From the NCBI RefSeq assembly GCF_964204645.1, contig NC_134026.1:27546650-27610649 (forward strand): DNA of 64,000 nucleotides, given 5' to 3'. Shown here one piece after another: positions 1-64,000 of the stretch (position 1 is the stretch's first letter; every line of letters starts with the position of its first letter). The notes beneath the pieces were generated by a model. That model was not told the DNA's origin. It saw nothing but the letters and a program-made list of their open reading frames with translations, and made no database searches. This stretch comes from Tubulanus polymorphus. Lineage: Eukaryota > Nemertea > Palaeonemertea > Tubulaniformes > Tubulanidae. Made by a program: the position numbers and the translations under genes.

Positions 1-834
1 GTGGGCAGGTTTATAGTTGTGGGTCTGGAAGGTAAGAGATCCAAGTCTTTCAGTGTGTATTTCACCTTATCTTAGGACATGCCTGTAAATTATCATTGTA
101 TCTTTTTTTCATTCCCTGAAAGTCGGGGTCAGCTTGGACATGGCGAAATAGATGTCACTGTTCAAAGTAGTCCAAAGCTAGTTGAAGATTTAGATGGTGT
201 CAGGATGAAGCAGGTTGCTGCAGGTGGTTGGCATTCAGTTGCATTGAGTGGTAGGTACAGATTATACCACATATTCATACTAGCTCAAGGAAACATTTAC
301 ACACTTTATTTGTTCATTATGTGAGATTCTCTGTATTATACAACATAACTCAGTATCATTTTAAAATAACTTGTCTGAATGGGTCTTTTCCAGAAATTGG
401 TGACGTTTATATCTGGGGATGGAATGAAAGTGGTCAACTGGGATTTACAAATGATCTATCAAGTGAAGCTGTTAACTTTCTTCTTCAACCAACCTTACTC
501 AATATCGATGGAGAAGAATCAATTCAAAAAGTAGTGTGTGGTTCAAGGCATACAGTTGCTCTAACAGGTTAAAATCGGTATCTACATGTAAATTACTTAG
601 GTCATTTTGCGCTCGTCACCACTAGGCTAGCCTTTTTTTCACCTCATTCCAGAAAATGGAGATCTGTTCACATGGGGATGGAATAAGTACGGCCAGTTAG
701 GACTAGGTGATCAAACTCAAAGCAATAAATGCTTTAAACCTACCAAAGTTTCACAGATTGTTATCAAAGACGAGAGACTAGTGGATATATATGCTGGAGC
801 CTGGAACACTGCAGTTATTACCAAAATCCTTTAA
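1..834 (+). CDS. RCCD1: RCC1 domain-containing protein 1 (RCCD1), C-terminal part
   Basis: Four exons read in frame: 1-31 (cut by the window edge), 123-250, 394-567 and 653-834 (TAA). They encode a run of RCC1 beta-propeller repeats, with GQLGHG, VAAGGWHSVAL, DVYIWGWNESGQLG, CGSRHTVALT and LFTWGWNKYGQLGLGD, ending in a blade with GAWNTAVITK. The order and wording match vertebrate RCCD1, including its GDIYIWGWNESGQL and SCGSRHT stretches, rather than RCC1 or HERC proteins. RCCD1 is known as a partner of the JmjC enzyme KDM8 in chromatin regulation and chromosome segregation. The N-terminal part lies outside the window. The gene converges on WDR91. Identification is firm; exon edges are good to a base or two. 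Confidence 0.88.
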
Positions 835-882
835 TCTGTAAATCATGAATTTATTCTATTAAAGAAAGCATTTATATTTTAT

Positions 883-888
883 AATAAA
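883..888 (+). promoter_or_regulatory. Probable polyadenylation signal of RCCD1
   Basis: AATAAA lies about 50 bases after the RCCD1 stop codon, with an ATTAAA variant slightly upstream. The position is typical for a short 3' UTR. Confidence 0.5.
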
Positions 889-1406
889 CTATCTTCATTT
901 TGTTTATTCAATCTTTCAATATATCTGTTTAACATGGATTATTTACATAACTAGTACCGGTAATTACCATTAAGTATGAGATTTTATTGACTAGAAACAA
1001 CATTGTCATAATCACATCAGTGAAATTATGCTTGTAACAATTAAAGTACTGAATCAACTCGATAACTTGTTTGCGATCAAAAACGATGATTTCAATTAGA
1101 TTAGTTAAATAATCTCATATTTGGCACATTATTGCCTATCCTGACTAGAAAATTACGAGGATAAACAACAAAGGTATCTTGAATCGCTGTTCTCAAAAAG
1201 AATTTTACCATTTAAACTTAGATTTGGTATGTGTATGCATAAACATTTATTCATTTTATAAAGACTACACTAAAATATTATAAATGGTTTAATACCATAC
1301 ATAAAATATGATCCCTGGATTGCTAGCACTGCGTGTAGATTATTCTCAAGTTCATACAACAACGTAATTACATCTCATCGATTTCGATTTACCAAAACTT
1401 CATATT
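889..1406. other. Convergent intergenic region RCCD1/WDR91
   Basis: AT-rich sequence between the 3' ends of two converging genes. It holds the 3' UTRs and one TACCGGTA palindrome near 955. I see no further gene. Confidence 0.6.
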
Positions 1407-4400
1407 CTATTGCTTGAGAAGTGTCGACACCATAACCTTTCCATCCATTGCTCCTGTTAAACACATTCGACAGTCTATAGCTGTTGACCAGTCTACTGTT
1501 ACTACCGGTGCCTTGTGGCCACTTAAAATCATTGTTTTCTGAGCTCCTTTTTCCCTGTCCAACTGAAATACAATACAATAAATAATATACATGTACACAT
1601 TTGTCGTATTCACTGTTGCAATCGTTTTTCTTTCTAATTCAACGAAATACATACATTGTACATTAAACCATTGGATTGAGCACAAGTTAGTACATATTGT
1701 CCTTCAGCATCAAATGCAAATAATTTTCCTTTAGGAGACTGCATTTGTTTATAGCCTCCAAAAGCAGATGCAACAAATGGTCCGGCAGCACCACTGTGGA
1801 CGCACCAGTCGCATACTTTGTTGCCTGTTTGATGTATGCTCCACTGTAAGAACTAAGAATAAAGAAAACAAGAATAATGGTTACCTGTAATTGCCGGCCC
1901 TAAGTATCAAAAGCAAGCATAAGTTCACATACCTTTCCATCTCCACCCATGCTATAACAGGTATTTTCATCAGAGCTGAACTGTACACAGTAAACCTCAC
2001 CTACATGAGCTCTCCATGAAGCGATACATTCCACTCGTTGCATGTCTGTCAAAAAATAGGTTAACAGTTTGAGCCACTCTCAATAGATAAAGTCCCCATA
2101 TTTCAATATTTCTTTCAAGTGAACTTACCAAAAAGACGAATCATACCATCGGCACCTCCAGTTACGAGTAGTTGGCCATTATGGTTGAAAGCAGTACAAT
2201 TAACAGCAATGGGACTGGGTGTTAATGGTAGTTCTTTCTGTAAGTTAGAGGATAGTTTGTCAAGATACACTGCTTACGCAGTATACAATATAAATCATGA
2301 TCAGTTTACCTCCATTTTCATAGTTTTCATGTCCCACAAAGATAGTTTACCAAGTCTCGCTCCAACAGGTTCAGCACCAACTCTGCCGATCCTACCAGAT
2401 GATGCACACACGAATGATGTACCGGCAGGACTACACGCTAATGATACAATCCTACAATAATAAAGTTTTCAAGGTAAACACCACATAAAACTAATTGAGA
2501 TGAAATCACAATTCTGTACACTGTATACCTAGGGAAAGCTGCATCAGCAGCGACCTCTATAAGTGTTTTCTTTTCCTTGATATCAAATAATCGAACACGT
2601 CCTGCTTTGTTACCAAGTAATAACTGAAATTGAAAATGTTGATAAATGAACTTTCATTAATTGTTTGAAGTAAATGGATGAAGTTTGCTGATATGACATG
2701 AACTTACTAATCGGTCAGCTTTACTCGCCCATTCTAATGATAACAGTGGAGCAGTTGACATAATTGAACCCACCGTTACGGGAGCAGGATCTAATGCCCA
2801 TACCCTGTGCAAAATACCATGAAGTATTACAAGACTCATAATTCAAAAAATATTCTAACACATTTTCTTTGGAAGAAAAATGAAAACACTTACTTGACAA
2901 CTCCATCTATATCTACACTGGCTATCATCTTTCCAGTTTCACTGAATCGACAATGCGTAATTGAAGAGTGATGTTCGTTGTATTCATCTTGGCTCAATAA
3001 CAGAAATGGTGATTCAACATCTGTTTAAAATGACAACAGAGCACAGAATCTAACTTTACTGAAAGCCATGACTGTAATAAATACCAGACCAGTAATGTTT
3101 TAATACTTCACTAACCAGTGTTTTCTATGGAATCAATTGGAACTTTATATCTCATCGAATCTTTCTTTGGTTCTTCTCGGTGATTTTCGGATGTAACAGA
3201 TTGAGGTGGAATAATGGGAGCAGATATCTGTCGGTTGACTGCATCCTTCTTTACTACATTACCATCAAAAGATTTACGTTTATCATCTACAAACTACAAG
3301 ATATATTGAATTGCAGAAATCCTGGGGGAACAATTGGCTCTAGGACACATGATCAGTGTTTCAAATAATTACCTTGTCTTTCTCCTTACAATTTCGTCCC
3401 ATTCCCAGTAATTCTCTACGCTGTTTGTCATGACTTTCTTGCAATTGTATCTTATGTTTCAATTGATTGATTGCAGCTGGATTTGCGTGTATTGATGATT
3501 GACCATTGTTTCCATGTATTTGTACTGGTGGGAATGATTGTCTGGCTGCACTCGGTGAATTTGTGCCCAGTTGACGCATTTTAACATCATCTTTGCCACC
3601 ATTTCCTTCTTTTCCTCCAAATCTTTTGTTCATGTCATCGGATTTCATTTGAGGCTGTGATATTTTCCGCCCAAAGGATGGACTAGCAGTTTTACGGAAT
3701 GTCGGTGATGTAGGCAGATTAATTTTCTTAGCAAAGGATTTGATAATTCCAGGTTGTGGTTCTGGCTCCTGAATTGTTGTATCTCTGTAAAGGAAATGTC
3801 ATGTTAGGCCTTTTTTTCTCAACATGTTTCAAGTATATTATGAATACTAGAGAAAGTACCTACTTACTGAGATATATCATAGAAATCATCCATTAATTCC
3901 AAATTTGTCGCTGTAACCAAATTGATATCGGCAGGCTTCTTTTTTTCAAGTTTTTCATTCATTTGACCGAGCCAAGGATCATTTTTCTTCTTGTCCTTAT
4001 ACATAGCTAACTGCAACAACAAAACGAACATTCACCACGCTGAAACTGTGATTTGAAAATTAAAAGAATAAGTTTAGAGATGCAAAAAGCGTCTAAAATT
4101 ACCTGCTTCAGATAGTGACCAGTTTCTTCTTGTAACCTTTTAATTCTTTGAAGATCTTGCTCAAACATGAGAAGAGCAGGGAGGGGTAGAATAGTAAATT
4201 AAGGATAAAAACATCTAAGATTCTAATGTTATATTTGGAAATCACTGACAACCGGTAAATGTGAACATTAAAAGGATATGCATACTCTGATATACAACAC
4301 TTAGGAAGTTGTGTAACGATAAGAGGAATGTATCCTGCCATTGCTTTGTGAAATACATAGCAAATGTAGCGTTATCTTCTGGGTTCTTAATGAATGGTAA

Positions 4401-5340
4401 AGCTGTAAAAGTTTCAACAATGTCATGTATAATCATAAGAATCATCAATGAGAATAAAGTCTTTTTCAATACTTACCAAACCATTCTTTCCATTCAGACT
4501 GATTCTGAATCTCGGGAGCCATTTTTTCAAAGAATTCATTCACTTTTTCGAGTCTGTTAGCTGAAACAGCTGTAACCAGATACCACCTAAAATTAATTAT
4601 GATGACAATCAAAAGTATGGTTTGAATTAATTTTTTTTCTTCAAACTTACGATTACTAATCATTAGGACTTAGGCCTACCTGTAAAGGCTGACCTCCAGT
4701 TTTCTAACACTAGATGAATGAATATATTCAAGACGAGAGAACAAGCGCGTATCCAAATATATCCAGTATTCCTTTAACGGAACTAAGTCAGAATTCACAA
4801 CATAAGAGTGAATCAGTTCAATTATCTTTTCAGCCTGAAATTAGAGATAAGTGAATGTCAAGTAGTTATTAGGCTAGTTCTAGTAGCAAGTAGGGTTAGT
4901 CTAGTACCTAGCAGTCAAACTTAGAGGGAACCGTAACGTAACAACAACTGGTATTCAGACTAATAGTAGGGGTGGTGGAACCAACTGCAGACTGGACATA
5001 AATTTTAAAAGGGCCTCATGTCAAGACCTGTCTCGTATAACTAACCGCAAAGGAGCTGTTTATACGTATGAAATGTTACAATGTTCGCTTCCCATAAATA
5101 ATAGAAAGGCTGCATCAATAAAATCTGTCTCGATTGAATTTGATTGAAATACGTTCCACTAAGAAATCTATGCATTATGGGGTTTATGAACTGTTTGAAA
5201 GTCGAATATGCCTCTACCTTGAATCCTTTATCTTTGTCATTTTTCAATTCGACATCATAATTCTTCAGACTTGTGTGGAATCCACGGAATAAGATGTATT
5301 CTTTCACCATCTCGTCTAAGTTCGGTACAGCCGACGCCAT
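1407..5340 (-). CDS. WDR91: WD repeat-containing protein 91
   Basis: The start is the ATG at 5340 ([20 protein letters not shown]), the usual N-terminus of WDR91. Early exons are 5218-5340, 4680-4834, 4477-4586 and about 4402 downward. They give the helical N-terminal region with [35 protein letters not shown] and [13 protein letters not shown], all near-identical to vertebrate WDR91. A charged linker follows (about 3113-4175). The C-terminal WD40 propeller (about 1407-3030) carries [38 protein letters not shown] and [20 protein letters not shown]91 works with WDR81 on endosomes to restrain PI3-kinase activity and acts as a Rab7 effector in early-to-late endosome conversion. The junction near 4230/4160 (helical domain to coiled coil) uses a weak donor and is my least certain join. 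Confidence 0.92.
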
Positions 5341-5695
5341 ATTGTTTGTGCTGTAAGATCGTGAGAAATCGTGCTCTATTATTATCGAATTAAGCCGTAA
5401 TTCGTTTGAATAAGCGATGAATCTGAGTTCAATCATTTAAAACAATACTGTACCATCTAGTGAAACACTTCGTAAGTAAATCATTTCAATAATACTCTGA
5501 TATTTTACTTATATTTGGCTCGCATAATGTGCACGTGTTAGTCTGTGTTTCAACCGTCCGTATTTATTTAACCTGTTAACCACTTTCCCTTTCACATCCT
5601 TCTTTATTCGACTCTTAGTAATCTTTAGCAAACGTAGAATGCATTAAATTGAACCGAATTTAAGATCATTGTTGACTATTTTCAGGATCGGAACT
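5341..5695. promoter_or_regulatory. Probable bidirectional promoter WDR91 / NKRF-like gene
   Basis: The two genes start head to head within 356 bases. A pyrimidine-rich acceptor (TTGACTATTTTCAG) ends at about 5684, just before the NKRF-like ATG. The downstream gene therefore probably has a spliced 5' UTR, and the in-frame ATG at 5669 is then intronic. Confidence 0.45.
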
Positions 5696-8600
5696 ATGTC
5701 GTCTGGTCAGCAAGATTCGAATAATACAGCGGCTGCTGCTGCTTACTACCAGATGTGGCAACAATACCAACAACAATCAGGTTCAGCCACATCGGGAACA
5801 TCAACCTCTACTACTAGTACTGGTCCTCCTGGTCCACCTGCTAATTCATCCGCACAGGACTACGCACAATGGTGGCAAATGTACAGTCAGTGGTACCAGA
5901 ATTATGTATCGAGTATTGGTGGTGAGTCTAGTGGAAACTCGCAAACAAATACTGCATCCACGAATTCTGCTTCAAACATGGCTGCACAAGCTGCCCAGTG
6001 GGCGCAATGGGGGCAGCAAAGTCAACATCAGAACCAGGGAAATTGGGGCCAAACCGGTGGTTGGGGAAATCAGCAGAATAATGCCGGGTATTGGGGCTCG
6101 TCTAGTGCTGGTATGAGTAGCGATGGAAGTTATTGGGGACAAGGAGGCTATGGAGAAGGTTACAATCAAAGTGGTTATGGAAGTAATTACGGTCAAATGG
6201 GTTATGGACAAAATCGAGGATCGTGGGCTCCCTCCCAGCGTGGTGGAGGTGGTGCGTATCGTCGTGGAGGGAGTGGAGATCGCAGTGGGCGTTCTGATAG
6301 TAAAAAAAGAGGATGGGCTGATAACAGTTGTTCTACAGATAACAGTGATTATTGGGGAGTGAAGAAACAAAGAACTGAGAGCTGGGACAGATATAGTAAA
6401 GATAGGTTCGGTGAAAATCGCGACCGCTCATCCGATCGTTTTGGAAAAAGTTCCGGTGGCGACAGAGCGTTTGGTTTTGGCGGCAACCGTTCCGATAGGA
6501 AAGATGACCGTAGTCATTATCGAACGTCAAGTTCTGCTCGACGCGGCGAAATCAAGTCCTTGCTCGACCTCGATGTAAAAGCCCCGACGTCGGCGAGAGG
6601 CAGAAGAGATTCTGATCGTGAGGACAGACCGAGAGATCGATACGGCAGCAGTCGACGTGATGATAAATACAGTAGTGATGATCGATACGGAAGTATGGAC
6701 CGCGACAGAGGAAGAGATAGGCGTAGACGTGAACGCACTCCCGAACGTAGAGAACGCAACAGACCAGAGTTTTCATCTCCTAGACGCCACGAAAGCGATT
6801 CTGACGTCAGTCATAATCGTCGCGGAAATACAGCCCTTCTAAAGCAGAAACTCAGAAAACTTGAAATGCTGATTTGTGATGCTATTAAAGAGAAACGAGA
6901 CACAGGGAAATGTATCGAATTGGAAAAGGTGAGAAATTATAAAACGTTAAAATTATTTGGTGTATTAGAAACGTGGTGTATTCACACATTGTGGTTGATA
7001 ATGTTATAATTCATATTTCAGTATATGGAGGAGTTGACCTTACAAAAAGCTTCAGCTGAAGGCAAAATATGTAATGATGAAGCCACCAAAAAAATAGCAG
7101 AAGAGATTAAAGCGGATAAAATAGGGGATGATAAAAATGTAGAACATCCTGGTGAGCCTGATACTAAAGAGTCTGAAAGTGAAGGTCCTGCTGAACCTGG
7201 AACTGAAGATACTAATAAAGCCGGAACTGAAGGTACTGATAAGCCTGGAACTGATGGTACCGATGAGACTGGAACTGATGGTACTGATAAGCCTGAAACT
7301 GAAGGTACTAATTTACCTGAGACTGAAGGTACTGATCAGCCTGAAACCGAAGGTACTGATAAACCTGAAACTGCGGGCTGTGGTGAGGGAATGGAAGCAG
7401 AAGAACCAAAACCAGAACAAGAGGACGAAACTGCCAAGACATCTGATACAATAACAGAGGAGAAAAATTGTGAAGATGAAGGTGACAAAATGGTAAGTAG
7501 CCTTAAATAGACACATGGATGTTCTTGTAATCAAAGCTATCGATAGATCTAAATGATGATGTAAGTTTTCTTTTCTGACAGGAGAGTGTACAAACCGAGA
7601 AGCCAGTTGAAGCCTCCAGAGATGCAGAGAGTACAATTCCTGATTCGGAAATGATTGACGATTCGATACAGAAAGAAGTGGAAGATGAGTCAGAAGTTGA
7701 GGAAATTGAGGAAGATGAAGAGCAGGAAAGTACCATTCAGCAAAGCCACGAAGAAGGGGGAACATTCACAAATAGCATGGTTGAAACATTGTCATTGGTT
7801 CAAAAGCGTGAACAAAGTACAAGAAAGCACAAACCCATTCCATTTACTGTTGAAGAATGTCAACATCTTGTTACTATGTTCCTGAAGAAGATCCACCTTG
7901 AGACCATGATTGTTTTAACTGACTTTGTTCATGATGGAACCCCTATGGTTCTATGCGAGTTGTATGTGCAAGAATATTGTTTGGGTACAGGAGAATCAAG
8001 GAGTCATAAGATAGCTGTTCAGCGTGCATTCTACACTATCGTTGATTTCTTTAGAAAGTCTCCATCTATCAAACTGCTTTACTTTAAGAGAACGACACGA
8101 TCAATCCTCGAAGAGATAAAACACGAATTATTAGTTAAAGGTTCTGAAGATGCTGAACTTATGAAATCTCTTGATTTACCCCCCGCCACAGATACTGTAA
8201 TACCGGCAAATACTACTGACGATCTCCCTGTGGCTAAACCTGAGGAATATGGAAATATTGTAGTACTTGTCCATCCAGAACGTAATGACCAGGATCCTTT
8301 GAATGTCATATATCAGCTTGCTGAATTCAACAACAAGGAAGTGAAATTTTTGTACAAGGAAGTCACGCGAAGGCGTCGAGCTGAAACCAAGTAGGTGTAC
8401 CTCATTTTCTGATCTCGCTATGAATCATTTCCTGCAGATGATGGTAAATATAAACAAACCTTTTTCTATTTTAGATGTGCCCTATACTTCGATAATCATT
8501 TGATGATTGTTACCTTTGATGAAGGTCAAGCCTGTGCCAGACATCGTGCTTCAAAAACATTGCTTCGCAAATTGTATGAAAGACACTGGTCACTTGTTGT

Positions 8601-11600
8601 AAGTATATTTCTATATGTGATTTCATATGTTTTATTTCATTCTATTTTTAGAAAATCAATCTCTAAATATTTGGTTCTATAGCAATTTCTCATTCAGAAA
8701 TGGCATAATTTTTGAAAACCCATTTGATAATCCAATTATTTTTCTATATTGCCCTTCAATTACACCAACCAAGAAAATAGTCTTTTAATTCTTCAATTTC
8801 TATGAATTTCGAAAGTTAGTTTTTGGAATTAGATGTGCTTTATATTCGTTGTCACTTCAACGTCCTTCAACTTCAGTTCATAGCAACTGAAAGATAAGGT
8901 TTTGAGGTGACAAAGTGTCTAATCTAGTCATTCAGCTTTCAGGTTTATTGCCTAATGATCTCTGCAATAAAATGAACCAATTATAAATACATGTTTGTTT
9001 GTTATGAAAACCTGTTGGGTAGGTTACATGCGATGGAAATTTACTGAATATCAAAGGAATTTAAGGGTTAGATCCTGTGCTTGAGCTGTCTGGTAAATGG
9101 TGTCGGAGAGAGAATGGTCTGTATTATCGAGTCATGTAAATCTTCGATCTGTCTGGAGAATCCTCAATAAGCCATCTTAACTTAAATGCTGACATTTTAT
9201 CGAAAGCCCATCATCGTCCTTGCCAATTTAGACTATGGAATTCAGAAAAATGGTTCATCATATGAAGGAACAGCATCGGTATACATAAGGAAAGATTTAA
9301 CTACATACGCATTACGTGATAACTTTTTGCTGAATGGACCCTGCTTTGCTCAGACATTCCTGTCCCCCATGAACTATGTTCTCCATGGATGCAATAATGA
9401 AGAAGTCCCAGGCACGTCTCTTGTTAATTATTTGTTTAACTTATATATCGAACTGTTCTATTCCAGGCTAACTTTCATCCGTCCATTTTGTTCCCCTTTC
9501 TCTTTTTACATTAAAAAGAAGGGTGTCCTCCCACAATATCTATCACTTTAACAATCGTCCTATCACAAAACATTTACATTATGAAAATAATTTAAAATCA
9601 TATCTTGGATTAGGGATGTACCAGATACATGAAAGTGATGCAGTTGGAAGTCAGTTGTACAAAATATTTATTCAAAATTCATCTAAAAGATGCAAATTAT
9701 ACGTTACTACTTACGATTTTATGTTGCTGCATTTGTAGATTGAAATCTGAAAATCTTTTGGCATGTATTTAGTTAAGTTATTATAATTTGATCATGTAAA
9801 TATTATTATTTTATGTAACAGAAACCTAAACCTATAGTATTAGCTCTAAAATAGCACACTCCAAAATGCATCAATGTGACAAGGGAAGAGGTCTCCTCAA
9901 ATTCATGAGGTTCCTGCCTCAAAATCTAGAGGTACCAGCCAGTCAGAAAATACATTGAAGGTAACATAAACCAGGAATTCGATTTCAGGTTCCCCAAAAA
10001 TAAGTTTGCGCCTCATCACTGGATAACAACTGCACAATGGCGTCACTGAATCTGATGTTTTACCAGGAACCCCAGTAAATACGAACGGATATATATGCTG
10101 AAACTGAATGATCTCCTCATACCTCTTGCACACATGGATGGATCAATTTGCCCTCTGGATGAATCGGCTATTGGGACATATCCCCAAATTATATCCCTAA
10201 AAGTCAATCTAGATCGTATCCTGGATATTAGCTGTATTGCTTAGTTATACCTTTGTTGTATACCGGTACAAGCTGCAATTGGACTGCCTAAGAGATGCGA
10301 GATACCCACTATCAATCTTCTTTGTGTGTGCGTTAAGAGGAATGTTTATCCACCTATTATTCACCTATGGTACATGCAAACAAATTTGATATTTATATCT
10401 TCATATTGTAGTTTGGCTTGGATAAGCATTCCTATCTAGTTAATTATACTGATCTCATTTTCAGGTTAAAATTGTTGATTTCTGTGAGGCTTATTTGAAT
10501 TCTATTCATTTTTTAGAGTAAACCATTTGATCTTGGGAAGAAAGTATTTGATATGTGGAAGGATGGGGTGTTTGAAGGAATGAAAGCACTTGAATATGAT
10601 CCAATCGAAGATGAGCGACTTGAACAGGAGCGCGAGAAAGAAAAACAGATAGAACGCGAGAAAAGATCAACTCGAGATCATGAAAGACAAGATAGACGTA
10701 CTGGTAGTAGGTGGGATGATAAAAAGGATCGAGATAAAAATAGGGATTCAGATCGTGGAAGGGGTCGGGATAGTGAGAGGCATGATAGATCAACTAGGGA
10801 CAGTGATCGTAGGGACAGAGACAGTGATCGTAGAGATAGAAATAGTGACAGGAGAGATAGAGATAGGAGAGACAGATCTGAGAGTGATAGGAGAGACAGA
10901 TCAGATAGGCGAGGGGATAGAGACAAGGGTCATAGAAGTGACAGTAAGGAGAAGGGTGAAAGGAAAGTTGATGAAACTGTTGACAAAAAAGATGATGGGG
11001 ATGCTGATAAGCTGAATGAAACAGACTCCAAATCAATGGAAGAAAAAGAAATCAACTCTGAGGTAAAATCAGAGGAAATGCAAGCAGTAGAGTCGAAACA
11101 AATGGAGACGCTGGACACTGAAAAGATAATGCCTGAAGTAAAACCACAAGAAGAAATGGAGATAAAACCGGATAATATGGAACAGGCGAAGCTAATAGAG
11201 GAAACCGACCAAGGAAGTGAGATGAAAGTTGAAGATAATGCAGAGGACGTAGAGATAAAGCAAGAAGACAATATTGAAAAAGTAGACATTGAACAGAAAG
11301 ATGAAGCAGAAACAAAACGTAAGGATGAAAGCCTAATGGAAGAAATACAAGGAAAACTAAATGCTGTTGATGAACAACAAGGAGAATCTGAAAAGATGGT
11401 GGTAGAAGAAACTAAAGTTGATGAAAGTGAAACCAAACCTGAGGAACCATTAGAGGAAGCACCAGTAACAAGAGTACTGCGAAGAAGTAGTAGGCGAAGC
11501 GGAGGTACACCAGATAAAAAAGCAAAAACTGAAACAAGTGGAGGTCTTCGAAGAAGCGGCAGACGTGGAAAGAAAGAGGAACCTAAAGAAGAGCCTAAAG

Positions 11601-13174
11601 TTGATGAGGAGATTAAACCAGATGAAGTTAAACCTGGTGGTGATGTTGAGATGGTGGAAGCTGTATGTGAGATTCAGGATGAAACATCAATTAAAGATCA
11701 AAAAGATGAAATTAAAAGTAGTGATGACACAGAAGTTGAAAGACCAAATTTAAAAGTTGATAGTAATACAACTGTAAACTCAAACGAAGCTGAAAAATGC
11801 ATGGAGACCGCTGAAAGCAAGATGGCTGAAAACGAAAATACGAAACATGATGAGCCTGATAAAGATAAGGAATCTAAAGCAGATGATAAAGAGAATGTCA
11901 AAGAAGATGAAACAGTGGATAAAATTGCAGATGAGGAAAAACATGGTAAGAATGATGGAGGTGACAAAATAGATGAAAATGTTAACGCTAAGGGAAATGA
12001 AGCTAAAGATCAAAATCAAGAAAATAAGGAAGAAAGTGAAGAGAAAGTTAAAACTGATACAAAAGATGAAAGTGTGACAGAAGATATTGTTGATTTACTG
12101 AATGTAAGACGATATGGTAGAGAAATATTGGCAGAACTTGGTTGGACAGGAGATGCCCTTGGACGAGAATGTGGCGAAATTATCTCTCCTATCCCAATAA
12201 TAAGTGTTGCTTATGTGCATGGGCCAGACGCTGTCATTCCTTACAAACCTCCGAAGCCCAAAAGATACAGGAAGAAAGTGAAACTAGTTGCACCATCTAA
12301 TGTGGATGAAGAAAATAAGGAGACTAATAAGGAGCTAGAAAATAAGGAACCAGAGACTTTAAACGCACCAGAGAATAAAACGGAGGAAAATATGGAAACT
12401 GAAGTGACAGAAAGGACAGACGTATCTAATTTGACTGAGAAAAATGATAATGACACCGATATGACGGAGGCAAACAATATTGAGGAACCTTCAGTTAAAT
12501 CTGACAAGAACATACACGATATGAACACAGAGGCCACAGATGATAATTCAGAGATACCGTCTGACTCTAATACGCAAGATTTGAATGCAGAGGCAGCAGA
12601 CAAAATTGATGACACAGAAAACAAACCTGAGGTACTTCCAGACAAATCTGATGCTAATACACAACATGTGATGACAGAATCAGTGGACGAAACTAATGAG
12701 ACAGACAGTAAGACTGAAGACAGTAGTAAGGGTGAATCTAGTGAGGTAGCCCCTGCAGACAACGTTGCTAATGCTTCAAAAAGTGATGCCAAAGAATCAG
12801 TTGCAGAAGAATCTGAATATGAAGAAATAACTGATAACGAAGAAGAAGAGGTTCCTGATCCTAATATCCCTCTGAGGCGTTTTAACGAGCAACAGTATGA
12901 ATGGGTTCAACAAGCTGTAAATCTTTATGCGACAAGTGGAATTGTTGATGAACTTGTGTTCTCCCCTGGTTTTAATAAGTTAGAACGGGCTCAGATTCGT
13001 TCGATATGTAAGAAAGTGATGTTAAAAACAGAACTGATTATAAAAGAGAAATATTGTTTCCTTGTCGCTTCACGTAAAACTGAAGATCCTGAGAAAATTC
13101 TACGCATTGTAAGAATGTTTGGTGGAGTCACCAACAAGTATGCTTCTCATCCACCCCAAAAAGTTAGGTGGTGA
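5696..13174 (+). CDS. NKRF-like dsRBD / G-patch / R3H nuclear RNA-binding protein
   Basis: Five exons (5696-6928, 7022-7492, 7582-8390, 8475-8598, 10517-13174) join in frame to about 1764 residues. The N-terminus is a low-complexity domain rich in Q, Y, W, S and G, followed by an arginine/serine/aspartate tract and acidic linkers. Two double-stranded-RNA-binding-like folds follow, one around LYVQEYCLGTGESRSHK and a second from NIVVLVHPE to KTLLRKLYERHW. Then come an RD-dipeptide tract, a long Glu/Lys linker, a G-patch (ILAELGWTGDALGRECGEII) and a C-terminal R3H-like module (LVFSPGFNKLERAQIRSI). This domain order matches NKRF (NF-kappa-B-repressing factor), which binds RNA, partners XRN2/DHX15 and acts in rRNA processing and transcription repression. 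NKRF in human is only about 690 residues, so the disordered parts are greatly enlarged here. I chose ATG 5696 because the one at 5669 sits before a splice acceptor. Family placement is probable, but strict orthology is unproven. Confidence 0.75.
7199..7375 (+). repeat. Coding minisatellite, 24-bp unit
   Basis: About seven tandem 24-bp units in exon 2 of the NKRF-like gene encode an eight-residue repeat of the form GTDGTDKP / ETEGTDKP. Units differ by a few substitutions and none breaks the frame. Confidence 0.85.
8599..10516 (+). other. Long intron of the NKRF-like gene
   Basis: This 1.9-kb intron is flanked by a strong donor (GTAAGTAT) and a TTTTTTAG acceptor. Both flanking exons are in phase 0, so they join directly (ERHWSLV-SKPFDLG). 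A 121-codon open frame near 9186-9551 has no homology I recognise and no need to be coding. One TACCGGTA palindrome lies at 10261. Confidence 0.6.
10780..10925 (+). repeat. Arg-Asp dipeptide-repeat coding tract
   Basis: Imperfect repeats of AGRGAYAGR-like codons encode alternating RD/RDSDRRDR runs within the last exon of the NKRF-like gene. Such RD tracts are typical of nuclear RNA-processing proteins. The reverse strand is also open here purely because of the low complexity. Confidence 0.75.
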
Positions 13175-14296
13175 ATTATTTACTATAGGAAACTCTTCCT
13201 TACAGGTACCCTCTGCATTTGCAGATATTCTGATCTTCAACTTGTCTGATATCTGGTCGATGATATATTTACAATCCTAACACACTATTCAGTAAGGCAG
13301 GTTTTCTTTGAGATGAGGACGAGCTGGAAATTGTTAATATTCATGTTTATATATCTGGTGGACAATTAGTGTAAAAATTTTGTATTTTGCGCTGTAATAG
13401 TTATACGGTGTATCTTATATTAACTAGAAACGAATATATCTTGTTTTTCTGTATTATTGCTGATTAGTGGGTTTTGGTAAACATAGATTATTGTTGACAT
13501 TTCTCATGCTATGATTTTATTGTGTATAATGTTAGTTTAGAGATATATAGGGTACAGTGTATTTCATATTGCATTTGAGAGAGTTTTTACTGGAATATCT
13601 GAATCAAAATGTTTCTCATGATCAGAAAATCTAAATATCACAATCATTGTAAATTTACTGTTGAAATTAAAACTTATCATGTACCGGTACATTTGTATAT
13701 TTCAAAATAGAAATTTGGTAAATTTTGTGCTCTATGATTTATGATGCTTCAAAACTAATAGAAAATGCTTTCTTAAATGATAATATAATCAGATTAGAAC
13801 ATAATGCCAATTTTCTCATAAATGTTGAACTGGACTCGATTTAACCTTTTTAAATAAACCTACATCTATTTGTATTGGAAAAAATGTATGTATGTTTTTT
13901 ATTTGTGGAAAGATTTCTCAAGGTATAGTGCAGGTGTATGAAGTTAGGGCGAGGTTGACCAAGAACATAGTGTCTGCGACAGTTGGGTACATGGTACAGG
14001 ATCTTAAGAGTGATTGAGATCACTGAGCTGGTGGAAACAACCATGGATCTTATCAGCATACCACTTCGGCCCAGGATTGGGTGAAGGGTCTCATGAGTGT
14101 GAGGATTCTGCCCTGTCCCTGTGCCTAGTCTAAATATTAGACGATGTACGGGAATAATGGCACGATACTAATTAAACTATGCCCTAGGTACCTCTTTTTG
14201 AAAGATGGGATTTTTAGGGTTCGAATCCACAAACGACCACTTCAATTTCAATAACCCGGCCACTGAGGATACGAACGAACCATTATCGATGTCAAC
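13175..14296. other. Intergenic region, NKRF-like 3' UTR and GPAT promoter
   Basis: AT-rich with no supportable gene. It should contain the 3' UTR of the upstream gene and the promoter of the downstream one. A TACCGGTA palindrome lies at 13682, and a tRNA-B-box-like GGTTCGAATCC at about 14219 stands alone without an A box. Confidence 0.5.
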
Positions 14297-17200
14297 ATGT
14301 CGATGGAACAAACATTTATTTGGGTCATTTCTGCGTTATTTTCACCCTTTCTAATCACACTATTTTCGACAGTCATTCTTGCATCATGTGGAAAATCCTT
14401 GGGTATCCGGAAATTATATGTGAATACGCTACTAAAGGTTTTCGAGGTAAATATACGGCTTGATTGTGTAAAGTTCGTCGGCAATCCTCGCCTGCCACAG
14501 CTGGTTCTATAATCTCCAATATGATATGTGGATAGGATTTATTCAGGAAATTAATGTTTTTTCGATTCTACTTACTGCTACCTACATGAAAGCGCAAATC
14601 TAGGGGTGTATGTGTGTGCATAAGCAATGATGAATGGCAGATGAGTATCACCTGCTGAATCAATCAAAAATAAATTGTGATAGGATTATTTTTTCCTGTC
14701 AGTGGGGACACCAACGAGTGAAAGATCATGAACAGTTGAAAAGAGATTTCGAAGATGATGGTGAAGATGAGAATAAAGATAAAGACGATCCACAATTAGC
14801 AACAGGTGATAGTAATGACGTAAATAATGGTGAGTTGTTATTGAACCAGGGACAAACTCTACGTTAAAAGTATAAATGAGAAAATTCGATCAACTTCAAG
14901 TGATTCTGGTATGGAGTTACTCTACCAGGCACATCCACAATCAAGACTGTCACTGATCTTCATCTCATTCACTTTCAGTACAGCCACAAGTTATCAAGAA
15001 GGAACTACCAATTTCCGCCTCAAAGCCCATTGAAATACCGAATGAAAGATCTTTGGAGTTGATGGACAAGGAATTTCATCTTTCAGATGTGATGTATTTT
15101 TGCAAAAGCGGTATTGAGGTAAGTCTGAGGTAATCTCTCCTCTGTAAAAGTCTTTATTTAAGGTTGATGTGATCAAAAATGTGTAATATATACACGTGTT
15201 GAGCATGACACATTTCTGTAACCATCAGGAGTTGAACCAAAGGTCAAGTATTGTTGATATGCCGTAGATTACATGAATTATGTTTGGTTAACTGACTGAC
15301 CTTTTATCATACGGCTAAATGCCTGGGCAAGAACTTGACATGAACCTAAATGATATTGAAAGAACAATTTTTTATATAATGAATTCATTGATATTCCAAT
15401 CATTCAAAAACAGTTAATTTATCCATATGAATCAGGCTAATGAATATTATACTTTATTTTGCCATTCTTTGATTTCAGGCTATTATAGAAGATGATGTAA
15501 CTCAGAGATTCAATGCCGAAGGTTTGTATTCCGGTTGTTGCGATCGATATATCATCTCTTCTAAATATGTTAAATATTGATTGTGACCATTCCAGAATTG
15601 ACAAGTTGGAATTTGCTGACAAGAACCAATCGGAATAATGAATTTGTTAGGTAATGGAAAAATTCTATTATAAGGAGAAAAAGCTCTTCTTGATAACAAA
15701 AAAACAATGAATATGTCTTGAAAATTTGGATTACCAGGGTAAAAGTTACCTTCTTGCTATTTCAGTTTGCGTCTAACAATATTATGGTGGATTGGATGTT
15801 TAGTAAGATATTTGATATTACTGCCTTTTAGGTTAGTTAGTTAGATACCTTGTTATCTAATAAAATTCTATTTAGCATGATTATTTTAATGCATATAATG
15901 CCTATAACTAAAAATATTAAATGAGCGATGAATTACATCACGTTTCAGAATTGGGCTAGCTTGCATCGGGATTACTTGGCTGCTCATCGGTACTGCATGT
16001 ATTGGATATCTGAAAAATGGCCGGTAAGCAAATGTCAAATTGAAACCTTAAGAAAAGGCTCAAATCGCAAAGAAAATATCTTATTAATGACCTGTTCTAT
16101 GAATTATTTCATAGAATGAAGAGGAGATTGAATGAATATGTAAATCTGACTGCATTCCGTATTATGGCAAGAGCATTTTCTGCTGTCATAACATTTCATA
16201 ATCGGTAAGCTATCATTGTGTTAAATCAGTAGTTGGGTCGCTGTATAATTTTTACTATATTTGTTATATTCTCAGTGGTTACCAGAAAGTGTAAAATAAA
16301 CGATGGTAAATTGCTATTATAGATGTATTGACGTATGTTTATGTATACCTGGTAGACTATAAAAACTTTTCTGCAGTCTATGGTTTATGGTAGAGATCAG
16401 CAATGATTCTTTTTGGAATGTTATTTACAGTAAATCTACTTAATTCAGACTTTTGAATGGTCCGGATAACACTCCAAAATGAAAATTCAGATCATTTCAT
16501 TTCATTGACCCTGATTAAGCAGGTTTTACTGTGAATCCTGTGACTAAGAAAGTTGAAAAAATCAACAAGATTTTTCATCTAGAAAAATGAAAATCATTTT
16601 ACAGAGAGAACAAAGCAAAGGGTGGTGGAATAGGGGTTGCTAATCATACATCACCTATAGATGTAGTGTTTTTATCTACCGACAACTGCTATGCTATGGT
16701 ATGTCAACTTTGCCATTTCCTGAATAATAACTTTGTATTGGTTATTCTTACTTTAAACAACCATATGACAGTGGTTTTATGATGCATTAGATAATGTCAC
16801 ATGCGTATAATGATTAATTGTTATAGGTGGGTCAGGCACAAGGAGGATTCCTAGGAATGATGCAGCGTGCATTAAGTCGAGCAGAAGCGCAAGTTTGGTT
16901 TGAGCGTTCTGAAGTTCGAGACAGGGTCGCTGTAGCTAACAGGCTACGAAACCACGTGGAAGATAAAAATAAATTACCAATATTAATATTTCCTGAAGGT
17001 AACTTTCTTGATTTTGAGATAACAGAATTGGTTGGGTTTTTTTAAGAAAGTTGATGTTGATATGATACTGCTGTTTTTTTTTGTTCAGGTACATGCATTA
17101 ACAATACCTCAGTGATGATGTTTAAGAAAGGTAGTTTTGAAGTTGGTGGAACAGTTTATCCGGCTGCTATCAAGGTATATTTCCAGTAATTTCTTTTGCA

Positions 17201-17764
17201 AAATATTAGAATTGTTAACACTTCCTGAAAATTCTGATCTTACAGTATGATGCCAGATTTGCTGATGCTTTCTGGAATAGCAGTAAAGAATCAATGGTTC
17301 AGCATATCCTTATGATCTTGACCAGTTGGGCAATTGTGTGTGATGTTTGGTACCTTCCGCCATGTACGAAAGGAGTAAGTTAAGATAATATCTGAACATA
17401 AAATGCTGACAGTAAGTTTTACCAGAAGACTTTCATTCCATTCCTTATTTGTAGGAAGATGAGAGTGCTATAGAGTTTGCTTACAGGGTAAAACAAGAAA
17501 TAGCAAAACAAGGTGGACTTGTTGATTTAGAATGGTAAGGAAACGTTTATTATGTGTAACTTGGAATCCTAAATGCCTTTTTGTACATTTTAAAGCATTA
17601 CAATTATTTGATAATTTAGGGATGGTCAGTTAAAACGATCAAAGCCAAAAGAATCATTTAAACAGTTACAACAGAAAGAATACAGTAAATTGTTAACGAG
17701 CAAAACAGAAGAATTAAAATCGAATGGTAAAACAGAAGAAACTCAACGAGAAAAACTAGAGTAA
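14297..17764 (+). CDS. Glycerol-3-phosphate acyltransferase 3/4 (ER type)
   Basis: Fourteen exons join in frame to 483 residues: 14297-14446, 14703-14829, 14979-15118, 15479-15521, 15596-15650, 15766-15831, 15949-16023, 16115-16204, 16605-16698, 16827-16998, 17089-17174, 17246-17374, 17455-17534 and 17620-17764. The enzyme transfers acyl-CoA to glycerol-3-phosphate to make lysophosphatidate, the first step of glycerolipid synthesis, in the ER membrane. All acyltransferase blocks are present: NHTSPID (H263, D268) for catalysis, VWFERSEVRDR, FPEGTCINNTSVMMFKKGSF (about 335) for substrate binding, and YPAAIKYD. One membrane segment lies near the N-terminus (about 7-30) and a hairpin pair in exons 6-7 (about 173-215). 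SWNLLTRTN and QGGLVDLEWDGQLKR are characteristic of GPAT3/GPAT4 rather than AGPATs. The single gene is probably the pre-duplication ortholog of both. The C-terminal tail is unusually Lys/Glu-rich. Confidence 0.93.
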
Positions 17765-20420
17765 CAAGATTGTCCTGAGAAAGGGCTTCACTACGTCCAT
17801 TCTTGAAAACCCTAGGTCAATTATACAGGTCCAGAAGTACCGAAATTATTCAGTATGGTTGGAAGGCCTACCTATAAGTATGAAATCAATCCCCTAGTAA
17901 AGAAAATATTATTTAATTCTGGCAGTGATTTGTTTGAAAATGTATTGCTGTTCAATTAAATTTCCTAACTTGTATGGAAACTGTGATATGCTTTGCTTAA
18001 TGTTAGTTGTTCAATTTGGCATAATTCTTGTAAATCATAATTAATCCTGGTCATGACATGAAATATCATTCATATAAACTGGTAAGGGTTCATATTTGGA
18101 TAGTTTGCCAGAAATAAGATAGAGTTTAATATAATACATGTATTTAGAACCGGTTAATGTGTAGAATGTATAGATAAATGCACGTTTTGGCAGTTAGATT
18201 ATTCTTATTAAATATTTTACTGATTAACACAAATCCTTGCACAAATTATATTGAAAACTTCTTTTTATTTTTGTCCAGTATATGTAAGAATATCGTTGTC
18301 TTAATCGTGCACGTCCTTATTGTAATATATACGGCATGCTGTGTTGTCAAGTGATAAAATTACTGGAGAAACGAAAAAATTATTACGCATCAAACTGAAA
18401 TTGTAAATAAGCTGTAAATAACGCATTAGAAGTATGAATGCAAATGAATTAATCAAAAAAATTGTACTATAAAGAATGTACATTAGTTTATTTTTAGACA
18501 TTGATTTTGATAATCCAAAATACCCTGCGCTTATGTGATGTAAACTATGTATGTAAATAATTGGGACCACAGGTGAAGTGATGTGGATATGATTCTTAAT
18601 AAATTAACAAATTGCAAAATTCATTTCTTTGTTCATTTACTCATCTTCACTTGTCAAGTCTTTGGGCCATCTGGAATGTGACAAGGACTACTGGAGTGTA
18701 TTCTCAATCAATTGGGGTTCACAAGTGTATGAAAAATCCGCTATCATTCGCCATGGCGATTTTGAATTACCTCGGCGACAACACAGTCGGCCAACTGACT
18801 CCAGTGGGAACCGTCTGCATTCAAAGACCAGCGCCCAACGTTCATATCTCTCCAGTTGCATATATGCCACATTTTGATGCAGTACCATAAAGATATAGAC
18901 AAATAATATAATGTTCACTCGTTTTATTTGCATCAGGCATATTGTTTATTTTATTTTCATTTCACATAAGAAAGCAGCGGAAAGGCATCAAATCAGGAAA
19001 TTATTAAGAGTTAAATGAACAAACTGGTGACTAGTTTTTTCTTTACTCATACGTTATTCATACCTTACTGTACTTACTGAAGATACTCCTTTGAAAAATG
19101 GAGATTAATATTGACAGTCAGGGGCGGATCCAAGGGGTTGGGCCAAAGCGGCCTGCCCCCTTCTATTTTTTTGCCAAAATAACATTCTCACAATTTACAC
19201 AAGAAACACATACAGTGGCAATTATTGATGATATTGGTGATTTTGTCATAGAATCACTCTACATTCTCAGAAAATGATCATTTTTTCAAAAACCCACAAA
19301 AAGAGGTTCGTGCAGTCATGTACCAAGTATGTGTGTACATCCTTGGCTGATTACTCTAAGGTACAATTAGGCCTCGGATATTCCCCACCTCAATCTTAAT
19401 TCCTGGATCCGCCCCTTGAAGTGAAGCACTTTAATATGTACACACTGTATACAAAAACAATAAATACACAATTGGTATAAACTATACACACACACAATTC
19501 AGACATCATTCAACAATCACAGCCTTCAAAGAAATTTACATGGAATATACAATAACTAGGACCACTTTCAATGTCAAGTCGTCTCATTGAATGATAAAAA
19601 AACAACAAACCAGATATTTTACTGATAGGTACTGCAAACTTGAAATTGTTTGTGGTAATGTATGTTGAAACTACCAGTTCGTAGAGGTAAATAAAACACT
19701 GGTTGACTGTAAGGACAGACATTGATATGTATCACACTCACACAATCTTTATGTACATTCATCACAGATTATCAATTAAAATCGACAAAATTTTTCACTC
19801 ATGAAAAATCACATTAACTCACAATATTTGAATACATATTGAGGATTTTCATTTTACACAGTGTTCATGGTATTTTAAGATGCATACTACAGCTATTTAT
19901 GTATTTGCTTCAATAAAATGTATGATCTGTCAGGATATAAGGTTAGAAAAGAGTTGATTAGGTAAAACAAATCATGAGATAAACAAATATCATATTGTAA
20001 AATAGGACCTTGGGATATAAAAACAGCAAACAAACTATAGCCTCTCAACAAATTAACAACTAGGGCTTACAACATAGTACTCAAAGGGAAGGTGAAATTA
20101 TGAAATAATATTCATGAAATTATTTAGGGAACGAGCTCTGATACAACCAGTCAGGCATACAGAGATGAACTGTGATAGGCATACAATATTTTGTAAATAC
20201 ATCATAAGAACATTAATGATGTAACTTTATTTGGAACATATAAAGCTACACACAGGTGAGTCGAGTAATATCATATGTGGATGGAAATTTCATGTTGTAT
20301 CTTAACTATGTGAGATTTTACTAACACAAAGGCTAGTCATCCATCTTGCATTCATCCCTGAACTCATATATAAAAGCACCATTATAACAAAGAAGGAAGT
20401 TAACGTGTTGGCTATCATAT
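17765..20420. other. Convergent intergenic region GPAT3/4 / EXOC6
   Basis: 2.7 kb between two converging 3' ends. It holds a hAT-like MITE (19119-19418) and otherwise AT-rich sequence, presumably including 3' UTRs. A stretch at 18612-18933 is open in several frames on both strands but shows no recognisable protein. Confidence 0.5.
19119..19418. mobile_element. hAT-like non-autonomous element (MITE), about 300 bp
   Basis: The left end reads CAGGGGCGGATCCAAGG and the right end is the inverse, CCTGGATCCGCCCCTTG. CAGGGGCGGA-type termini are typical of hAT-superfamily elements. The interior has no open frame for a transposase. I could not find a clean 8-bp target-site duplication, so the copy is probably old. 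Confidence 0.65.
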
Positions 20421-23400
20421 TCATGCAGTCCCATTTTGTAAGCCTCGTAGCTGTTTAAGAACAGTCTCTAATAATCGTTTTCGGTCTTTTTCATTTTTTT
20501 TCAAGTATGTGAATAAATTGTTTTTTCTCTTATCAGCATCTTTTAATCTACAGAAGAATGAAATACCATTAAATTATGAAATGTACATTTGACTGTTGAC
20601 AGCCACAGTGATGAATACTTACTTCTCCAGCAGTGTAATGGCAGTATTTGGATGGACTCGCAGATATTTACTTTTCGCTTGACCGTAATCTGCTAAATAT
20701 GTCGACCAATCCCACGTTATGAATAGATCTAACACCTGTAGATACCACAAGAATGAAGATGAGTATGTGAATTGTTTCGATCTATACCTTAAACTCTAAT
20801 GTTTGTGTTTTGGTTAGTAAGCATTCCATAAAAACTAACCTGTCTTAAATCCATAAATGCCATTTGTAGTGTACCCTCATTGAATCCAGGAACCGGCTCC
20901 GAGCTTGCAAAAACTGAAATAATTACAATGTAATGAGTGGAGAGAACGATTCTGCAGTGCCTTAGATCCAAAGATACCGGTACCACAACATACCTTCACA
21001 TTGCATGAGGTCAAGATTTAGTTGATTAATTGCACCCATAGTTAAACAAGGGACATCACTATCTACAAGAAATTCCATCAAAGCACGGGCGATATGTTGA
21101 CATGACGACATACAAGCAGTTTGTGCCACTTTTTGCTGAAATGAACAAAGCATTGAATGAAATTTCGATTATAGCACAGAAGCTGTAATATAGCCAGTGA
21201 CAATATGCCAAAATAGCTGGCTTTCTTTCTAGCTGCGTACTACATTTGATTAAAATAGATTTCATCTGAAATTCAGTAAATTAAAGATACTAAATGGACT
21301 ACTAAGAGTATATCTAGAATTATCTCAGGGAAGTATTGAATATATGAATATATAACTCATACTAAAGGAAGAATAGCTATTGATCTATAGACCAGGTACA
21401 TGCAGACTGCAGGAAAAAGTTAATGAAACAAAGCATGCAAGTAGTTCTGATCAAAATTTTAGAATTTTCACTTTGAATAAACATATTTTAACCAGCAGAA
21501 TGCACAGAGATTTGAGAGAATGAATAAATCATATGCGTAAGTCATACAGCCAAGAAATAACAATACATGACAAAATGCACTCTGTATGCTTAGAATTTCA
21601 GAGCTGCTGAGTTAAGAAGTTAATATTCCATTTCCAAAAGTGTAAACATTATGCTTCAAAAAACCTTTCAAATTTTAATGTAAACAGATAATCAAACCAG
21701 TCAGGCAACAAATAAGGCTTCATGCGATAGATACGATCAATTGTTTTGTATAGTTTACAATGTAACCGTATATTCAATATCATTCAGTGAATATGCAGCT
21801 TGTGTGACTGTATGAACGATATTTCTCATCACGATTGCAGTACATATGCTATCTCTTTGAAATGCAATTGGCTAGTTTGACGACATGCAGAAAGCAAGTT
21901 TTCAAAGCCTTTGTTATTATACACTGCATATGTATATATAGATAGTTCATTTTAGTTGTGGACAACTCATATATAATGCCAACATTGTATCAAGTCGTTT
22001 GTGAGTGCAATCTGTTTGATTGTGCGTGCAATTTACCAAATATTTCTCTGTGAGCATGCTTATCCCCGGAAAAACATCATACACCTATCAAATGTTAAGT
22101 AAAAATCAACATAAAGTTTCAGTGATTTCTTTTGTCTCCATGTGGGTTGTAACTGAATTACCTTATAATTACCTTTTCCTTTCTAGACATAAGTCTACTA
22201 TATTACTATAACATACTTATAAAACGCTTTTGGAAATCTTGGTTATCCTAATATGAAGTTAATCTTTACATACAAGTTCATTGTGTTTGTGACAATATTC
22301 TGTGTGAACCAAATCTGATAAGCGAGTGATTTAAACGAAACTAATTACAAGAAGAGTGACTTAAAATAACACATATAGAATAAAGTGATTTTTCTATTAA
22401 AAAAAAAAGAACCAATTTACCGATACCGTTACATCACTACAACACATATAAACTTATATTTGTGATAGATCTAGGAAAAAATAAGGAAGAGGTTAAGCGG
22501 AAAAGCAGAATGAAACTTACTGGTAGATTCGTGAAAGACATGAATGTTGATTGTAGAAATGCTAACAAATCTAACATATAACTACTGGCACTTCCTTTAG
22601 CTTCTGACATCATCCAGTCATAAGTGGCTAAAATGTAAACAAATAATCATAATAATTCATAGAAGTTTTAAATATCTAAAGAGAAGCGATCATGAAGAAT
22701 CATGAGAGAGCAATCAGGTCTCACCATCTTCTAAGAATTCATCTATCTTCTTATTAAGTTGAGTATAAATCTGCTCTTCTGCAGCGCTTCTTGCATCTTT
22801 AAACATCGCTGTTCCATGCAATCGACCGACATGGACACTGTCCTTATCAGAACTGTTAGATGATACCAGGTGATCAATATAGAATCACATAAAACTTATT
22901 CTATTGTAAACAATATAAGCCAATGAACATGTTCAACTTACCCTATGATATTAGAAATGAATTCTTCCAAGTAGCCACAACTTTGTTCCAAATAATTCAT
23001 ATTTATGGAAATTTGTATGAGCTGAAAACAAGAACTAATTATTATGAATTTCAGCCACATGGCAAGAAGTACATGTAGCATAAATCTTAATTAGGCCTAT
23101 CAGATTAGAAATAAAAAATGGGACATTTGATACCTGGAGTAAGGTGAGACTAGGTTTTCGTATCAGACACTGCAAACAAGCACTTAGCGTCCGAGTTAGT
23201 AGAATATTGGCCGATTTCCTAACCATATCATCTATTTCCGTTTTACTGAAATGAAAGCATCGAGGATTAAATTTTCAAATAACTTGAATATTGGTATCAA
23301 GACTAGAGTCTGCTTGGTATTCACCTTAGCTGCAGATCCTCAGAAAACTTGAGACATGCGTAGATATACTCCTTCACTTGGATGTAAATTTCTGGCACAA

Positions 23401-26400
23401 AATTAGAAAATGGGAATCTCTTCGGAAAAGGGGCCTGAAAAATTATGCACATTGATTCAAATATATCAATTAGAAATAGTTCTGAGGTAATACTTGAATA
23501 TTTCATATGTATTTCATACTTGATCTAACTGCTCATCATGGAATGGATACATAGCCTTGATTTCTAAATACTTCTCCTCTTTCTCCACACATATTGGTGT
23601 ATAGTTATCTTCGCTGAATATATCATCAAAAACTGTCACCCATTTCTTCATTAGCACCTCATTATACTGATCTCTATCAAAACAACAACCAAAAAGAAAT
23701 AAACAGGATAGTAATAGCTAATCATTACTACTAATATGCTTCAATAGCTTCAATGTACTCACTTCAATTCCAGCAGTAAATCTTGAAGCTGAGTCATTGG
23801 GAATCCATAACTCTGAAATTTATACCGGTAATTCGTGCCAATCTTTCACAGAATTTCAAAGATATCTTCCCCACACGGTCAGTACTTACTTGTAACGTAA
23901 TAGAAAGTAGTAGTAATAGACTTTTCAATTGTAACATCAGCTGTGGATCTGTCACCATCACCTGAAACATTTTGAAAAGTCAGGTACTGTACAGGGAATA
24001 ACAAATCAAATCTAAGTTGGTACATAAACAAGTTAATCTAACCGAATTTGTTCGTAACACAGCTATCAACTTTGTGAGGGCCATCTCCCATAGCTCATCA
24101 ATATATGCTCTATTGACTAGTCCAGATGTTGTATTTAATACATGATCCTCTATCACAAAAAACCTAGGCAAGAACAAATTAAATCAGAATGTTAGTACAA
24201 CGATATCAACCAACAAAGCGGATCATTCTATCTTCACAATATTTACCCTACAATAACATGGAAAAATTTCTTATAGGCATCGATACTTTCATGCTGCAAA
24301 CGAGATGAGATTTAATGTAAAAGAGCATCTGAATACATAACTAACTTTAGAGACAAAAATATGAACATTTCTCTATCATAATTCCTACCATATTCTGTGG
24401 GGGTTGTAAAGCTAATCTAGCTTGCCGAGTTCTCTGTCCGCGGTAATAAAGTTCAAATGTTTCGCGTGCCCCCTGAAAAATATGCCACATCAACAAAATT
24501 ATATGATTCGACCAAGAAGGGCATCCGACTGTTTCAACAAAGTACACCAGATCATTTCTAGTTCCATTTCTTATACTTACCAATACTGAGTATATATGTA
24601 AACACCGATAAACTGGAGCAAAATCAACCACATCTTGAGCACTAACCTCCTACAAAATTACATATCCTTAAGACCTTTAGACACAAATATTACAAGATTT
24701 TCATTTGTAAAGGGATTGACCGTTTTCAAGGATTACAGAAATCAGATTTAAATAATCATTATACCGGGTACACAAGTCAGCCACATACCAGTATATACAG
24801 AGTACAAATGCAAATTACTAATAATATTCGCATTAAATAGGATTTTTAACGTGTGCACAGCCTTACACAGGTTATTTCTCCTACAAAGAATATTTGCTGA
24901 AATGCATATTGCAAAGCTTCTAATTATAAAATCTTCAACTCATTTCATACCCATGACAAACCCGATAAGACAAATCATTGATACATTCAACATTCATCAG
25001 AGAAGAAAAATGAAACGTTGAAAAGGAGCGTATACATATCCAAGAACATTTTGCTATCATAATGTAAATTGACATGAGAAGCTGCTTAGAATTTCGCAGA
25101 TACAGCAACTATACATAATAATCACATACTGCAGAAGCAAATAGCCTAGCAGTGGAGTTATAGGACGACATAATGATGTACTACATTTAAGTTACATACC
25201 TGGATAATACTAGACTTCTGAAGGACACAGAATATATAGAAAATTAAGTAAATCAAATGGAATCATGCATAACTACCAAAAGTCAACATCTTTGAAGATC
25301 ATTCCTTAAAAATTCTTCTAATACCAGTAAGCTACGGTAAAAGTAAATGATCTAGAATTTCTACTCATTTTTATGGTTTAAAAAAAAAACTATTTGAGTC
25401 TACATTCTGGTTAAACATGCAAGCTGAATGACAATTCAGAAATATCTACTCGATCATTACCTCATCATTTTCTGCATCTTTCTGCGCTTGTAACAATGCT
25501 AAGTATTTTGGATCGTCAATTTCACCAGAGAATGGATTAGGTGGAGGTGGGGCTCTTCGCTTTAATATATGTTCTTTAGTCACAGCGATGCTTGGATCAA
25601 AATTATTCTGTTCAGCAGCCTAAGAATAATATCAATAAACACCATCTAACAAGAAATTGACGTGAATGCTTAATGAATAACAATAAATGATAATTTTCTT
25701 ACATGTTTCATGGCAATTTCTCCAATCTTGGACGAGTGTTTACGTATGTTTTCTAGGAAGTCACGCAGATCTGACATTGAAGCCTCTTTGATATCTTCTC
25801 GTAATTTTGGTATTTGTTCCGCCATTATTTGCGCAAACTTGTATTTATGAACCCGAGGTAAATGAGTATGTTCTAATTGTTCTAATGTTTTCAGTGCTGG
25901 ATAGTACCTGGATGATCATGTAATTGAAAATTGATTTGAATGGATGGGGCGACTGGGGTTTCACCCTATATTCAAGTCAAAAGTCTTATTACCTTTTTTG
26001 TTTCATCTGTTCCTTTAATGTTTTATAAGTCTGTAATACTGGCTGACACAAATTCAGACGTTCAATTGCTAATGCTATATTTTTCTGTATCTTACGACAA
26101 TTGATCAGTTCTGCACCTTTTTCTAGTAAAGCTTTACCGGATACCTGAAGTAATTCATTGATACTTCGAATTTCCTCCTGAAAAGGACACATCAATCAAA
26201 TAAATATTTAAACATAAGATTATGGATGACAAATTGCAAAGGGATCTGTTCATGACGCACCTGCAAGCGACCAGCATCTGTTCGCACCTGCAGCAGCTCT
26301 CTAATTGATTCGATAAATCCTTGATAATGATAATTACACATACGTTCGATTTCTTTATCATGATTTTTGATTCGCTGGTCAAGCTTTTCCATAAACTTTG

Positions 26401-27836
26401 TAGGAGGCTCATCACTTTCATATACAGATCTAGAAATACATTTCAAAAATTTTTTCAACTTTAGCTTAAAAAAACTGGAATGAATGCATTTAGCTACCGA
26501 ATTAAGATGTGAACCGTTGTTACTAACAGTTACAATAGACACTATAAATTCATGCATACCAGGACAAAATGCTATCAATCACAATAAAATAGAATAAACA
26601 TTGAATCCAGGTCAGCAGGAAATTGCAAATATATGAGGTCAATGTTGATGTCTTCAAATTCTACAGTTCCTTCTTAACCTACAGCTTATCTTTAAAACAC
26701 CAATACAATTAACCTGATTCTATGATTTTCTCCTTAAATCTTAAACCTAGTTCTGGATATTCTTTTAGTTGATCATTTTAAAGTGAATCTCATCACCATC
26801 AATAACCATTAACCAATAACTTAAACCATTGATACTAATCACCAGTTTCTCCTGAGACAAGAGGGTTAAGATGCCGTATCACTACTAATTGTTGAATTGA
26901 TCATGTTTCTACTAGAAATGGAATTCTGAAAGTACTGGAAATTAATAAGGTTCCTGGTCAAAACATTCACTATCAGCCTAAATTTGCCATCATTTCCAGT
27001 TCTCAGTAGATTCAAATATGTGTCTTAATTTGATCCAAATAGGATAATGACAGCTAAATCCAAGAACTCCGAAGGCCAAGTTAATGTTGATACCAGTCAC
27101 ATATTATTGTCTCTATCATTAGTATCAATGTATTATTTTGCTTAATAAAGACAATAACATTAGACACTAATGGCTTCTGCACTATCTGTGACAGCGCTAC
27201 ACTGACCTTCTCCAGTCTCCATACCTACCTAATAACCACAGCTATACTCCCAGTCTCACCAATTTCTAATTCATGTAACAGATTTTCCTGATCAGCTAAA
27301 CTGTCTGTCGGTCTAGCTTTAATTTTAAATCTATCACAGTACACATCCGCCATATTGAATATGCTACATGCGACTGTTGAAGCTAAAATTAGCCAGGATG
27401 ATATGATTATTTCAGATTCACATCTGGCCTGATTTATATGATCTCTCATTGGCTGGCTGCACCAGACTCATTAAATATGCCAACGAATACAATTTATGGA
27501 GGGGAAAGATGTTCATTTTGAATCCCTCCACACTTTAGATTCAAATCTGTAGAGGTACAGAAAGAAACATTTGTTAGGACCCTGACAGTGACAGATAAGA
27601 GAGTCGAGACTGGGCTTAGAAAGTCGAAAGAGAACCCGGAAGTAAACTTTAAGTGTCCTAAAATACAATATTTACTTCAAAGCAGACGCTAACGATCCAT
27701 CCGTAGCTTCTATTTCATTGATAAGGTGTTCGTTTTTAGCGTTAATCGCCTCTTCTTGTACGAACTCTGTATCTTTGATCGCTGAAAAGACCTTTTTCCA
27801 GCGCGATTCCGATTGTTTTCCTTCGATGGAAGCCAT
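20421..27836 (-). CDS. EXOC6: Exocyst complex component 6 (Sec15)
   Basis: A gene of roughly 20 exons encodes the full Sec15 protein. Landmarks in order are SVYESDEPPTKFMEKLD and NHDKEIERMCNYHYQGF (exon 2, near 26430), KYYPALKTLEQLE-like, MSDLRDFLENIRKHSSKIGE, VVDFAPVYRCLHIYSVLGA, LYYRGQRTRQARLALQPP, FFVIEDHVLNTTSGLVNRAY, YIQVKEYIYACLKFSEDL, LLTRTLSACLQCLIRKPSL and KVAQTACMSSCQHIARALM. The C-terminus is KDADKRKNNLFTYLKKNEKD..QLRGLQNGTA, with TGA at 20421-20423. All match vertebrate EXOC6/6B nearly residue for residue. Sec15 is the exocyst subunit that receives Rab11/Sec4-type GTPases on secretory vesicles at the plasma membrane. Two alternative first coding exons and an 18-nt microexon are described separately. 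Introns of about 1.2 kb (21.3-22.5 kb) and 0.8 kb (24.66-25.47 kb, holding the microexon) contain nothing else I can name. Confidence 0.93.
25200..25217 (-). other. EXOC6: Candidate 18-nt microexon of EXOC6
   Basis: On the minus strand, AAGTCTAGTATTATCCAG lies between a pyrimidine-rich acceptor (TGTGTCCTTCAG) and a consensus donor (GTATGTAA). The exon before it ends AAT GAT GAG and the exon after begins GAG GTT AGT, both in phase 0. Including it therefore adds exactly KSSIIQ without shifting the frame. Its use is inferred from the splice motifs and phase only. Confidence 0.55.
27229..27353 (-). other. EXOC6: Alternative first coding exon (1B) of EXOC6
   Basis: Starting at the ATG at 27353, this exon encodes MADVYCDRFKIKARP and then ENLLHELEIGETGSIAVVI, and ends ATT AG before GTAGGT. 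It leaves the same phase (2 nt) as exon 1A (27676-27836, ending NEHLINEIEATDGSLASAL). Either can splice to exon 2 at about 26430 (SVYESDE). The last 20 residues of 1A and 1B resemble each other, which suggests a duplicated, mutually exclusive first exon. Confidence 0.6.
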
Positions 27837-28480
27837 CTTAGCAAATAGGTCCTTCGCGCATGCGCCCGGGATTTTGGGAGGTGTCAAAAAGTTTTGAAAC
27901 TTCAGAAATTTAAAACTAAGTCCCAATGCGTTTTATGAGTGATTTACCGGCAAGTTAAAATATGAAGATATTTTCTTGAAGAAACTTATGATTACTTGTT
28001 TATCGATTTTATCAAAATCAGCATTGAAGTCATTTTTGGGACAGGGAACCACGAAGGCAAGGTGGCAGCACTTATCGATTGAGACAATTTTCACTTCGCG
28101 GGTTTTCGGCGGACCCGAGAAGGTGCATAGAAAAATTTTAACTAAAAACATCAAATATCACAATCATTTATTGGGCATTATCAATTATCATTATCAATAC
28201 AACCAAAAAAGGGACCAAAAATTCACAGGGGCTCGTATCAGAGATGTAGATTAATGTAAAATGATAATCTGTTAATCCAATGTCTTTAGTATATATAAAA
28301 TAACAAATATGTAACATAATAATAAATATATAAAGTTATTTTATATACATTATAGACATTGGATTAATAGATTATCGTTTTTACATTAATCTACAACTCT
28401 GATATGACGAGCCCCTCTGCAAAAAATGCAGTTCAAGTTCAAGTATTAAAAAGCTTAATTCAGAAGATCAAATACAACAA
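27837..28480. other. EXOC6 promoter side and ALKBH4 3' side
   Basis: Upstream of EXOC6 exon 1A and downstream of ALKBH4. It contains a foldback element (28227-28415). The open frame at 27933-28154 on the minus strand shows no known domain. Nothing else is supportable. Confidence 0.5.
28227..28415. mobile_element. Foldback MITE with about 75-bp inverted arms
   Basis: The left arm begins AGGGGCTCGTATCAGAGATG. The right arm is its near-exact inverse (ending CTCTGATATGACGAGCCCCT). The arms pair over about 75-80 bp with few mismatches around an AT-rich centre of about 35 bp. There is no coding capacity. The structure is that of a miniature inverted-repeat element. Confidence 0.75.
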
Positions 28481-29622
28481 TTATTTATTAGGAATACAAC
28501 CAACTGAAATGCCATTATAATTCATTGCAGTCTGTATTAAAACATTCCCATCACTTTCGCGTAAACCACCAGGAAGAAATTCCGGAGTCAATTCCCGAAA
28601 AGTCACCGCTAAACGACGGGCTTCAATATGATGTCGATGGATTCCATGTTTCCACTCATAACGCGCTGGTCCGTACACTACCAGTAATGATCGGCGTGGT
28701 AATGGCACTAAAACTTCAATATCAGAATTGTCACGAGTCATCGATAAATAAGTGTCAGACAGAATATTCAAAGTCACTAACTTTTCACCCCATAGCCAAA
28801 AGTCATCAAAATGTGGATCAATTGCTGAACCACGCTCGGGGGTATATTCTAAATTGCACAACTCAATCGGGATAAAGTTTTCTTTCAGTAATGGTACACG
28901 CTTAAATCGTTCAACTAATGCTTCACTAAATGGTGGAAATCCAGAAAAAACTTTCATCTGTAATTTCTTTTTCTTGAAATTCACTTTTGGACCATAATCC
29001 TAAAATTGAAGCATATCAATATCACATTAGTACTGATTGATAGATGCAGCAGTATTCTTTAAGTTTTGCATTTGATATTTTAGATTTGGAAAAGTGGATT
29101 CTCTATAATACCTGCTTTCTTCTTCCAGATTGGGAATCAATCCATTGAACTTGGTCAATTTCTGCGCAAATTTTTGACTCCTCAATATCATCAATGAAAT
29201 CTTCTACCAGTTCAATACCTGGAAATTCTATTGAAACATCTGAATGATCGGGATGTTTGTTAACACATGATGGCGTTAGAAGAAATCCATTTTTGCAGAT
29301 ATTACAGTACACAAATTCTTTTTTAGCAGCATCCTGAAATTGAAAAATTTATTACATTAAAACCCCTTTCAGTGGCAGGCCTATTCCAAATTCATACAAG
29401 GGCTAAACGGTCGAGATGCTTAGACAATAAATAAATGGTTGAGATTGAATTGATTTACTCAGTGAAGGCTACCGGTCGGTAGTCCGGTACTGTGTAATAA
29501 ACAGTTCTTACGTTAAATAGTGTTCTTTGACTTTGTTGATGCTCATTTCCCACTAAAGGGACACATTTATTTTCACAAATCAAACAGGTTCTTATCCCTT
29601 TACAAGCACATATCGTTGCCAT
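28481..29622 (-). CDS. ALKBH4: Alpha-ketoglutarate-dependent dioxygenase AlkB homolog 4
   Basis: Three exons (29512-29622, 29112-29333, 28481-28999) give 283 residues, close to the 302 of human ALKBH4. The N-terminus has the family's cysteine motif CACKGIRTCLICE. The shared SQSGRRKQDYGPKVNF block spans exons 2 and 3. The catalytic jelly-roll has PERGSAIDPHFDDFWLWGE, giving the HxD iron ligands, then VPLPRRSLLV, RYEWKHGIHRHHIEARR with the distal His, and VTFREL with the 2-oxoglutarate-binding arginine. ALKBH4 is an Fe(II)/2-oxoglutarate dioxygenase best known for demethylating actin and for roles in cytokinesis; a DNA 6mA role has also been proposed. The gene is head to head with MVK, with 219 bases between the start codons. 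All key residues are present. Confidence 0.95.
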
Positions 29623-29841
29623 CAGAAGCAATTTTAATTTTTTGTCATGCTTTCATTCAGAAATAATTTCGGCTCGACGCCCTTGGAGTAATATGGCAAC
29701 AAACCCTTTTGAATTTGAGTTGAATTTGGTAGTAACGACTACAATTCGAAGCTCCACAGCGTGAACAAAACTAGATGCCGCTCCATTTATTACTGTTCAG
29801 GCCGAATAAAGCATCTATTAAAGACCCCAAATGATATCATA
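29623..29841. promoter_or_regulatory. Probable bidirectional promoter ALKBH4 / MVK
   Basis: Only 219 bases separate the two divergent start codons, so the two genes almost certainly share this promoter region. I see no TATA box. Confidence 0.5.
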
Positions 29842-32294
29842 ATGTCAGAATCACGCGAGTATATCGTAGTTTCAGCCCCTGGTAAAGTCATATTGCATGG
29901 TGAGCACGCAGTTGTTCATGGAAAGGTGACTTTTTACGCCGAGTAGAATTTGTCTCTTTTAGGTGGCGCCACCGTACGGTTTCAATCCCATTGATTATTT
30001 ACTAGGCCTATGCCTACGTCGTTCTGATCTTGGTTTCCTAAGACTAAACGTATTGTTTGTTCAAATTTAAGCACATTTTGTCACAATTGATAATGAATGA
30101 TGAAAACCAGTGGTGCGATACCAAACCAGTATCAATGACCAACCCCAGTGTCACTGTCAAAAAGAACAATGTTTTTTAGGCCTACACGGCTACAGTGACA
30201 CTGGGGTTGGTCATTGTATTGATACTGGTTTTTATTCATTCACCATCAAGACTAGTCCCTGCGCATATAGGACTTCATATAACCTCACAACCTTCAACAG
30301 CATTGAAATGCTGCCCGCACACACTGCTAAGTAGCCAGCTGGACCAATACTGGCTTAAAGTTGTTTCACCTTATCACACTTATCATTAGATAACTATATG
30401 AATGATAACCAACAGATACAATGATTGCACAAATAGCACAATAGATACATTTTGTTTTTTTTCGCAGATGGCTTTAGCTGGAAGCTTGAACCTCAGAACT
30501 TCAGTGCGTCTGAAGAAATCGGCATCCACTCAATTAACAGCCGTTTTCACCGACATTGGTCGTTTAGGAATATCTTGGCCGATGAATGATGCGTTTATTC
30601 AGCTGTTCAACTCTCATGCAGGTATGTTTAAATGTACCTATTCTTTGAAGGGCTAGAATGCCCAAATGCTGCAATTGTAACCAGTACTTTTTTAATTTTA
30701 GGTGATCCTATGAAGCCTTGTCCACCAACTGATGACGTCTTAAAGAGCCTTTTTCAACTGATGGATATCCCAATGATGTGTAAAGACACGCATGATTTAG
30801 CTGTTATATCATTTCTTTATCTTTATGTGGGAATATTGGGGAAGTTAAGGTATTTTTGATTAGATTGTCACTGAACTAAAGTAGAAAATTAAAGCCTTTT
30901 GATTACCTATAGTTAGTAATTCAGAACAGTTATTGATTTATTGTTTCAGTGATCCTCCTGTATTAGATATCGAAGTTCGTTCCCATTTACCGACTGGCGC
31001 TGGTCTTGGTTCCTCTGCTGCTTATTCCACCTGTTTAGCTGGTGCTTTGTTGTTGTATTGTGGTGCTATTCCACAACGACCTGTTAGCCATGATTACAAT
31101 CAATCTACTGTTCAGTGGACTAAACAAGAATTAAACCTCATCAATTCCTGGTCCTATCAGTCGGAGGTGATACTTCATAAAAAACCTTCTGGGATCGACA
31201 ATTCAACTAGCACATATGGTAATTGAGAATTGGTTAGTCGAATTTGCTCTATTAAAACACAGAATTAAATCGATAAGCCCTTGGTTTAAGTTTCAAATTG
31301 TGTTTTATAGGTGGTTCTTTATCATTCCAGCTGGGAGATATGATGCAGTTGGGCAAGTGAGTGCTACTTTATTGTGTCCATTACACGCTCGTTCATTCGT
31401 TCCTTCGTTCCTTCATGAGAAAATGTTAATATTTAATTATCACATATATTTTTAGCATACCTCAAATAAGGATTCTGTTAACTAACACTGGAGTTGAAAG
31501 AAGTACTAAAGAACTGGTAACAAACGTATTCAAGAGATGTGAAAATGTATGTATTTTATTACCAGAATATTCAATTAGTCGGAGGAATTTTATCTTTATG
31601 TACAGTTGCGTCTAACTTAATATTTGTTTTAGTATGTAACAGTGATGGAGCCAATTTTACAAGCCATTGATGCAATATCACACCGTTGTCAAATTCTTCT
31701 AACTGACTATTCCAAGACGGAATCAAATATCGAAAAAATATACTGCGAATTACAAGTATGTGGACACTAAACAAGTGCATAGAAAACGAAATCCCATAAT
31801 ATGTTGAAGTTGATAAGTACTTTTAATTGTTGGATAGATTTCACTCTCCTATATTTTTTGCGGTTTAGCGAGATGATATGCAGTTAGCCCTTCGGTTAGA
31901 ATTGTCTATTTATTTATAGGAATTGGTCGATATAAATCAACATTTACTGGCATCATTAGGAGTAAGTCATCCGTCTATAGATCAGATTTGTGCAGTTACA
32001 AAGCAGTATAAACTGAGTACTAAACTAACGGGAGCTGGAGGTGGAGGTTGCACATTAACATTGATTCCACCAGGTTAGTTTATACCAGCCATACTCAGAG
32101 AAGGAATGTATTCAATAAGGTTAAGAATTTCTATGTACTATTTTGTAGAATTTCCAGAGGACAAATTGAAGTGTTTGATTGAACAGATCAAGAAATTAGG
32201 TTGTGATTGTTTTGATACAGTAATTGGAGGCCTAGGAGTTCTACAACATCATCCAGATGATTGGAAATACTTGACTGGTGCTTTGAGTTACTGA
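29842..32294 (+). CDS. MVK: Mevalonate kinase
   Basis: Nine exons (29842-29925, 30468-30621, 30702-30849, 30950-31218, 31311-31356, 31456-31546, 31633-31755, 31920-32073, 32149-32294) give 404 residues, against 396 in human. It is a GHMP kinase that phosphorylates mevalonate to 5-phosphomevalonate in isoprenoid and sterol precursor synthesis. The N-terminal motif is [20 protein letters not shown], with the lysine equivalent to human K13. The ATP-binding loop is [14 protein letters not shown] (about 142-155). The catalytic Asp region is [14 protein letters not shown], and the third GHMP motif is [16 protein letters not shown] chose the ATG at 29842 because it gives the family N-terminus; an earlier ATG at 29831 runs into TAA. 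Intron 1 carries a perfect-stem hairpin element. Confidence 0.95.
30123..30232. mobile_element. Hairpin element in MVK intron 1
   Basis: A 35-bp arm at 30123-30157 (AAACCAGTATCAATGACCAA...) is repeated inverted at 30192-30232. There is no mismatch apart from a 4-nt insertion (TATT), and the loop is 34 nt. The near-perfect stem suggests a young foldback or MITE-derived structure, or a strong RNA hairpin in the intron. Confidence 0.7.
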
Positions 32295-32398
32295 ACTATG
32301 TTTCAAAAGTAGTCATTTTAATGTTATCGCGCTTGGTGCCATATATTTTATCTAGTTTTAACGTATGATTTATGTATGAATTTTACTTAAAGTTTTCT

Positions 32399-32404
32399 AA
32401 TAAA
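32399..32404 (+). promoter_or_regulatory. Probable polyadenylation signal of MVK
   Basis: AATAAA lies 105 bases after the MVK stop codon and before the ZSWIM7 start on the same strand. Confidence 0.5.
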
Positions 32405-32595
32405 AATGATTATTCAAAGTCAGATTTTGTCATTATTTACTTTATATGGACACGAGGTGGCAGCACTGGTACAGTACAAGACTCAAGGTTGTGGGCTGGA
32501 CATAAAATTCGAATGGGCTACTAACTACTATTATAACCAATAACCATTCTATCCACTTGTTAATTGCTGGTTTATGAATGATAATTGATAGAAAT

Positions 32596-33481
32596 ATGAT
32601 GAATGAAACTATAGAACAACTCCTGAATGAGGTTTCAAGAAATCATAGAGAGCATGGAAGATGTAGGTTTGCACAGGATCCACCGGTCTCAAACCATCCG
32701 TGACTGATATGCATTCATAAAAAACAACCATACATAACATAGTGATAAAGTCGTTCATGATGAAATATTGAATTTTATTTTGAATTTCAGTAACAGATGA
32801 AGTCTTATCGGCGTAAGTTGTCATTATGTATATATGTTTGATATCTGTGCATAATTTTGATCTGATTGATGTTTTTACTACTAGGATTTATCTTCATGTA
32901 TGTTTACAGCCTTCGGTTTGTTTTCCAAGCACCCTTACTGTCTGCTCTTGATCTTGTTGATAAAGAAGCTGTCACAACCTTGGAAAGTCCTTCAGGAAGA
33001 AAAGTCTATCAGGTGCCGATTAAACTTGATACTTTAGCCCAGTTCCTCTTAATCCTCTTAACTATTAATTTAATTGTATATCTTTCCAATATATTTACAG
33101 GTTGTTGGCACTTCAGGCACACCCTACACTTGCTATGAGAATAGTAACTTCTGTTGTTGCCCTGCATATAAATTCTCAGGTATCCATTTAGTTATTCAAT
33201 TACGGAAGTACCTGTATTGATATTGCAATCAACTGTCACAATTTTAATTTTTTACAGTGCTGAAGAAGAACGATCACATCATGGTAAATATATATACCCA
33301 AATAATTCACTGAATCAGTTTTCCCTGTTTAAGCTCACTGATTTCCTTCCTCAATATGATGATTCTATTTCAGTGCAAACATGTTTTAGCCATTGAGTTA
33401 AGCAATCGTTTGGAAAAAACTAAACGAGAGCAAGTGAATAACCAAGAACTCTGCAACATCATACAACAAATAATGAATTGA
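32596..33481 (+). CDS. ZSWIM7: Zinc finger SWIM domain-containing protein 7
   Basis: Six small exons (32596-32662, 32791-32812, 32910-33012, 33101-33179, 33258-33283, 33374-33481) join in frame to 134 residues, against 140 in human. The core reads LRFVFQAPLLSALDLVDKEA and SPSGRKVYQVVG. The SWIM zinc finger follows as NFCCCPAYKFSVLKKNDHIMCKH, giving the C-x-C...C-x-H ligands. ZSWIM7 (SWS1) pairs with SWSAP1 in the Shu-type complex that promotes RAD51/DMC1 loading in homologous recombination. Exon 2 is only 22 nt and exon 5 only 26 nt. The first exon (MMNETIEQLLNEVSRNHREH) is less conserved, so the exact start is moderately sure. Confidence 0.9.
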
Positions 33482-33782
33482 AATATGTTTTTATCAGTAA
33501 TACATGTACTTGTGTCTTTTTTATTCCTTGTAATGTGAATATTATAGATCTATAGACAAATGAAATCGTTTTTTGAGTGGATTGCTAACTAATTACAAAA
33601 TTTTGCTCTGAAAATACGTAATATAGGTTGCAAATTTACTGAATTAGTTCTTCAATTAAAATTGTATACATTATAGATGTACATTGAATTTCTCAATTTG
33701 TTCTTGCCCTTAATTTTTGGCCATATATTATTCTTAAAACGTTTATAATAATCGATACTTAACAACATATATACTAGTATAT

Positions 33783-36700
33783 CTATGCGTGTTTCTTGAT
33801 GAAAGTACTTCGATATTCAATTTTAGTGAGGTTCCAGCTTTCACGATATTTTTGGCTTAATGGCGTCATGTCCTCCAGCTCTAGGTGTTCAATATCACAG
33901 TCTTTACCTATGTGTGAATGAGAAGACAAGACTTTTAAGTTGAAGAAGATTGAATTGATAAATAAATTCCCTTGAATAGAATACAATTACCATATAATTC
34001 TTCAATACGTCCATTAGGTACACAATGAGGTGGACCCCCATAGCGAGTGGGATCATACAGGTATGTGACTAATAAACAATGACAGTCCTTGGCCATAGAT
34101 GCAATCATTAGTTCACTATATCTACAAAATATAAACGTTATATGATGCTACACTGAAAAACAGCGATCATCAAACATACAAGTTTTCATACGTACCTCTT
34201 TTGGTCTACTTCATTTATAGCTACAAATGCTCCACGGTCAAAAATAACATCAAAATCAAATTCGATTTGTCTAAAATTTTCAAAAAAAGTATTAACAATA
34301 CATGTATCGGTGAATGCTATAGGTAAATGGCCAAATATACGTATTTTTGGAATTTTTTTGCAAATGTTCATACTTCTCCATAAATTTAAAAACATCACAA
34401 ACATAAATCCGCAGACGATTGTCAGTTGTCTATACAAAAAAAAATTGAAATTAGTGCTGTGGGTAATTTCATTAGACATACGATTCAGCCAGAAAGTGCC
34501 AGCCTACCTTATAACAGGCTCCATTTACTTCAGGAACCTCTTCAATAGTGTAGTCATATTTTTCTTCAGTAAAGAAACGCTCAACTGCCTTCTTTATGAA
34601 CTCTACACCGACTACATGGTAACCTTTTTCATAAAACCTGCAAAAGCAAAAGACTTGCACTATTTATATTTATGAGATTACTCACATAGGGCAATACCAT
34701 ACTTGACCATTCTGCTGGAACCAACCATTTCAAATCATTTGATCTACCACACATTGGTAGGTAAACTTTCGAGTCTATCTTCCGGGTTGCTAGAAGTTTA
34801 TCGGAGTTTTTAACCAGAACACTGAAAATACCAAATAATTGCTTTAATTTATCTGGCACAGCATCATTACTATGTTTTTTAGATACAGATTATGAAGGAA
34901 AACCTACGGATTTGGCTCATTAAGGTGAAACCCTTGAACTGGAGCATCCCATTTTTGTTCCCAGTCACCTGTTCCCAATATATTAGACAACGCTGGCTTG
35001 TCTGCTGTATCTCTGTAAATAATGATATCTGTAGTTCATTGAGTGCGTGAACAATGCATGAGAAATTGCACCTACTGAAAACGTGAAGCCTTAACAGAAT
35101 GTGATTTACACCGCTGTAAAAAGAGGGATTGGGATCAAATGGAATGAAAGGTGTTTGGTAAATCATACCTTACTGTGAGAATTGTGGTTTGAATCGTCAG
35201 TTTTTGGAGGCTAGAAATAATGTAATATACATAACACAAGTAGTGTGGGTTACTATCACTGTGTCAGTATTACAACTGGTGTTAGATCCTCAGCACTGTG
35301 TATAGTTATGATCATACTACATCTATGGGGTACAACTGATTATTATGCTATTGATATAAATTAAAGGGAGCAGAGCAGATTAAAATGTAGGCAAAGGGAA
35401 AACTTTATTGTGCAATCTATACTGCGATGTATGAAGCGGCGGATAGACTCAAGCATGAAGTGGTAATACCTACCTTTTCTTGACGGATTGTAACCTGATA
35501 TCAAAACCCATCAGTGGTGCCCAATCTGCTGGAGCTAGTTCTAATGTTTCAATATCACAGACATCACCTGAATAAAGGGGAAATAACTTCAATCTTTGAA
35601 GTTGCTACAAAATATATACTGAAGTAATAATGATTATATTTACATACCATATAATTGATTCATCTCTGTTCCATTCATACTACCATAAAGAGGAACTAAA
35701 AAAAGTATGAGTATTATATAAGTTTAAAATGATGTCTATCAATGAAAAAGTATGGAATATGAGATCTGACACAATTTACCTCCATCTTTTTCATAAAAGT
35801 ATGAAACGATATAATAAACTCCACTAGGATCCAATAACGACTTGATTATTTCACTGTATCTGTAATCCACAACATTAAGTACATGAAGAAGGGAATCGAT
35901 ATTCCATTAATTTGAGGTATTCATTTATTAATGTATTTTTACCTGGTTCTGTCTGATTCAGCTAAACAGATGAATGAGCCTCTATCCCAAATTAAGTCAA
36001 ATTTACCTTCTAAGTTGCTGTAATGAAGAATCCATAGGAATTGTTACATTTATCAAATCACGAATATAAAGCGACGAGGCTTTGACTAACCTTGTGAAAT
36101 TGTAGAAGTCACAGCAGTATATTTTAATTTTTCCACAAGAACTCTATTAAAATAAGAAAATTTTTAAATCATAAGAATCAGATCAAATAATTTAAACACA
36201 TTACTTTTTGACAACACCAATCTGACCTTGTATAACTTTCCCTTGACTTCAGGTACTTCAGTCACAGTGAATTCTAAATTCTGTTCATCGAAAAACTCTT
36301 TTACACCTTTTTCGGCATACTCCACTCCGCAAACACAGTGCCCTTTATCTGCAAGCCTAATAGAATGTCGAATAGGAAGGAGTCAATAAAGGATTACGAT
36401 AATGATACAACATACCAGGGTATATACCTGGTAATGATTCTTACCATTTCATATCCACAGATTTTCCACACATTGGGAAAAATACTTTCATAACAGATTT
36501 ATTTCCCAAAATTCTGTCAAAGTATTTGAGCAGCAAACTACAAAATAATAAAATGTATACCATTATTCAACATCCAACTTGAAGCATGACCTGCGGGTGT
36601 AGGGTTGACTTTGCATCTAACAGCTTGCGATCAGTTGCATATGAGAAAGTAGGTCAACTGCAACGCAACAGTGCGACTAGTTTCAGTCGCAACAGCAGCA

Positions 36701-37020
36701 TGTGTTAGTTGTAGCTGGATAGATGGTTGCATCGCAGAAACTAGAACACATGCAACTCATTGACATTGAGACTGACAGGTCTTTGGTGACTTAATCGACA
36801 ATGGTGGTAGCAGAGAATCGAGTTATAAGGCCGACCTACAACAGCCGCCGTTATGATCTTTCTTAACTTCTATTCAACTGCCTAAAACTTACGGATGAAC
36901 ATGATCTCGATGGAATCCAATATCACCTTCTTCCCATGATTTTACCCAATCATCAACTGTCATATCTGGCAGTATTCCTTCCTCTGGCTCAGCTTTTTGC
37001 ACATTTGTATCTTTAGACAT
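33783..37020 (-). CDS. Tandem two-domain thiopurine S-methyltransferase-like protein
   Basis: The start is the ATG at 37020 (MSKDTNVQKAEPEEG). Domain 1 (about 35480-37020) reads [58 protein letters not shown] and MGFDIRLQSVKK. Domain 2 (about 33783-35010) reads DWEQKWDAPVQGFH, VYLPMCGRSNDLKW, EKGYHVVGVEFIKKAVERFF, DVIFDRGAFVAINEVDQKRY and DPTRYGGPPHCVPNGRIEELYG. Each has the full TPMT fold, with the SAM-binding PMCG and the D/W-DRG motif. A short exon near 35168-35210 (LQKLTIQTTILTV) joins the two in frame. Domain 2 has no clear start codon of its own. TPMT methylates aromatic and heterocyclic thiols with S-adenosylmethionine in the cytosol. Two separate genes remain possible if an unseen first exon exists; unspliced, domain 1 ends at TAG as KKR-stop. 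Confidence 0.8.
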
Positions 37021-37717
37021 GGTAGCGGTTACAGTAGGAATGTATGATATGGTGCACTCGACCGCCCCGGATTGTTGTCAAATTCGTTTTCGTATAGATA
37101 ATAGTAACGACGTACTTTTTAGCTTAATATTTAAGGACTAAATTTTCGAGCAAATATTCGCTGGACTTATCTAATCTATGAAGATTGGTAGGGGCTGGAT
37201 CGTCTCTCGGGACTGGCCAATGATAAGAATTCGTATCGTATCGTAAGGACAAATGTTGCTATGATAAGAAAAACGCAAGAAAAACTCAATTCAGTAAATA
37301 AGAGGCAACGACCTTGAGATCGCAGTAAATGTATATAGAATTGAACTGTTTTCTTGTAGATGGCGCCAGCACGCGTTATACGCTGCCCGCCCGCGGTCCG
37401 GTTAATCCGGCCGGCGTATCATCGTGTCATTCAAATTCTTTTATTTTTCATTCGAAAAGATTGATGCGTAACCTGAAATGCAGTGCAGTTACCCTGTATA
37501 TAGAGATCGACGATTAACCTGTCCGCTTCGGAGCCCGACCGGCCGATGGACTCGGCCTTTTAGACTACTCCGAAAAAAGAAGATCTCTAAATAGTCAATA
37601 TATCAATAGTTGCTTTATTGCTAAAATTACATATACCTTATAATTACATATACATATACATAAAAACATATACCACACATTGATGTTTTAACTACAAAGT
37701 AGAACTTATATATTTAA
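37021..37717. other. Promoter side of TPMT gene and 3' side of next gene
   Basis: Contains a short GC-rich patch near 37360-37420 (CTGCCCGCCCGCGGTCCGG) within otherwise AT-rich sequence. No gene is supportable. Confidence 0.4.
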
Positions 37718-38801
37718 TCATTTATGATGATAGGTTATTTCAATGGTCATGTTCTGAGAATGAATAGGTTCTTCTGTGGAATCATTTATTTGTTTTTTAC
37801 TGATATTGGACTGTTTCAAAGTCGATGTATTTCTTCTTGTTTTTACTTCTGTAAGCATTTTCTTGCCGACAACCTCCGGAAGACTTTTTTCGTTAGAGGA
37901 CGATGAATTAGATTTAAGGTAGAAACTTTCACCAACAGTTTCGGAATTCTCTGTGCTATTTTGCGTCGTGTTGTTCTTTGCTTTGAAAACGGTCTCATTT
38001 AATTCCGGAAATAAGTCATTCATGTGATAAATTTTTTTCTTGTTTGTCATCCTATGCTTAATTTCCGGAGTCGGTTTTTTATTGAAACCATCACTTATGT
38101 TTTGAATTTGATGACGATATTGACAATTCTTGACATCTAGCGGAATTGGAGGCAAAGGAGTACATTTTGTGCCTACGATATCAATAGGTCTAGCGACGCG
38201 AGGGACTTTAGGTATTGGCAGCGGATCATCAGACTTTTTCTCCGTTGTTACACTGATTCCTGGTAAAATATCTTTTACTGAAAACGATTCTCTTTTTCCA
38301 ACTTGTCGTAGGATCTTCGACGGTGGCATCCGGTTGTCTAGCGGTTTATGAAATCTAACGTACTGATAATTGCAGTTTTTTAAATTTGAAATCAAAGGGG
38401 GCATTATTTTCTTTTTGTTGACCCGCGGAAAATACTTATCTAAAGAAAGAAAATATATGATTACGTAGGCAGCGATTGGAGAAAAATTCGATGAAATTAT
38501 AAATCGAATACCATATTTTACCTTGAAGACGATTTTTGTTTAGATAATTAGACAAGTCATCTAATACATTTTGTCTCCGCATATCTGAAGCCGGCTAATT
38601 AAGAACATGGGAAAATACTTAATATCTACACTTGGCAACTCAAATACGCAAATGAAGTTTGACATTATATACCTGGAACACGTTTGGTGCTTTGGGGGTT
38701 ATGTGTGGTAGAACTAAAGTCACTGAATTACCACCGCCAGTAGAATGAACAAATGATTGCTCTCCAGAAATATATCGTGATAACATCGTGTCTTCACACA
38801 T
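37718..38801 (-). CDS. Unrecognised basic, probably disordered protein
   Basis: I do not recognise this protein. The last exon (37718 to about 38445) is a long open frame, and two upstream exons join in frame: about 38522-38593 (PASDMRRQNVLDDLSNYLNKNRLQ) and about 38671-38830 (SRYISGEQSFVHSTGGGNSV, then LPHITPKAPNVFQ). The ATG at 38801 (MCEDTML) is the best visible start, but the frame is open to an acceptor further upstream, so a 5' exon may be missing. The product is rich in K, S, N and P and has no membrane segment. It has a weak internal repeat, SNLKNCNYQYVRF versus PLDVKNCQYRHQI, each followed by a K-x-F/Y-x-V/M-(K/N)-D-(I/L)-(L/F)-P block (FSVKDILPGI versus YHMNDLFPEL). No function is assigned. 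Confidence 0.6.
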
Positions 38802-39450
38802 CCCCTCGATTGCGTTGATATCAAACCTCTGAAAATGTTTGCATATTTAGGAAAATGTTGCCGACTTTTGCTTGACTATCGCGTGTAATTACTGCATAGA
38901 GCAGAAACACTAACCATTAAAATTCGATTCAAACATCTCCGACGACAACGCACTCCTCATCCGCCTAACTGACATTAAGAACACCAAAGATCATCAACAG
39001 CCCCCCTCCGACGGGGTCTGACGACACAGTTACCATCGAAAACGTATTGCCAGGGGAAACTAATTAACCGTTAACATGGCAACGTTAGACAAAGGTTGGG
39101 GTAGATAAACACTATCATTGCTCTATCCGTAATGGCACTACAATGTGTAACCATTTCATATAATGACGAGAATCTTCCAAAAAGTTCATGTTTTACTCAA
39201 AGCTAAACAGAAAAAATTGATAAATTAGATTTCTAAAGGAACATTAACGCGACATAATCATATTGCGAAAGGGTTTCGTCAAATCGCTACAGTTCACTAT
39301 TAAAACAACTATAGTTGTCAGCACGTGTTGATAATCACACGATTTATCAAATCTCACGCGATAAAATAGAAAATACGTATCTCTCAACAACGTCAGAATT
39401 TGTCATTCATGTGGAATAATTAAATCCCGTCGCAAAAAAGCCAAGACATA
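38802..39450. promoter_or_regulatory. Divergent intergenic region, possible shared promoter
   Basis: It separates the start of the unrecognised minus-strand gene from the plus-strand CCP gene. It has no open frame with family similarity. It may hold a first non-coding or short coding exon of the minus-strand gene around 38920-38990. Confidence 0.35.
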
Positions 39451-40104
39451 ATGATGATTGCGGGAAGCTTCGTGTTCCTTCTAATTGGGATAAATTTTGT
39501 CTTGGGCAATGGCCCTGTACCGACAGGTAGACGCACCAATGAATGTCTTATGAATATTCCTATTCAAGCTATCATTTTTTCAGACATGCCTTTGATTTTT
39601 TTACTGAATAGGTTATTTCAACGTAGTCACGTGTACAAAAAAAGAGAAAGCAGATTTATACATTATTGTATTTACAGTTGTTATCAGTGGCGTGTTTATG
39701 GAAGGAGAATCTGGTGCATCCGGTGGAGGGAGCGAGGATTTGGAAATAACGACTAATCCTCAACAAGAAATTATACCAACACCAGCTCGAGGTACAAATA
39801 ATAAGATTCTTAACCAACCAATTCACTGAGTTCACAGAGGTATCAGATTTTAATCAGTCAATCATTGAATTCAATAGTCCAGGCTAAATGCATATTTTCT
39901 TTTTTTTCAGTGACGTGTCCTGTTCCATTCCGTGACAATTCCATTGATTACATGATTGAAGTTGGATTTATATTCTATCTTCCCGGAACGAGAATTCATT
40001 ATTTCTGTAATAACGAAAATCACATCATCATGGGAGATCCAATTTTAACTTGCAAACCAGATGGCCAATGGGACAATGAATTTCCTTTTTGTGTACTGGG
40101 GTAA
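39451..40104 (+). CDS. Small secreted protein with one CCP/sushi module
   Basis: Three exons (39451-39526, 39678-39791, 39911-40104) join in frame to 127 residues. Residues 1-21 are a clear signal peptide (MMIAGSFVFLLIGINFVLGNG). A low-complexity Gly/Glu/Thr linker follows, then one complete complement-control-protein module with four cysteines (VTCPVPF, HYFCNN, LTCKPDGQW, FPFCVLG). It includes the canonical GxW between Cys 3 and Cys 4. The stop comes three residues after the last cysteine, so there is no membrane anchor. CCP modules mediate protein-protein recognition in complement-like, adhesion and extracellular matrix proteins. No specific ortholog is recognised. It could be a soluble ligand or regulator. 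Confidence 0.78.
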
Positions 40105-40776
40105 AAAGCGCGAATCCTCGAGCAATATATCAATTTGATATTCTGTACCACTTGCCGGGAATTCTAGAATTTATATGTATTATTGCCTTGTATTCGCGTT
40201 CGTAATATATTTCGTATACACGTTGCGTGGGAAAAATATACGACAATTCTTATTTTACTAAACCGAATTTACAATGTTTGCTATTTGATATGCGTATATT
40301 ATTTGCATCTTCAGAAATGTTAACTAAACGATGAATTGAAGTTTGCCGTTATATTCTCAAAATTATGTCACAATATCCGAGATTGAAAAATTCATGAGAC
40401 ACAGTTGCAGCATCAGCGGTACAAAATGAAAGAATTTGATGAATACTTTAAAATCGTAATTTTATGGGCTGTGCGTTTGTTGGTACGTATGTATTCCATA
40501 TCGTGTCTGTAATACTGATGTATATAAAGCAGATATATCCATACGTTCTCTGTATTTTCATGAATTGTATCGACAAGCTCGGGTCACACCTTTACAGTTA
40601 TCAGACTGATTCTCTCCAAGGTCACACACACCTTGGAGTTACACCGAGGACACACATCGCCAGAACATCCCGTTAATGTTTTTTTTGGAAATTTGAATTA
40701 TTCGCAAAACGACTGTTATCCTCTATCCCATGTCCGTCCACAGAATAATTATCACGACCAGGAGATAATCCATCCT
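40105..40776. other. Convergent intergenic region
   Basis: Lies between the 3' ends of the CCP gene and the KCNE-like gene. It is AT-rich and no gene is supportable. A short GTCACAC/CACCTTGG-rich patch near 40580-40670 forms weak inverted repeats. Confidence 0.4.
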
Positions 40777-41094
40777 TCATACACATGTTTCTCGACCAGC
40801 ACAAATAACGTTTTTCGTCTGCGTGACCGATGCCCGACGCAGTCTGTTCTGGAAACCCTCCCTCTTCACGAATTCCTCGTAATAATACGACAACCGTGCT
40901 TCGTTCTGTTCACCTTTCATATATTTAATCATGAGGATCACCAAAGCGGAAGCGTAAAACATCAGTACAACGATAATGTATATAAGTGCAGACAAATCAC
41001 TTCGTCCAAAGCTTTGATTCTTCGTGCTATTTCCAGGAACACCAAACAATATGATGGTAAAATTTGTTACGTTGTTTTTTAGATTAATCTCCAT
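40777..41094 (-). CDS. KCNE-like single-pass membrane protein
   Basis: A single open exon of 105 residues. The N-terminal 35 residues carry four N-glycosylation sequons (NVT at 8, NFT at 11, NST at 22, NQS at 26). One transmembrane helix follows (about 36-57, ALIYIIVVLMFYASALVILM). After it come a basic/acidic stretch (KYMKGEQNEARLSYYYEEF) and an Arg-rich tail. There is no signal peptide, which fits a type I reverse-anchored topology. Length, sequons, an intronless coding exon and the YIIVVLMFY core ending in Y-M-K resemble the KCNE (MinK/MiRP) beta subunits of voltage-gated potassium channels, KCNE4 most of all. The classical KCNE post-membrane R-S-x-K and D-P-F motifs are not exact. The protein is probably real; the family call is tentative. 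Confidence 0.5.
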   Translation of the reverse strand: MEINLKNNVTNFTIILFGVPGNSTKNQSFGRSDLSALIYIIVVLMFYASALVILMIKYMKGEQNEARLSYYYEEFVKREGFQNRLRRASVTQTKNVICAGRETCV

Positions 41095-43083
41095 GCTGCT
41101 AAAAATATAGAATAAAACGCGTTTAGTTCAGCCTGCTGGATGCAGTCTCACGTCCTTTCAATGATTCTCCAAATGCAATTTGATAATTAATCGTTTTCAG
41201 CGCAGTGATATAAACTGGTGGATCGCTTCATGTTATTATTTGTCACGACAGCTTATTACACAGGTACTTGTAGAGAGCAATATGAACTACGTAATGGCCA
41301 TTTCTAAATCTAATCTAATCCACAATCTTTGCAATGAGTCGTCCTTTAAGAGACCATCTGTTCTAGGTGTGCTGAATATGGATAAATACGTACGATATTC
41401 GAGATACAATTTGTCAGATGGTTAGCTTTATTAAACATGTCAATGTAGCTCGCTTATAATCAAAATTCAAGTTCCTCGGATTGGATCCATTCTTTATGAT
41501 ATGATTTACGTATTTGCATAAAAGAGTTCTCCTTGAAATAGGGATTGACCCTGTTAGTTATTTATTTGATTGGTAGATTAGATTTCAATAAATCAAAAGA
41601 ATAACAGGGTCTAACTATAGGCCTGTTTTTGGAAATTTACGACACAAATTATATCGAAGTTCGATGAACCTACGAGCAATCAACAAAACGAAAACTCACC
41701 TTCATCGGAAAGTTTGAAATTCAAAATTCATTCCATCGTCAGCTAAACAATTTTCGCAAGTGTTGTGCGATGGCTTCGGGGATTCATCGCAATCACCTTT
41801 GATATTTTCTAGCTTTCATATCCTCAGCTTTTGACATTTAGTTTCATAGCCGAATATATTTTTAGAAACTCGCAACGACCATTGTATCAATGTAATTATG
41901 TTATGAGTTTACAGTTTGATGGGAATGTATATAAATACGATGATTTCGCCCTCAGAATGGAACCAAACACCGCGCGTGACGCTCCAAAGCGGCTCGTTAT
42001 CATCCACGTTTTGGCGCGATCACCGGCTGTTTCCATGGTAACTGTTTGTTCGGAGGCAAGACACCACAAGTTTTTACATAATTTCAGATTGCCCTCTGAT
42101 AGGTAATCGCCACGGTCCACTGAATCTAAAGATGGTTATTTCAAAGTTCATTTCCGTATCAGAATGAAGGCTTGGGTATATAGGCCTTTCCAAATTCATT
42201 TTCAACGAACGCAGTCTCCGACCTATCTGATTATGAAAATAGAAATCGTTCGTGGAAACAGATATTTAATCAGATATTTCATGCCACGCATTGTATTTAC
42301 ATCTGTACGGAGCTCATTGTCCCTATCAACGGGGGATATCGAGGAAATGAGTTCGACACCTTGCAACAGCGAGATATTGACGCATTGATATCATATGATT
42401 AATAAGTACCACATACGATTTCAAAATCATATTATGATATGAAAATTACAATATAAGCTTGTTACTATATTCTAAAGCCTACAGATTTATTTATAATTAA
42501 AAAGGTGGACATGTAAGCAGAAGTACATTCTAAATGTACCAATGAAGATGAACACAGTCGTCATTACATGATCAGATACCGGTACACAGGTATTTATTTG
42601 ACAAACTCAAGTCTAAGATTAGACAATGTGAGTGAAAAAAAAAATAATATACAAAATAACATATCGGCGAATGTCGTATTTACACGAATATTTTTGCAAT
42701 TTTACTTACACAAAAATACATAAGTTATACAGCCTTCTTGTCTGCAACCATGAGTGAGGAGAATTTATACTAGTTTGGATACACTGAAAATTGTCTGTCA
42801 ATATACTCGGTCCTTAGAACATCAAGGGTTAAATCATAATATAAACTGAAAATCCTCCCCTATATAGCACTATCGCAGAAGACAATTCATATACCTAGCA
42901 ATATACGGGACGAACTTCTTGTCATCGCGAGAAATGAAAGATGGAAGCAAATTTTGTTTTGATACATCCAGATATGTACACACCCATCGGTTATTGTCTT
43001 TAAAACTAATAATGCATATATATGTAAAGGAAACGCTCAAAAAACGATTATGTAGAAACAACTGGAAGTGATTAATTTCGGAC
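41095..43083. other. Intergenic region KCNE-like / DMRT2
   Basis: No supportable gene. It holds one copy of a dispersed repeat with a weak hairpin (41532-41615) and a TACCGGTA palindrome at 42577. The 3' UTR of DMRT2 should occupy its right end. Confidence 0.5.
41532..41615. repeat. Dispersed repeat copy A
   Basis: CTTGAAATAGGGATTGACCC followed by TGTTAGTTATTTATTTGATTGGTA recurs in slightly different form at 53073-53116. The 3' half of copy A also folds back on itself (ACCCTGTTA...TAACAGGGT). Confidence 0.6.
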
Positions 43084-44343
43084 TCATTTTCCAATTATCG
43101 ACTCAATTGAAAATTTCAGTAGGGGTTTTCTTGCAGCTTTTGTAGTCGAATCAGATGCTGGTGAAGGTTGGATTTGAGGAACACTTAGATTAACGCAGGG
43201 CTTATGAACAATCGGCGTGAACGCTGATTTTGCATGAGCACCCAGGACAGGGAGGTGCAAGTACTGATTATCACCAGGATTCAGATTCGGTTGATTGATA
43301 AAAGTCTGTTTTGAACAATGAGCAGGTGTCTGTGGTATAAGAGGGGGTTTCGTCGATGATAAACTGGCCACGATCCTCTGCGACACCTTTTGGCAATCGC
43401 CTCCGCATGCGTGCCATAGAAGTTCAATTACATTGGGATTTATGGTTGGGAACATCCGATGCAGCAGTACCATCGCGCTTCTACCCGTTCCTTCAGATAA
43501 TCTAGCTGCAAATGAATCGGTTAGTTTTTCATTTGTTGTTTTCGCAAGAAGATCCTTCGCTGCTGACAGTTGATGGTTTTCTATAAGTCTCTCACGTTCG
43601 TACATGATTATCTCCAAATCTTTGTCGGCAAAACAGCGCCGCTTGCGCATCCTTTCATTCATGACTGGAATTCTAGAAGCTATTACTTCGGATGTCACCA
43701 GACCAGCTTGCGGCTTTAAACGATAACCTAAAAAAGAACAATGAATTGTATGTTTATAATCATACTTAAGACTACAAAATGACTATGCCTTTAGATGTTC
43801 CGGGGATTCTTGGAATATATTATTGAAAATCAGGTTGTCTATGTTGTATTTTATACGCACTTTTAAGAATATCTGTCGAAAGCGATCTCTGCTGTAAACT
43901 ACGGAGATTCTTTTGTAGTATTTTCCTTTGTTGAAGGAGCGTGGTGGCATTTTTCAATCGCACTTTGGCGGCCGATGAAGAGACAGTTTCATTCGCTTGA
44001 TGTCTGCAATATTATAAAATTCATATATACTTGGAATGTGTTGGTGAGTAGCGACTCACAGGCAAGATATGCGATATATTTTCGTCCTGTAACCGCAAGC
44101 CGTTCTTTTAATCCTAAGTCTGTCTGAGACGACTTACCTTCTCAAAGCAACTTGGGCAGCCATTACTCTCTGTCTTTCGACTACCAGTTGACAGTTTGCA
44201 CAGTGGCAATCTCTCCAGCGACAATGGCGTTTATGGCCCTTCAAACACGAGACGACACCGTGGTTGCGACACCGCGCACATTTCGGAGTCCGCAGTAAAC
44301 GCCTTGCTTTTATCGTACAGGTTGATGTGTCTTTGCCTTCCAT
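43084..44343 (-). CDS. DMRT2: Doublesex/mab-3 related transcription factor 2 with DMA domain
   Basis: Three exons (44138-44343, 43861-44003, 43084-43727) join in frame to 330 residues. The DM zinc-binding domain (about 19-66) reads [20 protein letters not shown], then [11 protein letters not shown], then [14 protein letters not shown]. It is almost identical to vertebrate DMRT2, including VVSC and [12 protein letters not shown] second DMRT2-specific block, [15 protein letters not shown] (about 141-155), confirms the assignment. Residues about 198-236 form a DMA domain ([20 protein letters not shown], then [14 protein letters not shown]). The C-terminus is [18 protein letters not shown]2 is a nuclear DNA-binding factor acting in muscle and segment patterning in vertebrates. 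DMA domains are usual in DMRT3/4/5 and absent from vertebrate DMRT2, so this looks like an ancestral architecture. Confidence 0.92.
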
Positions 44344-47290
44344 TTTCTTATGGAATACCTATTAAAACATGCCAAAATACCGTGGTTAGGGTTTGAATTT
44401 GAAATAAAAGCCGTTTTGTTTGCACTGGAAACTATAACCGATAAGTTACCAAAGTGTGAAAATGCATTTTTGTGGAATTTTTGTGATAAAGCAAACGTTA
44501 AGTGCAATACTTGGGTCAACTGAGATCTGTGTGTTGTATTCTTAAAAATCTCGTAACTCTATGCCACTTTTCTTTTGTAAATGTGGGAAATAGTACTTAA
44601 GCTGTTGTTAGGTTTTTGAGACGTTTGTAAACTATATTTCCAGATGGACTAATTCAATGAGACATGAACATTTGGTATTTGAGTGTTTAACATGGGCCAA
44701 TGTTGGTGGTACAGCCTACAACATCCGTCTCAGACTGTCAGCTCTCTAAAAGCAAAGATTCAGTTTCAGTATAGGTAAAACAATGTTTGTACATCTATAC
44801 GTCAAATTCACGTTACGAACATTTTTGTGGAGGCAACGGGTGCATTCGGAACGGGAACAATTTGTCTAGTTCAGTTGATTTTGAAATGCATCAGTTACGC
44901 GGTTCAACTTCGCTAGCAAGTCAAGTTCAGTTGTCGAAGAAAACTTAGTTTTACACAATAGAAATTCATTTATCGTTATATCTAATTGAATTAGGTTTCC
45001 ACGACACCATCAAAATCTCTAATCGAGTGCGTATTTCGTTGAATTAATCAAATGAAAGGCTTAATACGAAATGATAAAATTTAGCTTCGCGTTTCTGTCG
45101 TATTGACGTTTATTCTAATTACGACCAATCTAACAGATACAAATCATGACCCAGTTCCACAGATGTGAGTTAGAGTTAACTCTGAGTTAAAATTAGTTCA
45201 TTTTCAATGAGTTAACTCAGTGTCAAATTTTAACTCCGAACTGTGGAACTGGACCCAGAGAGTTAAAACAACGTCGTTTTACTGGGTGTAGAAATTGCTT
45301 CGTGATCTTGTGGTAAACGGTTGTCGCACCATTATCGCAATACAAATCTCTTTAATATATTCATTTAGTATACCATTTATTTTTGCTGGGTCATATAAAA
45401 CAGATCATTACAAAATGCAACGCTTCTAATAAATCGGAGGTTATAAGACTATCGATACGGGTAATCAAAACTTTGCTCGGCTGTTTACGGATCGGTTGTG
45501 GTCATTTAATCTCTGGACCCTGAATGCTGGAATGGGTTGCTACAGTTACTCCCCCTGAAACAGATCGAATACTGCATCTATTGATCATTGGCAGATGATC
45601 CAGTACTTTACTGATGTTAGAAGCTGTAACTGAATCTAAAACTGAGATTAAAACCTCGCATTATTTCAGCGTGACTTCATAGAAACGATTTGCTCACTCA
45701 ACCGAGGTAAAACATGTAAATAAACTACGGATTACAGATCTATTTACATTAACTAAAACCACCTGAACGAGATTTAATTACAATCACTATTAGCTGGTAA
45801 TTTCTCGATGGGTTTGAGTATATGTGTGTTTAACCAGTAATTTGTTATTCTTGAAAAATTCCATCCAAATCGTGTTATAAAATTGAGAAACTTAGATTAA
45901 TCAGAATATAAATATCCTTGTCTTGAAAATAATTTCAGCCTTTTCTAAAATAGAGGCATAAGAAATTTCCCGTTGAATTTCGATTTAATACCCTTCTTTT
46001 TGGGCTTAGCATGAAGTACATATAGACTGCCGGTACCAATCAAGATAAAGGCGGAATTTGCTTACAAAATCAAGAGATCTACCGTAAACTGTGCGTCTCG
46101 AATGTCGCAATGTTTCACCAGTTACTGGCGATATCCCGCCGCGATTTCCTTCAATAAACGATGGTTTTGTTAAAATATAATACGTTTTTCTGCAGTAATT
46201 TAACCTTTCAAACGATAGTAAACGATCATGCTATGTAAACTTTCTATATGAAGACATTGTTGCTATATCACTGCTTATTTTAGGGTAAGATACCATTTGT
46301 ATATAGAAACCTAGCTTTCAGACCTGACACTGATGTGGTGTGTGATATATTAAGTAATTGAAAAAAATTTAACAAAGACTAAATTCTTTGATTCAACGGT
46401 TGATTGATTTTGAGATTTTTCGTTTGGCCATGAAAGTTAATGAAAATGATTGCAGTTTCTAGAGTACGCAACTTTTAACTTAAACTGCACGCGGTGAAAT
46501 GCCAACATGCCAACATAGTCAGTTTTTTAGAGGTTAACTTTTATTATTCTGTATTATATGGCTGTGTGACAAGTGAATCTGTAGAGAAACGGGCGTGGTT
46601 GACAAATAAAGAAATAACCTCTTTAATAGAACGCGGTACGTCATTTTCCAAGAAGCTAGAAATCTCGCAATGTTCTTTCATGAAATGATGAATAAGAGAA
46701 TCCAAACAAGCACGTTTATGGAGCAGTAATCAAGGTGAAAAGCAATAATCTACATTATGTTGCAACTCGGCTTAATTATGAAGTGAATTGTAACATGAAT
46801 TTCCCCAATGATCCTCAATGCTAATCAGCGAACATTTTCAAAATTCTATGTTCGAGAAAACACTTTTGACATTTCTTACAGAGATTTTCATATAATGAAG
46901 AAATAAAAGAAAAGAGCTTACCGTAAGGAGTTTCCTGGAGGATAAAGTTGATAACTGATGCGATATACAGACAAACACTGAGAGAAGTTCAGCGTCCTAT
47001 TTACCAATAGCGGTACAGGATTCACCTACGATTTATTTATCTCGTAATACTGACTCGCTATTGGTTGTTTTAATCCAGATTAACCCCATGTTTCAGGGTG
47101 ATCACGTCAATTTCAGAGCTTTTGTGATTATATGTGGTTTTATGATCCTGGTAAAGTGTAGTGTATGATTACCCGACGTTGGTTTCACTCAAATCGAAGA
47201 TAAACAAACTGAAAAAATACTTCACACCTAAAGGCGTACTGTTGTTTTTCAGGCTCATCAAAGGATATCATTGTGTGAATATAGTTTCGA
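44344..47290. other. Upstream region of DMRT2
   Basis: No supportable gene. It contains a small foldback element (45151-45252) and otherwise unique AT-rich sequence that could include DMRT2 control elements. Confidence 0.45.
45151..45252. mobile_element. Small foldback element
   Basis: Terminal inverted repeats CCAGTTCCACAG / CTGTGGAACTGG flank inner inverted GAGTTAA/TTAACTC blocks. The element is about 100 bp and non-coding. Confidence 0.6.
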
Positions 47291-47291
47291 T

Positions 47292-47294
47292 ATG

Positions 47295-47346
<52 letters not shown>
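47292..47346. repeat. TA dinucleotide microsatellite
   Basis: About 27 nearly uninterrupted TA units with two A insertions. Confidence 0.9.
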
Positions 47347-47349
<3 letters not shown>

Positions 47350-50300
47350 TATGTATTAGAAAATCTTAACAAATCTCATATGCGAAATCTTGGAAAATGT
47401 TATTATTTACATAGCAATATATCCACATGTAACACGCTACTTTTTAAAATACTTTTGTAATAATTTCATCATGATTGAATAAATGAAAAATATTTTGATC
47501 AAACTAAATGTCCGTAGTGAACTCTTGAGTAATTCACCATTAAATCGTCAACAATTTGTAGCAAAAACACAGTTCGTTTTATTTATGTTTTCGATTTAGT
47601 TTGGTTGTATCGATAGCGCGAAGTACCAATCAGCAATGTTTGTGTGCGATCTACTCGCCGCATACAAACATTTGGATCATTTGTCTCGGATAAAAGGCCA
47701 AACTCGTATGATGTTGATTAATTTGAGATCGCGAAGCCTGCGGCTCGACACCTAATACCACCATCAAAGTCAGCCGTAATTCGTGGCGGGTTCCTCTCGC
47801 GACGGGCTTGTTTTCGCCGGCGTAGATTGCGAGTAAACCAAACTTGGATTTAAAACAGTTTGCAGCGGTTACGATTTGATGGAAAAAATATCAATGAAGT
47901 GTATAGAAGAACCAGGTGCGAGAGGTACCACCTCTAAGATGGAATGACGCTAAGAATGCCTTTGTACTCCCTTAAAAATAAAACCATCTCCAAATTTCCA
48001 AGTACGCGCGCTAGAGCTTTCAGCCGGGGAAGACTTTGGGCTTCACGAAATATATCCAGTACATTCCCCTCGCTGGTATTCCGACAGACATCTGCAGTAC
48101 CATAGTCAGATTCTGTTTTATTTCTGCGCGATAAATGGACAAATGTTACAGAAATATCCAGGAAGCTGATACAGCACATCATCCGTTTAATCGTCTCAAG
48201 CAAAATGCCTTGCTGGTTTTATTTACAATTTATGGCCTCTGAGAGGATCACGCGGCTGTCAGCATAAAAATTTCCTTCGTTGATAAAAACCTATAAAAAT
48301 CTTGCCGAATGGCAAAAACTTTACTGTATGCACCCGGCATTCGCACTAAGAAGGCGTATGCTTATACCTTATGACAATTATATTTTATGAATTACGAATG
48401 TTGTGATACGTAATTCTAACACCTCTGTCTGTGATTTTTTTCATGGAGTTCGGTTAAAAATCTAGCTTTTCATCCTCTAACGAATCTGCCTTTCTCAACT
48501 CAAAAGGTTCAATTACTAACACCAACTAACATACGAAGCGGGCGAAACCTATTTTTTATTCTTGTCATGTTATAAAACTACATTACATAGTTATCTCAAC
48601 TGCGGAAGAAATCGAATCCGTCTGCTGAATTTTTTTCGTCTTCTTTTAGATTTCCGCAATGAAATTCATCTATTTTACGGGTTCTTATCAGAAATTAATG
48701 TGAAACTTTCCAAGCTAAATCTCCTAGGCTACAAAGGCGTAACGTCTTCAAAAAATGCACGTATATCCACTTAAAGTGTGAACAGCTACTTTATTGCTAT
48801 CAAGCAGCGCTTGCGCATCTTTAATCGCATCAACAAATGCTTTAAATCTGATTGGCGCTATCATCGCGCGTCAGATAACTTGCGCACGCGCCGTGACATG
48901 ACAAATCTCAAACAAACCGAGCTCAATTTCTCTACGCCAAAATCTCCCCGAGATAGCGACAAAAATCGCGTTAATCCTGATAAGACTGACGTCACGTTGT
49001 TTCTCGGTTGTAAATTACCCGTAGATTAAACGCGCGATGAACAAAGACGGTTTATACACGTTACACCTGCTTGACTGGTAAACTGAGAAATTAACACTCA
49101 TCTTTAAAAACAGCGCTGCTTGATGGCTTAAAGCATGTTACGTGTTAATATCTCATTAGTTTGACAATACGTTTGGTAAAATAGCCACCATCAAGCCGCA
49201 ATTGGCCGGGAGAAGTACTCGATTTCGATTTAAAAGATAATTGAAAAATACACTTTGATATTGTTTATATAAAAGATCAAAGATTGATTATTTTGCTTAA
49301 GATCATCCCGAAACCTTATATCTCCAAACTTTTTGACAAGAAGGCGAAGGTATCATGAAAACAATCACGTTTTAGCAAAGATTTATTCATTGCAAATTTA
49401 TGTTGGGAATTTTGATTGTGTATATTATATATATGATACGTTTATGTATATATATATATATATAAAGAATCAAATCTTCTTTAGCTTGAGTAAATTTCCG
49501 ATAATAATGTAATTTACTTGTGATTTGTAGGTGACACATCACATAAATAATTCCATAGGCTTTAATCGCGAAGACTGCAACTTGACCCCGAGGCATTACA
49601 GCACCACACACGTGCTGATCTGTAAGTTGAGTTCAAGACGTGCTTACCCTTACATTCGAGCTTCTCTTAGTTTTATCTTGTTAAGCTATTGAGATGAAGG
49701 AGTTCCTACTTCAACTGACTAATAAAACATCATTCGGTCTCTTAAGTTATCTTTGTTAAAGTCTAGAATGCTTAAGCTATTCTAAGAGAATCGGTGAAAA
49801 AAGACATGCATGTGCGACGTTGATTTTATGCAAAATCAAAGTAATTCTAAAGCTGTTACAAATATGATGTCTTGACTTATGATACATAACAGTCGTATCT
49901 AATTTTGTAATCTACCTTTTTACCTATCACTATATCATGAAACTGCATAAAATGAAATCAAGGGTAAAATCAAATTCTGAAATCTTTTCCAAAAGCCTCC
50001 TCACAATAAAACTTCACACTGAAAATGGGAAGTTTTTCGTTGGCAATTAATTGAATTAATCGTATGACTTTTTGATACTGCACCATTCTCAATTAAAGTT
50101 ATACGGTTTATCATCTTTTCATCAAGTCCGATGAAGGAAGATTGAAAATGCTGAGTCTTCAACGAGTTGATTTTAAACTTAGCGATCACAGTTATCATAC
50201 GATAGATGGCAAACTTGAGAAATGTGGTACAGAACAAATGTCAGAATCAAAATCGCAATGAATGCTATTCACGTGATCACATTCTATTTATGGTACCACA

Positions 50301-51022
50301 ATATTGCGCATAGATACTTTGTATCTCAAAAAAAGAAAGAAATGTTGTATATGATGAAAATAAAGCGTAAGCTGCGGAAACATTCAAACAGATTGTCTCG
50401 CACTATTTCTTTCTCATCGAAACATATTTATGATGATATAAAAATCTATTGTACTAGTTAGTACTAATGTATATAAATATAGTTATTTTTTACAATTTCA
50501 ATTTTCAATGGTATCAACTTTGGTCATGATATTTTTATCACACTATAGCACTTATTATCATCAGCAGGTTCGATATTTTTCGCATAGGTCGAGAAGAACG
50601 TTAGATATGAGCCGGCACCAGGATTCGAATCCATGGACCTTGGATCGAAGATTGAGAAAGAAATCGCGATAACTTTGACCATCAAACACATATAAATTGT
50701 ATACTAAATGCGCAGAAACAGGACAGTAATTAACGCTACCGACAAGGCATATCTGTGTCTGTCCAATCATTCGAAATTAATAGTAAATAATGTCACTAAA
50801 GCATGCGCTAGTATTACGAACAGCGGATGAATTAACTTAATTAATGAATTCCACGGACCATTATTAAATCTGTTTATCTCAATTATATATTCCTTGCCAT
50901 TACCAAGATTCCTATATCATCAATATTTCTAACGGAAATTTTCACGAATTACCGAGTATTGACAAGTGTCCATATAGCTTTGTACGTCGTACTGAAATGT
51001 GTCACGTCACTTCAACAATTTT
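47347..51022. other. Gene-free stretch with a GC-richer patch
   Basis: A patch at about 47640-48260 is richer in GC and has an 89-codon minus-strand frame (47934-48203) without recognisable similarity. A second TA-rich tract lies at 49439-49464. The rest is AT-rich with no gene I can support. Confidence 0.4.
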
Positions 51023-51150
51023 AGCTTTATACATCCTCCCCCGGCAGGGATTCGAACCTGATGGCATCGAGATGGCACGAAACCCTGCCATAATCGACCG
51101 TGTGCGCAGATACATGCGCAGTTCAGATGATGTGATTTTTAGCCAATCAG
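51023..51150 (-). mobile_element. tRNA-derived SINE-like sequence, left arm of inverted pair
   Basis: Read on the minus strand it carries a perfect pol III B-box-like GGTTCGAATCC followed by CTGCCGGGGGAGGATG. It aligns to the sequence at 51233-51374 in opposite orientation but lacks about 12 bases that include the A box. Confidence 0.55.
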
Positions 51151-51232
51151 AAATCCCGTTTTTTTTTAGCCCGGGTTTTCCCATATATAGTTCTTCCTTG
51201 AAATTTGCCTCAACGATTATCCAACGAGCAAT

Positions 51233-51374
51233 CTGATTGGTGCCGCCAGTTTTCGTTCGGAAAGCTGCGCATGTACCTGCGCACCCGGTCTACTGATGCA
51301 GCGGTTCGTGCCGTGGCTGAGTGTAGCGATGCCATCAGGTTCGAGTCCCTGCAGAGGGAGGATGAGCTTTATAC
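51233..51374 (+). mobile_element. tRNA-derived SINE-like sequence, right arm of inverted pair
   Basis: Contains an A-box-like TGGCTGAGTG (51314) and a B-box-like GGTTCGAGTCC (51338), with the spacing and order of a tRNA-type internal promoter. CTGCAGAGGGAGGATGAGCT follows. It does not fold as a complete tRNA, so it is called SINE-like rather than a tRNA gene. Confidence 0.55.
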
Positions 51375-51506
51375 GATGGAAGCACCTTATCTTTTTGTAT
51401 GAATTCACTTCAAGCAGATTTGAAATCAGGAGAAATTTAAAACGGGCTTCATGTGCACTCACTCAAAGTCATTCTGACCTATATATCTATTATTCTTTCG
51501 ATCAGG

Positions 51507-51539
<33 letters not shown>

Positions 51540-51540
51540 C
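51507..51540. repeat. TA dinucleotide microsatellite
   Basis: About 16 TA units interrupted once by G. Confidence 0.85.
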
Positions 51541-54500
51541 TTTCAATTTCAGTTTATTGCTCCACAAATAATACTTAATGCACAGAGCACAGAGTAGTTT
51601 ACAAAATAATAACAACGATATAATACACTTTTAATACAAAAAAAAGACACAAGATGGAATATCATGGCTTTAAACATATGATAATAAACCCTTTTTAACA
51701 AGTATTGCTAAATTACTCAAGGCTTTACCTTTAGAATTTAAAAGGTGTGCGAATCAATAAATGATAATTTACTAATTGATTAATTATCTATAATCCACGG
51801 TCGCAACGGTCAAACCTTGGAGGATTACTCCAAGGTCAAACAGACATCTAGTAACGATGTTCAACGAGAACAACCGCTTATAGCTAGCAAAACTCTATCG
51901 AAAAGAGCTCTATCGAAAAAATCGTTGTAACACTGATGGTGTCACACATTGCTATCCGCAAACCACTCCCATTTATGTAATATATAAATGTCTAAATATC
52001 TTATTTAAGGCATGATCTATATATTGACGAGCACCTTCTTGTTATATTGTCTTTTTGAAGTTGATAGTTGTTACATGGCAAATTATTCTATATTTTCGAT
52101 AGCTTGATTGGCATATCACCTGAAGGACTGTGATTTCAACTGTGTTATTCGCACCGGATATCCGTTTGTTACCTGGGCGTCTTTACGCTTAACTAGTTAT
52201 TTCCGATAGTAGTATACCCAACGGGTTGCGATTTATAGATTTTTGAATAGTAACGAATATCATAACCATATCATACTTTACTCGTGTTTACCGTATACAG
52301 TCAACTGTTACTTGATACGTCTAAAAGGAAAATTGACTATTATATATAATAATATTTCTTTTTAATGTAAAAGCTTTAGCTACTGGTGCGCGTGCGTGAA
52401 CAGATAATAATTGAACAAATGATAAGTTCATCTTACAAATTATGCGTGATCTATTTTCATTGAATCTTTCAAACATAGATCCAGAAATTTCTACGTTACT
52501 TTTTAATCGTTGTACAAACAGTATTTAGATAAAATCGAAAAAGTCCCAAAAATGTGTAACACGTGTGTCTGTCGCCTGTTTTCCTGTTCAGACGCTCTAT
52601 GATACATCATTACCCATCCCTCGAGCAGGAGCTGAACAAATTTAATGACGAACATTGACTTAACAACGTCTTAGAGTTTTAAACATGGATCCGATACGTT
52701 GAAATGTGGTTATCTTTTAAACATGAAATTAAATCAAAAATTGATCCAACCCATTAGAGCTAGTCGAGTGTCGTTTTGCTTTGATTGTCCATGGAGTAAT
52801 AGAAGTTTCAATCAGCCATCTACGGCGTAAGTGAAAAACTAAATGAAGTCTAAAATGAAGTTTCCTAATCAACCGTTCTGATAGAATTTTTATTTTTTAA
52901 AATGGACCTTAATCATCGTGATTTGCAGAGTATTTGGTTGTGTATTATCGCCCTGCGTCACAAAATTCCGACAGATAGATATCGCAAGCAAATCTACTAC
53001 AGGTCAGTAGAACAAAATAACCACAATATTTTCAATTACACCGGATACATGTTTCAGCATTTTTTTTTCTATCTTGAAATAGGGATTGTCCCTGTTATTT
53101 ATTTGGTTGGTAAATTTCATAGGATCTGAAAAATTTGAGCCCTTTTCGAGCAAGCTTATTAATTGCACTAGTGATGATATTTGAACGTCACCTGCCGTGC
53201 AATTCCGCGCTGAGGAGTGGTGTAGGAATATACCATGGTTTAGATTGTAAATTGAAATTACGGTGGGATGTGTTGTAAACTAAAAATTAGACACACATTC
53301 CTGGATATCTAATGGAAGCCATTCTTATTAATAAACTCTGAAATGGTAGCGTCCATATTTTAGCAGCCACGATGAACAATAGGTGTTCCAACACAGAACC
53401 ATTAACAGTACCGTGAATAATGAAACAAACGCCATTGTTTGAAGATATCTGTTGTATCAGTGTATATTTTTTTCATTTTGAATCGCGAATCACTAATGTG
53501 ATTCCGAAATGATTTCATAAATCGTCATCAAAGCCTAAATCACTCTTTGTAATCATATGTTAAGATATTCGCGATTAGTTGTGTCCAGAATTAAGCTGAA
53601 ATGTACAAAAACCCTAAATACAACTAATTCCCGAATATCTCCATTTCATACGTAAAAGGTTCGGTTTTCTTCATTCTCATTTCTAAGATATAACGATGTC
53701 GTTGTCTAATTTCCCGGTAATGATGCACTACTTTGCTGTGTATTGATTGGTTGAAAGTATGAAATGTTAGCTTCGTCTATGAGTCGATGGTTTGATTGGT
53801 GAACCAGACTTCGCTAGTAACAGTAGGAATTTACCGTAACTGAAGAAGTCGCATCAACAAATCTATTCCTGCCGACTAAAATTCAGATTTTTATACACCT
53901 TACTGAGATCTAGTTTCGGCCGTAGACCCGTGACACAAAATCTACTTTGCAGAAAACCATTTTTGCAACTGGAGACTTCGTATCAGATTGCGCTAGCGAA
54001 ACAAGTAATTTGATTACTTTATCAGAAAGTCGACGAAAATTTCAGACGGGGCTTATTTCAAAGATAAATCAAGGTAGGTATTTTTTTCTTTGCAAATTGC
54101 AGGATAGTAATATGTTTATACCCCCTATTTATGGGTGTCTATAGCTCTGCTCAGATAAATCACTAATGTAATCATCATCATTAGAACTATTTGAAAAATT
54201 GATGAAACTGGTTAGATATCTCTCCCCATTAATTCGTTGCCATATAGATGATTTTTTGTGGAATGAAAAATATTTATATAAGGATGACAAATAGCGGCTT
54301 TTAGCATGAACATTTATACATTTTTTTAGTGCATATTTAGATCGCAAATTCTCCCTAAGGTATTTTTTGGTCTCTGACTGAAGATCATTACGACCGCGGA
54401 GACTTCACATAGATTTTTACAAACGCCTAGCTGGCCGATCGCGAAGTCCGAGCACACCAGTGCCCAAAACCGCGTTCCTGTCCCGAGGGCTTAGCATGCT

Positions 54501-55400
54501 CATATCTATTTCTACTAATTTTAGCGATAACTTTTTTAAGTAGGTAGATGACATTTGATGTTCAGTTTAGTTCAACGACACTGATTTGACGTATAGCGCG
54601 TATAAATACAGTTTACAGTTTACATAAATATAAATATAAACAAATACATTTCTCGTCAATTTGCCAAGAATCAGAGAAATCTTAAATAAAAAGGAGATGA
54701 GAGAACATAACTATAATTACTCAATTCGTACTGACATTAAAATGACATTTTTCGCGTGCCATTCTTATCCTCTAAAAAGGCTTTCGAATTATTCATTTAT
54801 CTAATTTTTCCTTCCAATTGTTGCCGATTTGAATACGATTTCTCTAAAAAAAAAAAAAACGATTACGATAATATTGATCTCATAGTGTCCTTTGTCAATC
54901 GGTGTCTCGTTTCGCGACCATCGTTTAAACTTGCAAGAATCCTGTACGTTCTCTTGTACTCACTTGACGCGTGACGCTTTCATACTCGAGGAATCAATAC
55001 GATGCAGCGATTACGTGTTAATTACTAATTACAATGACGTTTGATCAATGAAAATCGCTTCTCTCAAGTAACATATTATGCATTATATCAGTGTAGAATG
55101 TCTTTGTAGGAGACTGCGTATGTTTTGACGTCATCGAAACGTACAATAACGGGACATGTCAGTGGTTGAGTGGTAGAGATGCAACAGGCCCAAATGCACA
55201 CGGCATAACACGTGACTTATAATAGCACTCATAATTTTGGGAAGAAAACAAAATTTCATTTGATTGAAGATAAATTTACGTGAAAAGTTTTCCAATCGCC
55301 ATTTTGTAAATTTACCAAGTATACATATAGATTTATATCATTTTTGAAAGATGGAAAATAGTGGGAATACAGGATGTCAAATTTCTATGGTTCTCATTTT
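51541..55400. other. Gene-free stretch
   Basis: Contains the second copy of the dispersed repeat (53073-53116) and a tRNA-A-box-like TGGTTGAGTGGTAGAG near 55162 with no B box after it. No gene is supportable. Confidence 0.45.
53073..53116. repeat. Dispersed repeat copy B
   Basis: CTTGAAATAGGGATTGTCCC followed by TGTTATTTATTTGGTTGGTA matches the copy at 41532 with three substitutions and a 4-nt gap. Confidence 0.6.
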
Positions 55401-58400
55401 ATAAAATATATATCTAAAGGGTACCTTCCTAGGTCACCGTATACACATCTAGAATATGTACCTTTTTGATACCCCAAATGTGTTCAGATTGCATCTCAGA
55501 CCCCAAAAAATTTCTGGGGAGTGCCCCAGTTACCTTTCCAAGTTAAGCTGTACTCATAACCCTACCTCCGCCCCTGGAACCGCTAGAAATGATGACGCCT
55601 TAGGCTGCCGCCTTATAGGTAAAAGTGACATATAACTTATGGATTTTAGTGAAATGTGTGTAAATGTGTGTATTAAACATACAATTCAATTTGATGCATG
55701 AAACAAAATACATTATGTCGATTATACCAATTGAAGAAGACCCATTCCTTTTAATTTCTATATTTTAGATTTTTAACAAATTTATTATCAACCAATTTTC
55801 ACCGTGAATCAATTGCTGGAAACTACTTTAGTTATCATTTTAGCCTCCGGGGTAAGATATTGTATAACAGCATGCGTGCGTATACGTACGTACGCCGTAC
55901 GCTGATACGGGTTTGATTTTCAAAAACGAAGAAATATTTCACTTCAAAGAAGGTCGCGTCTGTTTTCAGAACGAGCTCCTCAATGAAAAAATAAATAATG
56001 TGTTAAATAATGTGTTAAAACTTGAAAATATGTGAAAGACGTTTCTAGAAGAGTATCTTGCGAGATTCTCGTGTAAGATTTTTTTAAACGCGTTCAATAT
56101 AATAATTGGCAACACGTTTAAACTAACGAATACTAAATCTTTCTAGAAAACAACACCTGTGTCCATGCAATTACCGACGTCTTGCACTAGTTGCCGATGG
56201 GTGTAGCGACAATGAAATGAACACGCTGCGAAATCAATGGCAACTTAATCGAGCTGCTAGCGTCTTAACTCTTCCCATAAAAATACACGAAACCACCTAA
56301 AAAGAAAGTTGATTACGCGTCAATATTTGTGGTTTTGCAGTCGTGCTGTGCGCTTGATTTCAATTCTATCGGTAGATTTTACATACAATATATCTAAACA
56401 TATCGATACGTCTGCGGAACACTAGAACATGTATATAGAAATAATGTTTCTCACTTAATCCCTTGAGAATGTAACTTTAATCATTTTGATTCTCACATCC
56501 GACGAATTGAATAATCTCCTCCTCCCCACAAAATAACGCGTGTCTACTAATTATATAGCTTTCTCTGAGCCGCAGTCGCTTGGCAAATCTGGAGGTTTAC
56601 GAATAGAAACCCCCAACCATGAAACAATTACAGATGAAAATTTATAGATTTCTTTTAGTTAATTGTTCACTGAATTGAATTTGCGTGCTTAAGTAGACGA
56701 TAACACATTAGCGCGCGTATAGATAAAATTGACGACTTTCTGTAGAATGACGTATAGATTTTTGTGTCTGACTGAATACTGACTTTTTTCACCTTGCAAA
56801 AAACTCCGATATCATATCAATAGCATATTATTCCGATTTTTTCCGTCCAAGAACTTTGTTTGAAACCGTGAAATATGAGAAATTATTATCCTGAACAGAA
56901 GAATCGTTGTTACCGGTAAATAGAGATGTACCCATTGAATTTTACAATGTCACATAGGGAATAAAATTGACTACATACTATCATATGACTGGGAGTCGAC
57001 GAGTCTAGCACCTCTCTGATATGATACCATGCAGAGTTTATGACAATACCGAGGAGAATCTCAGAAAGTCATACATGTCTTAAACATGTTCTCTTTTGAA
57101 TTTTGCTTCGACTGCAGTTGAAACTTTATAAGATTGCTCATAAGCGAGGGTGGCATGTGTGAAGAAAAACCAAATTTGTATATATATCGTATTTCTTTAA
57201 GAAATATGAACAAAATTAATTTTCTCTGAACTTCATGTTTAGATTGTTATTCGATAAGAAACCAACGTTGTTGATTCACCGTGTGTTTAAATTCACGATC
57301 TGAGCATATCAAACGAAATACAACCCACTAATTAAGACGAACAATAATGCATTTTATAAACAGGTTATTGTGACAGTTATGGATGCTATAATTAAGCGAC
57401 TATTATAAATGAATGTGGTATCTCATCACTGAAGCTTTATCATGATTAATTACTTATTCGGTGTAATACCGTATTTCCGAGTACGAAGATCGTGAATTCA
57501 ACGACAAATATTCTTAAACGTTTCGATAAATTGAATTAGCATTTTATCACTGACAACATTATCGTTTGGAAAAATACGGGTTGTGGTTTAAAAAGGGGTT
57601 AGAAATAGAGGTTTATTGGTTATCGATTGATGAATATGATAAAGCCAAGCGGACACACCCATGTATTATGATACTTAATTCAAAATATGGAAAAATCATG
57701 GTTAAAAGTATTAGTTCATTAGTTGAATAAAACCACGTGTTGTCGTACCTGGATAAAGCATCGTATTTCAACCACCCGAGGGGTGTTACGGTACACATAA
57801 AATACGCATAGTTCATTGAACGCCTCCACGTATATTCGTAAGAGACTAACCAGTATAATCTTCTGTTGTTCCTGAAAAATGTAATCAATCACGTATCAAA
57901 CGATTAATCACTTTGACGATAGTATGATTCAATTTTGCGTAGGTTTTCAATCTATTATTTCTGCACCAGACACAACTAATTTTTCTATGTATAATACATA
58001 ATAACACAAACTGTGTATTTACATCACCTATTTACGAAACCTGACACAAAGGAATAGATGTTGACTTGAAATGCCCACACAACTGACAAATTCTGCGAAA
58101 CGAAACTCCGGTTCCTCATTTGACCCCCCCCCCCAGCAATATTGCGATTGAGTGCTGGGTATGAAGGTTGCACATTCGTCATAAAACAGCAATGTCTTCT
58201 TTACATAACTAGGCGTTTTTGTCACGTCTTGTGTTTTGCAAGGTTGTAACTTCAGTTATGAATACAACTAATGTGTTACCTTTTCCCTGGAGTTTTTACA
58301 TGTTGCGGGATCTTCAATTTCAATCCCTTTTCGATATTCACATATCTAGATGGTTTTCTTACTCAAAAATTACATTAGCGCATTATATGACACATTGTGA

Positions 58401-61080
58401 TATATATCAAATGGTGCCTGATGACAAATTACATCGATTAAATAGAGATTACAACTATTTCCTGGGATTTGTGCTGATTCTCGTCTGTTAATTAATAACA
58501 TCCTTTCTTTTTCGCATCATATATGTGATGACTTTTCTCCTCTCGCGTATTACCGGGGGTGTTGAATAAACGTGATGTTCAACCTTGAACGCGATGAAAT
58601 TCAAGGTGAAATATTTACGTAGAACAAAAGAACAACTGGTACCATGGTTCCTAAAGAAACTTGGGATCGATTCAACAGCCAAATAAATTCATTGTAATTA
58701 TATATAGTTGACTATGATAAAGCACAATCTATTCACTCAATTCTATTCGATTTCAATTATCTGCACGCATATTTTAGAGGGTCACCCATCCTTCCCATCA
58801 CGTGTCATTTGCGACATTCTCGTAAAAACGTGATGAAATACTATTGCCTTTTAATTTCCTGTGGTTTTATAGTGATTGCTGATTTCCGTGCGAAGGTGGA
58901 TTAGAATTGATAACTGATATGTTATAACTGTCTGATTTTAATGGACGAACAATTATCTCAAAAGTTCACGAGATTTAATCACTTCCCCGCATTGGTATTT
59001 TCTCCAGCATACTTCAAAAGGATAATTCTTGTATATGAATGAATATGGATTATTAACAATGATATGATTATTTCATAGACAGTCACATTTTTCGTGGTAC
59101 ATGTATATGTAACTTTCCTATTCTATCTCTTCTGGAGCTGCAGACGTTACGGACAATGCGAACATCCTAGTCGTGATTCATTAATAATCAAATCAACCAT
59201 CTCGGATTTCAACGCAGATTTGAATCATTGTATCTTAGAAATGATTCCAAATACAGCAAATTTACAGCTCAGAAGGACTAAAGTAATTTAGTTCGAGGTA
59301 CTGACAATATCCGATGTAAGTTCACCCTTTGCTGTCAGGATAAAAAGCATAGCATCCGCCAGACAGCGATTTGGTTGGAGATTTCACTTCTAACAGACAA
59401 TAGACACGGTTCTCGTTCATTAATTACTGACTGGTCAGCCTGTCACGATTTCCACATCACTTACACCGCCTAAAACACTGACGCACCTTATCATTTCCTG
59501 GCCGATTATGGTTTGGGATTTGGGGTAATAGAAAACATTTATTCGCAGTTTTGTTAACGCCCGTTTGTATTCAGCTATAGTTAAAGCTACCGGTACACCA
59601 GGAACCATTAATGTTTTAGCTGGACCAACGTATATTTTCACATTTGTTATAATCACACTTCTGCAGCATGAGGCCACTCAAATTTTGTTAACACTCATTC
59701 TGCTACATTGTTAAAATGACAGTGCTTTTCTCCCAAAAAAGTCCGCCTGATATGTTCATTCGAAATTCGGTCATCATCCAAATCATCCAAATAAAATAGA
59801 CGCATCTTCAGGTCATATCACAACCTGCCTCACATGGGCCACCGTGATATTTACACTAGCATTAAGTAGCTTATCTAGATCATGTGCAACGAATCAATCA
59901 TATACGTATAACGCCATCCCATCTATAGACATATATAGAACAGACCAGGAAACCTCACAGACAAGTTTGCCATCCGCAAAAGGGTTTTATTACTTAATTC
60001 CCACTTACAGCAGGTAAAACGGTACGTAAAAATTAGATCGATTTTTCACAATCTTTCCATAACCCGAAGCGCCATAAAATATGTGATTCATTTAGCAAAC
60101 GTAACTTGTTATGAACTAAACATATTTATTCATTCAACTTTATCCGAGTAAGTCACCGCGAGTAATTCAGTTTTGACTTGGTGAACCAAAATGGGATCGT
60201 ATCGAAAAGTAAGTGATGAAAACTCGATACTTAGCAATATTCCTCATAGGAAAACTTTGCTATACCGGCGTCTTTGAAAAGCAATGCGGATTATAGGTTT
60301 TTAATAATCTGGTTTGTCGACAGGACTACCTTGAATGCCATATAAAATGCGGTAGTACTTCAATAGCCATACAGCAAAGCATCACGAATTCAAAAAATTG
60401 TGTATCCGTTATAAGATACCTACATGCTGATAAAATGCATTCCCTTTTAAGGTCACCTTATCTCTTCGTTTGGCAAACCTTTCACGCAAACAATACTTAG
60501 ATTTTGGTAAACATCTCACAACAATTGTGAGGTTCTTATCGGCGAAGGCCCGTCGAGTATATCAGATCCACCGGTTCAGATAAATATGAATTCTGAAATA
60601 AAGGACTTTTCTCTGATAACGATTGCCGGCATATGGTGGTGGATGGAGACATTATAAACTTTCTGCCGATTAAAGTAAGATTACTCTGCCGATTAAAGTA
60701 AGATTACTAAGGATTTAAGTTTACTAAGTATTTCGTGGTAGAAATGTGTGCAATTTCGTATCGAATCATTTCAAACACATTACCTTGTATGAATCAATAT
60801 ACCACGTTTTAAAACATGACTATAATGGTGTTCGAATCGAAATCTGAATTCGATACGTGTGTTGTTACCTAGTTTTAGCGGCAAGAAATGGATAGGAATA
60901 TGATATTTTTGACGATCGTCAAATAATCGTCTGGTTATTGATACCAGATCTCTTCTATATACTGGTCACGTTTGGATATGAAACGCGCGAAATTAACTGG
61001 AATAGAAACGGCGAATAGCCGAATAGAAGGGGGTGTAAAGTCTAATCTAACTATCTAATTTGTTAGTAATGTTGTTTGCA
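55401..61080. other. Gene-free stretch
   Basis: A lone hAT-like terminus (CCAGGGGCGGAGG on the minus strand) lies at about 55560-55580 without a matching partner. Palindromes TACCGGTA lie at 56911 and 59588. A 23-bp tandem duplication lies at 60663-60708. The 80-codon minus-strand frame at 59435-59677 has no recognisable family. Confidence 0.45.
60663..60708. repeat. Exact 23-bp tandem duplication
   Basis: CTGCCGATTAAAGTAAGATTACT-type unit occurs twice head to tail without a mismatch. Confidence 0.9.
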
Positions 61081-62680
61081 GGACGTGGAAGCCGTTATGG
61101 TGGCCGCAAATACGACAAATGCCGCAAGAATTTCAATATTACATTCAATACGCCCCCAAACGCTAATTTCATCACATCACTGATGGATATTCCTGAGTAA
61201 ACTTCTTTCAATATATCAAACACTTTTGGCAGTTTACGTAGCCTTCATACAGAATCAATCTCCAAATTCAGTCTTCATTTTGCTTTTACAAGTAACTTTA
61301 ACAGATGTTAGATTGAAACAGAGTGCCGTGGCTTGGCGTCTCTGAACTATCATATTATTCACATAATACTGTCAACCTATACAATAATACCTTAGCAACC
61401 CTAGCTCGGTAGTGATACAAGTCAAATACCACTGGATTCGTGTACTTCGAGAACATAAACTATGAAATGCTCAAAATGAGAAAGTGCTTTTTGAATAATG
61501 TAGATTTAAAGGGGACATGTCATTTTTATTGCCCATTCTCTATGCGTCGATCGTATTTTACCCGAGCTAATTTTCACAGCAATTTCAATTGTCATCGACA
61601 TTGCTTTGGTGATTATTGACTATAGTTTTTGTTTTATATACAAACAATAAGCTTGTTTTCTTTCTAAACGGATGTGGAAATGTATCAGATCAGATCGCGA
61701 CAAGGAATCGCATTCTTTCGTAGGCCTAAATACTTCCCAGACGATAGGCAATGACGAGAAGATATGTTCGACATCACTTTTCCCCGTTCAAACTCTTATT
61801 CATCGTATCGGATTTTTCTGACTGTTTTGAGACTTGTCTAGAATAATTTCCTTCTACACAACCACCATTTCATTGAATAGGGACATTCAGTGTAATACAG
61901 CACGATTAGATGAGCTCATCATAGCTTTATTTTCGTACGCAGGGAATTACAAGATAATTGTTAAGTTCGACAAAATGCGCAATAATATGAATTCTCCATT
62001 AACCTCCCTCTGACTATCATTCAGTTTAATGGTGTTTGCACGGGGGTCTATTATCGGTGGTACCCGTCTCAAAGATTTACGATTCACAAGTAGAAGTAAT
62101 CCTGCTCAAGTTTCCACGAGCGTGTTACCAGTAATCATTATGTAAACCAAACCAGGACATTTTCATCGGGAGCAAAAAACGCCAAAGTACCTTCCAGAAT
62201 ATCGATATGAAGCCACGGAGTTAGAAGATAATGGGAACATGTTTTCACAATGTGAATTACATGATTTTATATAAAAAAATTCCTAAAATGTACATCCATT
62301 TTCTCATGGATTGGTAGGTTTAACTGGCGTGATCAGAATCAAGTCACGTGGCCATTAGATCATTTGGTTTCGTGATATTTCTTTCGAAAGGAAAATTTGC
62401 TTTGTGTGATCTGAGAATAATTTCAAGAATTTAGTCGGGAATGCTTTTTCGTGATTGATATTATGACGGATATTCGATATCGAGGGAGATTTGTTGACTG
62501 CATCTAACAAATCCATGGGAGACAATGGAACTCAGAAAAAAATTAAATTGAGCGTAGGCTTGCTCGCGAAATAGACACCATAGAAATTGATTGTCAATGC
62601 CAATCCGCATCTGTTGGAACAAAGACGTGACTTTCCGGTTAAAGACCGTTAAAGAACGGACGTTTTCACACATGAATATA
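61081..62680. other. Upstream region of the vasotocin gene
   Basis: No supportable gene. An exon-like stretch follows a TTTGCAG acceptor at about 61080 (see findings). Confidence 0.4.
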
Positions 62681-62687
62681 CATATTG

Positions 62688-62695
62688 CTATATAG
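62688..62695 (+). promoter_or_regulatory. Possible TATA box of the vasotocin gene
   Basis: CTATATAGG lies about 110 bases before the start codon, with TCATCATTACTCAGTC-type candidate initiator sequence 30-60 bases downstream. It is the only TATA-like motif close to this start. Confidence 0.35.
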
Positions 62696-62802
62696 GTTAC
62701 TGCATCTTTCACCGGACACGCATCACACTTATCATCATTACTCAGTCACGATTAAAAGGGATTTCTTTTTCTCTTTGCTACAGTTCATCTCCTACTGTCA
62801 CA

Positions 62803-63602
62803 ATGAACAGATTACTGACTGGTATTCGAAGTTTAACATGGCTTATTGTGATGTTCACGTTTGTGATTTACTGTTCCGGTTGTTTTGTCCGAAATTGTCC
62901 ACCCGGTGGCAAGCGAGGTTTAGCGGATAACAGTTATGCAATTCGAGAGGTGAGTACTATATCAATAATGCCTTTTGATTTCATCATCACATAAATATAA
63001 TTTTTTTTCGTATTTCCTTGTTGCGTGATGAATGAATTTTCACCAGAAGTAGAGCTCAATCGTGTATCATTCTGATCGAACCACATGTGCAGATTTTCAC
63101 TTAATTTTCTTTAGCCACGAGCGCTTAAAAGAGCCTCAGCAAAAAAGGGTAAACTAAAAATCAAAAGCGAGTCAAGTGTAGTTTATTTCCATTAATGTTC
63201 TTCTCACCAGTGAACAACTAATATCCCTACGGCTCAGTATCGGATGGTGGGTGTTCTCTTTTTTTGATCATAGATGACGAAGTCCTTAAAGATTTCAAAG
63301 TCCTCGATACGATTAAGTTTTATTTTCATTCTTTTTAGTGTATGTTATGTATGGATAATCGAGGCACATGCGTCGGGCCGAATATTTGCTGTGGAGCCAG
63401 TATTGGTTGCCACATAGGAACCAAACAAGCAGAGGAATGCGCTAAAGAAAACGACTCCACAACTCCGTGTCAGGTTCCCGGCAAAACATGTGGACCCGAA
63501 GGAGAGGGAAACTGTGTTGCCGATGGAATATGCTGTACCTCAGGTAAAAGCAAATTGAGTGTGAACTGTTATAAGAAAAGGTGCTCAGGCCCGAAAGATT
63601 AG
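62803..63602 (+). CDS. Vasopressin/oxytocin-type preprohormone (vasotocin-neurophysin)
   Basis: Two exons (62803-62949, 63339-63602) join at a codon boundary to 136 residues. Residues 1-26 are a hydrophobic signal peptide (to YCSG). The hormone CFVRNCPPG (27-35) follows directly, with the Cys1-Cys6 ring, then Gly36 as amide donor and the dibasic KR cleavage site. The remainder is a neurophysin with all 14 cysteines (CMLCMDNRGTC, GPNICCG, CHIGTKQAEEC, TPCQVPGKTCG, GNCVADGICC, VNCYKKRC). The hormone is released from neurosecretory cells and acts through V1/OT-type GPCRs; neurophysin carries it through the secretory pathway. Basic residue 4 and basic-less position 8 (Pro) resemble protostome conopressin/annetocin-type peptides. 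The intron sits just before the first neurophysin cysteine. No copeptin extension is present. Confidence 0.95.
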
Positions 63603-64000
63603 AAAACCCTAAAGGCGAATTTCTGGATATTTCTTTAGTGACACCAAACGAGCTAGTTTTTCTAAATGAATGCAGCGATCTACAGTTAGAAAAGTAAACG
63701 ACCTGTATATACATGTAATAATTCCAACTACCAAAATTACACTTCCCGCTTTTTACCACATGGTTCATTACGAACGAACGCTATGAAGAAAATGATTCAG
63801 CTGGTGATGTTGTATGGAGGGTGGTTTTTGACCCCGGGGAATTGCATGTGAAGACGTCACTTGACTTAAGTATGAAGGGGTATATCAAGCGTGAAAAACA
63901 AACTGACTGGTTGAACATTGTATTGACACGCACAGACCAAACGACTCTCTTCGAAACGTGTGTGAATCCTTCACGAACTTATTATTTGACGAGGGTCATG
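63603..64000 (+). other. 3' side of the vasotocin gene
   Basis: Presumed 3' UTR and downstream sequence up to the window edge. I see no canonical AATAAA and no further gene. Confidence 0.4.

Follow-up and report, generated by a model that had tools for sequence, protein, structure and literature searches.

We asked whether six codons (KSSIIQ) that lie within a long intron of an exocyst gene form a real microexon or a chance pairing of splice-like sites. The window, the whole stretch of 64,000 nucleotides that was analysed, corresponds to 27.55-27.61 Mb of contig C2 in a 268-Mb animal genome, and the gene in question encodes EXOC6/Sec15, the exocyst subunit that joins Rab GTPases to vesicle tethering. 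The gene model was assembled by hand:

20421..27836, minus strand: EXOC6/Sec15 gene, 21-exon coding span (hand-built model, Pfam, phmmer)

The gene is complete, running from an ATG at 27836 to a stop at 20421, with GT..AG at every intron and a single open frame throughout, and its protein is 828 aa long with the 18-nt exon and 822 aa without it. The preliminary description had named the gene EXOC6, an identification borne out by matches to Pfam EXOC6_Sec15_N at residues 69-238 (E 1.9e-58), to Sec15_C at residues 438-787 (E 2.6e-107) and, in phmmer searches, to the Drosophila Sec15 structure 2a2f (E 3.9e-93); the yeast Sec15 structures 5yfp/6vkl also matched the gene product (E 2.8e-11). Since a Sec15_C search across the genome returned no match outside this locus, EXOC6/Sec15 appears to be present as a single copy. 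No EXOC6 relatives were found in the other genome-contig and viral-contig collections searched, and an Rfam search of the window returned no structured RNA match. Just upstream of the gene, at window positions 28220-28420, is a 200-bp near-palindromic element whose inverted arms measure 47 and 29 nt; it has 93 genome-wide matches, both orientations counted, and is a member of a MITE-like repeat family.

Introns of EXOC6 are 75-112 nt long in 17 of 20 cases, the long ones being introns 1 (1246 nt), 5 (811 nt) and 17 (1385 nt). The candidate lies in the second of these:

25461..25619, minus strand: EXOC6 exon 5, ending KDAENDE, phase 0 (gene model)
24650..25460, minus strand: host intron (intron 5), 811 nt, single-copy (gene model, genome copy check)
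25200..25217, minus strand: candidate 18-nt microexon, AAGTCTAGTATTATCCAG, encoding KSSIIQ (sequence, splice-site scores)
24581..24649, minus strand: EXOC6 exon 6, starting EVSAQDVVDF, phase 0 (gene model)

The host intron thus divides into 243 nt, the 18-nt candidate and 550 nt. On the minus strand, positions 25217-25200 read in context as TGTGTCCTTCAG followed by AAGTCTAGTATTATCCAG and GTATGT (at greater length, ctgtgtccttcag followed by AAGTCTAGTATTATCCAG and gtatgtaa), with TTCAG directly before the 18-mer and GTATGT directly after it. The six-codon stretch had been described correctly to the letter, as had its setting in an intron of about 800 nt with phase-0 flanks. At 18 nt between plausible AG and GT sites, the candidate falls within the 3-27 nt that define an internal microexon, and, with phase 0 on both sides and no stop codon, it preserves the frame. 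The exon 5-exon 6 junction is itself in phase 0 and the frame stays open in both isoforms, the skipped form reading AQKDAENDE/EVSAQDVVDF and the included form AQKDAENDE-KSSIIQ-EVSAQDVVDF. The insertion point, which is preceded by the stretch RRAPPPPNPFSGEIDD, lies in the polar linker that joins EXOC6_Sec15_N to Sec15_C, where an insert of KSSIIQ is unlikely to break the fold.

Splice-site strength was assessed with weight matrices built from EXOC6 introns only (20-21 introns, a small training set). The donor, CAG/GTATGT, scored 10.3-10.4 bits and outranked every one of the 20 EXOC6 donors. The acceptor scored 8.0 bits, close to the median (55th percentile of EXOC6 acceptors), which makes "good acceptor" a fair description. 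We infer from these scores that both sites would be functional. Within the host intron, the 18-nt candidate exceeds all other exon candidates by 3 bits, and the runner-up carries stops. Longer exons using the same donor, with acceptors at 25331, 25304 and 25272, have lower scores and internal stops. An exon derived from a repeat or transposon was ruled out by the single-copy status of intron 5, and a poison exon by the candidate having neither a stop nor a frame shift. When cassette exons were sought in introns 1 and 17, nothing comparable was found; intron 1 contains a 228-nt open candidate (window 27456-27229, minus strand) in frame with exon 1, which scores only 13.1 bits and is probably due to chance.

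The chief alternative is that the 18 nt are a chance decoy, a pseudo-exon whose sites look strong but are never used in splicing. To gauge how often such decoys arise, site pairs 3-27 nt apart, with both scores at least equal to the candidate's own, were counted on both strands of the window and of 18 randomly drawn 10-kb segments of this genome. Random genomic DNA yielded one in-frame pair as strong per 360 kb of strand, so that 0.002 in-frame decoys are expected per 811 nt of real genomic DNA; a second-order Markov null gave 0.0035 in-frame, stop-free matches. Across both strands of the window, one other microexon-sized pair reached the candidate's thresholds, at 30603 on the plus strand. 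This pair (window 30603-30621, 19 nt, CTGTTCAACTCTCATGCAG) has two equally strong sites and a length that is not a multiple of three.

Rare as such decoys are, the splice-site scores cannot settle the matter, given how uncommon genuine microexons are as well. With an assumed prior of 0.0005-0.005 real microexons per intron, the posterior for a real exon from the splice-site evidence alone is about 0.02-0.2, and on that evidence a real exon is less likely than a decoy. Over the roughly 30 kb of intron sequence in a window, about 0.1 such match would be expected. Against a decoy stand the candidate's position in one of the gene's three long introns, its 3-bit lead within that intron, and the branch-site match and two TGCATG sites that accompany it; this remaining evidence was weighted by judgement rather than measured. 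A decoy accordingly keeps a substantial share of the probability, at appreciably below an even chance.

The branch-site match lies between the nearer TGCATG and the acceptor:

25243..25248, minus strand: CTTAAT, probable match to a branch site, beginning at -31 in the AG-free zone

The AG-free zone before the candidate acceptor spans 53 nt, which is ordinary for this gene, in which the zones of constitutive introns extend up to 54-66 nt. Because other EXOC6 introns look similar, the putative branch site shows that the acceptor looks competent, not that it is special. Nor is intron length specific, as introns 1 and 17 are also long and show no obvious microexon. Even so, both junctions and phases fit, and the strongest donor of the gene, a long non-repeat intron, the branch-site match and two TGCATG motifs support a cassette microexon. 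Taken together, these features make it probable, by a modest degree of confidence, that the 18 nt are a real cassette microexon of EXOC6/Sec15, a reading somewhat more likely than a decoy; the in-frame microexon proposed in the preliminary description is the best account of this sequence.

How might such an exon be regulated? Two matches to the RBFOX site are found upstream of it:

25416..25421, minus strand: TGCATG (RBFOX site), starting 204 nt before the microexon
25264..25269, minus strand: TGCATG (RBFOX site), starting 52 nt before the microexon

UGCAUG is thus enriched in the flanking intron on the upstream side, and no TGCATG occurs in the 550 nt downstream of the candidate. At the genome rate of 0.186 TGCATG per kb of strand, the probability of two in the 243 upstream nt is about 0.001 (0.0006 empirically), although these P values are flattering in that the motif was chosen after the sequence had been inspected. 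Alone among 180 permuted hexamers, TGCATG is present twice in this stretch. EXOC6 introns overall contain 6 TGCATG where 0.92 would be expected (P 0.0004), and because of this general excess the pair upstream of the microexon may have another role. Three of these motifs, two of them only 35 nt apart, are found in the 1385-nt intron 17 (window 22520-21136, minus strand), which despite them holds no good cassette exon candidate.

An RBFOX gene is present on another contig (C4), where we identified an exon reading PKRLHVSNIPFRFREADLRNLL and an RRM exon containing GFGFVTF. Two TGCATG motifs precede the acceptor of the RRM exon (C4 24071511-24071639, minus strand), at -36 and -9, and in mammals RBFOX proteins induce skipping of the corresponding exon (PMC3126832). 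This arrangement suggests that the autoregulation by RRM-exon skipping known in mammals exists here too, and, with TGCATG upstream of both exons, it forms a same-genome parallel to the EXOC6 candidate. RBFOX, MBNL and QKI cause skipping when bound in the upstream intron and inclusion when bound in the downstream intron (PMC12064062). Given this position rule and the upstream-only location of the motifs, the arrangement would, if anything, predict repression of the candidate in RBFOX-rich cells, the reverse of what the preliminary description had proposed. That the candidate is under RBFOX control at all is a tentative proposal, which we consider doubtful.

The proposal that it reverses was neural-specific inclusion, which in its most concrete form would depend on the eMIC domain encoded by an SRRM234-type gene. 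As a sub-case of a real exon, this reading draws support from an eMIC encoded on the same contig as EXOC6, about 235 kb past the end of the window, by two collinear exons:

C2 27844731-27844603, minus strand: first eMIC-encoding exon (PF15230)
C2 27842358-27842320, minus strand: second eMIC-encoding exon (PF15230)

These match positions 9-55 and 55-67 of PF15230. Singly, the SRRM_C/eMIC matches are weak (E 0.028 and 0.2) and below the Pfam cut-off because an intron divides the domain. Joined, the exons read SRSPSIRRRIGSPSHLDKRRIT followed by SARKRPIPYYRPSPPTSPSSSSHSPS, with SPSHLDKRRIT/SARKRPIPYYRPSPPTSPSSSS at the junction, and as read from this conceptual join they clearly encode the eMIC of SRRM-type microexon regulators. 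The eMIC domain is of bilaterian origin (PMC8797185), and since one is encoded here, the animal is most likely a bilaterian, one that could run a neural microexon programme. As to its phylum, searches for COX1, GFP and mollusc haemocyanin returned no match, those for GFP and haemocyanin being run with no positive control.

Whether the EXOC6 candidate would belong to such a programme is a separate matter. In flies, exons that depend on eMIC combine weak splice sites with a long AG-free zone, tracts rich in UCUC and a UGC near the 3' splice site, although the weak 5' site is not common to mammals (PMC8797185). The 53-nt AG-free zone of the candidate fits this pattern but falls within the range of the gene's constitutive introns. 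No UGC lies within 50 nt of the candidate acceptor, the nearest being inside the TGCATG at -52; upstream, TGC occurs only at -204 and -52, both times within TGCATG, and no UCUC (TCTC) is found in the host intron upstream of the candidate. So while the eMIC domain is encoded, the UGC/UCUC signature is absent, and the strong donor contrasts with the weak splice sites of the fly exons (PMC8797185). With TGCATG upstream rather than downstream as well, the neural-inclusion idea is weak and its eMIC-driven version unlikely; RBFOX-linked skipping is the better guess. Another sub-case, a constitutive microexon present in all transcripts, would suit the strong donor and median acceptor, human constitutive micro-exons having stronger splice sites, but these also have shorter flanking introns (PMC4317164), compared with 243 and 550 nt here in a gene whose introns are mostly 75-112 nt, and skipping leaves frame and linker intact, so this reading is very improbable.

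If the 18 nt are a cassette microexon, they would be included in some cells and left out in others. Inclusion would give KDAENDE-KSSIIQ-EVSAQDVV and skipping KDAENDE/EVSAQDVV, such that inclusion would lengthen the polar linker that separates the N-terminal Sec15 domain from the C-terminal one, with the frame unchanged. RBFOX acting at the two upstream UGCAUG sites could repress the exon, in which case RBFOX-rich cells (neurons, muscle) would leave it out and other cells would splice it in; we hold this account to be possible but not probable. The full scenario, an RBFOX-repressed EXOC6/Sec15 microexon that is out in neurons and muscle and in elsewhere, with a linker tuned by tissue, is rather unlikely as a whole, and would invert the pattern usual for neural microexons.

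Several known systems bear comparison with the candidate. Human EXOC1 has a 24-nt microexon that is listed in vastDB but not in GENCODE and whose translation is confirmed by junction peptides in neurons (PMC12724457). Like it, the candidate is a short exon of 3n length in an exocyst subunit, but subunit and lineage differ, and the EXOC6 exon is a genomic prediction where that of EXOC1 is supported by RNA and peptides. Exon 7 of human EXOC7 is switched by PTBP1 with consequences for function, and the resulting isoforms differ in phosphorylation and location (PMC6048363). There too an exocyst subunit is alternatively spliced, as the candidate would be here, although the subunit and exon are different and PTBP1 control is a property of EXOC7 (PMC6048363). 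Because of these EXOC1 and EXOC7 precedents, exocyst microexons are already a known kind; in the open-access literature searched, no report of an EXOC6/Sec15 microexon was found.

With human brain micro-exons, in which the RBFOX motif TGCATG is enriched downstream, the candidate shares a very short length and TGCATG in a flanking intron, but its sites are both upstream, unlike the downstream sites associated with inclusion (PMC4317164). It likewise shares with the eMIC-dependent neural microexons of bilaterians its length class and the presence of an eMIC-encoding gene, and differs from them in its strong donor and in having no UGC/UCUC signature at the 3' splice site (PMC8797185).

Even if the reading is true, the general understanding of microexons would be unchanged. 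If the exon is spliced, however, it would give an unannotated EXOC6 isoform in an animal in which eMIC and RBFOX genes have both been identified, it would mean that exocyst microexons are not limited to human EXOC1, and it would provide a case in which RBFOX sites predict exclusion rather than inclusion.
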